Source: Thauera sp. JM12B12 (GTDB taxonomy: Bacteria > Pseudomonadota > Gammaproteobacteria > Burkholderiales > Rhodocyclaceae). Taken from it: 64,000 nucleotides of DNA. This document shows positions 1 to 64,000 of the stretch, one piece after another (within the stretch, counting starts at the first letter, position 1; every line of letters starts with the position of its first letter). The notes beneath the pieces were generated by a model that was not told the DNA's origin, ran no database searches, and saw only the letters and a list, made by a program, of their open reading frames with translations. The DNA is taken from positions 2,852,001 through 2,916,000 of the forward strand of contig NZ_CP154859.1 in assembly GCF_039614725.1 (NCBI RefSeq), in the 5' to 3' direction. Made by a program: the position numbers and the translations under genes.

Positions 1-830
1 CCTATGTCATCGTCGGCCTGAAGGAGGATTTCAGCTTCACCAACGGCGGCAACATCGTGAACACCGGCTTCCTGGTCGGCACCGAGGGCGTGATCGTCAT
101 CGATACCGGCCCCTCCCGGCGATACGGCGAACAGATGCTGGCGGCGATCCGCCGCGTCACCCCGCTGCCGGTGGTGCTCACCCTCAACACCCATCACCAT
201 CCCGACCACTTCCTCGGCAACCAGGCCTTCCCGCCCGCCACGCTCGCCGCGCTGCCGGACACCCTCGCCGCCCTGCGCGGCGAGGGCGAGGCCTTCAACG
301 CCAACATGTACCGCCTCAACGGCGACTGGATGCGCGACACCGAGGTGGTCGTGCCCGGCCGCGCCCTCGCCCCCGGACGCCAGCGCATCGGCGGGCGCGA
401 CGTGGAGCTCGTCGCCCTCGGCGGACATACGGTGGCCGACCTGGTGGTGGTGGACCATGACAGCGGCACCGTCTTCGCCGCCGACCTCGTGTTCAACGGC
501 CGCGCCGCCACCACGCCACATGCCGACGTCGCGCGCTGGCTCGCGGCGCTCGACGCGCTCGAGCGCCTGCCGGCCAGGCGCTGGGTGCCCGGACATGGCG
601 AGGTCGCCACCGACACCGCGCCGCTGCACGAGACGCGCGACTGGCTGCGCTGGCTCGCCGACACCATCCGCAGCGCCGCCGAACAGGGCCTGGACATGAA
701 CGAGGTGTTCGCGATCCCGATCCCGCCGCGCTTCGCCGGCCTCGCCCTCGCCGAGCAGGAGTTCCGGCGCTCGGTCACCCACCTGTTTCCGGCGGCGGAG
801 CAGGCCGCACTCGCCGCGCGCACGCGCTAG
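1..830 (+). CDS. Quinoprotein relay system zinc metallohydrolase 1 (MBL fold), 5' end outside window
   Basis: The reading frame is open from base 3, so the gene begins upstream of the window; 275 residues are visible. A metallo-beta-lactamase fold is shown by the THHHPDH zinc motif (near base 190), an Asp-Thr-Gly strand before it, and a later PGHG motif near base 591. The family sits beside PQQ dehydrogenases and is thought to act in the periplasm on quinoprotein maturation or product handling; its substrate is unknown. A GTG at 57 could be read as a start, but the residues before it (FSFTNGGNIVNTGFLV) are typical of the family, so the gene is truncated rather than starting there. Related proteins lie at 55385-56347 (intact) and 57896-58945 (zinc site lost). 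Confidence 0.85.
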   Translation, partial: YVIVGLKEDFSFTNGGNIVNTGFLVGTEGVIVIDTGPSRRYGEQMLAAIRRVTPLPVVLTLNTHHHPDHFLGNQAFPPATLAALPDTLAALRGEGEAFNANMYRLNGDWMRDTEVVVPGRALAPGRQRIGGRDVELVALGGHTVADLVVVDHDSGTVFAADLVFNGRAATTPHADVARWLAALDALERLPARRWVPGHGEVATDTAPLHETRDWLRWLADTIRSAAEQGLDMNEVFAIPIPPRFAGLALAEQEFRRSVTHLFPAAEQAALAARTR

Positions 831-881
831 CGTGGCAGGCTCACCAGCATGCGTCCGCTCAGCCCGCCCCCGCGCGCTTCA

Positions 882-1367
882 TCACTGCGCAGCAACACGC
901 CCCTCGGGCCCCTCCTCACGGCGCAGCGCATCGAGCCGCCGCGCCGCCTCGTCGTCGCCGTTGGCTGCAGCCACCGCCAGCCAGTAGCGCGCCTGCGCTC
1001 GATCCTGCGCCACCAACCTGCCCTCGAGATGGAGCAAGCCGAGCCGGTACTGCGCCTTCGCCGAGCCCGCCTCGGCCGCACGCCGGTAGCGCGCCAGCGC
1101 GGCACCCGGATCGCGCGGCTCGCCCAGTCCATCCTCGGCGAGGATGCCGAGATGGAACCAGGCTTCGGCGACTCCCTTCTCCGCCAGCGCCTGCCAGATG
1201 CTGCGCGCGCTGTCGTAGCGCGCCATCTTGAATTCGGCATAGGCCTTGTAGAGGCCGATGCTCGGCCGTGCCGCCAGGTCGGCGAGCTCGCTCTCGTCGA
1301 GGGTCTGGGCCGATGCCATGCAGGCCTGGACCATCGCCAGGGCGGCGAGACAGCTGCGGATGTTCAT
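882..1367 (-). CDS. Sel1-repeat protein, exported
   Basis: 161-residue protein with an N-terminal signal peptide (MNIRSCLAALAMVQACMASAQ) followed by about three Sel1/TPR-like helical repeats, recognisable by AEAWFHLGILAEDGLG, SAKAQYRLGLLHLEGR and QARYWLAVAAANGDDEA. Sel1 repeats are protein-binding scaffolds, so a periplasmic adaptor role is likely. The partner is unknown. The chosen ATG at 1367 gives a clean signal peptide; an in-frame ATG at 1394 would add nine residues. It is divergent from the DUF302 gene (65 bp between starts) and convergent with the relay metallohydrolase, which suggests a link to the quinoprotein system. That link is contextual only. Confidence 0.75.
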   Translation of the reverse strand: MNIRSCLAALAMVQACMASAQTLDESELADLAARPSIGLYKAYAEFKMARYDSARSIWQALAEKGVAEAWFHLGILAEDGLGEPRDPGAALARYRRAAEAGSAKAQYRLGLLHLEGRLVAQDRAQARYWLAVAAANGDDEAARRLDALRREEGPEGRVAAQ

Positions 1368-1432
1368 GCGCGCAATGCTCCGGAATGGGGACATGGCCGT
1401 CCCGTAGCAACAAATGCACCCGGGGGCATGCG

Positions 1433-2002
1433 ATGAAGCACGCCGCACGCGCCATCGCCGAACAGCCGGCCCGGTGCAGCGCCTGCACAGCCGGGCGCGC
1501 GCGGCGCGCACTGCGCAGCATGGCGCTCGGCCTGCTGCTCGCCGCCAGTGTGCTGTTTCCCGGACTCGGGCCGGCCGCACAGGCCAGCGACCGCGCGGCG
1601 GGCATCGTCGCCCGCAGCCTGGAGGACATCGATTACGCGGACGTGCGCGAGGCGCTCGCCGAGGCGATCGCCGAGGAAGGCATCGCCGCCCCGGTCGTCA
1701 GCCACTTCGCCGACATGCTCGCCCGCACCGCGGACGACCTCGGGCATCGCGCGAACCTGTACGCGCACGCCGAGATCCTGACCTTCTGCAGCGTGGGCGT
1801 CGCCGCGCGCCTGGCGACCGAGGCCGCGGAAAACATCGCGCTCTGCCCGCTCTCGGTAGCGGTGTATGCACTGCCGGGGGCACCGCGCACCGTCACGCTG
1901 GCCTACCGCCCGCCGGCGCTCGACAGCGCAGGGGGCGATGCGGCGCGCGCGTTGCTGGCGCGCATCGTGGCGCGCGCGGCGAACCTGGTCGGCCGGCCCT
2001 GA
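1433..2002 (+). CDS. DUF302 domain protein, exported
   Basis: 189-residue protein. Residues about 25-45 form a hydrophobic export signal (MALGLLLAASVLFPGLGPAAQA) after a basic N-terminus. The remainder resembles DUF302: a long helix (ADVREALAEAIAEEGI), then EILTFCSVGVAARLATEA and a hydrophobic strand IALCPLSVAVYAL, the position where DUF302 proteins usually have LLPCNVVV. DUF302 proteins have no established activity and often occur near sulfur or quinoprotein genes. The ATG at 1433 was chosen because upstream residues overlap the divergent Sel1 gene and look non-coding. It runs towards the convergent sigma-54 activator, ending 4 bp before that gene's stop. Confidence 0.7.
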   Translation: MKHAARAIAEQPARCSACTAGRARRALRSMALGLLLAASVLFPGLGPAAQASDRAAGIVARSLEDIDYADVREALAEAIAEEGIAAPVVSHFADMLARTADDLGHRANLYAHAEILTFCSVGVAARLATEAAENIALCPLSVAVYALPGAPRTVTLAYRPPALDSAGGDAARALLARIVARAANLVGRP

Positions 2003-2006
2003 GCGC

Positions 2007-4046
<2,040 letters not shown>

Positions 4047-4107
4047 GTCACCCTCCTCGTCTGCGCCGCGGAAACGTCGTCCGCGGCTGCGTCCTTATCG
4101 TTATGTT

Positions 4108-4140
4108 CAAAAAAGTAGCACCTGCCCTACATTGAAGCAA
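4108..4140 (+). promoter_or_regulatory. Putative enhancer site for the AcoR-like activator (copy 1)
   Basis: The segment has an A-tract, then GTAGCACCTGCCC, then a TACATT-GAAGCA tail. It matches 27 of 31 bases of a segment at 50501-50532 upstream of xoxF. It contains a short inverted repeat, GTAG-N8-CTAC. It lies about 100 bases upstream of the -24 GG of the sigma-54 promoter at 4215-4230, a normal distance for an enhancer-binding protein site, and 62 bases from the start of the divergent activator gene. Binding by that activator is inferred from position and sharing, not shown. Confidence 0.7.
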
Positions 4141-4214
4141 ATCAGGGACAACATCATTCGGCGCGGCTGGCCGCGACGCTGCGCGTTCCTCCCCGGCCGG
4201 CGTGCGCACGCGCT

Positions 4215-4230
4215 TGGCACAGGGCTTGCG
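4215..4230 (+). promoter_or_regulatory. Sigma-54 (-24/-12) promoter of the fds operon
   Basis: TGGCACAGGGCTTGCG fits the sigma-54 consensus with GG at 4216-4217 and GC at 4228-4229 separated by exactly ten bases. Transcription would start near 4241, giving a leader of about 73 bases before the ATG at 4314. The promoter sits downstream of the shared enhancer-like element at 4108-4140. Confidence 0.8.
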
Positions 4231-4313
4231 TGCTGAGACACTCGGGCAGACCGCGCCCCGTCTTGTCGTACCCCAGCGCCATGGCGCTCAACTCTCGAGA
4301 GGAGGCATTCATC

Positions 4314-4727
4314 ATGCTTGCCTGCCCTGTTCCGACCGACTCCATCCTCCGGCGTCATTTCGAGCAGCTCGCCTCCACCGCCGGCCTGCCGCCGCCGCCC
4401 GAGGAATCGGTGCTGCTGCGCCACTACATGCAGTTGCTCGACGCACGGCTCGCCGCCGGCAGCACGGCTCGGGGCGGACACGGCGCGGATGCCGCGACAT
4501 CTGCACCCATCGCGCGTGCAAGCGCACCAAAACAGGGCGCCGAGCCCTCCGCGGCGGCTTCCGTCGTCGCCGAACCGGCCCCGGCACGCCCGACAGCCGC
4601 CTCCCGCGAAGCCGCGACGGCGCCCAGCCCACACGGCGAGGCGGCGCCACGCGCGCCCCAGCATGCCGCCCCGCCGGCGTCGACGGGCTGGTTCGGCCGC
4701 CTGATGGCGCGGCTCTTCGGCAACTGA
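4314..4727 (+). CDS. Uncharacterised small protein at head of fds operon
   Basis: 137-residue protein of unknown function. The start at 4314 is supported by a strong ribosome-binding site (GAGAGGAGG, about 7 bases upstream). Residues 9-50 hold two copies of a similar helix, SILRRHFEQL and SVLLRHYMQL. Residues about 55-120 are Ala/Pro-rich and look disordered. The last 13 residues (GWFGRLMARLFGN) form a short amphipathic, basic-aromatic helix that could contact a membrane or partner protein. No signal peptide. It is the first gene after the sigma-54 promoter and lies 82 bases before fdsGB, so co-expression with formate dehydrogenase is likely. Codon use matches the neighbours. Confidence 0.75.
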   Translation: MLACPVPTDSILRRHFEQLASTAGLPPPPEESVLLRHYMQLLDARLAAGSTARGGHGADAATSAPIARASAPKQGAEPSAAASVVAEPAPARPTAASREAATAPSPHGEAAPRAPQHAAPPASTGWFGRLMARLFGN

Positions 4728-4809
4728 GGACCCGCTCGGCGCACGCTGCCACACGTATCTCGCCACCCACGCACTCACCGGACACGTCTCCACCGGAACC
4801 GCCCCAAAG

Positions 4810-6555
4810 ATGGCCGATCAGCACCCCGCCACAGACCCCGTCGCCGCCCGCCGCAAGACCCGCGGCACCCCGCGCGGCCGCCAGCTCGACCCCGCCGCCT
4901 TGCGCGAGGTGGAAGACCTGCTCGCGGGCCGCTCGCGCGCGCGCGACATGCTCATCGAGCACCTGCACGCCCTTCAGGACCGGCATGGTCACCTGGCGCT
5001 GCGCCACCTGCGCGCGCTCGCGCACTGGATGAACCTGCCGATGGCCGCGGTTTACGAGACCGCCACCTTCTACGCCCATTTCGACATCGTGCCCGACGGA
5101 GAGATTCCACCGCCCGCGGTGACCATCCGGGTCTGCGACTCCCTGTCGTGCGAACTCGCGGGGGCGCGCACCCTGCATTCCGCACTCGCAGCCGAGGTCG
5201 ATCCTGCGGAGATCCGCGTGCTGCGCGCACCCTGCATGGGCCGCTGCGACGTCGCGCCCGTGATAGAGGCAGGCCATCGCCACCTCGGCCACGCCACGCC
5301 GGCTGCCGTGCGTGCCTTGCTGCGCGCGGGCGACCTGCATCCCGATCCGATTGGCTGGCAGCACCTGCCCGACTACGAGGCGGGGGGCGGCTATCGCCTG
5401 CTGCGGGACCTGCGCGGCGGCAGCATCACCATCGAGCAGATCAGCGCCGTACTGCAGGACGCCGGCCTGCGCGGCCTCGGCGGCGCCGGCTTTCCCACCT
5501 TCAGGAAGTGGGCCTTCGTGCGCGCCGAGCCGGCCCCGCGCTACATGGTGATCAACGCCGACGAGGGCGAGCCGGGCACCTTCAAGGACCGCCATTACCT
5601 CGAGCAGGCCCCGCACCGCTTCCTCGAAGGCGCGCTCGTCAGCGCCCTCGGGGTCGACGCCGCGGCGCTCTACATCTACCTGCGCGACGAATACCCCGGC
5701 CTGCACGCGGTGCTGCGCGAAGCCATCGCCGAAGCCGAGGCCGCCGGCCTCGCCGCCCCCGGCTTCATCCACCTGCGCCGCGGTGCTGGCGCGTACATCT
5801 GCGGCGAGGAATCGGCGCTCATCGAGTCGCTCGAGGGCAAGCCCGGCAAGCCGCGCCATCGCCCGCCCTTCGTCGCGCAGAAGGGGCTCTTCGATCGCCC
5901 GACGCTGGTGAACAACGTCGAGACGGTGTACTGGATTCCGCTGCTGTGGCAGCACGGCGCCGACTGGTTCGCCAGCCAGGGCCGCCACGGACGCAAGGGC
6001 CTGCGCAGCTTCTCGGTATCGGGCCGCGTCGCGCGACCAGGCGTGCATCTGGCGCCGGCCGGCATCACCTTGCAGGAACTGGTCGACGAATACTGCGGCG
6101 GCATGATGGAGGGCCACCGCCTGCTCGCCTACCTGCCCGGTGGCGCCTCGGGCGGCATCCTGCCCGCGAACAGGGCCGATATCCCGCTCGACTTCGACAC
6201 CCTGCAGCCCCATGGCTGCTTCATCGGCTCGGCCGCCGTCATCGTGATCTCCGACCAGGACGACCTGCGCGCGGTGGCGAAGAACCTGATGGCCTTCTTT
6301 GCCGACGAGTCCTGCGGCCAGTGCACGCCGTGTCGCGTCGGCACCGAGAAGATGCTCGGTCTGCTCGCGTGCGACGAATGGGACGCCGACCAACTCGACC
6401 GCCTCGCCCGGGTCATGCAGGACGCCTCGATCTGCGGCCTCGGCCAGGCCGCGCCCAACCCGGTGACCAGCCTGCTGCGCTTCTTCCCGGCCGAACTGGC
6501 GAAACAGGGCGTGACCCTGCGCCCGGCTGCGGCGAACACGGAATCCGCCTCATGA
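4810..6555 (+). CDS. fdsB: NAD-dependent formate dehydrogenase, fused gamma-beta subunit (FdsGB)
   Basis: 581-residue fusion of a NuoE-like and a NuoF-like module. The N-terminal module (about 1-165) carries the thioredoxin-like [2Fe-2S] cysteines in CDSLSC and CMGRC. The C-terminal module has the Gly-rich NADH/FMN region (GLGGAGFPTFRKW, NADEGEPGTFKDR) and the [4Fe-4S] motif ESCGQCTPCR with a distal SICGLG cysteine. It transfers electrons from FdsA to NAD+ in the cytoplasm. Many fds operons encode separate FdsG and FdsB; here they are one chain. Its stop overlaps the fdsA start (ATGA), indicating translational coupling. Confidence 0.95.
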   Translation: MADQHPATDPVAARRKTRGTPRGRQLDPAALREVEDLLAGRSRARDMLIEHLHALQDRHGHLALRHLRALAHWMNLPMAAVYETATFYAHFDIVPDGEIPPPAVTIRVCDSLSCELAGARTLHSALAAEVDPAEIRVLRAPCMGRCDVAPVIEAGHRHLGHATPAAVRALLRAGDLHPDPIGWQHLPDYEAGGGYRLLRDLRGGSITIEQISAVLQDAGLRGLGGAGFPTFRKWAFVRAEPAPRYMVINADEGEPGTFKDRHYLEQAPHRFLEGALVSALGVDAAALYIYLRDEYPGLHAVLREAIAEAEAAGLAAPGFIHLRRGAGAYICGEESALIESLEGKPGKPRHRPPFVAQKGLFDRPTLVNNVETVYWIPLLWQHGADWFASQGRHGRKGLRSFSVSGRVARPGVHLAPAGITLQELVDEYCGGMMEGHRLLAYLPGGASGGILPANRADIPLDFDTLQPHGCFIGSAAVIVISDQDDLRAVAKNLMAFFADESCGQCTPCRVGTEKMLGLLACDEWDADQLDRLARVMQDASICGLGQAAPNPVTSLLRFFPAELAKQGVTLRPAAANTESAS

Positions 6556-9410
6556 GCACGCCCACCTCCGCGCCCACCCACTCCCCGGCTCCCTCCTTGA
6601 CTGCACCGTCGGGCGCCTTCGAGCTCACCCTCGACGGCGTCCGCGTGCAGGCTTTTCCGGGCGAGACCCTGTGGCAGGTCGCCAGGCGTGCAGGCGAACG
6701 CATCCCGCACCTGTGCTTCAAGGACGCGCCGGGTTACCGCGCCGACGGCAACTGCCGCGCCTGCATGGTCGAGATCGAGGGTGAGCGCACGCTCGCCGCA
6801 AGCTGCATCCGCCCGGCGATGCCCGACATGGTGGTGAAGAGCGCCTCGTCCGAGCGCGTGCGCAACGCGCGCGAGGGCGTCATGACGCTGCTGCTCGCCG
6901 ACCAGCCGGCGCGCGCCGACAGCCCCGACCGCTCCAGCCACTTCTGGGAGATGGTCGATCTGATGGCGCTCGACATCGACGCGCCCGACGCACCGCACGC
7001 CCGACTGCCGCCGCGCCGCGCAGCCCCGAACCCGCCCGACACCTCGCACACCGCGATGCACGTCAACCTCGACGCCTGCATCGCGTGCAACCTGTGCGTG
7101 CGCGCCTGCCGCGAGGTGCAGGTCAACGACGTCATCGGCCTCGCCTACCGCGGCGCAGGCTCGAAGATCGTTTTCGACTTCGACGATCCGATGGGCGACA
7201 GCACCTGCGTGGCCTGCGGCGAATGCGTGCAGGCCTGCCCGACCGGCGCGCTGATGCCCGCCCGCATCGTCGACGCACACGGCCGCGGCGACTCGGCCTG
7301 CGCCGACCGCAAGGTGGATTCGGTCTGTCCCTACTGTGGCGTGGGTTGCCAGCTCACCTACCACGTCAAGGACGAGAAGATCGTCTTCGTCGAAGGCCGC
7401 AACGGGCCGTCGAACGAGAACCGCCTGTGCGTCAAGGGCCGCTTCGGCTTCGACTACCCCAACCACCCGTCGCGCCTCACCGTGCCGCTGATCCGCCGCG
7501 AAGGCGTGCCGAAAGGCCTCGACCCGGATTTCGACCCCGCCAAGCCGCTCACCCATTTCCGCGTCGCCAGCTGGGACGAGGCGCTCGACCTCGCCGCCGC
7601 CGGCCTGCGCCGCCTGCGCGACGCGCACGGCCCCGACGCGCTCGCCGGCTTTGGCAGCGCCAAGTGTTCGAACGAGGAAGCCTGGCTGTTCCAGAAACTG
7701 GTGCGCACCGGCTTCCATTCGAATCATGTCGACCACTGCACCCGCCTGTGCCATGCCAGCTCGGTGGCGGCGCTGATCGAATGCATCGGCTCGGGCGCGG
7801 TCACCGCATCCTTCATGCAGGCCCAGCAAGCCGACGTCGTCATCCTCACCGGCTGCAACCCGACCGTGAACCACCCGGTCGCCGCCACCTACTTCAAGCA
7901 GGCGGCCAAGCGCGGCACCAAGCTCATCGTGCTCGACCCGCGCGGCATCACCATGGGCGCCTACGCCCACCGCATGGTGCGCTTCACCCCGGGCAGCGAC
8001 GTGTCGCTGTTGAACGCCATGCTCAACGTCATCGTCACCGAACACCTCTACGACGAGGCCTACATCGCCGCCCACACCGAAGGCTTCGAGGCGCTCAAGG
8101 CCCATGTCGCGCCGATGACGCCCGAGGCCATGGCGCCCGCCTGCGGCGTCGCCCCCGACGAGATCCGCGACATCGCCCGCCTGTACGCCAAGGCCGATCG
8201 CGCGATGATCTTCTGGGGCATGGGCATCTCGCAGCACACGCATGGCACCGACAACGCGCGCTGCCTGATCTCGCTCGCGCTCGCCACTGGCCAGATCGGC
8301 CGCCCCGGCACCGGCCTGCATCCGCTGCGCGGGCAGAACAATGTGCAGGGTGCATCGGACGCCGGCCTCATCCCGATGGTCTTCCCCGACTACCAGCCGG
8401 TGGGCGACGCGCAGATCCGCGCCGCCTTCGAGGAGCTGTGGAACACGCCACCCGACCAACCGCTGGCCGACAAGCCCGGCCTCACCGTGGTCGAGATCGT
8501 GCACGCCATCCACGCCGGCACCATCCGCGGCATGTACATCCAGGGCGAGAACCCGGCCATGTCCGACCCCGACCTCGACCACGCCCGCGGCGCGCTCGCC
8601 AGGCTTGAACACCTGGTCGTGCAGGACCTCTTCGTCACCGAGACCGCGCAGTTCGCCGACGTCATCCTGCCCGCCTCGGCCTGGGCCGAGAAGGACGGCA
8701 CCGTCACCAACACCAACCGCCAGGTGCAGATGGGCCGCGCCGCCGTACCCCTGCCCGGCGACGCCCGCCCCGACTGGTGGATCATCCAGGAGATCGCCCG
8801 ACGGCTCGGGCTCGACTGGCACTACACCCACCCGCGCGACGTGTTCGCCGAGATGAAGCGCGGCATGCACTCGCTCGACCACATCAGCTGGGAACGCCTG
8901 CAGGCCGAAGCGTCGGTCACCTACCCCTGCCCCGCCGACGACGCCCCCGGCCTGGACGTGGTCTTCGGCGACCGCTTCCCCACCGCCAGCGGCCGCGCCC
9001 GCTTCCGCCCCACGGTGCCGCTACCGCCCGACGAGCCGATCGACGACGCCTTCCCCACCGTGCTCATCACCGGCCGCCAGCTCGAACACTGGCACACCGG
9101 CTCGATGACCCGCCGCGCCAGCGTGCTCGACGCGCTGGAACCGGCCGCGGTGGCCACCCTCGCGCCCGGCGAACTCGCCCGCCTGGGACTCGAACCCGGC
9201 GCTGCACTGTCCATCGAGACCCGCCGCGGCAGGATCACGCTCGCCGCCCGCACCGACCCGCTGATGCCCGAAGGCATGGTCTTCGTGCCCTTCTGCTACG
9301 TGGAAGCGGCGGCCAACATGCTGACCAATCCGGCGCTCGACCCGTACGGCAAGATTCCCGAGTTCAAGTACGCGGCATGCAGACTGGGGGCGGGCGCTCC
9401 CGCGGCATAG
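6552..9410 (+). CDS. fdsA: NAD-dependent formate dehydrogenase catalytic alpha subunit (Mo-bisMGD)
   Basis: 952-residue FdsA-type subunit that oxidises formate to CO2. In order: an N-terminal [2Fe-2S] ferredoxin domain (CRACMVEIEGE, about residues 60-80), a ferredoxin-like region with CIACNLCVRAC and CVACGECVQACPTGA, a [4Fe-4S] site VCPYCGVGC, and the large molybdopterin domains. The Mo-ligating residue is Cys at about 400 (CTRLCHASS), so this is a cysteine rather than selenocysteine enzyme. The following molybdopterin-binding features (GCNPTVNHP, QGENPAMSDPD) are intact. The start is the ATGA overlap with fdsB. No fdsC- or fdsD-like chaperone gene follows; the operon ends against a convergent maoC-like gene. 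Confidence 0.96.
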   Translation: MSTPTSAPTHSPAPSLTAPSGAFELTLDGVRVQAFPGETLWQVARRAGERIPHLCFKDAPGYRADGNCRACMVEIEGERTLAASCIRPAMPDMVVKSASSERVRNAREGVMTLLLADQPARADSPDRSSHFWEMVDLMALDIDAPDAPHARLPPRRAAPNPPDTSHTAMHVNLDACIACNLCVRACREVQVNDVIGLAYRGAGSKIVFDFDDPMGDSTCVACGECVQACPTGALMPARIVDAHGRGDSACADRKVDSVCPYCGVGCQLTYHVKDEKIVFVEGRNGPSNENRLCVKGRFGFDYPNHPSRLTVPLIRREGVPKGLDPDFDPAKPLTHFRVASWDEALDLAAAGLRRLRDAHGPDALAGFGSAKCSNEEAWLFQKLVRTGFHSNHVDHCTRLCHASSVAALIECIGSGAVTASFMQAQQADVVILTGCNPTVNHPVAATYFKQAAKRGTKLIVLDPRGITMGAYAHRMVRFTPGSDVSLLNAMLNVIVTEHLYDEAYIAAHTEGFEALKAHVAPMTPEAMAPACGVAPDEIRDIARLYAKADRAMIFWGMGISQHTHGTDNARCLISLALATGQIGRPGTGLHPLRGQNNVQGASDAGLIPMVFPDYQPVGDAQIRAAFEELWNTPPDQPLADKPGLTVVEIVHAIHAGTIRGMYIQGENPAMSDPDLDHARGALARLEHLVVQDLFVTETAQFADVILPASAWAEKDGTVTNTNRQVQMGRAAVPLPGDARPDWWIIQEIARRLGLDWHYTHPRDVFAEMKRGMHSLDHISWERLQAEASVTYPCPADDAPGLDVVFGDRFPTASGRARFRPTVPLPPDEPIDDAFPTVLITGRQLEHWHTGSMTRRASVLDALEPAAVATLAPGELARLGLEPGAALSIETRRGRITLAARTDPLMPEGMVFVPFCYVEAAANMLTNPALDPYGKIPEFKYAACRLGAGAPAA

Positions 9411-9414
9411 TCCA

Positions 9415-9448
9415 AGGCCGGTCGGCCGCCCCTCGGCACGACCGGCCT
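9415..9448. terminator. Stem-loop between convergent fdsA and maoC-like genes
   Basis: Arms at 9415-9424 (AGGCCGGTCG) and 9439-9448 are perfectly complementary over 10 bp with a 14-base loop. It occupies the whole 42-base gap between two convergent stop codons. There is no clear U-run on either strand, so it may act as a bidirectional terminator of low efficiency or as a 3'-end stabiliser. Confidence 0.5.
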
Positions 9449-9452
9449 GCCA

Positions 9453-9902
9453 TCAAACCCGCCGTTTCACCACCACATTCGCTACATAGACCTGCAGCGC
9501 CTCGTCGTCCTGGTTCAGCGTCGTGACGCGCACCTTGACGATGCCCTGCTCCGGCCGTGACTTCGACGGGCGGACATCGAGCACCTCGATCTCGAGACGC
9601 AACTCATCCCCTGGCCGCGCCGGCCGCGGCCAGCGCAGTTCCTCCAGGCCGGCGCCGACCACGCCGCCGGCCGGGCGGAACTCGCTGTCTACCAGCAGCC
9701 GCATGGTGACCGCCGCCGTGTGCCAGCCGCTGGCCGCGAGCCCGCGGAAGAGCGTTTCCTGCGCCGCCGCCTCATCGAGGTGGAAGGGCTGCGGGTCGAA
9801 TTCGGCCGCAAAGGACCGGATCGCGTCGAGTCCGAGCGTGCGGCGGCCCGAGCCGAATTTCTGGCCCACGGTCAGGTCGTCGAGATAGTGAGGCGGTGTC
9901 AT
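9453..9902 (-). CDS. MaoC-like hotdog dehydratase
   Basis: 149-residue single-domain MaoC/(R)-hydratase protein. The hotdog active-site signature is visible as FDPQPFHLDE near residue 37, with the catalytic Asp and His five apart, followed by GLAASGWHTAA. Such proteins hydrate enoyl-CoA or act as acyl dehydratases of undefined substrate. It is convergent with fdsA and 78 bases downstream of the MFS transporter on the same strand, so it may be co-transcribed with that gene. No link to C1 metabolism is evident. Confidence 0.88.
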   Translation of the reverse strand: MTPPHYLDDLTVGQKFGSGRRTLGLDAIRSFAAEFDPQPFHLDEAAAQETLFRGLAASGWHTAAVTMRLLVDSEFRPAGGVVGAGLEELRWPRPARPGDELRLEIEVLDVRPSKSRPEQGIVKVRVTTLNQDDEALQVYVANVVVKRRV

Positions 9903-9980
9903 CGTCCAGGCTCCTTTGCCAGGTGATCGTGTTGATCTTGATTGAAGCCGCGGACGACGCGATCGCCGCGCGCAGGCGGG

Positions 9981-11204
9981 TCAGGCGGCGCGCGCCTGCA
10001 GCGGCTGCACCCGCGCCTCGCGTATGGGGAGATTGACCAGTGCGGCGGCGAGCGCGAGCGCCATGTCCGCGTACCACATCCAAGTGAAGTCGCCGAACTC
10101 GCTCAATGCAAGTCCGCCCAGCCAGGCACCGAGAAAGCCGCCGATCTGGTGCGACAGCAGGGTCAGCCCGAACAGCGTCGCCAGATAGCGCGTGCCGAAC
10201 AGCTTGCCGACGATCGCCGCCGTCGGCGGCACCGTGGCCAGCCACGTGAAGCCCAGGCCGGCGGCGAACAGGTAGAAGGTCCATGCGGTGGGCGGCATCA
10301 GCAGGTACCAGGCGATCAGCAGCGCGCGCGAGCCATACATCAAGGACAGCACGTGCTTGCTGCGGTAGCGCCCCACCCAGGCGCCGGCGAACAGGCTGCC
10401 GAACACGTTGGCCAGCCCGATGATGGCCAGCGAGGTGCTGGCCACGCCGGCCGGAAGGCCGCACAGGTCGACCTCGCCGGGCAGATGCGTGACCAGGAAG
10501 GCGATGTGAAAGCCGCAGGTGAAGAAGCCCGCGTGCAGCAGCAGGTAGCTCCGGTCCTTCAGCGCCGCGCGCACGGCCGGGCCAAGGCGCTGTTCGCTCC
10601 CCGCCGCATGCGCCGCTGCGGTCGCGGCACCGGGCGCCGCGAGCCGGCCGACCAGCGGCAGCGCAGCCAGCGCCGCCAGCGCCATCGCCCACATCGCGCC
10701 CATCCAGCCGATCGACTGGATCAGCTTCTGCAACAGCGGCGCGAACACGAACTGGCCGAACGAGCCGCCGGCGTTGATCACCCCCGACGCCGCACCGCGC
10801 GCATCGGCCGGCAGTCGCTGCGCCGCGGCACCGATCAGCACCGAGAAGCTGCCGATCCCCGAGCCCATCGAGGCCAGCAGGCCCAGGCTCACCGCGAGGC
10901 CGAAGCCGTCGTCGACGAAGGGCGTCAGCGCGCAACCCACTGCGAGCACCACCAGGCCCGCCACCAGCACCACCCGCGCTCCGTAGCGGTCGGCGAGCGC
11001 GCCGGCAACGGGCTGGATCGCCCCCCAGCTGAGCTGACCGATCGCCAGCGCCAGGCTGACGGTGGCCACGCCCATGCCGGTCGCGCTGTTGAGCGGGCTG
11101 ACGAACAGTCCGAACGACTGCCGCACGCCCATCGTGACCATCAGGATGCCGGCGGCGGCCAGGGTGACGACCAGCACGTCGGCGCGGCGCAGGGTTTGGA
11201 ACAT
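9981..11204 (-). CDS. MFS transporter
   Basis: 407-residue integral membrane protein with about twelve hydrophobic segments. The cytoplasmic loop after helix 2 carries the MFS-type motif (GALADRYGARVV), and the second half has a related loop (GRYRSKHVL). The substrate cannot be read from the sequence; the family resembles oxalate/formate- or NreB-like major facilitators. The ATG at 11204 was chosen because the residues upstream are charged and lie in the divergent promoter region. It is divergent from a LysR regulator 97 bp away, which probably controls it. Confidence 0.85.
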   Translation of the reverse strand: MFQTLRRADVLVVTLAAAGILMVTMGVRQSFGLFVSPLNSATGMGVATVSLALAIGQLSWGAIQPVAGALADRYGARVVLVAGLVVLAVGCALTPFVDDGFGLAVSLGLLASMGSGIGSFSVLIGAAAQRLPADARGAASGVINAGGSFGQFVFAPLLQKLIQSIGWMGAMWAMALAALAALPLVGRLAAPGAATAAAHAAGSEQRLGPAVRAALKDRSYLLLHAGFFTCGFHIAFLVTHLPGEVDLCGLPAGVASTSLAIIGLANVFGSLFAGAWVGRYRSKHVLSLMYGSRALLIAWYLLMPPTAWTFYLFAAGLGFTWLATVPPTAAIVGKLFGTRYLATLFGLTLLSHQIGGFLGAWLGGLALSEFGDFTWMWYADMALALAAALVNLPIREARVQPLQARAA

Positions 11205-11301
11205 GGCTCGAACTTCCGCTTTCAGACGAGCGCGATTGTGTCCGCCCGGGAACTCGCCGACAAACGATCTATACTGCGCCATGCAATAGTTTTTCTACGC
11301 C

Positions 11302-12216
11302 ATGAATCCTTACCCGCCCCTGAAAGCGCTTGTTGCCTTCGACGCCGCGATGCGCACCGGCAGTTTTTCTCTTGCTGCGGCGGAACTCTTCGTCACCCCT
11401 GGTGCCGTCGGCCAGCAGATCCAGAAGCTGGAGGAATGGCTGGGCGTCGCACTGTTCGTGCGCCAGGTCCGCCAGGTGCAGCCGACCGAGGACGCGCTCG
11501 GCTACTGGAAGCGCATCCAGCCCGCGTTGGCGCAGATCGCCGACGCCAGCCACAGGCTCCGCGACCGCCGCAACAGCGCAGTGGTGCTGTCCATGCCGCC
11601 GGGCTTTGCCACCAAGTGGTTCGCCAGCCGCATGGCCAGCCTGCTACGCCAGCATCCCGAGATCGAACTGCACCTCAATGCCACGCCCCAGGTGATCGAC
11701 CTCGAGCGCGAATCCATCGACCTCGCCATCCGGTATTTCGACGGCCAGGCCCCCGAACTCGACGTGACGCTGCTGCTCCAGGACGAGAGCCGCGTCTACG
11801 CCAACCCGCGCTACCTCGCCCCGCTCGACCTGCGCGAACCGGACGACGTGGCGCGCGCGACGCTGCTGGTGACGACGCTGCAACCGCACTGGCCGACCTG
11901 GCTGGAGCGCTACAGCCGGCTGTCGGCGGCGCGGATCGCTGCCATCCCGCGCATCCACTTCGACCAGAGCCTGATGGCGATCGAGGCCGCGCGCCTGGGA
12001 CAGGGCCTGATCCTGACCAGCCCGCACCTGGTGGAAGCGGAACTGGCCGAAGGCTCGCTGGTGGAAGCGTTCGCGCACGCGCTGGCGCTGACGCAGGGCT
12101 ACTACCTGGCGCACCACGGCAGGCTGCCGCTGCGCCCGGCCGTGGCGACGGTCAAGCAGTGGTTGATCGATGAGGCCGGCAACTCGGTCCATGTGCCGCC
12201 AGGCCCTCCGTCATGA
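11302..12216 (+). CDS. LysR-family regulator, GcvA-like
   Basis: 304-residue LysR protein. The N-terminal winged helix-turn-helix is clear (MRTGSFSLAAAELFVTPGAVGQQ, residues about 16-38), followed by LEEWLGVALFVR. The C-terminal co-inducer domain resembles the GcvA subgroup (residues about 90-295). Divergent placement next to the MFS gene suggests it regulates that transporter. The inducer is unknown. Confidence 0.9.
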   Translation: MNPYPPLKALVAFDAAMRTGSFSLAAAELFVTPGAVGQQIQKLEEWLGVALFVRQVRQVQPTEDALGYWKRIQPALAQIADASHRLRDRRNSAVVLSMPPGFATKWFASRMASLLRQHPEIELHLNATPQVIDLERESIDLAIRYFDGQAPELDVTLLLQDESRVYANPRYLAPLDLREPDDVARATLLVTTLQPHWPTWLERYSRLSAARIAAIPRIHFDQSLMAIEAARLGQGLILTSPHLVEAELAEGSLVEAFAHALALTQGYYLAHHGRLPLRPAVATVKQWLIDEAGNSVHVPPGPPS

Positions 12217-12270
12217 AGGCTGCTGCCACCGACCCGGCGACGCAAGGGGACGCCCGCCTCATCCCGCTGG

Positions 12271-12298
12271 ATCGCGCACGGTTCTTGCTGTGCGCGAT
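12271..12298. terminator. Stem-loop after LysR gene
   Basis: Perfect 9-bp arms (ATCGCGCAC at 12271-12279 and its complement at 12290-12298) with a 10-base loop, 55 bases after the LysR stop. It lacks a U-run, so any termination activity is uncertain. Confidence 0.4.
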
Positions 12299-12301
12299 GG
12301 C

Positions 12302-12319
12302 CTGTAACAAGTCTGTAGC
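12302..12319 (+). promoter_or_regulatory. PhoB/OmpR-type direct repeat upstream of outer-membrane protein gene
   Basis: CTGTAAC-N4-CTGTAGC is a direct repeat with the 7+4 spacing of Pho boxes and other OmpR-family operators; I count 12 of 18 matches to the Pho-box consensus. It ends 42 bases before the ATG at 12362. Which response regulator would bind cannot be told from sequence. Confidence 0.35.
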
Positions 12320-12361
12320 CAACCCGGCGCGCTGCACCGCCATCGGGACAAGGGAGCACAA

Positions 12362-13174
12362 ATGAAGAAGAAACACCTTCTCGCCACCATCGCATGGGCG
12401 TTCGCCGGAAGCGCCGCCTTCGCGTCACCCGCGGACGACGTGATGGCGCCCGACATCGAGAAGGGCGAGCGCGAGTTCGAGGTCGCCTATGGCACGGACC
12501 GCAGCGATGCGGGCAAATACGAAAGCGCGCTGGCGCTCAGTTTCGGCGCCGGCATCAGCGAGCGCTGGGCGACCGAGCTCGGCGTCGAGTTCGAGCGCGC
12601 GCGCGGCGAGCACATGAAGTACGGCGGGATCGAGTGGGAGAACCGCCTCGGCCTGATCATCGACGAGGACGCGCCGGTCGCGCTGAGCCTGCTGGTCGGT
12701 TTCGAGCGTCCGCGCGAGCGCGCGGAAGGCTGGTCGTCGACGCTGGGCCTGCTGTCCGAGACCACCGTCGGTCGCTTCCTGGTCAACGCCAACCTGCTGG
12801 TGGAGCGTAACTGGGACGTCGATGCGGAGGATGAAGGCGACGAGGGCGAGGAAGAGGACGAGGACCACGATCCCGGCGCTGCCGACCGCGCCGATGACGA
12901 CGCCGAAGCCCGCACCACGCTCGGCTACCAGTGGCAGGTGCTCTACCGCCATTCGCACCGCATCTACTACGGCGTGCAGGGCATGGGCGAGATGGGCCAG
13001 TGGGACGACTGGGCCGAGCGCGACGAGCAGGAGCACAGGATCGGCCCAGCCCTCTTCGGCCGCATCAAGCATGCCGGCGGACAGCGCCTGAACTACACCG
13101 CCGGCCTGCTGTTCGGCGTCACCGATGCGACCCCCGACTACACGCTGCGCCTCAAGCTGGAGTACGAACTCTAG
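12362..13174 (+). CDS. Predicted outer-membrane beta-barrel protein with acidic loop
   Basis: 270-residue protein with a signal peptide (MKKKHLLATIAWAFAGSAAFA). The mature part alternates hydrophobic and polar residues in amphipathic strands and ends in an aromatic/hydrophobic strand (YTLRLKLEYEL), as expected for an outer-membrane barrel. Residues about 154-180 form a highly acidic stretch rich in Asp and Glu with His, resembling a cation-binding loop. No specific family recognised; related proteins of this layout are often annotated as transporters or copper-resistance porins. An AGGGAG ribosome-binding site precedes the ATG. A PhoB-like direct repeat lies just upstream. Confidence 0.7.
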   Translation: MKKKHLLATIAWAFAGSAAFASPADDVMAPDIEKGEREFEVAYGTDRSDAGKYESALALSFGAGISERWATELGVEFERARGEHMKYGGIEWENRLGLIIDEDAPVALSLLVGFERPRERAEGWSSTLGLLSETTVGRFLVNANLLVERNWDVDAEDEGDEGEEEDEDHDPGAADRADDDAEARTTLGYQWQVLYRHSHRIYYGVQGMGEMGQWDDWAERDEQEHRIGPALFGRIKHAGGQRLNYTAGLLFGVTDATPDYTLRLKLEYEL

Positions 13175-13239
13175 GCGCGCCCCCGCCCGCTCCGGATCGG
13201 TCCCGAGCGCGCTCACCCGGGCCATCGACAAGCTGCTCT

Positions 13240-13602
13240 CTATGCGATCGGCGCAAAACCGTAGTACGAGCCATATGCAGAAGGTTCAGGCGCGTAGGCC
13301 GCGACCTTGATCGCGTCGGCCAGACGAACGGCGTCGGTGAACCCATCGATGCCACGCTCGTCCGCGCGCCACTTGGTCTCGACCTCGTCCTCGGACATCC
13401 CGCACAATCCGACGGTGTCGTCGAAGCGCTCGGAGCGATACTCGAACGCGGTGTCGTGTGCGATGAACAGCGTGTGCGGGCAGGCGGTGATGCGGGTCTC
13501 GTCGTCCGGATCGGCGCCCATCACGCGTACGCCGCAAAACGGGCAATGGACGGGCGTGTAGTAGAAGGTCTTGAGCTCGGTGCGCTGGATGAACTGGGGC
13601 AT
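13240..13602 (-). CDS. Uncharacterised protein with zinc-ribbon-like CPFCG motif
   Basis: 120-residue cytoplasmic protein of unknown function. Residues about 17-46 contain CPFCGVRV and later CPH, a possible single zinc knuckle. The C-terminus is rich in Tyr, Ser and Ala (SAYGSYYGFAPIA). The ATG at 13602 is preceded by AAAAGGAAA, a plausible Shine-Dalgarno; a longer frame upstream has no support. It lies downstream of cspA on the same strand, but a terminator separates them, so it is probably transcribed alone. Confidence 0.6.
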   Translation of the reverse strand: MPQFIQRTELKTFYYTPVHCPFCGVRVMGADPDDETRITACPHTLFIAHDTAFEYRSERFDDTVGLCGMSEDEVETKWRADERGIDGFTDAVRLADAIKVAAYAPEPSAYGSYYGFAPIA

Positions 13603-13684
13603 TGAGTTTCCTTTTTCGATAAGGACGTTCGGGCGCCGCACAGCCCTCGAGAGCACTGCGCATCGTTGTGGCGCCAAAAAGCAA

Positions 13685-13708
13685 AAGGCCCGACTCGCGT
13701 CGGGCCTT
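13685..13708 (-). terminator. Rho-independent terminator of the cspA gene
   Basis: Read on the minus strand, a 9-bp perfect GC-rich stem (AAGGCCCGA and its complement) with a 6-base loop is followed by TTTTGCTTTTTG. It lies 41 bases after the cspA stop codon, a textbook intrinsic terminator. Confidence 0.88.
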
Positions 13709-13748
13709 GCGACGATCTGCGCTGGAAGCGCGAGATCGGGGTACGGCT

Positions 13749-13955
13749 TCAGTCAGCGGCGCGGATGTTCGACGCCTGCAGGCCCTTGGGGCCGTTGGTC
13801 ACGTCGAAGGTGACGCGCTGGCCTTCGGCGAGGGTCTTGAAACCCGAGCCCTGGATGGCGGAAAAATGGGCGAAAAGGTCTTCACCGCCGGCTTCCGGCG
13901 TGATGAACCCAAAACCCTTGGAATCGTTGAACCACTTGACGGTACCTGCTGCCAT
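13749..13955 (-). CDS. cspA: Cold shock protein, CspA family
   Basis: 68-residue single cold-shock domain. RNP1 (KGFGFITP) and RNP2 (DLFAHFSAI) RNA-binding motifs are intact, and the C-terminus ([14 protein letters not shown]) is typical of the family. It acts as an RNA chaperone and transcription antiterminator in the cytoplasm. The upstream 230 bases to the next gene hold no other gene and probably include its promoter and leader; I could not pick out a reliable -35/-10 pair. Confidence 0.95.
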
Positions 13956-14188
13956 GTCTTGAATCTCCGAAAAAAAATGGGGAAAGCCCCCTGAGTGGGG
14001 CGAGCATCAAGACAGCGAGGTATGACTTGGGGGAATACGACCGAAGAATCGGATATGCCAACAAACAAACTGCACGACTTGAATATCGCTGCGGCGCAGT
14101 ATGGGCGAGTTTCAACGCTAAGGACAGCTTTATTTTCACCTGGCCCGGTGCACGCGGCCTCGAAGACGTAGCGTGTGGACGGCCGGCT

Positions 14189-14959
14189 TCAAGCCAGTTG
14201 CTCGATGATCCGCCAGCCGCGCGCCTCCGCGTGGGCGCGCAACATTGCGTCGGGGCGCACTGCAATGGGCTGGTCAACCCATTCGAGCAAGGGCAGATCG
14301 CTGCGGGAATCCGAATAGAAGACGCGCTCGCGAAAGCCGGTCAGCGCCGCAGGCGATTCTGCGGCGCGCACCCCGGGGACCGTCGCGGCACGCTCGCCCA
14401 GCCAGGCCATGACACGCTCGACCTTGCCGGCGCCGTGGCACAAGGGCCCGATGTACTCGCCCGTGAAGCGGCCGTTCTCGATGCGCGGGCGGCTGCCGAG
14501 CAGGTTCGGGATGCCGAAGGCGCGCGCAAACGGCCTCGCGACCACCTCGTTGGTCGTGGTCACGATGCAGCACAGGTCGCCGGCCTGGCGATGGTGCGCA
14601 ACCAGTTCTCGGCTGGCGGTGGGAAGTTCGCTGCGGATCACCGCCTCGAAGCGGTGCTGGAGTTCCGGGACATCGCCTGCGGCGACCGCCAGCAGGCGCT
14701 CGGCGGCGAAGCGGTGCAGCACCTCGATGTCGATGCGGCCGGCGACATAGTCATGGCAGGTATCCAGATAGGCCTCGTCTGTCCCCGACGGCAACACGCC
14801 CTCGCCCACCAGGAAGCGCGCCCAGCGCAGGCCGCTGTCGGACGGGATGAGGGTGAAGTCGAGGTCGAACAGCGCGAGCGCCGACGATGCACCATCAGCC
14901 GGGGCGCGATCCGGCGATGCAAGGCAGTTGAGCGCACCAGCCCCGGCCTCCCCGCGCAT
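14189..14959 (-). CDS. HAD-superfamily hydrolase, SerB-like (HAD-IB)
   Basis: 256-residue haloacid dehalogenase-type phosphatase. Motif I is FDLDFTLI, with the nucleophilic and acid/base Asp residues, followed by the cap region; motif III and IV residues appear around GAGKVERV and FYSDSRSDLPLL. It resembles the HAD-IB group of small-molecule phosphatases such as phosphoserine phosphatase. It follows pabBC with one base between stop and start, so it is the last gene of the fhc operon. A phosphatase there could serve cofactor biosynthesis, but its substrate is not known. Confidence 0.85.
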   Translation of the reverse strand: MRGEAGAGALNCLASPDRAPADGASSALALFDLDFTLIPSDSGLRWARFLVGEGVLPSGTDEAYLDTCHDYVAGRIDIEVLHRFAAERLLAVAAGDVPELQHRFEAVIRSELPTASRELVAHHRQAGDLCCIVTTTNEVVARPFARAFGIPNLLGSRPRIENGRFTGEYIGPLCHGAGKVERVMAWLGERAATVPGVRAAESPAALTGFRERVFYSDSRSDLPLLEWVDQPIAVRPDAMLRAHAEARGWRIIEQLA

Positions 14960-14960
14960 G

Positions 14961-16892
14961 TCAGCCACGTCCGGTCCGCATCGCTTCGACCGGCCGCGAG
15001 CAGCGTGCGGCTTCGCCCGCTGCCAGGCGCGCATCGAGCACCCCGCGCAGCGCGTTGGTGAGCACGATGCGTTCGGCGCGCAGCAGGTCTTCCAGGCGCA
15101 GCGGTCGTTCGCGCGCTGCCCACTCCGGGTCGTCGAGCAATGCGGCGCGCATGGTGCCCGGCAGCACGCCGCGACCGACGGGCGGGGTCAGCCACTCGCC
15201 CTCGATGCGCAGGAAAACATTGCTGCGCCCGCCTTCGGTGAGCCAGCCGTCGCCGTCGAAGAACAGGGTGTCGAAGGCGCCGCGCGCCTGCGCCGCGCGG
15301 ATGCCGGCGTCGTAGCGGCTGCGCAGCGTGGTCTTGTGGGCAAACAGTCCGTGCGGGTCGTCGATCGGCCCGGAGGCGATCAGCAGCTCGACCGGCCCGG
15401 GTGGCAGCGGCTCGAGCGGCGCCACGACGATCTCGAAGCGGCCGTCCTTGTGCAACGCCAGACGCATGCGACTCGGCTGCCCGGGCGCGAGGCCCGCCAC
15501 CTGCAGACGCAGCGCGGCGACGATCTCCGCGCGCGGACAGGCGAAATGCAGCGCCGCAGCGCTCGCGGCAAGGCGGCCGAGATGGCGCTCGATGTGCCGG
15601 ATGCCTTCATCGCGCGTGGCGTACATCGTCTCGAACAGGCTGAACCCGGGATCCAGCCCGGTGAGAAAGCGTGCCTTGAGCGCGCACTCCTCGAACTCCT
15701 CTTCGGGGCGGCTATCGATGACGATGCCGGCGCCCACGCCCATGCGCCCGTCGCAGCCGGCACCGTCGGCGCGTTGCTGCAAGGTCAGCGTGCGGATCGT
15801 CACCGACAGGCAGAAGTCGCCACACGCCTGCTCCGGGCGCTGCGGCGCCTCGATCCAGCCGATGCTGCCGGTGTACAGGCCGCGCGGGGTGTTCTCCAGT
15901 TCGGCGATGAGCTGCATGGTGCGGTGCTTGGGCGCGCCGGTGATCGAGCCGCAGGGAAAGAGCGCGCGCAGCAGCGTGGCAAAGCCGGTGTCGTCGGGCA
16001 ACGCGGCCTCGATGGTCGAGGTCATCTGGAACACGGTCGGATAGGACTCGACCGTAAACAGCGCCGGCACGCGCACGCTGCCGGTGCGGGCGATGCGGCC
16101 AAGATCGTTGCGCAGCAGGTCGACGATCATCAGGTTTTCGGCGCGGTTCTTGGTGTCGCCGGCGAGCAATCGCGCGATCTCGCTGTCGCCCTCGGCCTCG
16201 CGGGCGCGCGGCGCCGTGCCCTTCATCGGCTTGGCCGAGAGCCGTCCGCCGCTGTTGCGCATGAAGAGCTCGGGCGAGCACGACAGCACCCAGTCCGGCC
16301 CGGACGTGCCCGGCGGCAGCCCGATCAGTGCGCCGTAGGCCACCGGCTGGCGGGCGCGCAGGCGACGGTAAAGGCTCACCGGCGAACCGAAGGTACGGAA
16401 GTCCAGCCGATAGGTGTAGTTGACCTGGTAGGTCTCGCCCTCGCCGATCGCCGCGTGAATGCAGTCGATCGCAGCGCAGAAGGCGTCGTGGTCCACGGTC
16501 GGGCGGATGTCGAGCGCGCCCGCCGGCGCCGGGTCGAGGCCATCGCCGCCCTGCCCGCCGCCGGTGTCCGCGCGTTCGCGCGCGATGAGCCAGGCCTCGA
16601 CCTCGTCGGCAGCGAGCAGCGCGATCTCTTCGAACATCAGCACGCGCAGGCTGCCGCCATCCGCAGGCGCGAGGCGCTCGTGGCCGGCGCACAGCAGGCG
16701 CGCGCCCCACTCGTAGTCGGCCAGCACCACCGCGTGCAAGCCGGCGCGCAGGTCGCGGTCGGCCGCCGCCCACACCGCATCGAGCGTGGCGGGGTCATCG
16801 CAGCGGTGCTCGCGCACGAAGCCGGTGTACAGCCGGCTGGTGGGTGCGGCGGCCGTGGAATGGCAGTCGTCGAGCAGGGCGAAACAGGTCAT
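14961..16892 (-). CDS. pabB: Aminodeoxychorismate synthase component I fused to aminodeoxychorismate lyase (PabBC)
   Basis: 643-residue bifunctional protein. The N-terminal about 380 residues are a chorismate-binding PabB domain (GETYQVNYTYRLD, SCSPELFMRN, MKGTAPRA, NLMIVDLLRNDLGRI, FPCGSITGAPK). The C-terminal about 240 residues are a class IV aminotransferase-like PabC lyase domain (TKTTLRSRYD-type region and TEGGRSNVFLRI). Together with a glutaminase it makes 4-aminobenzoate. pABA is the substrate of beta-RFAP synthase in H4MPT synthesis as well as a folate precursor, which fits its place after the fhc genes. The ATG at 16892 lies 10 bases after the fae2 stop; an in-frame start at 16916 would overlap it. 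Confidence 0.92.
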   Translation of the reverse strand: MTCFALLDDCHSTAAAPTSRLYTGFVREHRCDDPATLDAVWAAADRDLRAGLHAVVLADYEWGARLLCAGHERLAPADGGSLRVLMFEEIALLAADEVEAWLIARERADTGGGQGGDGLDPAPAGALDIRPTVDHDAFCAAIDCIHAAIGEGETYQVNYTYRLDFRTFGSPVSLYRRLRARQPVAYGALIGLPPGTSGPDWVLSCSPELFMRNSGGRLSAKPMKGTAPRAREAEGDSEIARLLAGDTKNRAENLMIVDLLRNDLGRIARTGSVRVPALFTVESYPTVFQMTSTIEAALPDDTGFATLLRALFPCGSITGAPKHRTMQLIAELENTPRGLYTGSIGWIEAPQRPEQACGDFCLSVTIRTLTLQQRADGAGCDGRMGVGAGIVIDSRPEEEFEECALKARFLTGLDPGFSLFETMYATRDEGIRHIERHLGRLAASAAALHFACPRAEIVAALRLQVAGLAPGQPSRMRLALHKDGRFEIVVAPLEPLPPGPVELLIASGPIDDPHGLFAHKTTLRSRYDAGIRAAQARGAFDTLFFDGDGWLTEGGRSNVFLRIEGEWLTPPVGRGVLPGTMRAALLDDPEWAARERPLRLEDLLRAERIVLTNALRGVLDARLAAGEAARCSRPVEAMRTGRG

Positions 16893-16902
16893 CGCGAGCA
16901 GC

Positions 16903-17436
16903 TCAGCTCCAGTCATCCATGTCGTGCTTGATGGTGTGGCGGTTGGCGATCAGTTCGTCGAAGCTCGGCTCATTGTTGAGCGCGCGCCTGATCGCGAGCT
17001 TGGTCGCCTCGTAGTTGGTGCGGTACATGTCCTTCTTGTCGAGCTTCGGGTCGGTGGCACAGCGCGGGTCGATCCACACCAGGCTGATGATGCACAGCTC
17101 GTCGGCCACGTCGCGCGGGATGATGCCCTCGATCACGCAGTCGAGCACCGCATCGGCAGTGGCCGACTGCACCACGCCGCCGAAGAGCACGATGTTGGCG
17201 CTGTCCTTCAAGGTGACCTTGGGCACCGTGATCGTCGCCGGGCGCACCATCTGGTTGCAGGCGCGGATCGCGAACATCGCGGTGTGGCCCTTGCTCTGCG
17301 CCATCATGTTGGCGAAGGCCTGGCCGACCGGGCCGTCGGTGCGCCCGATCAGGATCTCGGGCATGGCGTCGGTGAATTGGCCTTCGGCGGCCAGCACGGT
17401 GGCCTCACCTGCGTGGAAGACGTAGTTCCTGCTCAT
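16903..17436 (-). CDS. Formaldehyde-activating enzyme paralogue (Fae2-like)
   Basis: 177-residue Fae-family protein. The core is recognisable from LIGRTDGPVGQAFANMMAQ, TVPKVTLKD and an alpha-beta layout close to Fae, and the C-terminal NYEATKLAIRRALNNEPS matches. Where Fae has AHIDLI with the catalytic His, this protein has AMPEIL, so the acid/base His is lost. Fae2/Fae3-type paralogues occur in methylotrophs and have no firmly known function; sensing or binding of formaldehyde or H4MPT intermediates is possible. It lies 28 bases after fhcC in the fhc operon, with a good ribosome-binding site (GCGGAGAAACC). The canonical fae is at 43470-43979. Confidence 0.9.
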   Translation of the reverse strand: MSRNYVFHAGEATVLAAEGQFTDAMPEILIGRTDGPVGQAFANMMAQSKGHTAMFAIRACNQMVRPATITVPKVTLKDSANIVLFGGVVQSATADAVLDCVIEGIIPRDVADELCIISLVWIDPRCATDPKLDKKDMYRTNYEATKLAIRRALNNEPSFDELIANRHTIKHDMDDWS

Positions 17437-17464
17437 TCGGTTTCTCCGCTTGGGGTCGATGAAC

Positions 17465-18295
17465 TCAAAACAGCCATTCGCCCTTTCCGTCCACCGCCAG
17501 ATCACCCACCAGGCGGCGCGGCGCGCTTGCTGGCAGGGCTGCGAACGGGCCGCCATGATAAGCGAGGCTGCGGCGCAACAATGTCCAGAAAACGACGATG
17601 TCTTGATGCGTCGCAACGAAGGTGGATGGAACTGCGGGCGGTGGGCCGGCGAACACCAGCGTGCCGCGCCGCATGCCATAGCCGCAGTGCGCGCCCACCC
17701 GACCGGCGACCGCGATCGTGCCGGCGACCATGCGCGAGGCGAGGAAGTCGCCGGCGTCGCCATGCAGCACCACGGTGCCGCGGCGCATGCGGTCGCCGCA
17801 GCGCGCGCCGGCCTTGCCGCGCACGATCAGCGTGCCGCCGCGCATGCCATCCATGCTGCCCGGCAAGGCGCCTGCCGCGAACGCTCCGACATCGCCCTCG
17901 ACCTCGATCAGCCCGCCCGCCATCTCGCAGCCGGCAAGCTGTCCGGCGCTGCCCTGCACACGGATCTCGCCGCCCCGCATGGACAGGCCGAGGCGGTCGC
18001 CCACCGCCCCGTCGATGCGCAGCACGCCGCCGTCCAGGCCCTGGCCGATGGCGTCGAAGCGCGACAGATCACCCTCCAGGCGCAGTTCCGGGCTGAGCTC
18101 GGCCGTACCGCCACCGAGCGCCGCGACGTTGAACAGCTCGCCCAGCGCCAGCATCTCGTTGCCATGGCGGATCTCGACGCGCGCCACCTCGGCGGCCGTC
18201 ATCGCCGCCAGCCTCGCCGGCAGCACGCCGCCGAAATCGACGCGGAAATCCGGTTGCGCCTTCAGGCGCAGGCACCAGCCGAGTGTCGCGCTCAT
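17465..18295 (-). CDS. fhcC: Formyltransferase/hydrolase complex subunit C (formylmethanofuran dehydrogenase subunit C-like)
   Basis: 276-residue protein with tandem Gly-rich beta-helix turns of the type GGxxxVxGxxGxxxGxxM (for example MAGGLIEVEGDVG, MRGGTLIVRGKAG, MRRGTVVLHGDAG, MRRGTLVFAG), the fold shared with the C-terminal domain of glutamate synthase. In the bacterial Fhc complex it contributes to binding of FhcD and methylofuran. The ATG at 18295 overlaps the fhcD stop by four bases (ATGA). Length and repeats are normal for the family. Confidence 0.95.
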   Translation of the reverse strand: MSATLGWCLRLKAQPDFRVDFGGVLPARLAAMTAAEVARVEIRHGNEMLALGELFNVAALGGGTAELSPELRLEGDLSRFDAIGQGLDGGVLRIDGAVGDRLGLSMRGGEIRVQGSAGQLAGCEMAGGLIEVEGDVGAFAAGALPGSMDGMRGGTLIVRGKAGARCGDRMRRGTVVLHGDAGDFLASRMVAGTIAVAGRVGAHCGYGMRRGTLVFAGPPPAVPSTFVATHQDIVVFWTLLRRSLAYHGGPFAALPASAPRRLVGDLAVDGKGEWLF

Positions 18296-19257
18296 GCCGC
18301 GCCCTCCCCACCGATCAGCTGGTGCAGATGGAAGTGGAAAGGCCCGAGCTTGCCGCCGTAGTTGCCGGCCGAGATGCGCGTGACCCCGGCCGCAGCGCCA
18401 CGCGCGACGATGGCGGCGATGCCGGCGCGCATGGCGGCGGACACGTCCGCCTCGGTCAGGCCGTCGATGACGATCTCCATCACGCAGCGGGTGTCGGCAT
18501 CCAGCTCGCTATGCTTTGCCAGCGGCGTCAGCGCCGGGCAGAAGGCGTCGTTGGTCGAAGCCATCAGCGCGGGGTACTTGCTGCCTACCTTCGAGCCGGA
18601 GCGCACCACGCCGCCCGGGAAGGGCATGATCGTGCCGCGCACCGCGCGCATCGCCTCCACCGCGGCCTCGGCGCCGGCCAGCGCGGCATCGGTGTCTCGC
18701 GCCAGCAGCAGCAGGTTGCCGCCGCCCACCGCCTTCACCAGCGCGGTGGTCTCCTCGGCGACGAACTCGCCGTCCATCACCGGCACCCGCCAGTAGCGCT
18801 TGCCGTCGATCATCTTCGAGATCTGCCAGCCGTCACCGAAGAAGCGCAGATTCCTGCCGAGCGCGATCGCCTCGCCTTCATCGAGGCCGGCGTAGATCGC
18901 GGTGGTCGGGCAGGTCAGCACGCACTGGCCGACGCGGCGCTCGAGCTGCTTGGCGAGCTCCTTGCCCGACATGGCGAACAGCAGCACCGACACGCCCGGC
19001 CGGCCGTCCGGTGTTTCATCCGCGCCCAGCATGCGCTCGATGCCGGCCTCGCAACCGCAGGCGATCACCGAGGTCGCGAAGCCCGTCATGGAAACCGCGG
19101 CATGGCGCGCCCAGGTCTCGTTGTGGGCGGTGATCAGCACCCGCGTGGCCTTCATCGGGAAGGCCTCGGCGAAGGTGTCGTCGATCCTCACGCCGTTCAC
19201 CGTCGCGCTGCCTGGCGCCGTGTTCATCGCGCTCGTCGTCTCCTGCGGCTTGCTCAC
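18292..19257 (-). CDS. fhcD: Formylmethanofuran:H4MPT formyltransferase (Fhc subunit D)
   Basis: 321-residue Ftr-type enzyme that moves the formyl group from formyl-H4MPT to methylofuran. The N-terminus NGVRIDDTFAEAFPMKATR is diagnostic, and later segments (VVRSGSKVGSKYPALMAST, RISAGNYGGKLGPFHFHL) are conserved. The GTG at 19257 is preferred because it has GGGAGG five bases upstream and overlaps the fhcA stop (GTGA); an ATG at 19227 would give a 311-residue protein starting nearer the conserved region. It works in the cytoplasmic FhcABCD complex. Confidence 0.95.
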   Translation of the reverse strand: MSKPQETTSAMNTAPGSATVNGVRIDDTFAEAFPMKATRVLITAHNETWARHAAVSMTGFATSVIACGCEAGIERMLGADETPDGRPGVSVLLFAMSGKELAKQLERRVGQCVLTCPTTAIYAGLDEGEAIALGRNLRFFGDGWQISKMIDGKRYWRVPVMDGEFVAEETTALVKAVGGGNLLLLARDTDAALAGAEAAVEAMRAVRGTIMPFPGGVVRSGSKVGSKYPALMASTNDAFCPALTPLAKHSELDADTRCVMEIVIDGLTEADVSAAMRAGIAAIVARGAAAGVTRISAGNYGGKLGPFHFHLHQLIGGEGAA

Positions 19258-20930
19258 AGCGCCCTCCCGCGTCCGTGCACCTTGCACGCCAGCAGCGCGC
19301 CGCCGTTGCTGCACGAGCACAGCTCGTCGGTGCCGATCTTCATGTGGCGGTAGCTGATGCTGGCGTGGCGATCGGCCCAGGCCTCGACCGTCTTCTCGAT
19401 TGCCGGGTCGTAGTCGGCCTCGACGAAGTGGGTGCCACCCACCGGCACCGCCTCGATGCGGCCCTTGCGCGCCACCAGGCGGCCGTCCTTGAACACGTAT
19501 TCCGGGGTGGCGAACATCGCCTCGCGGTCGGCCTCCTCGCGATACACCGCGATGTCGGCGGCAGCGCCGACGCCGAGCTGGCCGCGGTCGGTCAGCCCCA
19601 GCAGGCGGGCCGGCGCGGCGCGCGTCATGATCGCGATCTCGTACAGCGAGAGTTCGCGGCGGATCTCGCGCAGCTCGGCCATCGCCGCCACGTCGGGATG
19701 CAGGCGGGCGAGCTGCTCGTCGCGGAAACTCTTGTCCATCAGCAGCTTGATCAGGTGCGGGTAGCTGGTGAAGGGGCCGCCGTTGGGGTGGTCGGTGGTC
19801 AGGACCACCCGCCAGGGGTCGTCCATCAGCAGGAAGATCTCCAGCCCGATCGCCCACTGCAGCGCGTTCACATAGCTCTGCTCGCGGTAGCGGAAAGGCA
19901 CCACGCCGCAGCCGGCATCGCACTCGATGTCGCCGCCAACGTACTTGCGCGGGTTGCCCAGGTCGGCGTTGGCGAACTGACGCATGGTGTCGCCCGAGGC
20001 GGTGACGGTCTGGCCGAAGATGATCTGGCCCACATCGATGCTGACATTGGGCGCGGCGTTCACCCGCTCGACCAGCTGGCGCGCCGCCGAGGAAAACTTC
20101 TTAGGCCCTTCCCGGCCGTAGCTGTGGAACTGGATGTGGGTCAGGTGCCCGGGCAGGCCCTCGAGCGCGTCGATGGTGGCGAGCGTGGAGTCGATGTTGC
20201 CCGCCACGCCCAGGTTGCTGGCGTGGATGTGCAGCGGATGCGGCACGCCGAGCTCGGACAGCGCGCGCGCCAGGCTATGCACCACCTGGCGCGGGGTGAC
20301 CTGCCAATGCACGTGGTCCTCGTCGACGTCGAGCTTGCGTTGGTTGAACTTGAAGGCCGAGATGCCGCCCGGGTTCACCACCTTGACCCCCATCGCCTTG
20401 CTCGCGCCGATCGCCCAGCCGACGTAGTCACGGATGCGCTGCGGGTCCTCGCCGCGCGCCAGCATCTCGAGGAAGAGCTCCTCGTTGCCCAGCATCACGT
20501 AGGCGCCGTGGTCGAGGATCGGCGTGTCGCCCATCTCCATGTGCGCCTGGCGCGCGTTGCTGGCCAGCATCGCCGGCTCGAAGGCGGCGGTGTAGCCCAT
20601 CTGCGCGTAGCGGTAGCCGGTCTCGAGCGTGCCCGGGGTGCAGCAGCCGTTGGAGGCGAGCTCCAGCAGCGAATCGCGCGGGCGGTTCAGCCGGTGGTCC
20701 TCGGGCAGCATCATGCGCGCCAGGTTCACCTTGCCGCCGCCGATGTGGGTGTGGAGGTCGATGCCGCCGGCCATCACCACGCAGCCCGTCAGGTCGTATT
20801 CGGTGTCGACGGTGTCCTGCGGATGCAGCGCGACGATGCGGCCGTCGCGGATGCCGAGGTCGCGGATCTCGCCGTCGACGCCGTTGGCGGGGTCAAAGAT
20901 GCGCCCGCCCTTGAGCCGGATCGTCGTCAT
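19254..20930 (-). CDS. fhcA: Formyltransferase/hydrolase complex subunit A (formylmethanofuran hydrolase)
   Basis: 558-residue amidohydrolase-family protein. The zinc-binding motif GGIDLHTHIGGG is near residue 55; later metal or catalytic residues are in LHIHASNLG, THIQFHSYG and VVLTTDHPNGG. It hydrolyses formyl-methylofuran to formate and methylofuran in the last step of the H4MPT pathway. The start codon overlaps the fhcB stop by four bases. Length is typical. Confidence 0.96.
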   Translation of the reverse strand: MTTIRLKGGRIFDPANGVDGEIRDLGIRDGRIVALHPQDTVDTEYDLTGCVVMAGGIDLHTHIGGGKVNLARMMLPEDHRLNRPRDSLLELASNGCCTPGTLETGYRYAQMGYTAAFEPAMLASNARQAHMEMGDTPILDHGAYVMLGNEELFLEMLARGEDPQRIRDYVGWAIGASKAMGVKVVNPGGISAFKFNQRKLDVDEDHVHWQVTPRQVVHSLARALSELGVPHPLHIHASNLGVAGNIDSTLATIDALEGLPGHLTHIQFHSYGREGPKKFSSAARQLVERVNAAPNVSIDVGQIIFGQTVTASGDTMRQFANADLGNPRKYVGGDIECDAGCGVVPFRYREQSYVNALQWAIGLEIFLLMDDPWRVVLTTDHPNGGPFTSYPHLIKLLMDKSFRDEQLARLHPDVAAMAELREIRRELSLYEIAIMTRAAPARLLGLTDRGQLGVGAAADIAVYREEADREAMFATPEYVFKDGRLVARKGRIEAVPVGGTHFVEADYDPAIEKTVEAWADRHASISYRHMKIGTDELCSCSNGGALLACKVHGRGRAL

Positions 20931-22318
20931 TGCGCGCCCTCCTTCGCCGTGGCGCCGGTCGTCAGGCGGGCGACCAGCGCGCGCGCCACCTCGGCCACAG
21001 TCGGCAGGCCGTCATCGCGCACCGCGTGCAGCGGCAGCGACACCACGTTGTCCGAGCGCAGCAGGTGGCCGTCGGCGTTGATGCCCGGCGTCGCCACCGG
21101 GATGAACACGGTGCCCGCCTGCGCGCAGCCCGCCGCGAGCCCCGGATGGCCGAGCACGATGCGCGGCAGCGCGGTCGCGGGCGGGGCCAGCTCGGGCGTA
21201 AAGCTCGCCACCCACAGCAGCAGATCCACCGCATGCTCGTCGAGCAGGCGGCCGGTCGCGTACTGCAGCGGGTCGTGCTCCACGCCCTGGGGCCCCACGC
21301 GCGAGCGCAGCGGCAGGCCGGAGAGCCAGCTCATCGCGCCGTTGGCGGTCTGGGCGCCGTCGTTGCCGCCGAGCGTGAAGGCGCCGGCGCGGGTCTTGCG
21401 GTTGAGGCTCATCATCAGGCGCAGCAGGACTTCGCCGACCAGCGCGCCCTGCGGTGGCAGGCGGGCGGGCTCCCAGACGATCACGCAATAGCGGGCGGCG
21501 CGCATTGCGCCGGCGAGTCCGGTGAGCGCAGCGAGTGCGGACCCATCCGAGTCGCAGCCGGCTACGCCCGACCCCGCGCTCACCGGCCCGCCGGTCGAAT
21601 CACCCGCTCTTGCGCCCGCACCGTCGAGGCGGCGGCCGTCGACCAGCGCTGCCAGCATCGCCACGGACTCGAAGATGTCGCCATCGCGGCAGAGCGTATC
21701 GACCGCGCTCGCCCACGGGATCTCGGCGGCGCCCGGCGCGCCATCGCGGGCGGCGAGGAACACCACGCGGCCTCCGTCGCCGCGTCCATCGGCCGGCGCG
21801 CAGCGGCGAAAGAATTCGGGATGGCTCGACACCGCATCCGTGCCGACGCAGACGATCAGATCGGCGCGGTTCCGGATCTCGGCAATCGTGGCAAACATCT
21901 GCCCGCGGTCCTGCAGCATGCGCAGGGCCGGCATCATCGCCTCGCCATGGGCGTGATCGAGAATCGCACCGCCCACGTTGGCCAGCCGGTAGAGCGAACG
22001 CATGCCCTGCACATCGGTGGCCAGCCCGCCGAACAGCGCCAGGCGCGACGCTGCCAGTCGCGCGGCCGCGGCATCGAGCGCGGCATTCAGGCCCAGGGAC
22101 CTGCCATCGACGCTGGGCGCCGCCCTCGCCGGACCGTCGAAGGCGGCCAGCGCGGTCCGCGCACGCGGGCATTCCGCGCCGCGCAGGCGCAACACCGTAC
22201 CCGGCTCGAGCGCGAGGCGGTCGCACAGCAGGCTGCAGAACGGGCAGGTCCAGTCCCCCGGACGCGCGCCCGCCCCGAACGCCGCTGCAGAGGGAGTCGT
22301 TTCAGTCGTCGTACTCAT
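20927..22318 (-). CDS. fhcB: Formyltransferase/hydrolase complex subunit B (formylmethanofuran dehydrogenase subunit B-like)
   Basis: 463-residue homologue of the molybdopterin subunit of archaeal formylmethanofuran dehydrogenase. The N-terminus has a CPFCSLLCD cysteine cluster, and the body carries molybdopterin-enzyme features (YRLANVGGAI, DLIVCVGTDAVSSHPEFF). In known bacterial Fhc complexes this subunit is structural and does not perform redox chemistry, consistent with net formate release. The ATG at 22318 was chosen because residues upstream look non-coding; a sigma-54-like sequence lies immediately upstream. It is the first gene of the operon fhcB-fhcA-fhcD-fhcC-fae2-pabBC-HAD. Confidence 0.92.
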   Translation of the reverse strand: MSTTTETTPSAAAFGAGARPGDWTCPFCSLLCDRLALEPGTVLRLRGAECPRARTALAAFDGPARAAPSVDGRSLGLNAALDAAAARLAASRLALFGGLATDVQGMRSLYRLANVGGAILDHAHGEAMMPALRMLQDRGQMFATIAEIRNRADLIVCVGTDAVSSHPEFFRRCAPADGRGDGGRVVFLAARDGAPGAAEIPWASAVDTLCRDGDIFESVAMLAALVDGRRLDGAGARAGDSTGGPVSAGSGVAGCDSDGSALAALTGLAGAMRAARYCVIVWEPARLPPQGALVGEVLLRLMMSLNRKTRAGAFTLGGNDGAQTANGAMSWLSGLPLRSRVGPQGVEHDPLQYATGRLLDEHAVDLLLWVASFTPELAPPATALPRIVLGHPGLAAGCAQAGTVFIPVATPGINADGHLLRSDNVVSLPLHAVRDDGLPTVAEVARALVARLTTGATAKEGAQ

Positions 22319-22330
22319 GCGCACGCCCCA

Positions 22331-22346
22331 TGCAAGCGATATGCCA
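22331..22346 (-). promoter_or_regulatory. Sigma-54-like sequence before fhcB (weak call)
   Basis: On the minus strand TGGCATATCGCTTGCA has GG and GC separated by ten bases and matches TTGCA at -12 exactly. Transcription would begin about two bases before the fhcB ATG, leaving no room for a ribosome-binding site, and no copy of the shared enhancer element is nearby. It may be a chance match or serve a near-leaderless transcript. Confidence 0.3.
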
Positions 22347-22603
22347 GACCGCGCCGGCGGCCCCATGTCCGCCGCGCGGTCGTTCGCCGCCCCGTGGCCC
22401 GCCCCCGGCGACACGGCGGCGTTCAACTCTGGCACAAGGCCGCGGCCATGTGGCGGCCGAGTGTGTCACAACTGAGCAGCCGGGAAAGTACCCTCCCCTC
22501 GTGGGCACGCGCCTCGTGGCCCGGGACGCGCGCGCCAGCTGCCGGCGCACGATCCGCTTCGCGCCGGTTGGCAGGATGCGCGGAGGACAGGCATCGCCGG
22601 CGC

Positions 22604-23647
22604 TCAATGCGAATGGCGGTGGTGGATGTCGGGAAAGTGCGGGTGCTTGTGGACCAGGCGCTCGTGCCGATGCCAATGTGCGTGCGGCTCGTCGCCGGCC
22701 CACGGAAACGGGTGCACGTGCTGGTGGTGCGCGTCGTGAACATGGCGGTGGCTGTGCTCCATCGGCTCGTGCACATGCGCATGTTCGTGGTGCTCGGTGA
22801 GATGCAGCCACACACCAAAAGCCATGAGCGCAGCCGCGATCCAGAACGCCGTCGAGGTCGACTCGCCCAGCAGCAACAGTGACACCGCTGCGCCGATGAA
22901 GGGCGCGGTCGAGAAGTAGGCGCCGGTGCGCGCCGTGCCGAGGCCGCGTAGCGCAAGCACGAAGAGCACCAGGCTGATGCCGTAGCCCAGCAGGCCGACG
23001 GCCAGGGTGCCGAGCAGGACCGGACCCGCGGGCAGACTCGCGCCGAGGACGAAGGCCAGCCCGACATTGACCGAGCCCGCCGCGACGCCTTTCGCAGCGG
23101 CAACGAACAGCGCATCCGAGGCCGAGACGCGCCGGGTCAGGTTGTTGTCGATGGCCCAGCACAGGCAGGCGCCGACGATGGCGAGTGCCCCGAGCCAGTC
23201 GTCCGTCCCCGCGCCGATGCCCGACCAGGACAGCACCACCCCGCCCGCAACGATCGCAAGCATGCCGAGCACGATGCGCCGGTCCGCGTTCTCCCTGAAG
23301 ACGCCCCACGCGATTACGGCGGTCAGCACCGCTTCGAGGTTCAGCAGCAGCGACGCGGTCGCGCCGGTCGTGCGCGTCAGTCCGAACATCAGCGCGAGCG
23401 GCCCGGCCACCCCCCCGAAGAGAATCGCTCCGAGCAGCCAGGGCCAGTCGACGCTGGCGAGGCCGGATTGCGTCCAGCCCCGATCGCGTACCAGGCGCAC
23501 GGCGGTGAGCCCCAGGCCGCTCCCCAGGTACAGCAGGCCTGCCAACAACCACGGCGACATCTCGCCGACCAGCAGCTTGGCGAAGGGGGTGCTCGCACCG
23601 AACAGGGCCGCGGCGAGCAGTGCGTGGATGACGTGGATGTTGTTCAT
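22604..23647 (-). CDS. DMT-family (EamA) transporter with histidine-rich tail
   Basis: 347-residue membrane protein with ten predicted transmembrane segments in two EamA repeats (MNNIHVIHALLAAALFGASTP to about residue 280). The last about 65 residues are a cytoplasmic or periplasmic tail packed with His (HHEHAHVHEP, HSHRHVHD, HHQHVHPF and more), which would bind transition metals. DMT proteins usually export metabolites; the tail and the neighbouring Cus genes suggest a metal-related role, not proven. The ATG at 23647 begins the first membrane helix; the open frame upstream is only the shadow of cusA. Confidence 0.85.
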   Translation of the reverse strand: MNNIHVIHALLAAALFGASTPFAKLLVGEMSPWLLAGLLYLGSGLGLTAVRLVRDRGWTQSGLASVDWPWLLGAILFGGVAGPLALMFGLTRTTGATASLLLNLEAVLTAVIAWGVFRENADRRIVLGMLAIVAGGVVLSWSGIGAGTDDWLGALAIVGACLCWAIDNNLTRRVSASDALFVAAAKGVAAGSVNVGLAFVLGASLPAGPVLLGTLAVGLLGYGISLVLFVLALRGLGTARTGAYFSTAPFIGAAVSLLLLGESTSTAFWIAAALMAFGVWLHLTEHHEHAHVHEPMEHSHRHVHDAHHQHVHPFPWAGDEPHAHWHRHERLVHKHPHFPDIHHRHSH

Positions 23648-23763
23648 GTCCCTGCCCGAGCGATGAAGACGAAGGCTTGCCTCCTCATGTTCGGCGCCCC
23701 CCCGGGGACCGAGCCCCGGCAACAGCCTGCGCCCACGGCGTCGTGGCGCCGCTGAGCGATGGA

Positions 23764-26700
23764 CTACGAATTCGACACCGTCGCGACCGCCGGCTCCGCC
23801 CGCGCACCACGGCGCAGCTCCCACTGCTTGACCAGCGCGTAGAGCGCCGGAATCACCGCCAGCGTCAGCACGGTCGAGGACACCATGCCGCCCACCATCG
23901 GCGCGGCGATGCGGCTCATCACCTCGCTGCCGGTGCCGGTGCTCCACATGATCGGCAAGAGGCCGGCCATGATCGCCACCACGGTCATCATCTTCGGTCG
24001 CACGCGCTCGACCGCGCCCTCCATGATCGCCGCGTACAGATCGGCGACGCCGGCCTCGCGACCCTCCGCCTCCCTGCGCTCGCGAACCTCCTTCCATGCA
24101 TGATCGAGGTAGATCAGCATGATCACGCCGGTCTCCGCCGCCACCCCGGCGAGCGCGATGAAGCCCACCGCCACCGCCACGCTCATCTGGTAGCCCAGCC
24201 ACCACATCAGCCATACCCCGCCGACCAGCGCAAAGGGCACCGACAGCATCACGATCAGCGTCTCGGTCAGGCGGCGGAAGTTGAGGTAGAGCAGCACGAA
24301 GATGAGTGCGAGGGTCACCGGCACGACGATCTTCATCTTCTCCTTGGCGCGCTCCATGTTCTCGAACTGGCCGCTCCAGGTGGCGTAGTAGCCCTGCGGG
24401 AATTCGACCTCTTCGGCCACCGCCTGCTGCGCGCGCTTGACGAAGGCGCCGAGGTCGGACTCCCGGGTGTCGACATACACATAGGCCGCAAGCAGCGCGT
24501 TCTCGGTACGGATGGCGGGCGCACCGCGCGTCAGCTTCACCTCGGCCACCTGGCCGAGCGGGATCGGGCCGTTCATGGTCGGCACATAGACGTCGGACGC
24601 GAGCCGCGCCGGATCGTCGCGCAGGCCGCGCGCGTAACGCACCGACACGCCGTAGCGCTCCAGGCCTTCGACCGTGGTCGTCACCATCTCGCCGCCGAGC
24701 GCGGTGGCGATCACGTCCTGCACCATGTCGATGGTGAGCCCGTAGCGCGCGAGCTGATCGCGACGCGGCACGATGTCCACGTAGTAGCCGCCCGCCACCC
24801 GCTCGGCGTAGGCGCTGCTCGCGCCCGGCACCTTGCGCACGGCGGCCTCCACCGCCTGCGCCACCTTCTCCAGCGTCTCCAGGTCCGTGCCGAACACCTT
24901 GACCCCCACCGGGGTGCGGATGCCGGTGCTGAGCATGTCGATGCGGGCCTTGATCGGCATGGTCCACGAGTTGGCCAGGCCGGGGAACTTGAGCGCGGCG
25001 TCCATCTCGGCGATCAGCTTGTCGGTGCTCATCCCCGGGCGCCACTGGTCCTGTGGCTTGAGGTTGATGACGGTCTCGAACATCTCGAGCGGCGCCGGGT
25101 CGGTCGCGGTGTTGGCGCGGCCGGCCTTGCCATAGACCGATTCGACCTCTGGGAAGGTCTTGATGATGCGGTTCGTCGTCGCAAGCAGGCGCCCGGCCTC
25201 GGTCACCGACATGCCCGGCAGCGCCGCAGGCATGTAGAACAGCGTGCCTTCGTTGAGCGTGGGCATGAACTCCGAGCCGATCTGGCGCGCCGGCACGATG
25301 GTGGCCGCCATCGCCAGCACGGCGAGCACGAGCGTGAGGACCTTGAAGCGCAGCACGCCCTGGATGATCGGCCGGTACAGCCAGATCAGCAGCCGATTCA
25401 CCGGGTTCTTCGCCTCGGGCAGGATGCGCCCGCGCACGAAGAACAGCATCAGCACCGGCACCAGGGTCACCGACAGCAGCGCGGCACCGGCCATGGCGAA
25501 GGTCTTGGTGAAGGCGAGCGGCGAGAACAGCCGGCCCTCCTGGCCTTCGAGCGCGAACACCGGCAGGAAGGACACGGTGATGATCAGCAGCGAGAAGAAC
25601 AGCGCCGGCCCGACCTCCTTGCAGGCGAGCACGATCGCGGCGCCGCGCGCCTTCTGGTCCGCCCCTGCGGGCAGGCGCTCGATGTGCTTGTGCGCGTTCT
25701 CGATCATCACGATCGCCGCGTCCACCATCGCCCCGATCGCGATCGCGATGCCGCCCAGGCTCATGATGTTCGAGCCCAGGTCGAGCGAGCGCATGGCGAT
25801 GAAGGCGAACAGGATGCCGAGCGGCAGCGTGATGATCGCCACCAGCGCGCTCCTCACATGGAGCAGGAAGATCACGCACACGGCAGCGACGATCAGGCTC
25901 TCCTCGAGCAGCGTCCATTGCAGGTTGCCGATCGCACGCTCGATCAGCTCGGAGCGGTCGTAGACCGGCACGATCTCGGCGCCCGCCGGCAGGCCGGGGG
26001 CGATCTCGGCGATCTTGGCCTTGACGTTGGCGATCACGTCGAGCGCGTTCTGGCCGAAGCGCGCCATGACGATGCCGGAGGCCACCTCGCCCTCGCCGTT
26101 CAGCTCGGCGATGCCGCGCCGCTCGGCTGGCACCAGCTCGACGCGGGCGACGTCGGCCACCCGCACCGGCGTGCCGCGCTCGGCCTTGAGCACGATGCCG
26201 GCGATGTCCTCCACGCTTTGCAGGTAGCCCCGGCCGCGCACCATGTATTCCTTCTCGGCCAGTTCCACCACGCGGCCGCCGACGTCGCGGTTGGAGGCGC
26301 GGATCGCCTGCGTCACCTGCTCAAGGGTGATGCCGTAGCCCGCGAGGCGCAGCGGATCGATGGTGACCTGGTACTCGCGCACGAAGCCGCCGATGCTGGC
26401 GACCTCGGACACGCCCTGCGCCTTGGTGAGCTGATAGCGCACGTACCAGTCCTGCAGGCTGCGGGTGTCGGCGAGGCTCATGTCCCGGCCCAGCACCGCG
26501 TATTGGTAGACCCAGCCCACGCCGGTGGCGTCCGGCCCGATCTGCGGCGCCACGCCCTGCGGCAGGCGGCTGGCGGCGGTGCTCAGGTACTCGAGCACGC
26601 GCGAGCGCGCCCAGTAGATGTCGGTGCCGTCCTCGAAGATCACATACACGTAGGACGCGCCGAACATCGAGAAGCCGCGCACCACCTTCGCACGCGGCAC

Positions 26701-26988
26701 CGCCAGCATCGAGGTGGTGAGCGGATAGGTGACCTGATCCTCGACCACCTGCGGCGCCTGGCCGGGGTAGTCGGTGTAGACGATCACCTGCACGTCCGAG
26801 AGGTCGGGCAGCGCGTCGAGCGGGGTGTGCTTGACCGCGTAGAGGCCGCCGCCGATCAGGAACAGCGTGGCGAGCAGCACCAGGAAGACGTTGCGAGCGG
26901 ACCAGTCGATGACGCGGTCGAGGACGCCGACGGAGGCGCCCGCAGGCGGCGCGGCATCGGCGGCCGGGGGGCTGAGCGGAGCGTGCAT
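23764..26988 (-). CDS. cusA: CusA/CzcA-family heavy-metal RND efflux pump
   Basis: 1074-residue inner-membrane RND protein. The first membrane helix is VFLVLLATLFLIGGGLYAV near residue 40. Typical heavy-metal RND segments are present: DVQVIVYTDYPGQAPQ, GGIAIAIGAMVDAAIVMIE with the proton-relay acidic residues in helix 4, and a Met-bearing periplasmic cleft region (PGMSVTEAGRLLATTNR). It pumps monovalent copper or silver (possibly another metal) from periplasm and cytoplasm through CusBC. The ATG at 26988 lies one base after the cusB stop. It is the last gene of the cusCBA operon. Confidence 0.95.
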   Translation of the reverse strand: MHAPLSPPAADAAPPAGASVGVLDRVIDWSARNVFLVLLATLFLIGGGLYAVKHTPLDALPDLSDVQVIVYTDYPGQAPQVVEDQVTYPLTTSMLAVPRAKVVRGFSMFGASYVYVIFEDGTDIYWARSRVLEYLSTAASRLPQGVAPQIGPDATGVGWVYQYAVLGRDMSLADTRSLQDWYVRYQLTKAQGVSEVASIGGFVREYQVTIDPLRLAGYGITLEQVTQAIRASNRDVGGRVVELAEKEYMVRGRGYLQSVEDIAGIVLKAERGTPVRVADVARVELVPAERRGIAELNGEGEVASGIVMARFGQNALDVIANVKAKIAEIAPGLPAGAEIVPVYDRSELIERAIGNLQWTLLEESLIVAAVCVIFLLHVRSALVAIITLPLGILFAFIAMRSLDLGSNIMSLGGIAIAIGAMVDAAIVMIENAHKHIERLPAGADQKARGAAIVLACKEVGPALFFSLLIITVSFLPVFALEGQEGRLFSPLAFTKTFAMAGAALLSVTLVPVLMLFFVRGRILPEAKNPVNRLLIWLYRPIIQGVLRFKVLTLVLAVLAMAATIVPARQIGSEFMPTLNEGTLFYMPAALPGMSVTEAGRLLATTNRIIKTFPEVESVYGKAGRANTATDPAPLEMFETVINLKPQDQWRPGMSTDKLIAEMDAALKFPGLANSWTMPIKARIDMLSTGIRTPVGVKVFGTDLETLEKVAQAVEAAVRKVPGASSAYAERVAGGYYVDIVPRRDQLARYGLTIDMVQDVIATALGGEMVTTTVEGLERYGVSVRYARGLRDDPARLASDVYVPTMNGPIPLGQVAEVKLTRGAPAIRTENALLAAYVYVDTRESDLGAFVKRAQQAVAEEVEFPQGYYATWSGQFENMERAKEKMKIVVPVTLALIFVLLYLNFRRLTETLIVMLSVPFALVGGVWLMWWLGYQMSVAVAVGFIALAGVAAETGVIMLIYLDHAWKEVRERREAEGREAGVADLYAAIMEGAVERVRPKMMTVVAIMAGLLPIMWSTGTGSEVMSRIAAPMVGGMVSSTVLTLAVIPALYALVKQWELRRGARAEPAVATVSNS

Positions 26989-26989
26989 C

Positions 26990-28543
26990 TCAGTGCCCCC
27001 GATGGGCGTCACTGCCGTCGGCGGCAGCAGCGCCCGGCAGCGGCTCGATGCCGGTGACGATGTACTCGCCCGGTTCGCCCGCCTCGAACACGAAGCGCAC
27101 CGGCGTGCCGGGCGCGATGTCCTTCACCAGGCCGGGGTCGGCGATGACGAAATCCATGGTCATCGCCGGCCACTTCAGCGCGGGGATCTCGCCGTGGGTC
27201 AGCGTGAGGCTGCCGGCTTCGGCGTCGATGGCGTCGAGCGTGCCCTCGGTCTCGTAGCTCGGCGCGGCCATCTGTTCGCTGGCATCGGCCTCCATCAGGT
27301 TCGACAGCGCGGCCTTCAACTGACTCTCCGAGTCGATCAGGAAGTTGGCGGACACCACCACCCGATCGCCCGCCTCCACGCCTTCGAGCACCTCCACCAC
27401 CTCGCGGCCGCGCTCGCCGAGCTTCACCGGCTGCGGCTTGAAGCGCCCCTCGTCGAGGGCGACCAGCACCACCCTGCGCTCGCCGTCGTCGATGATCGCC
27501 GAGCTCGGCACCACCGTCTTCGGGCTGGCGTCGCCCGCCGCGAGCTCGACCTGGGCGAACATCCCGGGGCGCAGCAGCCCTTGCGCGTTGTCCAGTTCCA
27601 GGCGCACCCGGGTGCTGCGGGTGGCGGGATCGAGCGTGGGATACAGGTAGTCGACCCGCGCCGGGAAGCTGCGCCCCGGCCAGGCCTCGAGCGTCACCTG
27701 CGCACCCTGGCCGACCTGCACGCGGGCAAGGTCCTGCTCGAAGACGTCGGCGATGATCCACACCTTCGACAGATCAGCAATACGGAACAGCGCCTCGCCG
27801 GGCATGAAGCGCCCGCCTTCGATCGCCATCTTCTCCAGCACGACGCCGCTTGCCGGGGCGTGGAAGACCTGGCGCGCACCGGCCTGGCCGGCGACCTGCA
27901 GGTTGCGCAGGCGCGCGCGTGTCGCCTCCGCCAGCCGACGGGCGGATTCGCTCGCCACCGGGTCGTGGCTCGCGCTCGCGTGCGCCAGGCGCTCGGCGAT
28001 GCGCAACTCCTCGCCGGTCGATTGCAGCTCGGGGCTGTAGGCGGTGAACAGCGGCTGGCCTTTCTTCACCGCATCGCCCACGGCGTTCACATGCAGGCGC
28101 TCGATCCAGCCCTCGAAGCGCGGCGCCACCACCACCTGGCGGCGCTCGTCGATCTCGATGCGGCCGCTGGCGCGCACCGTTGCGTCCACCGTGCCCAGTT
28201 CGACCAGGGCCGTCTTCACGCCCAGGGTCTGCATGCGCGCCGGGCTGACCGCCACCGCGCCGCTGTCGTCGGGCCGGTCGTCGGCATAGACCGGGATGTA
28301 GTCCATGCCCATCGAGTCCTTCTTCGGCACCGGCGAGGTGTCGGGCAGGCCCATCGGGTTACGGTAATAGAGGATCTTGCGTTCGCCCTCGCCCTCAGCC
28401 TGCGTCGCGGTCGCGACCGCGGCCCCCACGGCTGCCGGCGCGGCAGACGCCGCCCCATGCTGCATGCGCGCGAACCAGTAGCCCGCACCCGCCGCGATCG
28501 CCACCGCGACCGCGACCGTCGTCACCCGCAGCGCAACGCTCAC
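26990..28543 (-). CDS. cusB: CusB-type periplasmic adaptor with fused CusF-like domain
   Basis: 517-residue membrane-fusion protein. After a short membrane anchor come a heavy-metal-binding domain (YYRNPMGLPDTSPVPKKDSM, residues about 50-75), the usual barrel-sandwich and beta-barrel domains (VVVAPRFEGWIERLHV, GVVLEKMAIEGG) and, at the C-terminus (about 425-505), a CusF-like domain with the Met/Trp metal site (LKWPAMTMDFVI). E. coli CusB lacks this fusion. The GTG at 28543 overlaps the cusC stop (GTGA). Confidence 0.93.
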   Translation of the reverse strand: MSVALRVTTVAVAVAIAAGAGYWFARMQHGAASAAPAAVGAAVATATQAEGEGERKILYYRNPMGLPDTSPVPKKDSMGMDYIPVYADDRPDDSGAVAVSPARMQTLGVKTALVELGTVDATVRASGRIEIDERRQVVVAPRFEGWIERLHVNAVGDAVKKGQPLFTAYSPELQSTGEELRIAERLAHASASHDPVASESARRLAEATRARLRNLQVAGQAGARQVFHAPASGVVLEKMAIEGGRFMPGEALFRIADLSKVWIIADVFEQDLARVQVGQGAQVTLEAWPGRSFPARVDYLYPTLDPATRSTRVRLELDNAQGLLRPGMFAQVELAAGDASPKTVVPSSAIIDDGERRVVLVALDEGRFKPQPVKLGERGREVVEVLEGVEAGDRVVVSANFLIDSESQLKAALSNLMEADASEQMAAPSYETEGTLDAIDAEAGSLTLTHGEIPALKWPAMTMDFVIADPGLVKDIAPGTPVRFVFEAGEPGEYIVTGIEPLPGAAAADGSDAHRGH

Positions 28544-29841
28544 TTGAATTCCCCTGTCAATTTCCTGATTTCGGTCAGCGCCAGCCGGGTCTCGAGCTCC
28601 GTCTGGAGCTGGCGCATGCGGATGTCGATGAGCTGGCGCTCGGCCTCGATGACGCTGTCGAAATCGACCGTGCCGCTGGCGAGCGCCGCGCGGCTGGCGT
28701 CGCGCGTGGCCTGGGCCTGCGGCAGCAGCGTGTGCCCGAGCAGGCGCAGAGTCTCGCGGCCCTGGGCGTACATCGACCACGCGCTGCCGAGCTCGCCGGA
28801 GGCGCGCGCGCGGGCGTCCTCGCGCCGGGCCTCGGCCGCCAGCAGCATGTACTCGGCCTCGCGCTCCCGGGCACGGCGGCTGGCCTGCTGCAGCGGGATC
28901 ATGACCTCGAACATCACGTCCCAGGACGCCTTGCCTTCATCCGGGCGGTTGTTGGTCACGCCGACGGCGAAGTCCGGCAGGCGGTCCTGGTAGGTGCGCG
29001 CGCGCTCGGCGCGGGCGACGTCGATGCCGTTGGCGGCGACCTGGACCTCCGGGTTGGCGCTGGCCGCGGCCTCGAACAGGGCGCCCGGCCCCAGCCCCTC
29101 GGGCAAGGGCGGCGGATCGGCGGGCGCGGCGAGCGGCGCATCATGGGCGCGGCCCAGGAGGCCGTTGAGGCCGGCGGCCAGCCCCGTGCGGCGCTGCTCG
29201 ACCTCGACCAGCGCCAGGCGCTGCGCGGTGATCTCGCGCTGCATGCGCAGCACCGCCTGCTGCGGCAGCAGGCCGAGCTCGTAGCGGGCGAGGCTCAGTT
29301 CCTCCAGCCCCTGCAGCAGGCTCAGGGCCTCGCGGTTGAGGACGCGCTCGCGATCGGCGGCGTAGTAGCGCAGCCACAGCGCCTCGATCCTGGCCGCCAG
29401 CTCGGTCCACGCGGCGTCGCGCATGGCGTCGGCCCGGGTGGCCTGGGCCTCGGCGGCCTTCACCGCCAGCTCGCGCTTGCCCCAGCCGGGCAGCGGCTGG
29501 GTGATGCGATAGCGCGTCTCGCCCACCTGGCCGGGCAGCAGCGAGGCCGAGCGCCCGCTCATGGTGTTGGTGGCGTCCATCAGCTCGAGCTCGAAGCGCG
29601 GGTCGGGCAGCGCGCCGGCCGGGCTGACGCGCTCACGCGCGGCCGAGGCCTCGGCGCGGGCGGCGGCGAAACCGGGGTTGCCCTGGCGCGCATGCTCGAT
29701 CAGCGCCTGGGCGCTGGCGCCGAGCGCGGGCGCTTCGGGCATGGCCTGACTCCAGGCACTGCCGCCTGTCAGCGCGAGCGCCAGCACCAGCGCCGCGGGT
29801 CGTGGCAGACGGAGGGCCGCCACTGCGAACGGGGATTTCAT
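28540..29841 (-). CDS. cusC: TolC-family outer-membrane efflux protein (CusC-like)
   Basis: 433-residue protein with a signal peptide ending near AWSQ and two long alpha-helical hairpin repeats of the outer-membrane factor family (ARAEASAARERVSPAGALPD, RAERARTYQDRLPDFAVG). It forms the outer-membrane channel of the copper/silver RND pump. It is followed by the overlapping cusB start. A separate cusF-like gene lies 118 bases upstream on the same strand. Confidence 0.92.
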   Translation of the reverse strand: MKSPFAVAALRLPRPAALVLALALTGGSAWSQAMPEAPALGASAQALIEHARQGNPGFAAARAEASAARERVSPAGALPDPRFELELMDATNTMSGRSASLLPGQVGETRYRITQPLPGWGKRELAVKAAEAQATRADAMRDAAWTELAARIEALWLRYYAADRERVLNREALSLLQGLEELSLARYELGLLPQQAVLRMQREITAQRLALVEVEQRRTGLAAGLNGLLGRAHDAPLAAPADPPPLPEGLGPGALFEAAASANPEVQVAANGIDVARAERARTYQDRLPDFAVGVTNNRPDEGKASWDVMFEVMIPLQQASRRAREREAEYMLLAAEARREDARARASGELGSAWSMYAQGRETLRLLGHTLLPQAQATRDASRAALASGTVDFDSVIEAERQLIDIRMRQLQTELETRLALTEIRKLTGEFK

Positions 29842-29959
29842 GGACAGGGGTTCCGGCTTGCGGTCGGGGGCGGGGTCGGACAGCTCGACGCCCGCCCTTC
29901 AGCCAGGCGGGCGTCGGATCGATGATGGCGCGGGACAGGGTACGCCCGCGCCCGAACCC

Positions 29960-30307
29960 TCACTGCGCCGGCTCGATCACCGTGACCGTCAGCGCGCCGC
30001 CGACGCGCGTGACCGCGAAGCGGATCTTGTCGCCGACCTTGACCTGGTCGAGCAGGCCCGGCTCGGCAGCGCGGAACACCATCGTCATCGGCGGCATGTT
30101 GAGCGCCTCGAGCGGACCATGCGCGATGGTGAGCTTGCCGGCCGGCTTGTCGATCTTCTTGACCGTGCCTTCGGCCAGCGGCGCCTCGGCCGCGGCCGGG
30201 GCGCTGGCGCCGCCGTGGTGGGCGTCGTGGTCGGCCTGCGCGAACGCCAGCGGCGCGCCGCCGCCGAGCGCGAGGAGCAGCGCGGAGGTGATCAGGGTCT
30301 TGTTCAT
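29960..30307 (-). CDS. cusF: Periplasmic copper-binding protein, CusF-like
   Basis: 115-residue protein with a signal peptide (MNKTLITSALLLALGGGAPLAFA) and a His-rich mature N-terminus (DHDAHHGG). The CusF fold is shown by GTVKKIDKPAGKLTIAHGPL and the Cu(I)-binding MPPMTMVF Met cluster. It delivers Cu(I) or Ag(I) to CusB. A good Shine-Dalgarno (GGAGAACC) precedes the start. A copper-regulator-like site lies 120 bases upstream. Confidence 0.92.
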   Translation of the reverse strand: MNKTLITSALLLALGGGAPLAFAQADHDAHHGGASAPAAAEAPLAEGTVKKIDKPAGKLTIAHGPLEALNMPPMTMVFRAAEPGLLDQVKVGDKIRFAVTRVGGALTVTVIEPAQ

Positions 30308-30426
30308 GATGGGGTTCTCCGGGGATGGCTGGGAGGGGTTGCCGGGTGAATCCGTCGGCTGGAGACCGGACTCGAAGCTCGGCGCGATTATGCCCAGCGC
30401 TCGCCGACGGGAGGCTGACGCGCGGA

Positions 30427-30440
30427 TTACATTTCTGTCA
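30427..30440. promoter_or_regulatory. Copper-responsive regulator-like site (upstream of cusF)
   Basis: TTACATTTCTGTCA overlaps the end of the cupredoxin gene and lies 120 bases upstream of cusF on the minus strand. A similar TTACATTTCCGTAA is at 31753-31766, in the promoter region beside the linked response-regulator gene. Sites of this shape are bound by CopR/CusR-type regulators; assignment here is by similarity and context. Confidence 0.5.
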
Positions 30441-30989
30441 GCCGCGGACCGTGATACTGCCGATCATCCCCGCCTGGAAATGGCCGGGGATCAGGCAGGC
30501 AAACTGGAACTCGCCGGCGCGGTTGAACTGCCAGACCATCTCCCCGCGCCCACCCGGCGGCACGTGGGCCATCCACGGCTCGTCGTGCTCCATCTCGGGA
30601 AAGCGCTCCATCAGCTCCGCGTGCTCGGCGAGCGCAGCGGGCGTGCCGATCACCATCTCGTGCATCACCGCGCCGCGGTTCTCGTGGGTGAAGCGGATCG
30701 TCTCGCCCAGCCGCACCTCGATGCGGTCGGGCACGAAGCGCATGCTGTCGCTCATGACGATGGGGATGGTGCGCACCACCGCCGCGACGTCGCCGGCGAT
30801 GCCCCAGGGCTGCTGCGCCTTCGGCGGCGCGGTGGCAGACCCGGTGGCAGACCCGGTGGCGGACTCGCCGGCAGGCGCGGTGGTCGCCTTGTCGGCATGC
30901 GCGGGCCCGCCATGGGCGAAGGCGCCGCGCTGCAGGGCGAGCACCCCGGCGGCAAGGCCGGTGGCGAGAAAACGACGACGGTTCTTCAT
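30438..30989 (-). CDS. Cupredoxin-domain periplasmic copper protein (CopI-like)
   Basis: 183-residue exported protein. The N-terminus NRRRFLATGLAAG resembles a Tat signal. A low-complexity linker contains three 12-bp DNA repeats encoding Ser-Ala-Thr-Gly. The C-terminal about 120 residues form a cupredoxin with type-1 copper ligands visible: His in AVMHEMVIG, Cys and His in FACLIPGH, and a following Met. It probably binds or oxidises periplasmic copper. Its neighbours are cusF and a Met-rich protein on the same strand. Confidence 0.88.
   Translation of the reverse strand: MKNRRRFLATGLAAGVLALQRGAFAHGGPAHADKATTAPAGESATGSATGSATAPPKAQQPWGIAGDVAAVVRTIPIVMSDSMRFVPDRIEVRLGETIRFTHENRGAVMHEMVIGTPAALAEHAELMERFPEMEHDEPWMAHVPPGGRGEMVWQFNRAGEFQFACLIPGHFQAGMIGSITVRG
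30829..30864. repeat. Three tandem 12-bp repeats in the cupredoxin linker
   Basis: Units (G/C)CGGTGGC(A/A/G)GAC at 30829, 30841 and 30853 are nearly identical and keep frame, encoding Ser-Ala-Thr-Gly repeats in the flexible linker. Confidence 0.7.
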
Positions 30990-31135
30990 CGGAAACCTTC
31001 TTTCGGGCGAGGCGTACTCGTTGCCATCAGGGGGGAACGTGATCCTGAGGGATCATCGTGCCCGCCCCGCCATGCGGCAGGATACTGGCCAAGCGCCTGG
31101 TCTGCTCGCACACCCTGCCTACGCGCGCAGGGCAA

Positions 31136-31648
31136 TCACCTGGGCGCCGCGGGCAGCGTCGCCGACGGCAGGCCCATCATGCGCTGCATCATGCCCATGT
31201 GCTGCTGCATCATCTGCATGTGCTCCTGCACGAGCTTCGGATCCATCATCATGCCGCCCGTCGGCCCCATCGGGCCGGCTCCGGGCGCGGCCCCCGGCAT
31301 CGGCGCGGCACCCGGCCCACGCCCCCTCATCATCGGCCCGGGGCCCACCTGACCGCCCATCATCGGGGCACCCGGCGGCTGCCCGCCCAGCATCGGACAA
31401 CCGGCGGTCCCGGCCTGCGACGCGGCCTCCAGCGCCTTGATCTGCTCTTCCATCAGGGCCATGCGGCGCTCGGGGTCGGTGGCCTCGCGGATCGCCTTCA
31501 TGCGCGCCTGCAGCGCCGGCACGCTCGCGGCCAGCGGCCAGGCCTGCGCCTGTTCGGTGGTCTGCGCCAGCGCCGGGCCGGCCTGCAGGGCTGCGGCCAG
31601 CGCAAACACGGGCATGAGCCCGGCGAGACGATACGGACTGTGTTTCAT
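31136..31648 (-). CDS. Exported methionine-rich protein, copper-locus associated
   Basis: 170-residue protein with a signal peptide (to ALAQ, near residue 29). The first mature third is helical with a REATDPERRMALMEEQIKAL segment; the rest is rich in Met, Gly and Pro (PMMGGQVGPGPMMRGRGP) and ends in HMQMMQQHMGMMQRMMG. Clusters of Met and His bind Cu(I). Its place between the cupredoxin gene and the copper two-component system supports a copper-binding role. The ATG at 31648 gives the signal peptide; the frame upstream crosses the divergent promoter. Confidence 0.78.
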   Translation of the reverse strand: MKHSPYRLAGLMPVFALAAALQAGPALAQTTEQAQAWPLAASVPALQARMKAIREATDPERRMALMEEQIKALEAASQAGTAGCPMLGGQPPGAPMMGGQVGPGPMMRGRGPGAAPMPGAAPGAGPMGPTGGMMMDPKLVQEHMQMMQQHMGMMQRMMGLPSATLPAAPR

Positions 31649-31752
31649 GATCGATCTCCCATCGGTTGCGGTGCGAGTGCATTGCCCCGTGCAATGTCGT
31701 GCCATACGGTCCATCTTGCGCGCGCGCACCTGTCCCCGGCCTGACCCGGAGG

Positions 31753-31766
31753 TTACATTTCCGTAA
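31753..31766. promoter_or_regulatory. Copper-responsive regulator-like site between Met-rich gene and response regulator
   Basis: TTACATTTCCGTAA is an imperfect palindrome (TTAC...GTAA) in the 188-base gap between divergent genes, and is similar to the site at 30427-30440. It could serve both promoters; autoregulation of the two-component system is the likely reading. Confidence 0.5.
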
Positions 31767-31836
31767 TCCGGTGCCCGGCCGCGCGGCGCGCGGCAGAATT
31801 CGCCGGACACGGCAATCCATCGGTGGGAGCACGCGC

Positions 31837-32517
31837 ATGAAGATCCTGATCGTCGAAGACGAGGTGAAGACCGGCGACTACCTGCGCCAGGGGCTGACCG
31901 AGGCCGGATTCGTCGTCGACCTCGCGAGAGACGGCCTCGACGGGCTCCACCTCGCGCTCGCGGGCGACTACGACCTCATCGTGCTGGACGTGATGCTGCC
32001 GTCACTGGACGGCTGGAGCATCCTCAAGACACTGCGTCGCAGCGGCCGCGAGGCCCCGGTGCTGTTCCTGACGGCCCGCGACCAGATCGAGGACCGGGTC
32101 CGTGGCCTCGAGCTCGGCGCCGACGATTACCTGGTCAAGCCCTTCGCCTTCTCCGAGTTTCTCGCGCGGGTGCGCACCCTGCTGCGCCGGGGACGAAGCC
32201 ACGAACCGGAGATCCTGCGCTCGGCAAACCTGGAGCTCGATCTGCTTCGCCGCCGCGTCAGCCGCTGCGGCCAGCGCATCGACCTCACCGCCAAGGAGTT
32301 CGCCCTGCTCGAGTTGCTCCTGCGCCGCAAGGGCGAGGTGCTGCCGCGATCCTTGATCGCGTCACAGGTCTGGGACATGAACTTCGACAGCGACACGAAC
32401 GTGATCGAGGTGGCGGTGCGCCGGTTGCGGGTGAAGGTCGACGACCCCTTCGAGCCCAAGCTGATCCGCACCGTGCGCGGCATGGGCTACGTGCTCGAGG
32501 CGATGGAGCCGAGCTGA
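31837..32517 (+). CDS. cusR: Heavy-metal response regulator (CusR/CopR type)
   Basis: 226-residue OmpR-family regulator. The receiver domain has the acidic pocket (VEDE), phospho-acceptor Asp in LIVLDVMLP and the conserved Lys in YLVKPF. The C-terminal winged helix ([43 protein letters not shown]) matches the heavy-metal subgroup. It probably activates the neighbouring copper genes. The start lies 18 bases after a GTGGGAG sequence. The kinase gene starts two bases after its stop. Confidence 0.93.
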
Positions 32518-32519
32518 CG

Positions 32520-33923
32520 ATGATCCGCATTCACTCGCTGACGGCACGGCTGGCAACGCTCTTTGCGGTGCTCACGGCAAGCCTGCTCGTGCTGGCGGCG
32601 GTGTTCCTCGGCCGCATGCTGGACGCGCACTTCGAGGAACTCGACACGCATGAGCTGCAGGGCAAGCTCACCCTGATCCGCAACGCGCTGCAGACCGAGG
32701 CCGCGCAGGTGGGGCAGCCGGATCGCTTCGAGGCGCTCGACCGTTCCTTCGTCGGGCACGAGAGTGTCGGCGTCCTCCTTCGCGATGCCGAGGGGCGCGT
32801 GCTGCACGTCATCCATCCCGAGCACTTCACCGCCGCCCAGCGCGCAGGCGAAGCCCTCGCGGCCGGGCTGAGCGGCTGGACGGTCGACGCGCGCCCCCAT
32901 CGGGGAGTCGAGGTCAGCATCGCGCTGCCGAGCGCCGGCGCAAACCACGAGACGATCGCGGCCCTGGTCGCGCTCGATCTGTCGCATCACGTCCATTTCC
33001 TCGCCTCGGTGCGCCACGCGACCTGGGCGGGCGTCGTCGCGGCCGCGCTGGCGGCGGCGCTGTTCGGCTGGATCGCCGCGTACCGGGGCCTCGCCCCGCT
33101 GCGCCAGGTCACCGAGACCGCCCGCAAGCTGTCAGCCCGGCAGCTCGCCGAGCGTCTGGCCATCGATGACGCCCCGCTCGAGGTGCGCGACCACGTCGAG
33201 GCCTTCAACGGCATGCTGGCGCGGCTCGAGGCCGCCTTCCAGCGCCTCGGCGACTACTCCGCGGACATCGCCCACGAGCTGCGCACGCCGATCTCGAACC
33301 TGATGACGCAGACCCAGGTCGCGCTTTCGCGGCCCCGCACGACCGAGGCGTATCAGGACATCCTGGCCTCGAACCTCGAGGAGTACGAGCGCATCGCGCG
33401 CATGGTCAGCGACATGCTCTTCCTCGCCAAGGCCGAGGGGAACACGCTCGCGCACGCCAGCGAGCCGGTCGACCTGGCCCTCGAGGCAGATGCCCTGGTC
33501 GATTTCTACGAGGCCCTCGCCGACGAGCGCCAGGTCGGCATCGCGCGCCAGGGGCAGGCGAGCGTTCAGGGCGATCGCCTGATGCTGCGGCGGGCCCTTT
33601 CCAACCTGATCTCGAACGCACTCCGCCACACGCCCGAAGGCGGGCAGATCACGATCAGGATCGATGCCGACGCTGCCGGTGTCCGTGTCGCGGTCTGCAA
33701 CGTCGGCGATCCCATCCCCGGCGAGCAGATCGAGCGGATCTTCGAGCGTTTCCATCGCGGCAGCGCCCAGCGCGAGTCCCGCGGCGAAGGCGCAGGGCTC
33801 GGGCTCGCGATCACACGCTCGATCGTCCACGCCCACGGCGGGCAGATCAGCGCGCAATCGGCCGAAGGCGTCACCTGCTTCACGATCACCCTGCCTCGGC
33901 ACCGCGCGCCTGCGGCACCCTGA
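32520..33923 (+). CDS. cusS: Heavy-metal sensor histidine kinase (CusS/CopS type)
   Basis: 467-residue inner-membrane kinase. Helix 1 lies near residues 8-30 and helix 2 near 165-185, flanking a periplasmic sensor domain. A HAMP segment (GLAPLRQVTETARKLSARQL) leads to the dimerisation domain with phospho-acceptor His in SADIAHELRTPI. ATP-binding boxes are N (LISNALRHTPE), G1/F-like (ERFHRGS) and G2 (GAGLGLAITRSIV). It senses periplasmic metal, most likely copper or silver, and phosphorylates the upstream regulator. Confidence 0.93.
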   Translation: MIRIHSLTARLATLFAVLTASLLVLAAVFLGRMLDAHFEELDTHELQGKLTLIRNALQTEAAQVGQPDRFEALDRSFVGHESVGVLLRDAEGRVLHVIHPEHFTAAQRAGEALAAGLSGWTVDARPHRGVEVSIALPSAGANHETIAALVALDLSHHVHFLASVRHATWAGVVAAALAAALFGWIAAYRGLAPLRQVTETARKLSARQLAERLAIDDAPLEVRDHVEAFNGMLARLEAAFQRLGDYSADIAHELRTPISNLMTQTQVALSRPRTTEAYQDILASNLEEYERIARMVSDMLFLAKAEGNTLAHASEPVDLALEADALVDFYEALADERQVGIARQGQASVQGDRLMLRRALSNLISNALRHTPEGGQITIRIDADAAGVRVAVCNVGDPIPGEQIERIFERFHRGSAQRESRGEGAGLGLAITRSIVHAHGGQISAQSAEGVTCFTITLPRHRAPAAP

Positions 33924-33992
33924 CCCGGCGAAGGCGGCGCGCCGTCGAACGACGCGCGGACGAGCGCGCTGCGAGCGGGCGCGACGGGTCTC

Positions 33993-34703
33993 TCACATGA
34001 CGCCGCGCTGCGCGCCGATGCGCCCATCGTGCAGCGCCGAGGCCACCAGCCAGGCACTCGCGCCCGAGGCGGCAGCGTGGCGGAGGTCGGCCTCGTCACG
34101 GATTCCGCCCGCCCCGACCAGCTCCACGTCCGGGCGCAGGGCCTGAACGCCGCGCAGGGTTTCGAGGTCCGGACCGGCGTCGGCACCGACACGGTCGAGC
34201 GTCATCACGATCACGCGTGCGGGCCACCACTCGGGGTGGGCGTGGCAGCCGCCGGGATCGAGCAGGCTGCCCTGGCGGCGATCGAGTGACAGAATGCAGT
34301 GCGCACGATGCGCCGCGAGGCAGCGGCGCGCGCGGTCGGCATCCGCAAGCGACTCGCTGGCGACGATCGGGGTGACGCGGGCGGCGTGCGCGCCGAGGCG
34401 CTGCCGGAAGGCGTCGATCGATTCGGCGTCGCGAAAGCCGCCGTCGACCCAGAGCTGCACCGCGGGCAAGCCGTCGAGCAGCGCGGCCAGCATGTCGAAC
34501 TGCAGGGCGCCGCCCATCAGGGCGTCGAGGTCGGCAAGATAGAGGGTGTCGCTCGCCGCGCGCTCGAGCAGGCGCGGCGCGAGTTCGAGCGGCGCGCTCG
34601 ATGGACACAGGGACGACCGGATCGGTCGGTAGGCGCTGCGCTCGCCACGCACGCCGCGGACGACCTGGCCGGCCATCAGGTCGATGACGGGAATGAGCTG
34701 CAT
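33993..34703 (-). CDS. HisA/HisF-family TIM-barrel protein of the H4MPT island
   Basis: 236-residue protein resembling ProFAR isomerase: IPVIDLMAGQVVRGVRGER at the N-terminus with the catalytic Asp position, LWVDGGFRD in mid-barrel and LVGAGGIRDEADL near the end. HisA-like paralogues occur in H4MPT/methylofuran gene clusters of methylotrophs and methanogens, where they are probably not histidine enzymes; the reaction is unknown. The start codon overlaps that of the divergent ATP-grasp gene (CATG at 34701-34704). It is convergent with the copper sensor kinase. Confidence 0.85.
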   Translation of the reverse strand: MQLIPVIDLMAGQVVRGVRGERSAYRPIRSSLCPSSAPLELAPRLLERAASDTLYLADLDALMGGALQFDMLAALLDGLPAVQLWVDGGFRDAESIDAFRQRLGAHAARVTPIVASESLADADRARRCLAAHRAHCILSLDRRQGSLLDPGGCHAHPEWWPARVIVMTLDRVGADAGPDLETLRGVQALRPDVELVGAGGIRDEADLRHAAASGASAWLVASALHDGRIGAQRGVM

Positions 34704-35805
34704 GACAAGGACTCGACGGATTCTGGTGCTCGAATTTATCAGCGCGGGGGGGCTGGGAGAAGCCGCGTCGGCCGAGCCGGCAGGCGTCGCCGGCGAGCCG
34801 CTGCTCGCCCAGGGCGTGCGCATGCGCGACGCGCTGCTGGGCGAGCTGAGCGCCCTGCCCGGCCTGGAGATCAGCGTCGCCGACGCGGGCCTGGCGCCGC
34901 TGCCCGCGCACCCGCCCATGCCCGCTGCGGCCGTGCAGCGCCTGTCCACCGCCGCCGTCGCCGATCTGGCCGCCTGGCTGGGCGCGCGGCAGGCGGCCTT
35001 CGACCTGGTGTGGGTGATCGCACCCGAGACGGACGATTGCCTGCTCACGCTGTGCGCGGCGGTGGCCCCGGCACGCTGGATCGGCTGCAGCGCCGACGCG
35101 ATCCGGGTGGCGGCCAGCAAGACCCGCACCCGCGAGCGCCTCGCCGCGCAGGGCATTCCGACGCCGCAGGCGTGGGCGCCGGGCCTGCCCCCGCCCGCGC
35201 AGCCGGGGCGCTGGGTGCTGAAGCCCGACGACGGCGCCGGCAGCGAGCACACCCGCGTGTTCGCCGACTTCGCCGCCGCGCGCGCGGCGCTGGCCGCGGC
35301 CATCGCGACCAGTGGCCTTGATGCGGCGCAGGCCGACGCCGGCCTCCCTCCCCGATGGACGCTCGAGGCCTGGGTCGAGGGCGAGGCGCTGAGCCTGTCG
35401 CTGCTGTGCGCCGCCGAGGGCGTCGAGGTGCTGAGCGTCAACCGCCAGCGCCTCATCCTGGAAGCAGACGGCCAGCTCGGCTATGCCGGCGTCGACACCG
35501 GGGTCGAGCCGGTCACGCAAGCGCTGCGCGACCTCGCCGAGCGCTGCGCCGCGGCGGTGCCCGGGCTGGCCGGCTTCGTCGGCCTCGACCTCGTCCGCCA
35601 GCCCGACGGCCGGCTGTGCGTGATCGAGATCAACCCGCGCCTGACCTGCGCCTACGCCGGCCTCGCCGCGCCGCCGGAGAGCGCCAGGCCGCCCAGCCCC
35701 TGCGCGCGCCCGCGCACGCTCGCTGCCGACATCATTGCCGCCCACGACGCCGCATTTTCCAGCCAAGCCACCGGAACCGCCGATGCACCCCGCACACACG
35801 CCTGA
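34702..35805 (+). CDS. mfnD: ATP-grasp ligase, MfnD-like (methylofuran biosynthesis candidate)
   Basis: 367-residue ATP-grasp protein. The start RILVLEFISAGGLGEA resembles archaeal tyramine-glutamate ligase (MfnD). ATP-binding residues are seen in WVLKPDDGAGSEHT and the metal-binding EINPRLTCAY motif. Bacterial methylofuran is reported to contain tyrosine rather than tyramine, so the acceptor may differ. The ATG at 34702 overlaps the divergent HisA-like start; an in-frame ATG at 34684 is possible. It is the first gene of a three-gene set with MfnF- and MfnE-like genes. Assignment to MfnD is by context and overall similarity. Confidence 0.75.
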   Translation: MTRTRRILVLEFISAGGLGEAASAEPAGVAGEPLLAQGVRMRDALLGELSALPGLEISVADAGLAPLPAHPPMPAAAVQRLSTAAVADLAAWLGARQAAFDLVWVIAPETDDCLLTLCAAVAPARWIGCSADAIRVAASKTRTRERLAAQGIPTPQAWAPGLPPPAQPGRWVLKPDDGAGSEHTRVFADFAAARAALAAAIATSGLDAAQADAGLPPRWTLEAWVEGEALSLSLLCAAEGVEVLSVNRQRLILEADGQLGYAGVDTGVEPVTQALRDLAERCAAAVPGLAGFVGLDLVRQPDGRLCVIEINPRLTCAYAGLAAPPESARPPSPCARPRTLAADIIAAHDAAFSSQATGTADAPRTHA

Positions 35806-36931
35806 GACGCCGGCCCCCGACACCGCAGCCGCCTCCGCCCGCGAGGCCGCGGCGGTCGCATCTTCGACCCCGGATGCCGGGGCCCGATGCGCGCCGCTGA
35901 TCGGCTGGGACATCGGCGGCGCCCACGTCAAGGCCAGCCTGCTCGAGGCCGGCACCGTCACCGCCATCGGCCAGTGGGCCACGCCGCTGTGGAAGGGGCT
36001 CGCGCATCTGGACGAAGCGCTGCAGGCCGCCCGCGCGCGCTGGCCCGCCTTCGCCCACGCTCGCCACGCGGTGACGATGACCGCCGAGATGACGGACCTC
36101 TTCCCCGACCGCGAGGCCGGCGTGCGCGCGCTGTGCGCGCACCTCGCCGACCGCCTCGGCGCGGCGACCCGCTTCTACGCCGGCGAGGCCGGCTGGCTGG
36201 ACGCGGACGCGGCGGCCGCGCAGTGGCCGGCGGTCGCCTCCGCCAACTGGCTCGCCACCGCCAGCCTGATCGCGCGCACGCTGCCCGACGCCCTGCTGAT
36301 CGACATCGGCAGCACCACCACCGACCTGATCCCGATCCGCGCCGGCCGCCCCGTCCCCTGCGGCCGCAGCGACGCGGCGCGGCTGGCGAGCGGCGAGCTG
36401 GTCTATCTCGGCGTGGTGCGCAGCCCGCTGTGCGCGCTCGCGCGCCGCATCCGCTTTCGCGGCCAGGCCTACAACGTGATGAACGAGTTCTTCGCCACCA
36501 CGGCCGACGTCTTCCACCTCACCGGCGAGCTCGACCCCGCGCACGACCACTACCCGCCCGCCGACGAGGGCGCGCGCGACGCCGCGGGCAGCCGGCTGCG
36601 GCTGGCGCGCATGATCGGCCACGACGCGCGCGACGCCAGCGTGGACGACTGGGCCGACTTCGCCCGCCGCTGGCGCGCGCTGATGCTGGCCGAGATCCGC
36701 CGCAACCTCGAGCGCGTGATCCGCGCCGCCGACCTGACCGCCGATGTGCCGCTGGTCGGCGCCGGCTGCGGCGCCTTCCTGGTGGACGAACTGGGCGAGG
36801 CGCTCGGCCACCCCTGGGTCGGCTTCGACACGCTCGCCGCGGTCGCACCCGCGTGCCGCGCGTGGGCGCGGGTGTGCGCGCCGAGCGTGGCGGTCGCGCA
36901 GCTTGCACCGGAGCCCCCATGCGCGTCGTGA
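35783..36931 (+). CDS. mfnF: H4MPT-linked C1 transfer protein, MfnF-like (hydantoinase/ASKHA family)
   Basis: 382-residue protein of the family known as H4MPT-linked C1 transfer pathway protein, whose archaeal member MfnF joins the aminomethylfuran and tyramine-glutamate parts of methanofuran. Actin-like nucleotide-binding segments are visible: IGWDIGGAHVKASLLE, LIDIGSTTTDLIPI and LVGAGCGAFLVDEL. MTMTAEMTDLFPD-type sequence (HAVTMTAEMTDLF) is characteristic. The ATG at 35783 overlaps the preceding gene by 23 bases and was chosen because the conserved region starts about 35 residues later. Confidence 0.88.
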   Translation: MHPAHTPETPAPDTAAASAREAAAVASSTPDAGARCAPLIGWDIGGAHVKASLLEAGTVTAIGQWATPLWKGLAHLDEALQAARARWPAFAHARHAVTMTAEMTDLFPDREAGVRALCAHLADRLGAATRFYAGEAGWLDADAAAAQWPAVASANWLATASLIARTLPDALLIDIGSTTTDLIPIRAGRPVPCGRSDAARLASGELVYLGVVRSPLCALARRIRFRGQAYNVMNEFFATTADVFHLTGELDPAHDHYPPADEGARDAAGSRLRLARMIGHDARDASVDDWADFARRWRALMLAEIRRNLERVIRAADLTADVPLVGAGCGAFLVDELGEALGHPWVGFDTLAAVAPACRAWARVCAPSVAVAQLAPEPPCAS

Positions 36932-37488
36932 AGCTCGGCGGCAGCCTGCTGCGCGACCCGCTGCTGCCGGCCTGGCTGGATCGCATCGCCCGCGCCGGGC
37001 GCTGCGCCGTCGTACCCGGTGGCGGCGCCTTTGCCGATGCCGCGCGCGCGGCGCAGGCGCACTGGCGGGTGGACGATGTCGCCGCGCACAACATGGCGGT
37101 GCTCGGCATGGCGCAGTTCGCCCACCTGCTGCACGGCCTCGCGCCGCGACTGGCGCTCGCCGATTCAACGGACGGCCTGCGCGCGCAGCTCGCCGCGGGG
37201 CGCGCCGCGATCTGGCTGCCGCTGGAACTGCAGCGCGAGGCGGCCGATGTGCTCACCCGCTGGGACGTCACCAGCGACAGCCTGGCGGCCTGGCTCGCGC
37301 TGCGCCTGGGCGCCAACGAACTCGTGCTGGTGAAGTCGTGCGCGGTGCCGGCCGCCGCCACACCGGCCGAGCTCGCCGCCGCCGGCATCGTCGACCGCGC
37401 CTTTCCCGGTTACGCCGCGCAGTGCGCGCATGCGGGCATCACCTGCCGGGTGGTCGATCGCAGCGGATTCGACATCGTCCTCGGCTGA
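36919..37488 (+). CDS. mfnE: Amino-acid-kinase-family protein, MfnE-like
   Basis: 189-residue kinase of the aspartate/uridylate kinase fold. The phosphate-binding N-terminus MRVVKLGGSLL and the GGGAFAD loop are intact, as is the WDVTSDSLAAWLA motif. Archaeal MfnE phosphorylates the aminomethylfuran phosphate to a diphosphate in methanofuran synthesis; the bacterial homologue is expected to do the same. It overlaps the MfnF-like gene by 13 bases and ends 69 bases before the convergent protease gene. Confidence 0.85.
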   Translation: MRVVKLGGSLLRDPLLPAWLDRIARAGRCAVVPGGGAFADAARAAQAHWRVDDVAAHNMAVLGMAQFAHLLHGLAPRLALADSTDGLRAQLAAGRAAIWLPLELQREAADVLTRWDVTSDSLAAWLALRLGANELVLVKSCAVPAAATPAELAAAGIVDRAFPGYAAQCAHAGITCRVVDRSGFDIVLG

Positions 37489-37557
37489 GCGGCACCCGGA
37501 CTTCAGCGCGGCCTCGCCACCAGCCGGCTCCCATGCGCCGGCTCCCATCCACCGGTC

Positions 37558-38940
37558 CTACTCTGCCCGACCCGCCTCCGCCTGGCCCCTGCCCGGCTGG
37601 CCCCTGTCCGCCTGGTCCACGCCCGGTGCGGAAACGAGCGTCTCGACGCGCAGGATGTCCTCGCCGCGGGCGCCATCGCCGAGCCGGGCGGCACCTTCGG
37701 TCTCGATGCGCTCCGCCAGCCTCGGCTCGCGCCCCGGCCCGCCGTCGAGCACCAGGCTGCGACGCGCGCCGCGCGGACCGACGATCAGCGCGCGTACGCC
37801 GCCGAGCCGGGCAAGGCTCAGGCGCACCGGTCCCTCGGCATCGGCGAGCACGCCGGCGACGCGCGGCCGCCCGCCGCGGTCTGGGGTCAGCACATGGATC
37901 GCACAGCGCTGGCCGCGCTCGCCCTGGCGCCGGCACAGGCGCAGCACCAGCTCGTCCGCCGCGTCGGCGTTGAGGTCGCCGCGCCAGGACGACAGCCGGG
38001 CCTCGCCCGCCCCGCCCGGCTGCGCGCGCAACACGAGATCGACCGCCGCGCGCTCGAAGGCGAGCGCCGCCTCGGCGCGCACGTCGGGCAGCGGCTCGCG
38101 CACCGGCGCACCGGCGAGCACGCGCTCGAGCGACCGGAAGAAGGCCACCGCATGCACCATCTGGTTGCGGTGGCGGTGCTCGAAGGTGGGCAGCACCCGC
38201 TCCACCGGACTGAAGCGCAGCTGCATGATGCCCACCACCTGCCACTGGCCGTCGGGCTGACGCTCGAGCACCGGCCCGCCCGACATGCCGCCCTCGAAGG
38301 CGCAGTCGACCGCGATCAGCCCGGTGACCGGTCCGGCCTCGCGTGCGCGGCAGCCCTCCTCGACCGCCACCCCAGGCCGGTTCCAGCCCGCATACGGGAA
38401 GCTGATCGTCATCAGCGGGCCGCGCGGCAGGTCGTCGGCGGAGGTCGGCCGCAGGGTGGGCAGGAAGCCGTACTCGCGGCCGAGGCAATCCTCGAGCCGG
38501 AGGATGGCCCAGTCGCCGGTCATGCCGCGCGGCGCGGCGGGGTGGTAGTTGCCGTAGTCGACCACGCGCGCCACGCTGCGGTGGCGGAACAGCCCCGGCC
38601 GCTCGGGATCGGGGCCGATGTAGAAGGCGAGCGCATGACCGGGGCGCGGCCCGCCGGCGAGCTCGTCGCTGGCGATCGCCTGCGCGTCGCGGAAGAAGGC
38701 CGAGTGGAAGGCCGTCATCACATGGCATTCGCCGACCAGGAAGGCGCTGCCGACCTGGCGGCGGGCATTGACCACGATGCCGACCGAGCGCAGCAGCGGC
38801 TGGTCGGCGGGGCGGTATTCACGGCGGTCGGCGACGAAGACGTTGGCGGCCGCGTCGCCGGCCAGGCTCAGCGCCAGCAGCAGCCCGAGCACGCGGCACG
38901 CGCGCGCGACCGATGAGCCGGGATTGCGCGGCGCGGCCAT
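37558..38940 (-). CDS. Trypsin-like serine protease domain protein, exported
   Basis: 460-residue protein with a signal peptide (about residues 1-33). Residues about 50-270 form a trypsin-like domain with His in VMTAFHSAFF, Asp in GDWAILRLED and Ser in EGGMSGGPVLE, so the triad looks complete. The C-terminal region includes DLNADAADELVL, an FG-GAP/dockerin-like metal-binding motif, and a Gly-Gln-rich end coded by short tandem DNA repeats. It follows mfnB by seven bases and so ends a cofactor operon. Its role is unknown; periplasmic quality control or processing is possible. Confidence 0.82.
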   Translation of the reverse strand: MAAPRNPGSSVARACRVLGLLLALSLAGDAAANVFVADRREYRPADQPLLRSVGIVVNARRQVGSAFLVGECHVMTAFHSAFFRDAQAIASDELAGGPRPGHALAFYIGPDPERPGLFRHRSVARVVDYGNYHPAAPRGMTGDWAILRLEDCLGREYGFLPTLRPTSADDLPRGPLMTISFPYAGWNRPGVAVEEGCRAREAGPVTGLIAVDCAFEGGMSGGPVLERQPDGQWQVVGIMQLRFSPVERVLPTFEHRHRNQMVHAVAFFRSLERVLAGAPVREPLPDVRAEAALAFERAAVDLVLRAQPGGAGEARLSSWRGDLNADAADELVLRLCRRQGERGQRCAIHVLTPDRGGRPRVAGVLADAEGPVRLSLARLGGVRALIVGPRGARRSLVLDGGPGREPRLAERIETEGAARLGDGARGEDILRVETLVSAPGVDQADRGQPGRGQAEAGRAE

Positions 38941-38947
38941 CGTAAGC

Positions 38948-39955
38948 TCAGGTGGCGAGCGCGGCCGCCGCCCGTATTTGCGCCTGGGCTGCCGTCGGCG
39001 TCATCGCAACCGCCGCACCCAGCGCTTCCAGCCGGTCCGTTGCGCCCGGCCCCTGGGAGCAACTGTCTGTGGGAGCGGGCTTGCCCGCGAATGCGCGCTT
39101 CACAGGTCCTTTCGCGGCCAAGGCCGCTCCCACGGGCGCCGAGGCCGTCGCAGGGCCCAGTGGGCGCGGGCTTGCCCGCATCGCAATCGCCGCGTGCAGC
39201 GCCTCCAGCCGGTCCGGGTCGAGCCGGCCCTCGCGGCTGCCGTCGCACACCGCGCTGCGAAAACCGGCAAAGTCCGGCCCCAGCCGCGCCAGTTGCGGCA
39301 GGTCGGCCAGGCGCAGCGCGCCCGCCAGCCCCACCATGCGCCCGGCGGCGTGGGCACGATCGATGAAGGCCGCGAGCGCATCCTCGCCGAGCAGCTCGAG
39401 CAGGCTGCCGGCGCGCTTGGCCTGGGTGTCGGCCATCACTGCGGCGAAGGCCGGCGCGCAGGCGGCGTCGATCACCGCGGCGTCCAGGCCGTCGTCGGCG
39501 ATCAGCACCGGCACGATCGCCAGCGGCAGCGCAGCCAGCGCCGCCAGCAGCGCGCACGAAGCCGCGCCGCGCCCGGGCACGCCGACCTTGACCAGGTCGA
39601 CGCCACACGCCCCCACCGCCGTGGCCCGCGCGAGGATGGCGTCGAGCGCGTCGGGCGGCAGGTCCCCGATCGTGGCGCTGATCATCGGCATACGCCGGCG
39701 GGCGTGGGCTTGCGTCGCCGCCCCGGTGTCGCAGACGCCGTCTGCGTAACCGTCGCCGCTGCGTCCGACGTCAGCGCACGGCGCGTTCTCCGCGCCCTCG
39801 CCCGCCCGCAGCGCCGCGACCACCGCGCGGATCACCGGCAGCGCCAGGCCGCCGAGCGCGCCCGCCGCCGGCTCCTTGAGATCGATGAAGTCCACCCCGA
39901 CGCGCAGCGCCTCGCACGCCTCGGCGACATCGCGAACGCTCACCAGCATGCGCAT
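38948..39955 (-). CDS. mfnB: (5-formylfuran-3-yl)methyl phosphate synthase, MfnB-like, with in-frame REP insertion
   Basis: 335-residue TIM-barrel protein of the MfnB (formerly DUF556) family, the first enzyme of the furan moiety of methanofuran. The N-terminus MRMLVSVRDVAEACEALRVG and DFIDLKEPAAGALGG are diagnostic, and CGVDLVKVGVPGRG follows. The normal fold should end about 240-260 residues in. Here the C-terminus carries a 59-codon insertion (39002-39178) containing REP-like DNA, flanked by a 38-bp duplication. The gene is separated by one base from the DUF447 stop upstream. Activity should survive if the insertion only extends the end. Confidence 0.9.
   Translation of the reverse strand: MRMLVSVRDVAEACEALRVGVDFIDLKEPAAGALGGLALPVIRAVVAALRAGEGAENAPCADVGRSGDGYADGVCDTGAATQAHARRRMPMISATIGDLPPDALDAILARATAVGACGVDLVKVGVPGRGAASCALLAALAALPLAIVPVLIADDGLDAAVIDAACAPAFAAVMADTQAKRAGSLLELLGEDALAAFIDRAHAAGRMVGLAGALRLADLPQLARLGPDFAGFRSAVCDGSREGRLDPDRLEALHAAIAMRASPRPLGPATASAPVGAALAAKGPVKRAFAGKPAPTDSCSQGPGATDRLEALGAAVAMTPTAAQAQIRAAAALAT
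39002..39216. repeat. REP-like element with 38-bp flanking duplication inside mfnB
   Basis: Copies of a 38-bp segment at 39002-39039 and 39179-39216 (33 of 38 identical) enclose a REP pair. Arms GTGGGAGCGG...CCCGCGAA at 39069-39091 and its inverted partner at 39111-39133 face each other; a third partial unit (GTGGGCGCGGGCTTGCCCGC) is at 39160-39179. The offset of 177 bp is a multiple of three, so the frame of mfnB is kept. The same REP type is at 61703-61770. Confidence 0.88.
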
Positions 39956-39956
39956 G

Positions 39957-40538
39957 TCAGCCGGCCTCCGGGGCGCGGGCGTAGAAGTCCTCCTTCGCCG
40001 CGTACAGCCAGTCCCAGGCCTCGAGCTCGCGCACGCCGGCGGTCTTGTCGATGGCGATCTGCAGGTAGTCCATCTCGGTCTCGACCTTGTCGCGCGGCAG
40101 CATGCCGAGGCGGCTCACCAGCACCGCGCCCTCGATCACCGCCGCCTGCGCGCGGTTGAAGCCGGGGAAGGCGCGATGCACGCCCTCGCGGCCGCGGCGC
40201 ATGTGCAGGGTCGGGCGCAGGGCGTCGTCCTGGTCGCCGCTCAGGGTCAGCTCAACGTGGGCGAGCGCATCCTGCAGGCGGCGGCCATTGAAGCCCTCGA
40301 GCGCCAGCGTCGGCCACTCGCGGCGGCCGGTGACGCAGCCGGCGAACACGCGCACGTCGTCGGTCAGGTTGAGCACGGCGCAGCGGGTGGCGAGGATGTT
40401 GTCGAGCGTCTTGGAGGGTTTGAAGGGCATCAGGACGACGCGGGCATCCTCGCCCTCGCCCTCGTAGCGCACGCCCATCGGCGCGAGGTGCAGCGTGCCG
40501 GTGGGCGACAGGGTGCTGACGACGGTTTCGAAGATCAT
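39957..40538 (-). CDS. DUF447 protein, H4MPT-island associated
   Basis: 193-residue protein of the DUF447 family, which occurs with tetrahydromethanopterin genes in methylotrophs and methanogens and resembles flavin-reductase-like split barrels. Recognisable segments are ETVVSTLSPTGTLHLAPMG at the N-terminus and RCAVLNLTDDVRVFAG. A flavin or pterin-linked role is plausible but not established. Its ATG overlaps the stop of the DHPS-like gene by four bases (ATGA), and mfnB starts one base after its stop. Confidence 0.85.
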   Translation of the reverse strand: MIFETVVSTLSPTGTLHLAPMGVRYEGEGEDARVVLMPFKPSKTLDNILATRCAVLNLTDDVRVFAGCVTGRREWPTLALEGFNGRRLQDALAHVELTLSGDQDDALRPTLHMRRGREGVHRAFPGFNRAQAAVIEGAVLVSRLGMLPRDKVETEMDYLQIAIDKTAGVRELEAWDWLYAAKEDFYARAPEAG

Positions 40539-41968
40539 TCTGCGGACCTCTGCGGGAGGGGTTCGGGCCGCTCGGCGGGCGGCCGCTTCTTCTTGGTGGC
40601 GGCGGGGGCGCAATAAACGAGCATGTCCTGCGCCGCGCGTTCGGTAGCGCAGCCCCAGGCCAGCGGCTGGTCCTGCGCGTAGCGCTTGCCGAGCGACCAG
40701 GCGATCTCGGCGCGGGCGAGCTCGACGCCCATGTAGAAGGCGTGGCCGCCGTCCTGCTCCAGCCCGAGGCGCGGCCACAGCGCGAAGGGGTCGGCGCCGA
40801 CATGGTGCCCGTCGCGGTTGTAGACGTGCAGGCCCTGGGGCGAGATCTGCACGCGGAAGTTGGGGTCGCGCACCGCGGCGGCGATCTCGGCGATCTCGGC
40901 GGGCGTGTCCGGGAAGGGCTGCTTGTCATGCACCGTCATCAGCGCGTCGCTCAGGCCCTTGGGCAGCGTGGCCGATTCGCGCGCGGCGAACATGATGCGG
41001 CGCGCGACATCGGCCTCGCGCACCGCGCGCCGGGCGTGGCCGCTGACCTCGGTGGTGAGCACCGCCGCCACCCGCAGCTCGGCGGCGATACCGAACAGCA
41101 CGGCGTTGATGCCGGAGGTGTCGGCCTCGGTGAGTTCGGTGACGTTGCCCACCCCCATCATGATCGCCACCTCGGGGTGGCGCTCGCGCAGGCGCTGGTA
41201 GCGGCACAGCGAAGCGAGCAGGCCGAAGGGGATGGGGTCGAGGATGGCGTCGGCGAGGAAGGGCCGGCCGAGGCGCTGCATGTGCGCGATCGCGACGTCG
41301 AGCGAGGCCTCGTCGGTCGGCTCGCGCGGGATCAGCACCGGGGTGGCGGCGACCTCGTCGGCGATCCACAGGCTGTCGGCGGTCAGGCTCAGCAGGTAGT
41401 CGGCGCCGGCGCGGCCGCCGCGCAGCAGTTCCTGCGGGTCGAGCGAATCCACCGACACCGCGAAGCCCTCGGCCTTGAGCGCATCGACGCAGTCTTCCAG
41501 GTGCGGGAAGGGCGTCGCCGGCAGGCAGCCGATGTCGATGACGTCGGCACCGCAGGCGCGCAGCTCGCGGGCGCGCGCGACCACGCCGGCGACGTCCATG
41601 CGCGGCGCATCGACGATCTCGGAGAAGATCCGCGTCTCGTAGCGCGACAGGTCGACCGCCCGGGCCGCACGGTTGAAGTGGCGCGGCAGGTCCTTCAGTT
41701 CTTCCGGGCCGCGCTCGACCGGCACGCCATAGTGGGCGGTGAGCGCATCGAGGTCGCCGCGGCAGCGCCCGGGCACCATCACGCGGTCGAAGCTCTGCAC
41801 CGCCGCGGGCTCGAGCCGGCGGTGGATCATGTCGGCGGTCATCAGCCCGGCCACCTGCAGGCCGAGCTCGCGCACCGTCCACTCGAAGGGCGGCGGCTCC
41901 ATGCCGGCGAGCACCTTCTCGAGGTTGTGCTGCGCCAGGCGGCCGGTCAGGAAGAGGATGCGTTCCAT
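40535..41968 (-). CDS. Dihydropteroate-synthase-related protein (H4MPT biosynthesis)
   Basis: 477-residue protein of the DHPS-related family found only with H4MPT genes. The N-terminal about 150 residues (ERILFLTGRLAQHNLEKVL) are specific to the family. The central TIM barrel has the pterin-binding segments DVIDIGCLPAT, FAVSVDSLDP and IMMGVGNVTELTEADT. The last 35 residues are basic. A role in the pterin part of H4MPT synthesis is inferred; archaea lack ordinary DHPS because beta-RFAP synthase bypasses it. It overlaps the DmrB-like gene by 22 bases. Confidence 0.88.
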   Translation of the reverse strand: MERILFLTGRLAQHNLEKVLAGMEPPPFEWTVRELGLQVAGLMTADMIHRRLEPAAVQSFDRVMVPGRCRGDLDALTAHYGVPVERGPEELKDLPRHFNRAARAVDLSRYETRIFSEIVDAPRMDVAGVVARARELRACGADVIDIGCLPATPFPHLEDCVDALKAEGFAVSVDSLDPQELLRGGRAGADYLLSLTADSLWIADEVAATPVLIPREPTDEASLDVAIAHMQRLGRPFLADAILDPIPFGLLASLCRYQRLRERHPEVAIMMGVGNVTELTEADTSGINAVLFGIAAELRVAAVLTTEVSGHARRAVREADVARRIMFAARESATLPKGLSDALMTVHDKQPFPDTPAEIAEIAAAVRDPNFRVQISPQGLHVYNRDGHHVGADPFALWPRLGLEQDGGHAFYMGVELARAEIAWSLGKRYAQDQPLAWGCATERAAQDMLVYCAPAATKKKRPPAERPEPLPQRSAE

Positions 41969-42510
41969 GTCAGCCCAAGCTGGTCCAGACGGCGCTGCAG
42001 CTGCGCCTCGAGTTCTTCCGGCGACTCGACGACCGCGCAGAAATCGACACGGCGCAGGCGCTCGACGTTCTCGAGCTCGATGTTGCGCGGCTTCAGCTCC
42101 ACCCACTCGCGCGGGCTCCTGGTGACGACCACCGGCTTCATGTCGCAGGCGAGCACGATGCCGGGAATCTCGAGCTTGCCGGCCTGCGCGAAAATGTTGG
42201 TCGGCAGCGTGTCGGAGATGCCGAAGGCGCACTTGGCGACGGTGTTGCTGGTCGCGGGCGCCACGATCACTGTGTGATAGACGTCGTCGTAGAGCATGCC
42301 CACCGGCACCGAGCTCGCCGTCTTGTCGCGGAACACCCGACAGCGCGTGCGCAGCTCGGCAATGCGGTAGTCGTAGAGCGGCAGCACTTCTTCGGCGGCA
42401 GCGGACAGGAAGAGGTCGATCGCGGGCAGGCGCAAGGCCAGCTCGATGCACTCGACCAGATAGTGGCCCGAGCCGGTGAGCGCCCACGCAAAACGGCTGC
42501 GCCGGCTCAT
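41947..42510 (-). CDS. dmrB: Archaeal-type flavoprotein, probable dihydromethanopterin reductase DmrB
   Basis: 187-residue flavoprotein of the Dfp/UbiX-like fold: FAWALTGSGHYLVECIELA at the N-terminus, IVAPATSNTVAKCAFGISD (flavin-binding loop) and PGIVLACDMKP. DmrB from Burkholderia xenovorans, an archaeal-type enzyme that reduces dihydromethanopterin to H4MPT, belongs to this group. Methylobacterium uses the unrelated DmrA. The ATG at 42510 is preferred over a TTG at 42615. It starts the minus-strand operon that continues with the DHPS-like, DUF447, mfnB and protease genes. Confidence 0.82.
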   Translation of the reverse strand: MSRRSRFAWALTGSGHYLVECIELALRLPAIDLFLSAAAEEVLPLYDYRIAELRTRCRVFRDKTASSVPVGMLYDDVYHTVIVAPATSNTVAKCAFGISDTLPTNIFAQAGKLEIPGIVLACDMKPVVVTRSPREWVELKPRNIELENVERLRRVDFCAVVESPEELEAQLQRRLDQLGLTWNASSS

Positions 42511-42885
42511 GTCGCCAGCGGTGCCGCCGGTCGGGAACACCGCATCTTCCTCGAAGGCGCTGGGGGCTTCACCGCCACCGGCCGCGCCCGGCGCCTGCCA
42601 TTGCTTGCTGTGCAAAATAGATCGACCTCTTCAATCCCGAGTACAGTTGCGCGCGTTCCTCATGGGCACGCGCGATTGTCACAGCAACTAGCATGCCGAC
42701 GACGGCCTGCCGGCAAGGATTATAGGCACGCCCCTGGCCTTGCCAACCGCCCGCCCCTTCAGCACTGGCGCGCTTTTCGCTTGCTCGGAACCGACGACGG
42801 CCACCCGAGGCCGGACCCGCACACCCTCGATGGAGACGCCGACTTGATCCCCCAGCCGATCCCCCTGCTCGACCCCAACTCGCCG
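42511..42885. other. Intergenic region between divergent dmrB and dihydroneopterin aldolase-like operons
   Basis: 375 bases (332 if the downstream gene starts at the TTG at 42844). It should hold promoters for both directions. I find no convincing sigma-54 site, no copy of the shared enhancer element and no RNA gene. A GGATTATAGG sequence at about 42717-42726 is a possible -10 for the plus strand, without a good -35. Confidence 0.4.
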
Positions 42886-43362
42886 ATGCCCGACACCGCC
42901 TCCACCCAGCCCCACGACGCCCAGGCGCTCGACATCATCTTCATCGACGGCTTCGTCGGCGAGACGGTGATCGGCATCCACCACGACGAGCTCCACGATA
43001 CCCAGCCGCTGCGCATCGACCTCGCCGCCGGCCTGCCACGCAGCCTCGCCTGCGACACCGACCACATCGGCGACACCATCGACTACAGCGTGGTGCGCAG
43101 CGCCCTGCACGAGATGCTGACAGACCACTCCTACCGCCTGCTGGAAGCCTTCGCCGAGGGCATCGCCACCCTGCTGCTCGGCCGCTTCGGCGCGCACTGG
43201 GTGCGGGTGCGCGTGACCAAGCCGGGCAAGTTCCACGACGTCGATGGCGTGGGCGTGATGATCGAGCGCCGGCGCCGTCCTGCGCCGCCGGCCGGCGCGC
43301 GCCACAGCGCCGAGGTGCTCAGCCTGCTCGGCGCCGGCATGGTACCGGGCGAGCGGCGCTGA
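42886..43362 (+). CDS. Dihydroneopterin aldolase family protein (FolB-like)
   Basis: 158-residue FolB-fold protein. DIIFIDGFVGETVIGIHHDEL is the start of the conserved domain, with TIDYSVVRSALHEML and RLLEAFAEGIATLLL following, and VRVRVTKPGKFHDVDGVGVMIER closing it. It would form the hydroxymethyl-dihydropterin precursor for H4MPT or folate. The ATG at 42886 lacks a good Shine-Dalgarno; a TTG at 42844 with GGAG upstream is an alternative. It is convergent with fae. Confidence 0.85.
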   Translation: MPDTASTQPHDAQALDIIFIDGFVGETVIGIHHDELHDTQPLRIDLAAGLPRSLACDTDHIGDTIDYSVVRSALHEMLTDHSYRLLEAFAEGIATLLLGRFGAHWVRVRVTKPGKFHDVDGVGVMIERRRRPAPPAGARHSAEVLSLLGAGMVPGERR

Positions 43363-43416
43363 GCCTGCTGCGCCGCTCGCCCGGCCGACGGGCGCTGGAT
43401 AACGCGCTGGATAACG

Positions 43417-43444
43417 AAAAGGCCGAAGCGGGCGCTTCGGCCTT
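43417..43444 (-). terminator. Rho-independent terminator of fae
   Basis: Read on the minus strand, an 11-bp stem (AAGGCCGAAGC and its complement) with a four-base loop is followed by TTTTCGTTAT. It lies 26 bases past the fae stop and faces the convergent dihydroneopterin aldolase-like gene, so it may stop both transcripts. Confidence 0.88.
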
Positions 43445-43469
43445 CCTGCGGGTACCGCGCCGGGGCTCC

Positions 43470-43979
43470 TCAGTTGGCGGCGAACGGGTGCGCAGCCGTC
43501 GCCTTCTTGGCCACCACCTCGGCCGCGGTCGGCTCGCCGTTGACGGCGCGCTTGATGGCCTCGCGGGTGGCCTGGTAGTTGTAGTCCTGGATCTTCTTGT
43601 CATCCTCCGCGAGCCAGTGGATGAACACGCCGACGCAGATGAAGACGTTGTCGGCCTCGGCGGCCGGGATGGTGCCGTCCTCGACGCTGTCGGCGACCGC
43701 CATGGCGACCGCGCGCTGGGCCGGGCCGAACATCTGGACCGCCTGCTTGGCGCCCTTGATGGTCACCTTGTTGAACATCACCGTGGCCGGCTTGCACAGC
43801 AGGTTGGGCGCGACGACCGCAAGCAGGGACGTGAAACCGTCCTTGTTGTTCGTCAGCGCGGTGGCGAAAGCCGTCTCGGCAGCACTGCCCCGCGGACCGA
43901 GGATGAGGTCGATGTGCGCAACCTCGTTACCGTCTCCGACCAGGGATTCCCCTACGAGCATGCGATCGATCTTTGCCAT
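43470..43979 (-). CDS. fae: Formaldehyde-activating enzyme
   Basis: 169-residue canonical Fae, which condenses formaldehyde with H4MPT to methylene-H4MPT in the cytoplasm. [20 protein letters not shown] carries the catalytic His, and [37 protein letters not shown] and the C-terminal HPFAAN are conserved throughout the family. It has a strong ribosome-binding site (GGAGACACAAG) and its own terminator, so it is probably highly and separately expressed. The upstream 231 bases hold its promoter; a TGGCAC sequence there lacks a proper -12 partner. Confidence 0.97.
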
Positions 43980-44210
43980 TCTTGTGTCTCCATTCGATGT
44001 TGTGGGTGGGCCGCCCGGAAGCAGACCAGGTGCCGGAGGAGCGGGAACGAACTCCGGCAACGCGTGTACTGATACATGAACCGTGCCAGCGCACCCGCTC
44101 CGCGGCGGAGGCCCCCCTGCACCCGACCCGTCGCTGCGCATGCGGGTCAAACCCTCGACTGGCGGGCGTCGCCGGGTGTTCAGGCCGATGCCAAAAGCCG
44201 ATACACCTGA

Positions 44211-45194
44211 TCAAAAATGACACACCTGTGCCAGCGCATCGGCGGTCACGCCGAGGCGCCGGGCGAGCAGGTCATCGACCAGGGCCTGGGCGATGTCGAA
44301 GCCGGTCACGCGCTGCAGGCCGCGCCAGGCCGCCACGCCGTTGACCTCGATCACCTGTGCGCCGGCGGGCTGGCGGGCGTCGGGCACCAGATCCACCCCG
44401 GCGTAGTCCATGCCCAGGGCTGCGGCCGCGGCCTCGGCGAGCGCGGCCAGCCCGGGCGCGAGCGCGCACGGCGTGCAGCGCGCACCGCGCGCCACATTGC
44501 GGACCCAATGCGCGCTGACGCGCTTCATCGCCGCTCGCGCCCGTCCACCCACCACCAGCACCCGCCAGTCGAAGCCGGGTGAGGCCGGCGACTCGGGCTG
44601 GGGCACGAAGCGCTGCAGGTAGGCGAGGCCGCTCACCGACGACAGCGACGGCAGGGCCACGAAGTCGCCATCGACCGGCCCCAGCCGTCGCAGGCCCTTG
44701 CCCTGCGAGCCGAACATCGGCTTGAGTACCAGGCTGTGGCCCGCCGCGGCCTCGCGCATGACGATGCGCCGCGCCTGGGCCTCGTCCTCCAGCGCCCAGG
44801 CCGGCGGCGTGGGCACGCCGGCGCGCTGCAGCAGGAAGCTGGTCATCGCCTTGTCGACGCTGCGCTCGATGGCGCGCGCGTCGTTGTACACCGGCACGCC
44901 GAGCGCGCGCAGCGCATGCAGGATGCCCAGGCGCTTGGTGATCTGCTCCAGGCTGCCGCCGGCGATGCCGCGCACCAGCGCGGCGCACGGCAGGCCGCGG
45001 CCGAAGCCCGGGATCACCAGCCCGTGCGGCGATGCGGCGGTGTCGAAGCGGCAGTCGGCCAGATCGACGCAACGCCCCTCGAAGCCGCGCCGCGCCAGCG
45101 CCTGGCGCAGGCGCCGGGTGTGCCAGCCGGTCTCGTCGGTGAAGATCGCGACGCGGGCGAAGCCAGCCGGCGCACGCAGTCCGCCGTCCTGCAT
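44211..45194 (-). CDS. RimK-family ATP-grasp ligase (MptN-like)
   Basis: 327-residue ATP-grasp protein resembling tetrahydromethanopterin alpha-L-glutamate ligase and RimK. Nucleotide-binding segments are LVLKPMFGSQGKGLRRL and, near the end, DYAGVDLVPDAR followed by VIEVNGVAAWRGL with the metal-binding Glu and Asn. Such enzymes add glutamate to H4MPT or methylofuran; the acceptor here is unknown. It begins four bases after the mch stop and ends the six-gene minus-strand operon. Confidence 0.87.
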   Translation of the reverse strand: MQDGGLRAPAGFARVAIFTDETGWHTRRLRQALARRGFEGRCVDLADCRFDTAASPHGLVIPGFGRGLPCAALVRGIAGGSLEQITKRLGILHALRALGVPVYNDARAIERSVDKAMTSFLLQRAGVPTPPAWALEDEAQARRIVMREAAAGHSLVLKPMFGSQGKGLRRLGPVDGDFVALPSLSSVSGLAYLQRFVPQPESPASPGFDWRVLVVGGRARAAMKRVSAHWVRNVARGARCTPCALAPGLAALAEAAAAALGMDYAGVDLVPDARQPAGAQVIEVNGVAAWRGLQRVTGFDIAQALVDDLLARRLGVTADALAQVCHF

Positions 45195-45198
45195 CGGC

Positions 45199-46218
45199 TC
45201 AGGCCTCCAGCCACAGCCGGCGCAGCAGCGCCATGTCCAGCCCGCCCGCATGCCAGCTACGGCCGCTGTCGAGGTTGCTGACCCACACCTCGGCGGGCGC
45301 GAACAGGGCCGGGTCGATCTTGTAGAAGTCGTACTCGTAGTCGCGGAAGATGTCGGCGAAAGAGCGCCCGTAGTCGCGCGAATTCGACGAAGGCAGGCGC
45401 TGCGCCAGGTCGCGCGCGGCCTCGTCGCTGCCACGCACCTTCAGGTGCACCCGGCCGCCGTAGAGGATGGCGTCGTTGGTGCGGCCCATCGCCACACCGC
45501 CGTCCGGGCTGGGCGCCGGCAGCGCCGCCGCGGCATGCCCATCGACGATGTCGGCGAGCGCGAAGCCGAGCTCGTGGGCCTTGTGCAGCGCCACCTCCAG
45601 CACCCGCGCCACCACCTGGGTGGTGCCGGCGAGGCTGGTGGTGGGCGTCAGCACCAGGGTCAGGCCCTCGGGGGCGAGGCCGCAGTCGCGCAGCACCTTG
45701 TCGATGACGACCTGCGGCGGACGGCGGTCCACCTCGAGCACCAGCACGCCGGCATCGGCGGCGTCGCGGTAGCCGAGCTCGGCGAACAGGTCCTCGCGAC
45801 AGGCCAGCGCACGCGCCGGCCCGGAGCCGAGCGAGAAGAACTTCTTGCCGCCGGCCTCCTCCTTGCTCGCCGCCAGGCTCCAGCCGGCGTACTGGCTGGC
45901 CAGGCAGGCCAGCACCGGCTGCGCGCTGCTCACCTCGAGCCAGTCCGGCCAGCCCGCCTCCACCCGCGTGGCCAGGCGCACGCTGCCCAGGCCGCCCATG
46001 CAGATCTCGCCGATCAGCACCCCGGCGGCGACGCTGCCGCGCACGTCGATGCCGGCATCGACCAGGGTCACGCCGTTGTCGAGGCGCTCGACCGCGATGC
46101 CGAGCGCATCGGACGAGGCCAGCAGCCGCGCAACCATGGGCGCGGCCAGCCGATTCACGCTCAGTGCGCGTGTGGCCCCCGCCGGCGCGTTGTTCCTGCC
46201 TGCCCCGGCCGCGCTCAT
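45199..46218 (-). CDS. mch: Methenyl-H4MPT cyclohydrolase
   Basis: 339-residue Mch, which hydrolyses methenyl-H4MPT to formyl-H4MPT. Conserved segments are LSVNRLAAPMVARLLA, GVLIGEICMGGLGSV, FFSLGSGPARAL and GRSFADIFRDYEYDFYKIDP, and the length is normal. Its ATG overlaps the mtdB stop (ATGA). Confidence 0.97.
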   Translation of the reverse strand: MSAAGAGRNNAPAGATRALSVNRLAAPMVARLLASSDALGIAVERLDNGVTLVDAGIDVRGSVAAGVLIGEICMGGLGSVRLATRVEAGWPDWLEVSSAQPVLACLASQYAGWSLAASKEEAGGKKFFSLGSGPARALACREDLFAELGYRDAADAGVLVLEVDRRPPQVVIDKVLRDCGLAPEGLTLVLTPTTSLAGTTQVVARVLEVALHKAHELGFALADIVDGHAAAALPAPSPDGGVAMGRTNDAILYGGRVHLKVRGSDEAARDLAQRLPSSNSRDYGRSFADIFRDYEYDFYKIDPALFAPAEVWVSNLDSGRSWHAGGLDMALLRRLWLEA

Positions 46219-47120
46219 GACTTCTCCGCGAGCAGCTCGCGCGCCTTGGCGAAGGCCTCGCGAAAGCCCAGATAGAGCGGCTTGTCGGCCTCGCGCATCG
46301 CCACCAGCAGGCCGTTCTCGACCTGGTACTTGACGTTGCCGACCGCAAGCGCGCCGATGCCCACCGCGCGCGTGCCGGCGATCGGCTTGCCCTTGTCCAT
46401 CACGCCGACGCCGGCGATGCCCTCCGGCGGCACCGCGTTGACGTCGGCGGCGACCAGCAGCCGGGCGGCGCCCGCCACCTCGTCCGCGCTGGCCACCTGC
46501 ACGCCGGCCGCCGCCGTGGCGAGCACCACGTCAGCCGTGGCCAGCGCCGCGCGCCGGGCCTCGGCGCTGCCGGTACCGGCGCCGCGCAGCGCGCAGCCGA
46601 AGCGCGCCGCGGTCTCGGCAGCGGCCTTCTCGGCGTTGGCCTGGTCGCGATGGCTGGCCAGCGTCACCTGCGCGCCCAAGCCGGCGGCGAGCACGCCGGC
46701 GATGCGTCCGACGGTGCCGGTGCCGCCCAGGATCAGCACCTGCTTGCCGGCCAGACCGGTGCCGTGCGCGCTGCGCAGCAGCTGCTCGACACAGGCCACG
46801 AGCGCCGCGGCGGTGGTGTACGAGCCGCTCGGGTCGGCGATCACCGACACCTCGAAGGGCGGCACCATGGCCTTGCGCGCGGCCTCCAGCATGTCGGCGG
46901 CGAGCATCACGTCGCGGCCGCCGATGAAGATGCCGGTGGCCTTCACGCCCTTGGGGCCGCGCGAGAAGATCGCGTCCTGGGTGAGGCCGCCGATCTCGTC
47001 CAGGCTCACGCCGCAGTAGGGCACCACCACCTGGTAGCCGGCGTCGACCGCCATGTTGATGTCGAACGGGCTCATCTGCTTGCCCGGCGTGAACATGTGA
47101 AGAATGTAGCTTCGCTCCAT
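46215..47120 (-). CDS. mtdB: NAD(P)-dependent methylene-H4MPT dehydrogenase
   Basis: 301-residue MtdB that oxidises methylene-H4MPT to methenyl-H4MPT. ILHMFTPGKQMSPFDINMA is the family N-terminus, the Rossmann nucleotide loop is LILGGTGTVGRIAGVLAAG, and DVNAVPPEGIAGVGVMDKG follows. MtdB uses NAD or NADP; the sequence alone does not decide. It starts 45 bases after the beta-RFAP synthase stop, with GGAGGCGCTC upstream. Confidence 0.96.
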   Translation of the reverse strand: MERSYILHMFTPGKQMSPFDINMAVDAGYQVVVPYCGVSLDEIGGLTQDAIFSRGPKGVKATGIFIGGRDVMLAADMLEAARKAMVPPFEVSVIADPSGSYTTAAALVACVEQLLRSAHGTGLAGKQVLILGGTGTVGRIAGVLAAGLGAQVTLASHRDQANAEKAAAETAARFGCALRGAGTGSAEARRAALATADVVLATAAAGVQVASADEVAGAARLLVAADVNAVPPEGIAGVGVMDKGKPIAGTRAVGIGALAVGNVKYQVENGLLVAMREADKPLYLGFREAFAKARELLAEKS

Positions 47121-47165
47121 GAGCGCCTCCTCCCCTTGCGGAAAACCCGCCGTGCGCGCCGGCCT

Positions 47166-48218
47166 TCAGGCCTGCGCCGACCGATCCTTGTGGCTGCGGG
47201 TGCCGATGCGTGCGCCGCGGTTGTCGCCACCACACACGAGCAGCCGCAGCGCGGGGTCGATCGCAGCCTCCGCGCGCGCGCGCGCCACCAGGCCCTGCGC
47301 CACCTCGGCCGAAGGCAGGATGGCGAAGCCGGTCGGGCCCCAGGAACTCTGCCCCACGCCCGCGGGCCCTTGCGCACGCAGCCAGTCCATGCAGGCCGCG
47401 ACTGCCGCGCTGGTGTACATCGAGCCCCCCTGCGCGGGCGCAAAGTAATCGCCGATCTGGCCCTGGATGCGGCTGACGCCCTCGGCGAAGGGTTCGAAGC
47501 GCTGCTCGATCACCGCCGGCAGCACCTTGAGCAGCACCTGGTGACAGAGGTCCGCCGCGAGCTCGCGCGGAAAGGGCGCGAGCTGGTCCATCGCCGCGCG
47601 CTCGGCGGCGCCGCTGAGGCCGTCGATGCGCTCGTCGAGCACGAGCAACACCCGCCACGCGGCGGGGAAGTCCAGCCGCGCCAGCACAGGCGCCGGCGTG
47701 CCGCCGGGGCCGGGCCCCGCGTCGAGCAGCAGGCCGCCCTGGTCGAAGCCGGCGATGCCGACGCCCGAGCGTTCGCCACGCCCCAGCATCGCTGCCAGAC
47801 GGCGGGTGGGCAGGTCTAGCCCGTGCAGGCGACAGAACGCGCGCCCGAGCGCAAGCGCGAGCTGGGTGCCCGAGCCGAAGCCCGAGTGCGCGGGCGGCGC
47901 GCTGCGCAAGCGCACCCGCAGCGGCTGGTGCCGCCCGGTCTCGCGCTGCAGGGTGTCCACATGGCGCGCCAGCCGGCGCACCGCGTCGTGCTGTCCGGGA
48001 TCGTCCGACCACACCCGGGTCTCGCGCGCGAATGCAATCTCCAGCGCGGTGGGGAAGGCGTCGATCACCAGCCCGAGGCTGGCGAAGCGGCGGCCGATGC
48101 TTGCGTTGGGATCGAGGAAGCCGAGATGCAGCCGCGCCGGCGCGTCGACGTGCACCCAGGTCTCGTCGTCGGCGGCAAGGGCAAGTGAGTCGGCGGAATG
48201 GCGGGCGTCGAGGATCAT
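47166..48218 (-). CDS. mptG: Beta-ribofuranosylaminobenzene 5'-phosphate synthase
   Basis: 350-residue GHMP-kinase-like enzyme that condenses pABA with PRPP, releasing CO2, as the committed step of H4MPT synthesis. Characteristic segments are APARLHLGFLDPN, SGFGSGTQLALALG (the GHMP glycine loop), GIAGFDQGGLLLD and QSSWGPTGFAIL. The ATG at 48218 overlaps the CitG-like stop (ATGA); an upstream in-frame ATG at 48299 would overlap that gene by 85 bases and is less likely. Confidence 0.94.
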   Translation of the reverse strand: MILDARHSADSLALAADDETWVHVDAPARLHLGFLDPNASIGRRFASLGLVIDAFPTALEIAFARETRVWSDDPGQHDAVRRLARHVDTLQRETGRHQPLRVRLRSAPPAHSGFGSGTQLALALGRAFCRLHGLDLPTRRLAAMLGRGERSGVGIAGFDQGGLLLDAGPGPGGTPAPVLARLDFPAAWRVLLVLDERIDGLSGAAERAAMDQLAPFPRELAADLCHQVLLKVLPAVIEQRFEPFAEGVSRIQGQIGDYFAPAQGGSMYTSAAVAACMDWLRAQGPAGVGQSSWGPTGFAILPSAEVAQGLVARARAEAAIDPALRLLVCGGDNRGARIGTRSHKDRSAQA

Positions 48219-49249
48219 GGCGGGGTCGGAAACGGCAGGCTGCGGGCGTGCGCCGCGGATGGGTCCGGGCACGGCGATACCCTGCTCGTTAGCAAGCATC
48301 GTTCCAATACCTTGCGGTGCGTCTCGTCCGCTGCCACGGAGGCGAGCGCAGGCTCGAGCAGCGCCGCGATGAACAGGGTGCACACCGTCAGGTCGGCGCT
48401 GGTCCCGGGATTGAGCCCGCGCGCCTTGAGCGCATCGTCCCAGGCAGCGAACGCCTCACCCGCGGCTGCGGTCGGCTCCGCCGCCAGGCGTGTGCGCCAG
48501 GCCGCCGCCTCGGCCGACACCGCCCGGGCGGTCGCCTCGCCGTGCTTGCGCATGATGTGCGTGTCCGGATGGGTGGCGAGCCAGGCGAGATAGACGCGCT
48601 GCACGCGCTGCGCGAGCGGCTCGGCCGGGGTGCCGGGCGCCGCGCACGATGGCCCGGCGAAGGCGGCGAGTCCGAGCGCGAAGACGTCCGCATAGCCGCT
48701 GGCGTACTGGCGGGCGATGAGGTCGCGATCGGCCGCCAGCCGCATCGCCGCGACGAGGCCGACCTCGGGCTCGGCGCTCACGTCCTGCGCGGAAACCGTA
48801 CCGAGTCCGCCCGGGTTGGCGATGGCGATCGCACGATAGGCGGCGCGCGCATCGGCGACGTCGAGCGCCGCGAGCACGCGGCCGAGCGCTGCCTGCAGTC
48901 CGGCCGGCGACAGGCCCGGCGGCGCACACAGGGTTTCGTGAGCGCGCACCACAGGCGCGCACAGCAGCAGGATCCCCAGGTTGGTGTTGCACCCGGCCGC
49001 TGCCCGCGTCGCGCGCACGGCGGCCTCGAGCCGATCCCCCACGGCGGACGCCGCATCGAACAGCGGCGGCGCCGACACGCAGGCGCTGGCGAGGAACTGC
49101 TCCGCCTGCATGTCGTGGCCGGGCGCGGCAAGGCTCACGTTGCCCGGCTTGCGCACCGCCACGTCCAGCGTGCACGCCCACAGGAAGGCCAGGGCCGGGT
49201 CCGGCTGGCAAGGGCGGGGCTGCGGCGGGCGGCAATCCTTGATCGTCAT
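48215..49249 (-). CDS. CitG-like (triphosphoribosyl-dephospho-CoA synthase family) protein
   Basis: 344-residue all-helical protein of the CitG/MdcB family: AVRKPGNVSLAAPGHDM corresponds to the family KPG motif, with CNTNLGILLLCAPVV and ANPGGLGTV further on. CitG transfers triphosphoribosyl to dephospho-CoA. In C1 islands this family occurs without citrate lyase, so a nucleotide transfer in cofactor synthesis is more likely. It is linked on both sides by four-base ATGA overlaps to beta-RFAP synthase and the ATP-grasp protein. Confidence 0.82.
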   Translation of the reverse strand: MTIKDCRPPQPRPCQPDPALAFLWACTLDVAVRKPGNVSLAAPGHDMQAEQFLASACVSAPPLFDAASAVGDRLEAAVRATRAAAGCNTNLGILLLCAPVVRAHETLCAPPGLSPAGLQAALGRVLAALDVADARAAYRAIAIANPGGLGTVSAQDVSAEPEVGLVAAMRLAADRDLIARQYASGYADVFALGLAAFAGPSCAAPGTPAEPLAQRVQRVYLAWLATHPDTHIMRKHGEATARAVSAEAAAWRTRLAAEPTAAAGEAFAAWDDALKARGLNPGTSADLTVCTLFIAALLEPALASVAADETHRKVLERCLLTSRVSPCPDPSAAHARSLPFPTPP

Positions 49250-50433
49250 GGGCAGGCAGGGACCACGGCGGATTCGATGACGCCACGCACCGCGCGCCGC
49301 CGCGCGGCCAGCGCGGCACGTACGTCCGCCTCGGTCGCCGCGGTCGCGAACACGGTGCACAGCGGATCGCCCCACGCATGCCGCGTGCCAGGCCGCGGGA
49401 TGTCGCGGCAGCCGTCGTGCGCGAGCAGCCATGCCGCCACCGCTTCGTCGATACACCCGCGCCTGCGCGCGAACACGGTCTCGAAGCCGCGCAGACCTGC
49501 CGGTGGCGGCAGGCATTGCGGGGGTGCATGGCCCGCACAGGCGTCGAGATGGGCACGCATCAGCCCGCCGGCGACGGCATCGGCGAAGAGCTGGATCGCC
49601 GCCGTCGGACGCGGATTGAGCTCAAGCACCCAGGGCTGGCCCGTATCGTCGAGCAGGTAGTCGATGCCATTGAGGCCGACGAGGCCGAAGGCGTCGGCGA
49701 GGCACGCAGCGACCCGGGACAGTTCCGCCGCCACCGCAGGCGACACCGCCACCGGGCCGATGCCGCCGCGATAGACGAAGGGCCGGCCACCGAACGCGCG
49801 CACGATCTGGCGCGAATGCCCCACCACGGTGGCGGTGCCGCGCGCGGCGAGGAACAGGCAGGACAGCGCCGCACCCGCGAGCTCGCGCTGGAAATGACGC
49901 CCCGGCGACGGCCACCGGCTGTCGCCGCCGGCCATCGCCCCTGGCGCGCGCCGCACGTGCCAGCCCCCGCAGGCGTGGGCATCCTTAACCAGCCAGCCGC
50001 GCGGGTCCGCGGGGGCGTCGAGGCGGATCTCAGGATGCGCGATCGCGCACGCATCGAGCACCGCGTTGAAGGCCACCGGCGTGCGCACCCGGCGCACCGT
50101 CTGCGGCGTGTTGCCGAGTAGCGGCAGCACGCCCGCCGCCTCGGCGAGCAGGTCGAGCAGAGCCTCGAAACCGCTGCCGGCGACCCAGCCCGCGACGTCG
50201 CCACGCCTGCGCAGCGCGGCAAGCGCGGCGAGCAGGCGGCCACGGTCGAGGCGCAGGTCCGCGCCCCCCACCCTCGTGCAGTGCTCGGCCATGCGGACGG
50301 TATCGAGGTCGGCGAAGGCGTCGATCGCGATCGGCCGGCAGGCGCTGCGGCGTGCGCACTCGACGAGGCTGCGCGCCGAGGTGGCGACGAAGGCGATCGC
50401 CGGCGATGGGTCGGGACGGCAGGACAGGCTCAT
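49246..50433 (-). CDS. ATP-grasp protein of the H4MPT island
   Basis: 395-residue ATP-grasp protein. The N-terminal half is family-specific (PAIAFVATSARSLVECARR). ATP-grasp features are GWLVKDAHACGGWHV and, at the end of the domain, GIDYLLDDTGQPWVLELNPRPTA with the catalytic Glu/Asn. The last about 90 residues include ETVFARRRG. It is the first gene of the operon ATP-grasp, CitG-like, mptG, mtdB, mch, RimK ligase. A ligase step of H4MPT or methylofuran synthesis is inferred. It is divergent from xoxF, 293 bases apart. Confidence 0.83.
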   Translation of the reverse strand: MSLSCRPDPSPAIAFVATSARSLVECARRSACRPIAIDAFADLDTVRMAEHCTRVGGADLRLDRGRLLAALAALRRRGDVAGWVAGSGFEALLDLLAEAAGVLPLLGNTPQTVRRVRTPVAFNAVLDACAIAHPEIRLDAPADPRGWLVKDAHACGGWHVRRAPGAMAGGDSRWPSPGRHFQRELAGAALSCLFLAARGTATVVGHSRQIVRAFGGRPFVYRGGIGPVAVSPAVAAELSRVAACLADAFGLVGLNGIDYLLDDTGQPWVLELNPRPTAAIQLFADAVAGGLMRAHLDACAGHAPPQCLPPPAGLRGFETVFARRRGCIDEAVAAWLLAHDGCRDIPRPGTRHAWGDPLCTVFATAATEADVRAALAARRRAVRGVIESAVVPACP

Positions 50434-50500
50434 CGCGGCATTCTGCCACCCCGGCCCCGCACGGCGCTCGGCCGCCCACGTCGCGGCTCGTTCGCTGTCC

Positions 50501-50532
50501 CAAAAAGTAGCACCTGCCCCAGATTTAAGCAG
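50501..50532 (+). promoter_or_regulatory. Putative enhancer site for the AcoR-like activator (copy 2, xoxF)
   Basis: The segment repeats the element at 4108-4140: A-tract, GTAGCACCTGCCC (13 identical), then CAGATT-TAAGCA. It is about 68 bases upstream of the xoxF -24 GG, in the same orientation as copy 1. The difference in spacing (33 bases) is close to three helical turns. Confidence 0.7.
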
Positions 50533-50573
50533 CGTATGGCAGCCCGCCCGGCGCCACCGCTTCCTCAGGCGCC

Positions 50574-50589
50574 TGGCACAAGCTTTGCA
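50574..50589 (+). promoter_or_regulatory. Sigma-54 (-24/-12) promoter of xoxF
   Basis: TGGCACAAGCTTTGCA has GG at 50575-50576 and GC at 50587-50588 with exactly ten bases between, close to the consensus. The predicted transcript starts near 50600 and has a leader of about 127 bases. Confidence 0.85.
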
Positions 50590-50619
50590 TTGCCTTTGAC
50601 AGTTTCGGAGCACCCGAGA

Positions 50620-50643
50620 CCTGCCGGCGACGGCGGGCGTTTT
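50620..50643 (+). promoter_or_regulatory. Terminator-like hairpin in xoxF leader (attenuator candidate)
   Basis: A 7-bp stem (CCTGCCG with CGGCGGG, one G-U pair) closed by a GCGA tetraloop is followed by CG and four U residues, about 20 bases after the predicted start of transcription and 84 bases before the xoxF ATG. It has the shape of a weak intrinsic terminator inside the leader. Confidence 0.45.
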
Positions 50644-50726
50644 GCAGCTGCAGTCCTCGTGTGCCGCGGCGGGGAAGCTCGGTTGGCGCGGCAAGACACC
50701 AGAGTGTTTTCAGTGAGGAGACGACA

Positions 50727-52565
50727 ATGAAACAACCAGGGAAACCCGCCCGTCGCAGCCCCCAGTTGCTGGCCGCAGTCCTGCTGGCCCTGCCCGGACT
50801 CGCACTCGCAAACGCGGACCTCAAGAGCAAGATCGACAACCCGGGCAACTGGGCCGCGCAGGCGGGCGACTTCTTCAACCAGCGCTACAGCAAGCTCGAC
50901 CAGATCAACAAGGACAACGTCGGCAACATGCAGGTCGCGTGGACCTTCTCCACCGGCGTGCTGCGCGGTCATGAAGGTTCTCCGCTCGTCATCGACGGCA
51001 TGATGTACATCCACACCCCGTTCCCGAACAAGGTGTTCGCGGTCGACCTCGACACGCAGAAGATCGTCTGGCGCTACGAGCCGCGCCAGGATCCTTCGGT
51101 GATCGCGCAGATGTGCTGTGACACCGTGTATCGCGGCCTCGCCTATGCCGAAGGCAAGATCTTCCTGCAGCAGGCCGACAGCACGCTGGTCGCGCTCGAC
51201 GCCAAGGACGGCAAGGTACTGTGGAGCGTGGTGAACGGCGATCCCAAGCTCGGCGCGGTCAACACCAACGCCCCGCACGTATTCGGCGACAAGGTCATCA
51301 CCGGCATCTCCGGTGGCGAATGGGGCGTGCGCGGCTTCCTCGCCGCCTACGACATCAACACCGGCAAGCTGGCATGGAAGGGCTACAGCACCGGCCCCGA
51401 CGCCGAGATGCTGATGGACCCCGAGAAGACCATGACCTGGACCGACGGCGAGTTGAAGCCGGTGGGCAAGGACTCCTCGCTGAAGACCTGGCAGGGCGAC
51501 CAGTGGAAGATCGGCGGCGGCACGACCTGGGGCTGGTTCAGCTACGACCCGGCGCTCAACCTGGTCTACTACGGCACCGGCAACCCCTCGACCTGGAACC
51601 CCTCGCAGCGCCCCGGCGACAACAAGTGGTCAATGACGATCTTCGCCCGCGACCTCAACACCGGCGTCGCCAAGTGGGTGTATCAGATGACGCCGCACGA
51701 CGAATGGGACTTCGACGGCGTCAATGAAATGATCCTTGCCGACATCAAGGTCAAGGGCAAGGACACCAAGGCGCTGGTGCACTTCGACCGCAACGGCTTC
51801 GCCTACACGATGGATCGCACCAACGGCGCGCTGCTGGTGGCCGAGAAGTACGACCCGACGGTGAACTGGGCCTCGCATGTCGACATGAAGACCGGCCGCC
51901 CGCAGGTGGTCGCCGATTTCTCGACCTCGAAGCACACCAATCCCAAGCACGGCCCGGACGTCAACGTGAAGGGCATCTGCCCGGCGGCGCTCGGCACCAA
52001 GGACCAGCAGCCGGCCTCCTTCGATCCGAAGACCGGCCTGTTCTATGTGCCCACCAACCACGTGTGCATGGACTACGAGCCGTTCGAGGTGGACTACGTT
52101 GCCGGCCAGCCCTATGTCGGCGCCACCGTGTCGATGTTCCCGACTCCGAACAGCCATGGCGGGATGGGCAACTTCATCGCCTGGGACGCGGGTGAAGGCA
52201 AGATCGTCCAGTCCAAGCCCGAGAAGTTCTCGGTGTGGAGCGGCTCGCTCAATACCGCGGGCGGCATCTCCTGCTTCGGCACGCTGGAGGGCTACCTGAA
52301 GTGCGTCGATGCGAACGACATCAACAAGGAGCTGTACAGCTTCAAGACGCCGTCCGGGATCATCGGCAACGTATTCACCTATCTGCACAAGGGCAAGCAG
52401 TACATCGGCGTGTTCTCGGGCATCGGCGGCTGGGCCGGCATCGGCATGGCGGCCGGTCTGGAGAACGACACCGACGGCCTGGGCGCGGTGGGCGGCTATC
52501 GCGAGCTGCAGAACTACACCCAGCTTGGCGGTTCGCTGACCATCTTCGCGGTCCCCAGCCGCTGA
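50727..52565 (+). CDS. xoxF: Lanthanide-dependent PQQ methanol dehydrogenase XoxF
   Basis: 612-residue periplasmic quinoprotein with a signal peptide ending near residue 28 (ALALA). Signature features: the vicinal Cys pair in [16 protein letters not shown] with the metal-ligating Glu, [19 protein letters not shown] with the Asn ligand, and EWDFDGVNE at residues about 326-334. In the last motif Asp 328 is the catalytic base, and Asp 330, two residues on, is the extra lanthanide ligand that MxaF replaces with Ala. C-terminal segments ([27 protein letters not shown]) fit XoxF5-like enzymes. The ATG follows GTGAGGAG. A sigma-54 promoter and the shared enhancer element lie upstream; xoxG and xoxJ follow. 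Confidence 0.96.
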
Positions 52566-52570
52566 GCGTC

Positions 52571-52606
52571 CCGTGGCCGGCACGGACGAACCCGCGCCGG
52601 CCACGG
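52571..52606 (+). other. Intercistronic stem-loop between xoxF and xoxG
   Basis: Perfect 11-bp arms at 52571-52581 (CCGTGGCCGGC) and 52596-52606 with a 14-base loop, starting six bases after the xoxF stop. No U-run follows. It could stabilise the 3' end of xoxF mRNA or reduce read-through, giving more XoxF than XoxG. Confidence 0.55.
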
Positions 52607-52709
52607 CGATCGAAGCTCGAGAGGCCCGAACCAGCAACACGCCCGCGCCTGCAAGGCGCAGACCGAGACCAGCGGGCCGCACGGAGCCCGCACCGAGGAG
52701 GAGTCCCTC

Positions 52710-53132
52710 ATGAAACACAGGCAGTTCGCCCTCGCATTCGCCTTTCTCTGCTTCGGCAGTGCGACCCAGGCCCAGGACGCTCAGGCCGCGGCCAAGTCCA
52801 GCGAGTCGGACAAGCCGCTCTACACCGTGGTGGACGGCTACAAGGTCGACGCCGACACGCTCCAGGGCTTCCGTACCTGGCGTGCGGCGGCATGCGATCG
52901 CTGCCATGGCGCCAACCAGGAAGGCATGGTCGGCCCCTCGCTGATCGAGCGCCTCAAGGTGCTGAGCAAGGAGGAGTTCGTCACCGTCGTGCGTGACGGC
53001 CGCCTGGAAAAGGGCATGCAGAGCTTCGGCAACGACCCGCGCGTGATGGACAACATCGACAAGCTCTATGCCTACCTCAAGGGGCGCTCGGACGGTGCGA
53101 TCACGCGCGCCCGCGTGAGCGCGATCGAATGA
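52710..53132 (+). CDS. xoxG: Cytochrome c, electron acceptor of XoxF (XoxG)
   Basis: 140-residue c-type cytochrome with a signal peptide (to about residue 22) and one haem site CDRCH near residue 63, with Met in GMQSFG as the likely sixth ligand. It accepts electrons from XoxF in the periplasm. It starts 144 bases after xoxF with a strong GAGGAGGAG Shine-Dalgarno. Low-potential cytochromes of this kind pair with lanthanide enzymes. Confidence 0.92.
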   Translation: MKHRQFALAFAFLCFGSATQAQDAQAAAKSSESDKPLYTVVDGYKVDADTLQGFRTWRAAACDRCHGANQEGMVGPSLIERLKVLSKEEFVTVVRDGRLEKGMQSFGNDPRVMDNIDKLYAYLKGRSDGAITRARVSAIE

Positions 53133-53158
53133 CGGCCGAACGCAGCCAAGGAGTTCCG

Positions 53159-54124
53159 ATGACCGAGGCCAACCCCCGCACCCGCGGCGCCGACCCGCGC
53201 AGCCCCGTTGCACGGCACCCTGGCGCACCTGCATCGCCTGCGCACTGGACGACGCGACAGCGCGCGGTCGCGCTCGTCGGCGCCTGCGCTGCCGCCGCGC
53301 TGCTCGCCCCCGCGCCGGCCGCCGGCGCTGCCGAGGGCAAGGCAAACGGGCGCGACAGCTTGCGCGTCTGCCAGGACCCCAACAACCTGCCCTTCGCCAA
53401 CGACAGGCAGGAGGGCTTCGAGAACCGCATCGCCGAGCTGCTCGGCAAGCACCTCGGCGTGCCGGTCACCTATTTCAACTACCCGCAGCGCTTCGTATTC
53501 ATCCGCAACACCCTGCGCTACAAGCTGCCCGGCGAGGACTACCCCTGCGACGTGATCATCGGCCTGCCGGTCGGCTTCGACCAGGTCGCGATCACCAAGC
53601 CCTACTATCGCTCGACCTACGCCATGGTCTTCCCGCAAGGCAAGGGTCTGGACGGCGTGAACAGCGTCGAGGACTTCCTCGCCCTGGGTCGCGAGCGTCT
53701 GTCCGCACTGAGGATCGGTCTCTACGACAAGTCCCCGGCCTCGAAGTGGATGGACCGCCACGCCCTGGTCGACCAGGGCGTGCCCTACCAGACCATCAAC
53801 GTCGCCATGGACCATTACGTCGGCGACATCATCGACAAGGACCTGGTGGGCGGGAAGATCGACGTCGCCATCGTGTGGGGACCGGTCGCCGGCTACTACG
53901 CGAACAAGGTCGACCCGCCGCTCAAGGTCGTGCCGATGAAGTCCGAGCCCGGCATCCAGTTCGACTTCGCCTTCGGCATGGGCATCCGCCGCGGCGAGCC
54001 GGAATGGAAGGCGCAGCTCGAGGGCTTCCTCGACACCCACCAGGCCGAGATCGCCGAGATACTCGAGCGCTACCACGTACCGCTGATCGACGAACCGCCC
54101 AAGGTCGTCAGCAACGGATCATGA
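53159..54124 (+). CDS. xoxJ: Quinoprotein-associated periplasmic binding protein (XoxJ)
   Basis: 321-residue exported protein of the MxaJ/XoxJ family, similar to type-2 solute-binding proteins: LRVCQDPNNLPFANDRQEGFE, then VTYFNYPQRFVFIRNTLR and CDVIIGLPVGFDQVAITKPYY. XoxJ is thought to assist assembly or activation of XoxF. The ATG at 53159 follows AAGGAG at five bases; a start at 53129 overlapping the xoxG stop is possible. The mature protein starts about residue 50. Confidence 0.93.
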   Translation: MTEANPRTRGADPRSPVARHPGAPASPAHWTTRQRAVALVGACAAAALLAPAPAAGAAEGKANGRDSLRVCQDPNNLPFANDRQEGFENRIAELLGKHLGVPVTYFNYPQRFVFIRNTLRYKLPGEDYPCDVIIGLPVGFDQVAITKPYYRSTYAMVFPQGKGLDGVNSVEDFLALGRERLSALRIGLYDKSPASKWMDRHALVDQGVPYQTINVAMDHYVGDIIDKDLVGGKIDVAIVWGPVAGYYANKVDPPLKVVPMKSEPGIQFDFAFGMGIRRGEPEWKAQLEGFLDTHQAEIAEILERYHVPLIDEPPKVVSNGS

Positions 54125-54179
54125 GCCCGCGGGGTGTCGCGGCCGCGGCCCGCACCCCGCTGCCGCAACCAGGACACGC

Positions 54180-54905
54180 ATGCGCACACATCCGCCCCTC
54201 CGCGCCGGTCTCGGCGTGCTCGCCGCCTGCCTGCTGATGCCGCTCGGCGCCGAGGCGGCCGACGGCCCGGCCAGCCCCCCCCAGGACTACTCCGACGCCG
54301 AACGGATCATCTTCATGACCGAGCACCTCGGCGCCCTGCAGCCGCCGCAGACGCTCGCCTACCGCTTCCGCAAGCACGGCTCGCTGGAGGAGGACTTCGA
54401 GGACCGGGTCACGCTGCGCCTGTCGCCCACGGCGTCCGGCGCCTGCTGCAACGGCGAGGCGGACTTCCTGTCCGATGCGCGCCGGCTCAGGCTGCCCGCG
54501 GTCGAGGATGCGCGCGCGAATCCGGTGATCCTGTACTTCCTCGAGCACGACGTGCGCGACATGAACCGACTCACCAAGGGCCAGCAGAACCACTTTCGCA
54601 AGCGCATCCGCATGGCGATCTATCAGGGCGCGCGCGTCGAGCAGCGCGCACTCGAATACCTCGGCCGTCCGATCAGCGCGCAGCAGGTGGTGATCTCGCC
54701 CTACGAGGATGACCCGAACCGCGGCCGCTTCGAGCAGTACGCCGACAAGCATTACGTGTTCTGGCTGTCGAACGAGGTCCCCGGCGGTGTGTTCGGCGTC
54801 GCCAGCCGCATGAACGCGCGCGATGCCGGCGCCGAGCCGCTGATGGTCGAGGAGATGTACCTCGAAGGCGCCACGCCGCCCGATCTGACGGCGCTCGCGC
54901 GCTGA
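54180..54905 (+). CDS. Uncharacterised exported protein of the xox operon
   Basis: 241-residue protein with a signal peptide (to GAEAA, near residue 27). I recognise no domain. Visible features are an N-terminal YSDAERIIFMTEHL, a vicinal Cys pair in SGACCNGEAD, a segment rich in charged residues (DVRDMNRLTKGQQNHFRKRI) and a C-terminal aromatic strand (KHYVFWLSNEVPGG). It lies 55 bases after xoxJ and 17 bases before the next gene, in the same direction, so it is probably co-transcribed with xoxFGJ. It could be an assembly factor for XoxF. Confidence 0.75.
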   Translation: MRTHPPLRAGLGVLAACLLMPLGAEAADGPASPPQDYSDAERIIFMTEHLGALQPPQTLAYRFRKHGSLEEDFEDRVTLRLSPTASGACCNGEADFLSDARRLRLPAVEDARANPVILYFLEHDVRDMNRLTKGQQNHFRKRIRMAIYQGARVEQRALEYLGRPISAQQVVISPYEDDPNRGRFEQYADKHYVFWLSNEVPGGVFGVASRMNARDAGAEPLMVEEMYLEGATPPDLTALAR

Positions 54906-54922
54906 ACCAGGAGAGCCCCGCC

Positions 54923-55288
54923 ATGAAGAGCCTGATCAAACCCCTCGCCGGCCTGGCACTGGCCGCTGTCGTGAGCCTGCCCGCGATGGCCAACGATTTC
55001 CCGACCACCGAGCGGGTGAGCTTCGTGCTCGAGTGCATGCATGCCCACCCCGGCCCGGAGTTCGAGATGTCCTCCAAGTGCTCGTGCGCACTCGACGCCA
55101 TCGCACGCGAGATCAGCTTCGACGAATACCGCAGCATGCACACGGCAGCGCTCGCCAACGCGATCAGCGGCGAGCGCGGCGGCTACTACCGCGGCAAGCA
55201 CTGGCGCGGCGAGGTGCGCAAGTACGACGAACTGCTCGCCAAGGCCAAGAAGGGCTGCTTCATCGACACCTCGGCGGTACGCCGCTGA
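54923..55288 (+). CDS. Small exported cysteine-containing protein of the xox operon
   Basis: 121-residue protein with a signal peptide (to AMA, near residue 23). The 98-residue mature part has four Cys (ECMH, KCSC, GCF) that could form two disulfides, and helices ERVSFVLECMHAH and CALDAIAREISFDEYRSM. No domain recognised. AGGAG precedes the ATG by nine bases. Placement after the XoxJ and unknown gene suggests a periplasmic accessory role in methanol oxidation. Confidence 0.75.
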   Translation: MKSLIKPLAGLALAAVVSLPAMANDFPTTERVSFVLECMHAHPGPEFEMSSKCSCALDAIAREISFDEYRSMHTAALANAISGERGGYYRGKHWRGEVRKYDELLAKAKKGCFIDTSAVRR

Positions 55289-55384
55289 CCGCGGCGCCGC
55301 GGTGCATCGACTGCCCCATGCCTTGCGCGCAGGCACCCTGAGCGCAGCCCCACCGGGAGCAGCCAGGCGCCACGCCCGACCGAC

Positions 55385-56347
55385 ATGCCCCTCCTCGCCC
55401 GCCCCCTGCGCTGCACGATCGTCGCCTGCCTGCTGGCGTGGGCGAGCGCGGCCACGGCCGCCGCGGACATCGCGCCACTGCCGGTCGCGGAGATCGCGCC
55501 CGGCGTCCATGTCCATGGCGGGCACACCGCCACCTGGCCGGGTACGCGCGCAGACGGGCACGCCAGCGACGTCGCCAACACCGGCTTCATCGTCGGCGCG
55601 CGCTGCGTCGCCGTCATCGACACCGGCGGCAGCCCCGCGCTCGGCGCCCGCCTGCTCGCGGCGCTGCGCCGGGTCACGGCGCTGCCGGTGTGCTACGTCA
55701 TCAACACCCACGTCCACCCCGACCACACGCTCGGCAATGCGGCCTTCGCCGCGCTCGAGCCGCGACCGCGCTTCGTCGGCCACGCCCACCTCGCGGCCTC
55801 GCTCGCCGCACGCGCGCCCTTCTATCGCGAGGCGCTGGCACGCGAGCTCGGCGTGGCGGTCGGCGCGTCCGACATCGTCTTTCCCGATCTCGCCGTCACT
55901 GGTCGCAGCACGCTCGAGCTCGGCGGCCGCCGCCTCGTGCTGCACGCCTGGCCCACCGCGCACACCGACAACGACCTCAGCGTGCTCGACGAGTCCAGCG
56001 CGACCTTGTTCGCCGGCGACCTGCTCTTCATCGGCCACCTGCCGGTGATCGACGGCCGGCTGCTCGGATGGCTCGGGGTGATGGACGGGCTCGCCGCCCT
56101 GCGGCCGACCCGCATCGTGCCCGGCCATGGCGCCCCGACCGCGGACTGGGAAGCGGCGCTGGCGACGCAGCGCGCCTACCTGGAAGGCGTGCGCGACGGC
56201 ATCCGCGCCGCCATTGCCGACGGCCGCACGATTGCGACCGCGGTCGAGGGCCTGGCCGACACCGGCACCGATGGCTGGCTTCTGGTCGAGGACTACCACC
56301 GCCGCAACCTTACCGCCGCCTACGCCGAGCTGGAGTGGGAGGACTAG
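55385..56347 (+). CDS. Quinoprotein relay system zinc metallohydrolase 2 (MBL fold)
   Basis: 320-residue exported metallo-beta-lactamase-fold protein with a signal peptide (to about residue 27). Zinc ligands look complete: INTHVHPDHTLGN, AWPTAHTDND and the C-terminal VPGHGAP. It belongs to the second family of relay metallohydrolases, paired with SoxYZ-like carriers. It is followed by the SoxYZ-like gene 26 bases on. The Shine-Dalgarno is weak, and other starts cannot be excluded. Confidence 0.9.
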   Translation: MPLLARPLRCTIVACLLAWASAATAAADIAPLPVAEIAPGVHVHGGHTATWPGTRADGHASDVANTGFIVGARCVAVIDTGGSPALGARLLAALRRVTALPVCYVINTHVHPDHTLGNAAFAALEPRPRFVGHAHLAASLAARAPFYREALARELGVAVGASDIVFPDLAVTGRSTLELGGRRLVLHAWPTAHTDNDLSVLDESSATLFAGDLLFIGHLPVIDGRLLGWLGVMDGLAALRPTRIVPGHGAPTADWEAALATQRAYLEGVRDGIRAAIADGRTIATAVEGLADTGTDGWLLVEDYHRRNLTAAYAELEWED

Positions 56348-56373
56348 GGCCCGACCGGGCCCGTGGAGGACGC

Positions 56374-57204
56374 ATGAACACGCTCACATCCCTGCTGCTC
56401 GCCGCCATGCTCGCCGCAAGTCTCGCCGGCCCGGCCGGGGCGCAGCAGAAATCCGACCCGGACAATCCGGAGGCCAACGCCACCTGGCAGCAGGTGCGTG
56501 CGGCGATGTTCAAGGACCGGGAGATCACCACGCCGGCAGAAGCCGTGCTCAGCCTCGACGCACCGGAGCGTGCGCAGGACGCCGCGATCGTCCCGATCTC
56601 GATCCGCACCCACGTCGAGCAGCGCCCCGAGCGCTACATCGAGCGCGTCTACCTCATGATCGACAACAACCCTTCGCCAGTCGGCGCGGTGTTCCACTTC
56701 ACCCCGGCAAGCGGACGTGCCGACATCGAGACGCGGGTGCGCGTGGACGCCTACACCCATGTGCGCGCGATCGCCGAGATGAACACCGGCGAGCTGTTCA
56801 TGGCCACCCGCTTCGTCAAGGCCTCGGGTGGCTGCTCCGCGCCTCCGGGCAAGGACATGCAGTCCGCGATGGCCAACCTCGGCAAGATGCGTTTTCGCGT
56901 CGAGGGCGAGCTCGAGCCCGGCAAGCCGGCGCAGGCGCAGCTCATGATCAGCCATCCGAACAACTCCGGCCTGGTCATGGACCAGCTCACCCGCATGTAC
57001 ACCCCGGCCTACTTCGTGCGCCGCATCCAGGTGAGCTATGCCGGCCAGCCGGTACTGAGCGCCGACGTGGATTTCTCGATCAGCGAGAACCCGAACTTCC
57101 GCTTCTACTTCGTCCCCAGCGGCGAAGGCGAGCTGAAGGCCGAGGTCATCGACACCAACGACCTGCGCTTCGAGACCGTGGTGAAGGTGGATGCCGGGGG
57201 CTGA
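56374..57204 (+). CDS. Quinoprotein dehydrogenase-associated SoxYZ-like carrier
   Basis: 276-residue exported fusion. A SoxY-like half (IPISIRTHVEQRPERYIERV; FVKASGGCSAPPG with the swinging-arm-like Cys) precedes a SoxZ-like half (AQLMISHPNNSGLVMDQ, FVRRIQVSYAGQPV, NPNFRFYFVPSGEGEL). In sulfur oxidation SoxYZ carries substrates on a Cys; here it is thought to act as a carrier in the quinoprotein relay, substrate unknown. GGAGG lies six bases before the ATG. Confidence 0.92.
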   Translation: MNTLTSLLLAAMLAASLAGPAGAQQKSDPDNPEANATWQQVRAAMFKDREITTPAEAVLSLDAPERAQDAAIVPISIRTHVEQRPERYIERVYLMIDNNPSPVGAVFHFTPASGRADIETRVRVDAYTHVRAIAEMNTGELFMATRFVKASGGCSAPPGKDMQSAMANLGKMRFRVEGELEPGKPAQAQLMISHPNNSGLVMDQLTRMYTPAYFVRRIQVSYAGQPVLSADVDFSISENPNFRFYFVPSGEGELKAEVIDTNDLRFETVVKVDAGG

Positions 57205-57287
57205 ACTGCGCGCTCGCCGACGGCACGATGGGCGGCTCCGCGCGAACATGCCCGGGCAGGGAGCCCTGGCCCGCGCGGGCCCGGTGC

Positions 57288-57860
57288 TCACAGCCCATAG
57301 CGCGGGTTCGCCTGGCGTTTCTCGTCCATGTCACGCACCAGGAAGCGGACGGCGCGCAGCCAGCTCTCGTCATTGTTGCCGCGCATGTCCACCGACTTCA
57401 CCAGCGCCACACGCTGGGTTGCGACCTCGCGAATCTCGATGTTGACGTTGAGGATGAGATTGCTGACCTTCTGCACCCAGCCCGCGGCAACGTAGCGGGT
57501 GCCGACGGCGGCGCCGATCTCGGCGAGGCAGTGCGGGCAGCGGTAGACGAACTCGACACCGCTGCCCACGCGGTCGATCACTGCCTGGTGGGGCGCGTTG
57601 TCGATCAGGCTGTAGAGGCCGCGCTGGGCGATCTGGGCGCGAAACTCGGCGTCGATCATCTTCAGCCGCGCCTGCTGGGCGTCGTGGCGGGTGGGGTCGG
57701 GGTGGTCCTCGAGCAGCTCGAAGCCGATCATGGCGAGCGTGGGCGGGGCCGCATCCGCCGCGCGGGCCCTGCCGCTGACGACGGCGAGGATCAGCGACAG
57801 AAGCAGGAAAAGGACCAGACGGCGGCCGCCGGATGGAATGCGAAGGGTGCGGGCGATCAT
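57288..57860 (-). CDS. DUF3280-type exported protein
   Basis: 190-residue protein with an N-terminal export signal (RRLVLFLLLSLILAVVSG). The core resembles DUF3280/DUF2380: PTLAMIGFELLEDHP, RCPHCLAEIGAAVGTRYV and NVNIEIREVATQRVAL. A CPHC motif may bind metal or form a disulfide. These proteins co-occur with PQQ dehydrogenases. It is divergent from the degenerate metallohydrolase gene, with 35 bases between the starts. Confidence 0.78.
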   Translation of the reverse strand: MIARTLRIPSGGRRLVLFLLLSLILAVVSGRARAADAAPPTLAMIGFELLEDHPDPTRHDAQQARLKMIDAEFRAQIAQRGLYSLIDNAPHQAVIDRVGSGVEFVYRCPHCLAEIGAAVGTRYVAAGWVQKVSNLILNVNIEIREVATQRVALVKSVDMRGNNDESWLRAVRFLVRDMDEKRQANPRYGL

Positions 57861-57895
57861 GGAAGCTCTCCTCGGAATGGCGACGGGACAGGCGC

Positions 57896-58945
57896 ATGAA
57901 ACGGACTAGCGGCGCGTGCTGCGCGCGGGGTGGTCGCGGAATCGACGCGCGCGCGGCCGGCGCGGCCGGGCGGCCGGGGCGATGGATGGCGTCGCTGGCC
58001 GTCCTGCTCGTGCTCCTGGCCGTCACGTTCGGCGCGCGGGCGCAGGAGGCGCTGACGCTGGCCGAGGGCGTGCATGTCTTCGTCGGCGACACCGGCGAGC
58101 CTTCGCCGGCCAACCGCGGCCGCATCGGCAACGTCGGCTTCGTGGTCGGCGACAGCGGCACGGTGGTGATCAATGCCGGCGCCTCCTACCGTCACGGCCG
58201 CGCCCTGCTCGCCGCGGCCGAGCGCATCGGGGGCAAGCCGGTGGTGCTGGTGGTGATCACCCAGCCGGTGCAGGAATTCGTCATGGGCGCGGCGGCCTTC
58301 GCCGACCAGGGCATCCCGGTGCTGGCGCACCGCGCCAGCGCGGCGCTGATCGCCAGCCGCTGCGAGGACTGCCTGCACAGGCTGCGCCAGGTGCTGGGCG
58401 AGGACGAGATGGCGGGCAGCCGCGTCCACCGGCCCGAGCGCCAGATCGAGGCCAGCACGACCCTGGAGGCCGGCGGACGCCGCCTGGCGCTGATCCACCC
58501 CGGCTGGGGCAGTTCGCCCGGCGACCTGATGGTGCGCGATGTGCGCAGCGGCGTGGTGTTCGCCGGTGCGCTGGTCAGCGTCGACCGCGTGCCCGAGCTG
58601 CGCGACAGCGACCCCCGGGGCTGGCTGGCGGCGCTCGACGCCCTGCAGGCGCTGACACGCGGCGAGGCGGGGCACGCAAACGCCGTCGACATGCCGGCGG
58701 GCGCGCGCATCGTGCCCGGCTACGGCCCGCCGGTATCCGCCGCTGCGCTCGACGCGGTGCGCGACTACATCGTCGACACCGAAGCCCGGGTGCACAGCCT
58801 GTTCGATGCCGGGACGCCGCTGTCGGCGCTGGTGCAGGCGGCGCAGCTGCCGCGCTACGCGGGCTGGGCGCTGTACCAGCCCGTGCATGGCCGCAACGTC
58901 CAGCAGCGCTACCTCGCCCTCGAGCGCGCCACCCTCGTCGAGTGA
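57896..58945 (+). CDS. MBL-fold paralogue with lost zinc site (quinoprotein relay-like)
   Basis: 349-residue exported protein (signal helix WMASLAVLLVLLAVTFGARA at residues about 30-50). The fold and end of the relay metallohydrolase family are kept (VGFVVGDSGTVVINAGA, GWLAALDALQALTRGE, RYLALERATL), but the zinc motif THxHPDH is ITQPVQEF here. The second His site is replaced (HPGWGSSPGD), and PGHG is PGYG. All metal ligands appear lost, so it is probably not a hydrolase. A scaffold or regulatory role is possible. The frame is intact, arguing against a pseudogene. Confidence 0.82.
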   Translation: MKRTSGACCARGGRGIDARAAGAAGRPGRWMASLAVLLVLLAVTFGARAQEALTLAEGVHVFVGDTGEPSPANRGRIGNVGFVVGDSGTVVINAGASYRHGRALLAAAERIGGKPVVLVVITQPVQEFVMGAAAFADQGIPVLAHRASAALIASRCEDCLHRLRQVLGEDEMAGSRVHRPERQIEASTTLEAGGRRLALIHPGWGSSPGDLMVRDVRSGVVFAGALVSVDRVPELRDSDPRGWLAALDALQALTRGEAGHANAVDMPAGARIVPGYGPPVSAAALDAVRDYIVDTEARVHSLFDAGTPLSALVQAAQLPRYAGWALYQPVHGRNVQQRYLALERATLVE

Positions 58946-58960
58946 GGCCCGTCGGGCCTC
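58944..58960. terminator. Short GC hairpin at end of MBL-like gene
   Basis: GAGGCCC and GGGCCTC form a 7-bp stem with a three-base loop, starting within the stop codon. No U-run. It lies between convergent genes and may terminate weakly. Confidence 0.35.
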
Positions 58961-59026
58961 GCCGCGCCGCCCGGACCGTTCTCGGGCCTCGATCGCCATC
59001 CCGAACCCGCCCGCCTCAGGTTTCCG

Positions 59027-59566
59027 TCACTTTTCCATCTCCGCCTTGAGCGCGTCGAGCCCGCCCTTGTACACCCCGGTGACCGCGGTGACCGCGGCCT
59101 GGTCGTTCAACTCCGGCGGCGGGTCGTTGTTCGGGAAGCCGCGGTAGAAGGCGCCGCGCCACTGCACCTTCGACTTGCCCTCGCCGTCCGCTGTGACAGT
59201 GAGGTGCGAGACGTAGTTGGTGACCGGCAACACCTTCACGTCGACCTGGGTGATCTTGTACGAGTAGCTCATGCCCTCGGCGCTGTAGCGGGTGAGCTGC
59301 TCGGCGATCGTCGGGTCGCCCTCGCCCTTGAGGGTCAGCACGCGGCTGGCGCCCACCTCGTTGCCGCCCTGGCCTTCGGTGCGCGCCACCGCCGGGTGCC
59401 AGGACATGTCGTGGAAGCTCGCCACCCGCGCCCACACCTTGTCGGCCGGCGCGGCGATGTCCACCGTCAGCTCGACCTTCTGCCGGCTCGGCCCGTGCGC
59501 CCAGGCGCCGCCGGCGACGACCGCCGCCATGGCCACCACCAGTACGTCTCTGCGAGTCACTTTCAT
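59027..59566 (-). CDS. SRPBCC-family (START-like) exported protein
   Basis: 179-residue protein with an export signal (RRDVLVVAMAAVVAGGAWA). The mature part is a helix-grip lipid/ligand-binding fold: VELTVDIAAPADKVWARVA, ASRVLTLKG and the C-terminal helix AAVTAVTGVYKGGLDALKA. Such proteins occur in XoxF and lanthanide-uptake gene sets. It is the last gene of the minus-strand ABC operon (76 bases after the permease). Confidence 0.82.
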   Translation of the reverse strand: MKVTRRDVLVVAMAAVVAGGAWAHGPSRQKVELTVDIAAPADKVWARVASFHDMSWHPAVARTEGQGGNEVGASRVLTLKGEGDPTIAEQLTRYSAEGMSYSYKITQVDVKVLPVTNYVSHLTVTADGEGKSKVQWRGAFYRGFPNNDPPPELNDQAAVTAVTGVYKGGLDALKAEMEK

Positions 59567-59642
59567 GTCGTCTCCACTGTCGTTGCTGTCATGAAGGGCG
59601 GGAAGACCGGCGGCACCCACGCGGAGCGTCGCCGGCCGGGGT

Positions 59643-60452
59643 TCAGCCGGGCTTCCCGGTGCGCTTGAGCATGCCGCGCTGCGGGTCGTAGCCCCAGGCG
59701 GCAAGCAGGAAGAAGGCCGCCAGGCAGCCGGCGACGATCGCCAGCGACTGCACCGCCACCTGGCCGTGCAAGGCGAAGCGCGTCGCCTCCACTGCGTGGG
59801 TGAAGGGGTTCCAGGTGGCGAGGAAGTGGATCACGCGCGCACCGGACTCCTCCAGCTTCCACAGCGGATAGAGCGCGGGCGAGATGAAGAACATCGGGAA
59901 GATGACGAAATTCATCGTGCCGGCGAAGTTCTCGAGCTGGCGGATGTTGACCGACAGCAGCAGCCCGAGCGCGCCCAGCATCATCCCCGACAGCACCAGC
60001 ACCGGCAGCGCGTACAGCCAGCCGATGAGCGGCACCTCGACCTCGAACAGCGCGGCGATGATCAGGAACACATAGGCCTGCAGCACCGACAGCAGGGTGC
60101 CGGCGAGCAGCTTGCAGAACAGCAGATACCAGCGCGGCAGCGGCGCGGTGAGCAGCAGCCGCATCACGCCCATCTCGCGGTCGTACACCATGGCGAGCGA
60201 GGACTGCATGCCGTTGAAGAGCAGCACCATGCCCAGCAGCCCGGGCACGATGTAGGTCTGGTACGGGATGTAGGTGTCGTAGGGCGGGATGATCGACACC
60301 CCGAACACGTTCTGGAAGCCGGCGGCGAACACCACCAGCCACAGCAGCGGACGCACCAGCGCCGAGGCCAGCCGCCCGCCCTGACGGACGAACTTGGCGA
60401 CCTCGCGGCTGGTGACGGCCTGCAGCGCAAGCCAGGCGTGGGCGGGCCTCAT
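59643..60452 (-). CDS. ABC-2-type permease, PQQ-dehydrogenase-associated (Lut/Ped-like)
   Basis: 269-residue membrane protein with about six hydrophobic segments, including the start RLASALVRPLLWLVVFAAGF and the MSGMMLGALGLLLSVNI stretch, typical of ABC-2 permeases. The conserved EMGVMRLLLTAPLPR segment is the ATPase coupling region. With the ATPase at 62891 it would form an ABC transporter; homologues (LutF/PedC type) are required for lanthanide uptake in other alcohol oxidisers. The stop of the binding-protein gene is seven bases upstream. Confidence 0.88.
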   Translation of the reverse strand: MRPAHAWLALQAVTSREVAKFVRQGGRLASALVRPLLWLVVFAAGFQNVFGVSIIPPYDTYIPYQTYIVPGLLGMVLLFNGMQSSLAMVYDREMGVMRLLLTAPLPRWYLLFCKLLAGTLLSVLQAYVFLIIAALFEVEVPLIGWLYALPVLVLSGMMLGALGLLLSVNIRQLENFAGTMNFVIFPMFFISPALYPLWKLEESGARVIHFLATWNPFTHAVEATRFALHGQVAVQSLAIVAGCLAAFFLLAAWGYDPQRGMLKRTGKPG

Positions 60453-60459
60453 CGCGTCC

Positions 60460-61641
60460 TCACGGCTTGCACTGGCTGTCGCGCCGGTCGAAGCCGAGCG
60501 TGTCCATGTTGTTGGTCTGGTGCAGGAAACCCGCGATCGGCGCGCGCTCGATCACCGCGTTGTGGGTGGCGATCAGGATCGGCTGGCGCAGCTGGCGGTC
60601 CCAGTCGCGGAAGTACAGGCGGTTGCCCTTGAAGCCGTCGATGGTGATCTCCTCGCTGCCGAGGTAGGCGACCAGCTTGTCGAAGGGCGCGTTCCCGGTG
60701 CGCACCACCGCCTCCACCACCGCCTTCACCGCGATCCACGCCGCCCAGTCGGCGCTGCCCATGTGGCGCTTGGCCTGCTTCTCGAAGCGGCTGGTGAGCT
60801 GCGGCGCGCCGTGGCGCGGCCACGCCCAGTGCCAGGCCTCGGCGACCAGGCCCTCGGCACCCACCACCGGGCGCGGGCGCACGGTGTCGTAGGGCACGCT
60901 GCGCGCGAACTCGCCGTCGCTGTCGGCGACGAACACCACGTCGTAGTCGGCGCCCGCGGTCAGCAGGCCGACGTTGCCGAGCTCGCGCTGGCGCGGATCG
61001 TTGCTGAGCAGGAAGTCCTTCTTGGCGACGATCTTCAGGCCCAGGCGGCGCGCGGAGTTCTCGAAGGCGGCGGCGATCAGCTTGTCGTCATCCAGCGGGC
61101 CCTGCAGCAGCAGCACGTTGCGCCACTTCTTCGCCACCAGGAACTGGGCGAGCGCGTCGGTCTGCATGCCGTGGTTGGGCAGGGTGTGATAGAGGTGGGC
61201 CTGGCACTGCGCCTGGCGCAGCGCGTCGTCCGCCGCCGAGACGTTGAACAGCAACAGCTCGCGCCCGCGGGTGGCGGCGGCGACCTCGGCCACCACCTTG
61301 CCCGGGGCGTCGATCAGGAAGTAGCGCACGCCCTGGGCGTGCAGCTTGTCGAGCTCGGCCACCAGCGCCGCAGCGTCGGCGCCGCGCGCGCGCACGAGTT
61401 CGAAGCTCACCCCCAGCGCCTGGCCGACGAAACGCGCCTCGCGCAGCGCCACCTCGGCACCCGCGAAGGGCGGGCCGAAGGGCCGCGACAGGGTGCGGTA
61501 GAAGGTCTTCCTCTCGTCGTAGCGCGCATCCTTGTTCAGCTCGAGGTAGCCGAAGCGGATCACTTCGGCCGCCCCGGCCGCCAGCGCGAGCAGCAGCAGG
61601 GATGTCGCCAGGGCGAAGTGCATCAGCGCACGCAAGCTCAT
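60460..61641 (-). CDS. ABC substrate-binding protein, PQQ alcohol dehydrogenase system
   Basis: 393-residue exported protein with a signal peptide (to AAGAAE). It resembles type-I periplasmic binding proteins (GYLELNKDARYDERK, YFLIDAPGKVVAEVAA, YHTLPNHGMQTDALAQFLV). The C-terminus (LHQTNNMDTLGFDRRDSQC) is specific to the quinoprotein-linked family. In related loci (LutA/PedA1 type) it takes part in metal or cofactor handling. A REP pair lies between its start and the beta-propeller gene. Confidence 0.88.
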   Translation of the reverse strand: MSLRALMHFALATSLLLLALAAGAAEVIRFGYLELNKDARYDERKTFYRTLSRPFGPPFAGAEVALREARFVGQALGVSFELVRARGADAAALVAELDKLHAQGVRYFLIDAPGKVVAEVAAATRGRELLLFNVSAADDALRQAQCQAHLYHTLPNHGMQTDALAQFLVAKKWRNVLLLQGPLDDDKLIAAAFENSARRLGLKIVAKKDFLLSNDPRQRELGNVGLLTAGADYDVVFVADSDGEFARSVPYDTVRPRPVVGAEGLVAEAWHWAWPRHGAPQLTSRFEKQAKRHMGSADWAAWIAVKAVVEAVVRTGNAPFDKLVAYLGSEEITIDGFKGNRLYFRDWDRQLRQPILIATHNAVIERAPIAGFLHQTNNMDTLGFDRRDSQCKP

Positions 61642-61702
61642 GTAGATGTCTCCAGGGAGCGTTCCAGAACGCGATCAGCAGATTCGGTGGGAGCAACTGC
61701 CT

Positions 61703-61770
61703 GTGGGAGCGGGCTCGCCCGCGAATCCTACGTTCTGATCCGCTGCTTTCGCGGGCAAGCCCGCTCCCAC
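61703..61770. repeat. REP-like inverted pair between two operon genes
   Basis: GTGGGAGCGGGCTCGCCCGC begins a 23-base arm at 61703-61725; the inverted partner at 61748-61770 completes it. The preceding GTGGGAGCAACTGCCT also precedes the element at 39069, so both belong to one repeat family. It lies in the 141-base gap between the beta-propeller and binding-protein genes, where it may affect mRNA stability. Confidence 0.85.
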
Positions 61771-61782
61771 GGCGACGCCGCC

Positions 61783-62772
61783 TCAGTCGTCGATCACCGC
61801 GGTGTGCGGCACGCGCCCGACCGGCACCGAGCGCAGCACCTTGTTGGTCCTGGTATCGACGATCGAGATGTCGTCCGACAGGCCATTGACCACCACCAGC
61901 ATCGACTCGTCGCGATTGAGCGTCACGCCCCAGGCGCGGCTGCCGACCAGCACATAGTCCTTGACCTTGCGGCTGGCTACATCGACCACCGCGAAGTGGT
62001 TGGCGCGGCCCAGCGTCACGTAGGCGGTCTTGCCGTCGCGCGTCATGGTGATGCCGACCGGGGTCACGTCGTCGCTGCGGAAACCCTTGGGTTCGAAGCT
62101 GATGGTGTCCTTGATGGTGTTGTTCTTGGCGTCGAGCACGGTCACCGAGGCGCCCAGCTCGTTGGTGACCCACACCTCGCTGCCGTCGGGCGTGTCGGCG
62201 AAGCGGCGCGGTCGGTTGCCGACCACGACGTTGGCGAGGATCGCGTTGGTGGCGGTGTCGATCACATGGACCATGTTGGCCACTTCCGAGGTCACGTAGA
62301 GCCGGCTGCCATCCTTGCTCACCAGCACGCCTTCGGGCTCCTCGCCGACCTCGATCTGGGCGACGACCTTGTTCCCGGCGACATCGACCACCGACACCGC
62401 GGCGTCCTCCTCGTTGGAGACGAAAATCTTGCTGCCGTCATGGCTGAAATCGAACATCTCCGGGTCTTCGCCGACGTCGATGCTGCGCACGACCTCGAGC
62501 CTGGCGATGTCGATCACGTCCACCCGCTCGCTGTTGCTGGCGATGACGAAGATCTGCGCGCGGTCGGCGGAGAGCTTCATGTCGCGCGGACGCTCGCCGG
62601 TGGGGATGGCCTTGACGACCTGGAAGCTCTTGCCGTCGAGCACGGTGACGGCGTTGTCGTTCTCGCTGCTGACGAAGATGTAGCCGGTGTCCTTGGCCAG
62701 CGCGGCGCCCGCCGGCAGGGCGAGCATCAGGGTGGTGGCCACGGCGCAGCCCAGGGTCTTCAGTGGGGTCAT
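61783..62772 (-). CDS. PQQ-dependent catabolism-associated beta-propeller protein
   Basis: 329-residue exported YVTN-type propeller. After a signal peptide (to ALA, near residue 26) come repeated blades such as AVTVLDGKSFQVVKAIPTG, RVDVIDIARLEVVRSIDVG, AVSVVDVAGNKVVAQIEVG and MVHVIDTATNAILANVVVG. Family members sit beside quinoprotein ABC systems (LutD/PedA2 type), where they are needed for lanthanide-dependent growth. Many Asp residues in the blades could bind metal ions. Confidence 0.92.
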   Translation of the reverse strand: MTPLKTLGCAVATTLMLALPAGAALAKDTGYIFVSSENDNAVTVLDGKSFQVVKAIPTGERPRDMKLSADRAQIFVIASNSERVDVIDIARLEVVRSIDVGEDPEMFDFSHDGSKIFVSNEEDAAVSVVDVAGNKVVAQIEVGEEPEGVLVSKDGSRLYVTSEVANMVHVIDTATNAILANVVVGNRPRRFADTPDGSEVWVTNELGASVTVLDAKNNTIKDTISFEPKGFRSDDVTPVGITMTRDGKTAYVTLGRANHFAVVDVASRKVKDYVLVGSRAWGVTLNRDESMLVVVNGLSDDISIVDTRTNKVLRSVPVGRVPHTAVIDD

Positions 62773-62890
62773 CGTTGTCGTCTCCTTGTTGGTCTTGGTG
62801 ATGCAGCTGCTCTCACTGCCTCGAGCGCGGGCATGCTCCCGCAAGAAAAATCCATGCCAGACCGATACGTTCCGGCGTGTTCAGATGGCA

Positions 62891-63693
<803 letters not shown>

Positions 63694-63697
<4 letters not shown>

Positions 63698-64000
63698 TGC
63701 GCCACGCCCCTCGTTGCCCGTCCGCCTGTCGCGGACGCCCTCGCCCCGGAACCCGTCGTCAGCGCGTCACCGGCCGGCACATTGCGTCCGCCGGGACCAC
63801 CCGCTCCGCTCCCCGCGCTCGCCAACCCGCCCAGCAGCTCGGGATGACGCGCCAGCAGCGTCTGATACAGCCGATCGACCGCCGGCGCGGCCGCATCGCG
63901 CGGACGCGGCAGCTCCACCGGCAGATCCAGTACCACCCGCCCCGGCGCCGCCGACAGGAAGCACACCCGATCGGCGAGCGCGAGCGCCTCGCGCAGATCG
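63694..64000 (-). CDS. C-terminal part of an ABC ATPase (TauB/SsuB-like), truncated by window edge
   Basis: The frame is open to the end of the window on the minus strand; about 101 residues are visible. DLREALALADRVCFLSAAPG is the H-loop-distal region of nitrate/taurine-type ABC ATPases (ADRV...APGRVV). The remainder is an Ala/Gly/Thr-rich tail longer than usual for the family. It overlaps the start of the following ATPase by four bases, so it is the preceding gene of the same operon. Confidence 0.75.

Follow-up and report, generated by a model that had tools for sequence, protein, structure and literature searches.

Analysis of a 64,000-nucleotide stretch of the Thauera sp. JM12B12 chromosome (the window) points to a sigma-54 activator, here called P2, which very probably activates xoxF and, in some members of the genus, the fds operon from their sigma-54 promoters. 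The genes for methanol and formate oxidation lie at opposite ends of one C1 gene cluster in the window, and each is preceded by a copy of the same site and by a sigma-54 promoter box. The sites, the boxes, the homology of the activator and the conservation of the arrangement, on which this reading draws, were observed directly.

Two site copies and their sigma-54 boxes

The upstream elements are as follows (R1 and R2 are the profiles described below):

4103..4140, plus strand: upstream site on the fds side, flanked by the activator gene and the fds operon; 31/36 identity to the xoxF-side copy, E 6.3e-8 by R2
4215..4229, plus strand: -24/-12 sigma-54 box TGGCACAGGGCTTGC on the fds side (sequence match)
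50495..50532, plus strand: upstream site on the xoxF side; E 3.8e-8 by R2, counterpart in 16/16 xoxF-bearing congeners by R1 and 14/16 by R2
50574..50588, plus strand: -24/-12 sigma-54 box TGGCACAAGCTTTGC upstream of xoxF; within the xoxF upstream alignment of 15 congeners, no block is more conserved

When aligned without gaps at an offset of 46392, positions 4104-4139 and 50496-50531 were found to be identical at 31 of 36 bases, the longest identical run being 18 bases (AAAAAGTAGCACCTGCCC). The initial annotation had counted 27 matching bases out of 31, which holds over 4108-4138 and 50500-50530 once its end coordinates are shifted by 1-2 bases; its run of 13 consecutive identical bases was too short. 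The promoter that it had placed downstream of each copy was recovered as an exact -24/-12 box lying 100 bp (fds) or 67 bp (xoxF) from the start of GTAGCA, and both boxes match GG-N10-GC in its TGGCAC / TTGC context exactly.

The strongest dyad of profile R2 is centred at 19.5 (score 5.0 vs 2.0 at the next centre), with an inner GCAccTGC and outer arms TGTTnCA / TGAAGCA. As in an enhancer, the element is a dyad which lies approximately 60-260 bp upstream of a box and is conserved together with an activator. From their sequence, the two copies appear to belong to the same type of regulator.

Specificity of the site in the genome and the family

A whole-genome motif search had been proposed by the initial annotation; a 25-mer pattern allowing up to 3 mismatches was found at both copies and nowhere else in the 4,171,389-bp genome (1 place for the backwards control). 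Across 150 genomes of the family, the same pattern gave 38 places compared to 28 for the backwards control (counted by hand), and it was rejected as evidence in favour of profile searches because it was too unspecific; since the loose pattern barely exceeds its control, the case rests on profile, position and conservation.

Profile R1 scored the two copies at 43.1 and 40.6 bits in their own genome (E 1.3e-10 and 7.8e-10), scores which are circular because R1 contains both of them. The profile was rebuilt without the genus, as R2, from 15 sites of other genera only, all beside activator homologues; 150 of 1111 first-look candidates were scored in the R2 genome search. R2 ranked the window sites as the top two of their genome, the xoxF side at 35.3 bits (E 3.8e-8) and the fds side at 34.6 bits (E 6.3e-8); the third site in rank, approximately 5.7 kb to the left of the window, was weaker (21.2 bits, E 0.001).

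An activator homologue was encoded directly behind the site in 18 of the 29 relatives' loci kept from the pattern search, and the activator-linked sites of relatives share a longer consensus, TGTTnCAnAACGTAGCACCTGCCCCnnnTTGAAGCAA. Twenty further R1 matches, including the third site of the own genome, were examined; an activator homologue adjoined 16 of them, xoxF lay downstream of 1 (in G139), and 3 (L169, L180, L181) were at neither. A downstream box scoring at least 10 of 12 was present at 21 of 22 activator-linked sites (all except L122). At 16 of these 22 loci (L112-L115, L117, L121, L123-L129, L003-L005) a second -24/-12 box on the opposite strand faces the activator gene across the site, an arrangement suggestive of autoregulation.

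The activator P2 and its paralogues

2007..4046, minus strand: P2, sigma-54 activator; DhaR-like N-terminal part (residues 33-219), AAA+ domain (355-519) and Fis-type helix-turn-helix (638-677), by Pfam, model and fold match

A sigma-54 activator had been reported next to the first copy, and P2 is indeed encoded there. It combines a sigma-54 interaction AAA+ domain, a C-terminal Fis-type helix-turn-helix (PF02954 in Pfam) and a DhaR-type N-terminal sensor part, as do AcoR/DhaR-like bacterial enhancer-binding proteins. The fold-search matches were taken up by the AAA+ domain and hardly covered residues 220-345, and none of the 25 curated models among the matches listed reached its cutoff. The closest named activator records were from Aromatoleum toluclasticum and an Azoarcus metagenome-assembled genome, in a search from which records of or near the own genome were possibly left out.

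The site was found beside an activator homologue in 37 loci, of which 33 encode a PedF homologue (cytochrome c550) on the facing 2.6 kb; a solute-binding protein is also encoded in 32 of the 33. No pedF faces the activator at L122, or at P2 in G139, G035 and G009. PedF was named by NCBIfam in L123, L129 and L165, and a PQQ-associated beta-propeller protein and a cytochrome b561 are encoded near some activator loci (tested in L112 and L119). In relatives, this type of regulator thus mostly accompanies the pedF genes of PQQ-alcohol oxidation. Judged by homology, P2 is a duplicate of the pedF-facing DhaR-like regulator.

Three activator paralogues are present in the own genome: P2, P1 and P3, the last two being 62% and 54% identical to P2, respectively. 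P1, approximately 5.7 kb to the left of the window, faces pedF, lies near the gene for a PQQ dehydrogenase 39% identical to XoxF and has the third site. The neighbours of P3 (L297) include torAC and a gene for an ExaC-type acetaldehyde dehydrogenase. A FastTree phylogeny of 55 homologues, rooted at the midpoint and read without support values, omits the truncated P2 of G035 and that of G165, which is divided between contigs; in it, P2 formed one clade of 15 genus members with the P2 of G009 at its base. The recognition helix of P2 reads SRNTLYRKLGR, as in other genera, ending in LGK in G139 and G156; that of the own P1, whose site is weak, reads SRNRLYRKLGR. P2, which adjoins the fds-side site, is the best candidate for the protein that would bind both sites.

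Genes of the fds operon and the xoxF cluster

4314..4727, plus strand: small ORF of 137 amino acids that follows the fds-side promoter as the first gene; contains a PTDSILRRHF motif
4810..6555, plus strand: FdsG-FdsB fusion of 581 amino acids, 2Fe-2S thioredoxin-like and NuoF-like
6552..9410, plus strand: FdsA, formate dehydrogenase catalytic subunit (TIGR01591; start codon chosen by hand)
50727..52565, plus strand: XoxF, lanthanide-type methanol dehydrogenase of 612 amino acids (TIGR03075, PDB matches, WDFDGVNE motif)
53129..54124, plus strand: XoxJ-like periplasmic binding protein (TIGR03871, 275.2 bits vs a cutoff of 212.15)

The 137-amino-acid ORF had no family match in Pfam or NCBIfam scans. 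FdsA scored 694.7 bits against TIGR01591 (cutoff 666.25) on the longer ORF 5148-9410, and the combination of an FdsA-type alpha subunit with NuoE/NuoF-like partners is that of a soluble formate dehydrogenase (Fds).

The best PDB matches of the window XoxF were the XoxF structures 6dam (919.8 bits) and 6oc5 (913.6 bits), followed by 1g72, a methanol dehydrogenase heavy subunit (636.7 bits). This gap reflects closeness to one XoxF group and not the metal, because 4mae, also a lanthanide enzyme, scored 616.1 bits. The extra aspartate of WDxDGxNE, a mark of lanthanide-dependent XoxF, is present in the window protein (WDFDGVNE).

Association of P2 and its site with xoxF across the genus

Among 29 genomes of the genus, xoxF (E 1e-180) was found in 16 and P2 (65-95% identity) in the same 16, while neither xoxF at that threshold nor a P2-class homologue was found in the other 13; 10 of these 13 had homologues of at most 63% identity only and 3 had none at E 1e-120. 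The coincidence (16/16 vs 0/13) has a nominal probability of 1.5e-8; P2 and xoxF lie in one gene cluster wherever the contigs allow the order to be seen, so that their co-occurrence partly reflects joint inheritance and is less independent than the nominal value.

Absence of the element upstream of xoxF in relatives that keep the activator had been put forward as grounds for dismissing the link, which withstood this check for xoxF. Using R1, a site upstream of xoxF and a site at P2 were detected in all 16 xoxF-bearing congeners, all of which carry P2, and a TGGCAC-N5-TTGC box lies behind the xoxF site in all 16, at a distance of 79-256 bp measured from where the 47-base site window begins. In G172 xoxF runs off its contig, and the end of another contig has the site, the box and the start of xoxF. 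R2 recovered the P2-side site in 16/16 and the xoxF-side site in 14/16 (missing G171 and G173). The R1 scores of the xoxF-side sites were spread widely, from 19.2 to 40.6 bits.

An alignment of 15 xoxF upstream regions was read in 15-base windows. Mean pairwise identity was 0.90 over the box compared to a median of 0.36, and reached 0.77-0.85 over the left and middle parts of the site (window starts 50493-50511) and 0.89 in a block of the 5' leader; the 40 best windows listed include none on the right arm of the site.

The leader block (CTCGTGTGCCGCGGCGGGG, 50655-50677, plus strand) is about as conserved in congeners as the promoter box. A regulatory RNA was considered for the leader and rejected: a 6-pair hairpin can be drawn, but 0 pairs were changed on both sides among 14 sequences. 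No Rfam family matched within the window at gathering scores.

fds as a variable partner

The link to fds proposed in the initial annotation is not general: fds faces P2 in 8 of the 16 xoxF-bearing congeners, as well as in G009 and G035 (two other genera), and does not face it in the other 8. A universal partnership of P2 with fds is excluded by this count, and because of it the link between P2 and xoxF is taken as the core. Three of the remaining congeners (G139, G156, G169) have a distant FdsA only (60-62%), encoded elsewhere in the genome; in the other five (G157, G162, G164, G166, G167) no FdsA was found at E 1e-200, nor was the 137-amino-acid ORF, and the P2-side site has no box scoring at least 10 on either side (the best, in G166, scores 9 and points towards P2). 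The ORF was located opposite P2 in G139, G156 and G169 as well as in the 8 genomes whose fds faces P2. FdsA was also found in three congeners lacking xoxF (G103, G151, G160).

In G009, a member of another genus, P2, the site, fds and xoxF stand in one row on a single stretch. Its xoxF has its own box together with a diverged tandem version of the site, and no good site.

xoxF in other lineages of the family

Close XoxF homologues (E 1e-240) were found in 35 of 395 family genomes, 24 of them outside the genus. The upstream regions of 21 of these 24 were read, leaving out G035 (truncated), G217 and G277, with the second tandem copies of the genus g6 mostly unread. A TGGCAC-N5-TTGC box was present in 10 of the 21 (G009, G060, G199, G104, G140, G194, G227, G236, G255, G366) and absent from 11; the more distant XoxF copies of G070 had no box upstream. 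In all of the boxed cases except G009 (9 of 10), a direct repeat, CASTGTGTMAC...GTGTAAC or GTGTCA, was recognised upstream by eye. This combination of a GTGTMAC-type repeat and a sigma-54 box occurs in four other genera (L190, L192, L193, L301, L302, L306, L307, L310, L312).

A distant AcoR-like activator is encoded on the xoxF stretch of G060 (38.7% identity), G104 (38.8%) and G140 (47.3%, AAA+ part only), and none was found on the fetched 16-20 kb stretches of G005, G118, G028 and G132, whose xoxF is boxless. Such absences prove little, because the stretch of G139 (L209) also shows none and P2 lies approximately 24 kb away there; an activator near xoxF was not upheld as a rule outside the genus.

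A TGGCAT-N5-TTGC box was also noted within the window at 22346 (minus strand), ending approximately 13 bp before the hand-chosen start of fhcB and leaving little room for a ribosome-binding site. TGGCAY-N5-TTGC stands at the same position relative to fhcB in 6 of 7 readable relatives (5 congeners and G140; G028 has CTGC), and the P2 site is absent from the fhcB box in those relatives.

Proposed mechanism and alternative explanations

In the proposed mechanism, the repeated element would be the upstream activator site of P2. The Fis-type helix-turn-helix would attach a P2 oligomer to the 38-bp dyad, and looping of the intervening 67-100 bp would bring this oligomer into contact with RNA polymerase-sigma-54 at the -24/-12 boxes. 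Both promoters, that of xoxF and that of the small-ORF/fds operon, would thereby be opened, such that methanol and formate oxidation would rise together. The DhaR-like N-terminal part may sense an inducer, either an alcohol or a C1 intermediate.

Of the earlier proposal that one regulator serves both xoxF and fds, the shared site type, the boxes and the adjacent P2 stand; the fds link is not general, and a single regulator is not proven because the genome encodes three paralogues of this type, of which P1 has its own weaker site facing pedF. The sites could instead be bound mainly by P1 or P3, or by several paralogues, in which case xoxF would belong to a general alcohol-dehydrogenase regulon and not to a dedicated P2 regulon. 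The identity of P1 (62%) and P3 (54%) to P2 would fit this, as would the P1 site, a weaker version of the same motif, and the xoxF sites of G139, G156 and G169, which resemble the P1 site. However, 7 of the 16 xoxF genomes, G139 and G156 among them, have no homologue in the P1 class (59-63%) and nevertheless keep the xoxF site, which favours P2 as the binder; together with the changed recognition helix of the own P1, this disfavours P1 as sole binder. With regard to P3, no R1 match was found at its locus up to E 10, and three congeners lacking xoxF (G155, G160, G168) have P3-like homologues (53-55%) as well. We consider binding mainly by P1, P3 or several paralogues unlikely.

A role of the element as an operator for repression by P2, or as the site of another protein, with the -24/-12 boxes used independently, appears highly improbable. 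It would account for the five congeners whose P2-side site has no box scoring at least 10 on either side, and for the 16 of 22 activator-linked loci where the far-side box faces the activator gene and thereby places the site inside that transcript; against it, the pair of site and box at xoxF is kept in 16/16, the site lies at enhancer distance from the box and the neighbouring gene encodes a sigma-54 activator. That the two copies match by chance or through low-complexity similarity is scarcely credible: the weak family-wide specificity of the 3-mismatch pattern (38 vs 28) speaks for it, but it is contradicted by the E-values below 1e-7 which R2, built from other genera, gives for both copies and by the conserved islands upstream of xoxF. 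Activation by P2 is retained as the preferred reading.

Relation to known systems and significance

According to the excerpted text of PMC6115532, the regulation of xoxF is known from a small number of model methylotrophs, where it runs via two-component systems and response regulators. In the excerpts of PMC6115532 and PMC12997753, XoxF or PQQ alcohol dehydrogenases are controlled by PedS2/PedR2 and EraSR (Pseudomonas), MxcQE, MxbDM and MxaB (Methylobacterium) and MxaY (Methylomicrobium); these are two-component systems or response regulators, and no sigma-54 activator for xoxF is reported in those excerpts. The nearest known system in the sources excerpted is the sigma-54/LuxR-type control of exaA, a PQQ alcohol dehydrogenase gene, in Azospirillum brasilense Sp7 (Singh et al. 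2017, as cited in PMC6115532). Common to both is the sigma-54-dependent promoter of a PQQ-dependent alcohol dehydrogenase gene; Azospirillum has a LuxR-type regulator and an ExaA-type enzyme, whereas in the window a lanthanide-type XoxF would be controlled by an AAA+ activator through an upstream site of its own. MmoR, described in the excerpt of PMC5874634 as close to GAF-containing regulators, switches on the soluble methane monooxygenase genes with sigma-54 and resembles P2 as a sigma-54 activator of a C1-oxidising enzyme; its target is mmo, and xoxF is mentioned in that excerpt only with regard to rare earths. The target genes of AcoR/DhaR-type bacterial enhancer-binding proteins differ from those of P2. 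No paper tying xoxF to an enhancer-binding protein, RpoN or sigma-54 was found in a search of open-licence PubMed Central full text. Systems of this kind are known; the new elements are the link to xoxF, the duplicated regulator and its genus-wide conservation.

For this betaproteobacterial family as a whole, the chances appear evenly balanced that xoxF came under sigma-54 control at least twice, through P2 and through a distant activator acting at the GTGTMAC repeat, with P2 linking the oxidation of methanol and formate to a C1 signal in the cytoplasm, either in place of the two-component control known from elsewhere or in addition to it. The two promoters and one activator form a directly testable system, and the P1/P2 pair with its diverging sites offers material on how paralogous activators become insulated from each other. 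If the role proposed for P2 is correct, xoxF would have a separate regulatory route, through a dedicated activator of sigma-54 promoters that arose when a regulator of alcohol oxidation was duplicated.
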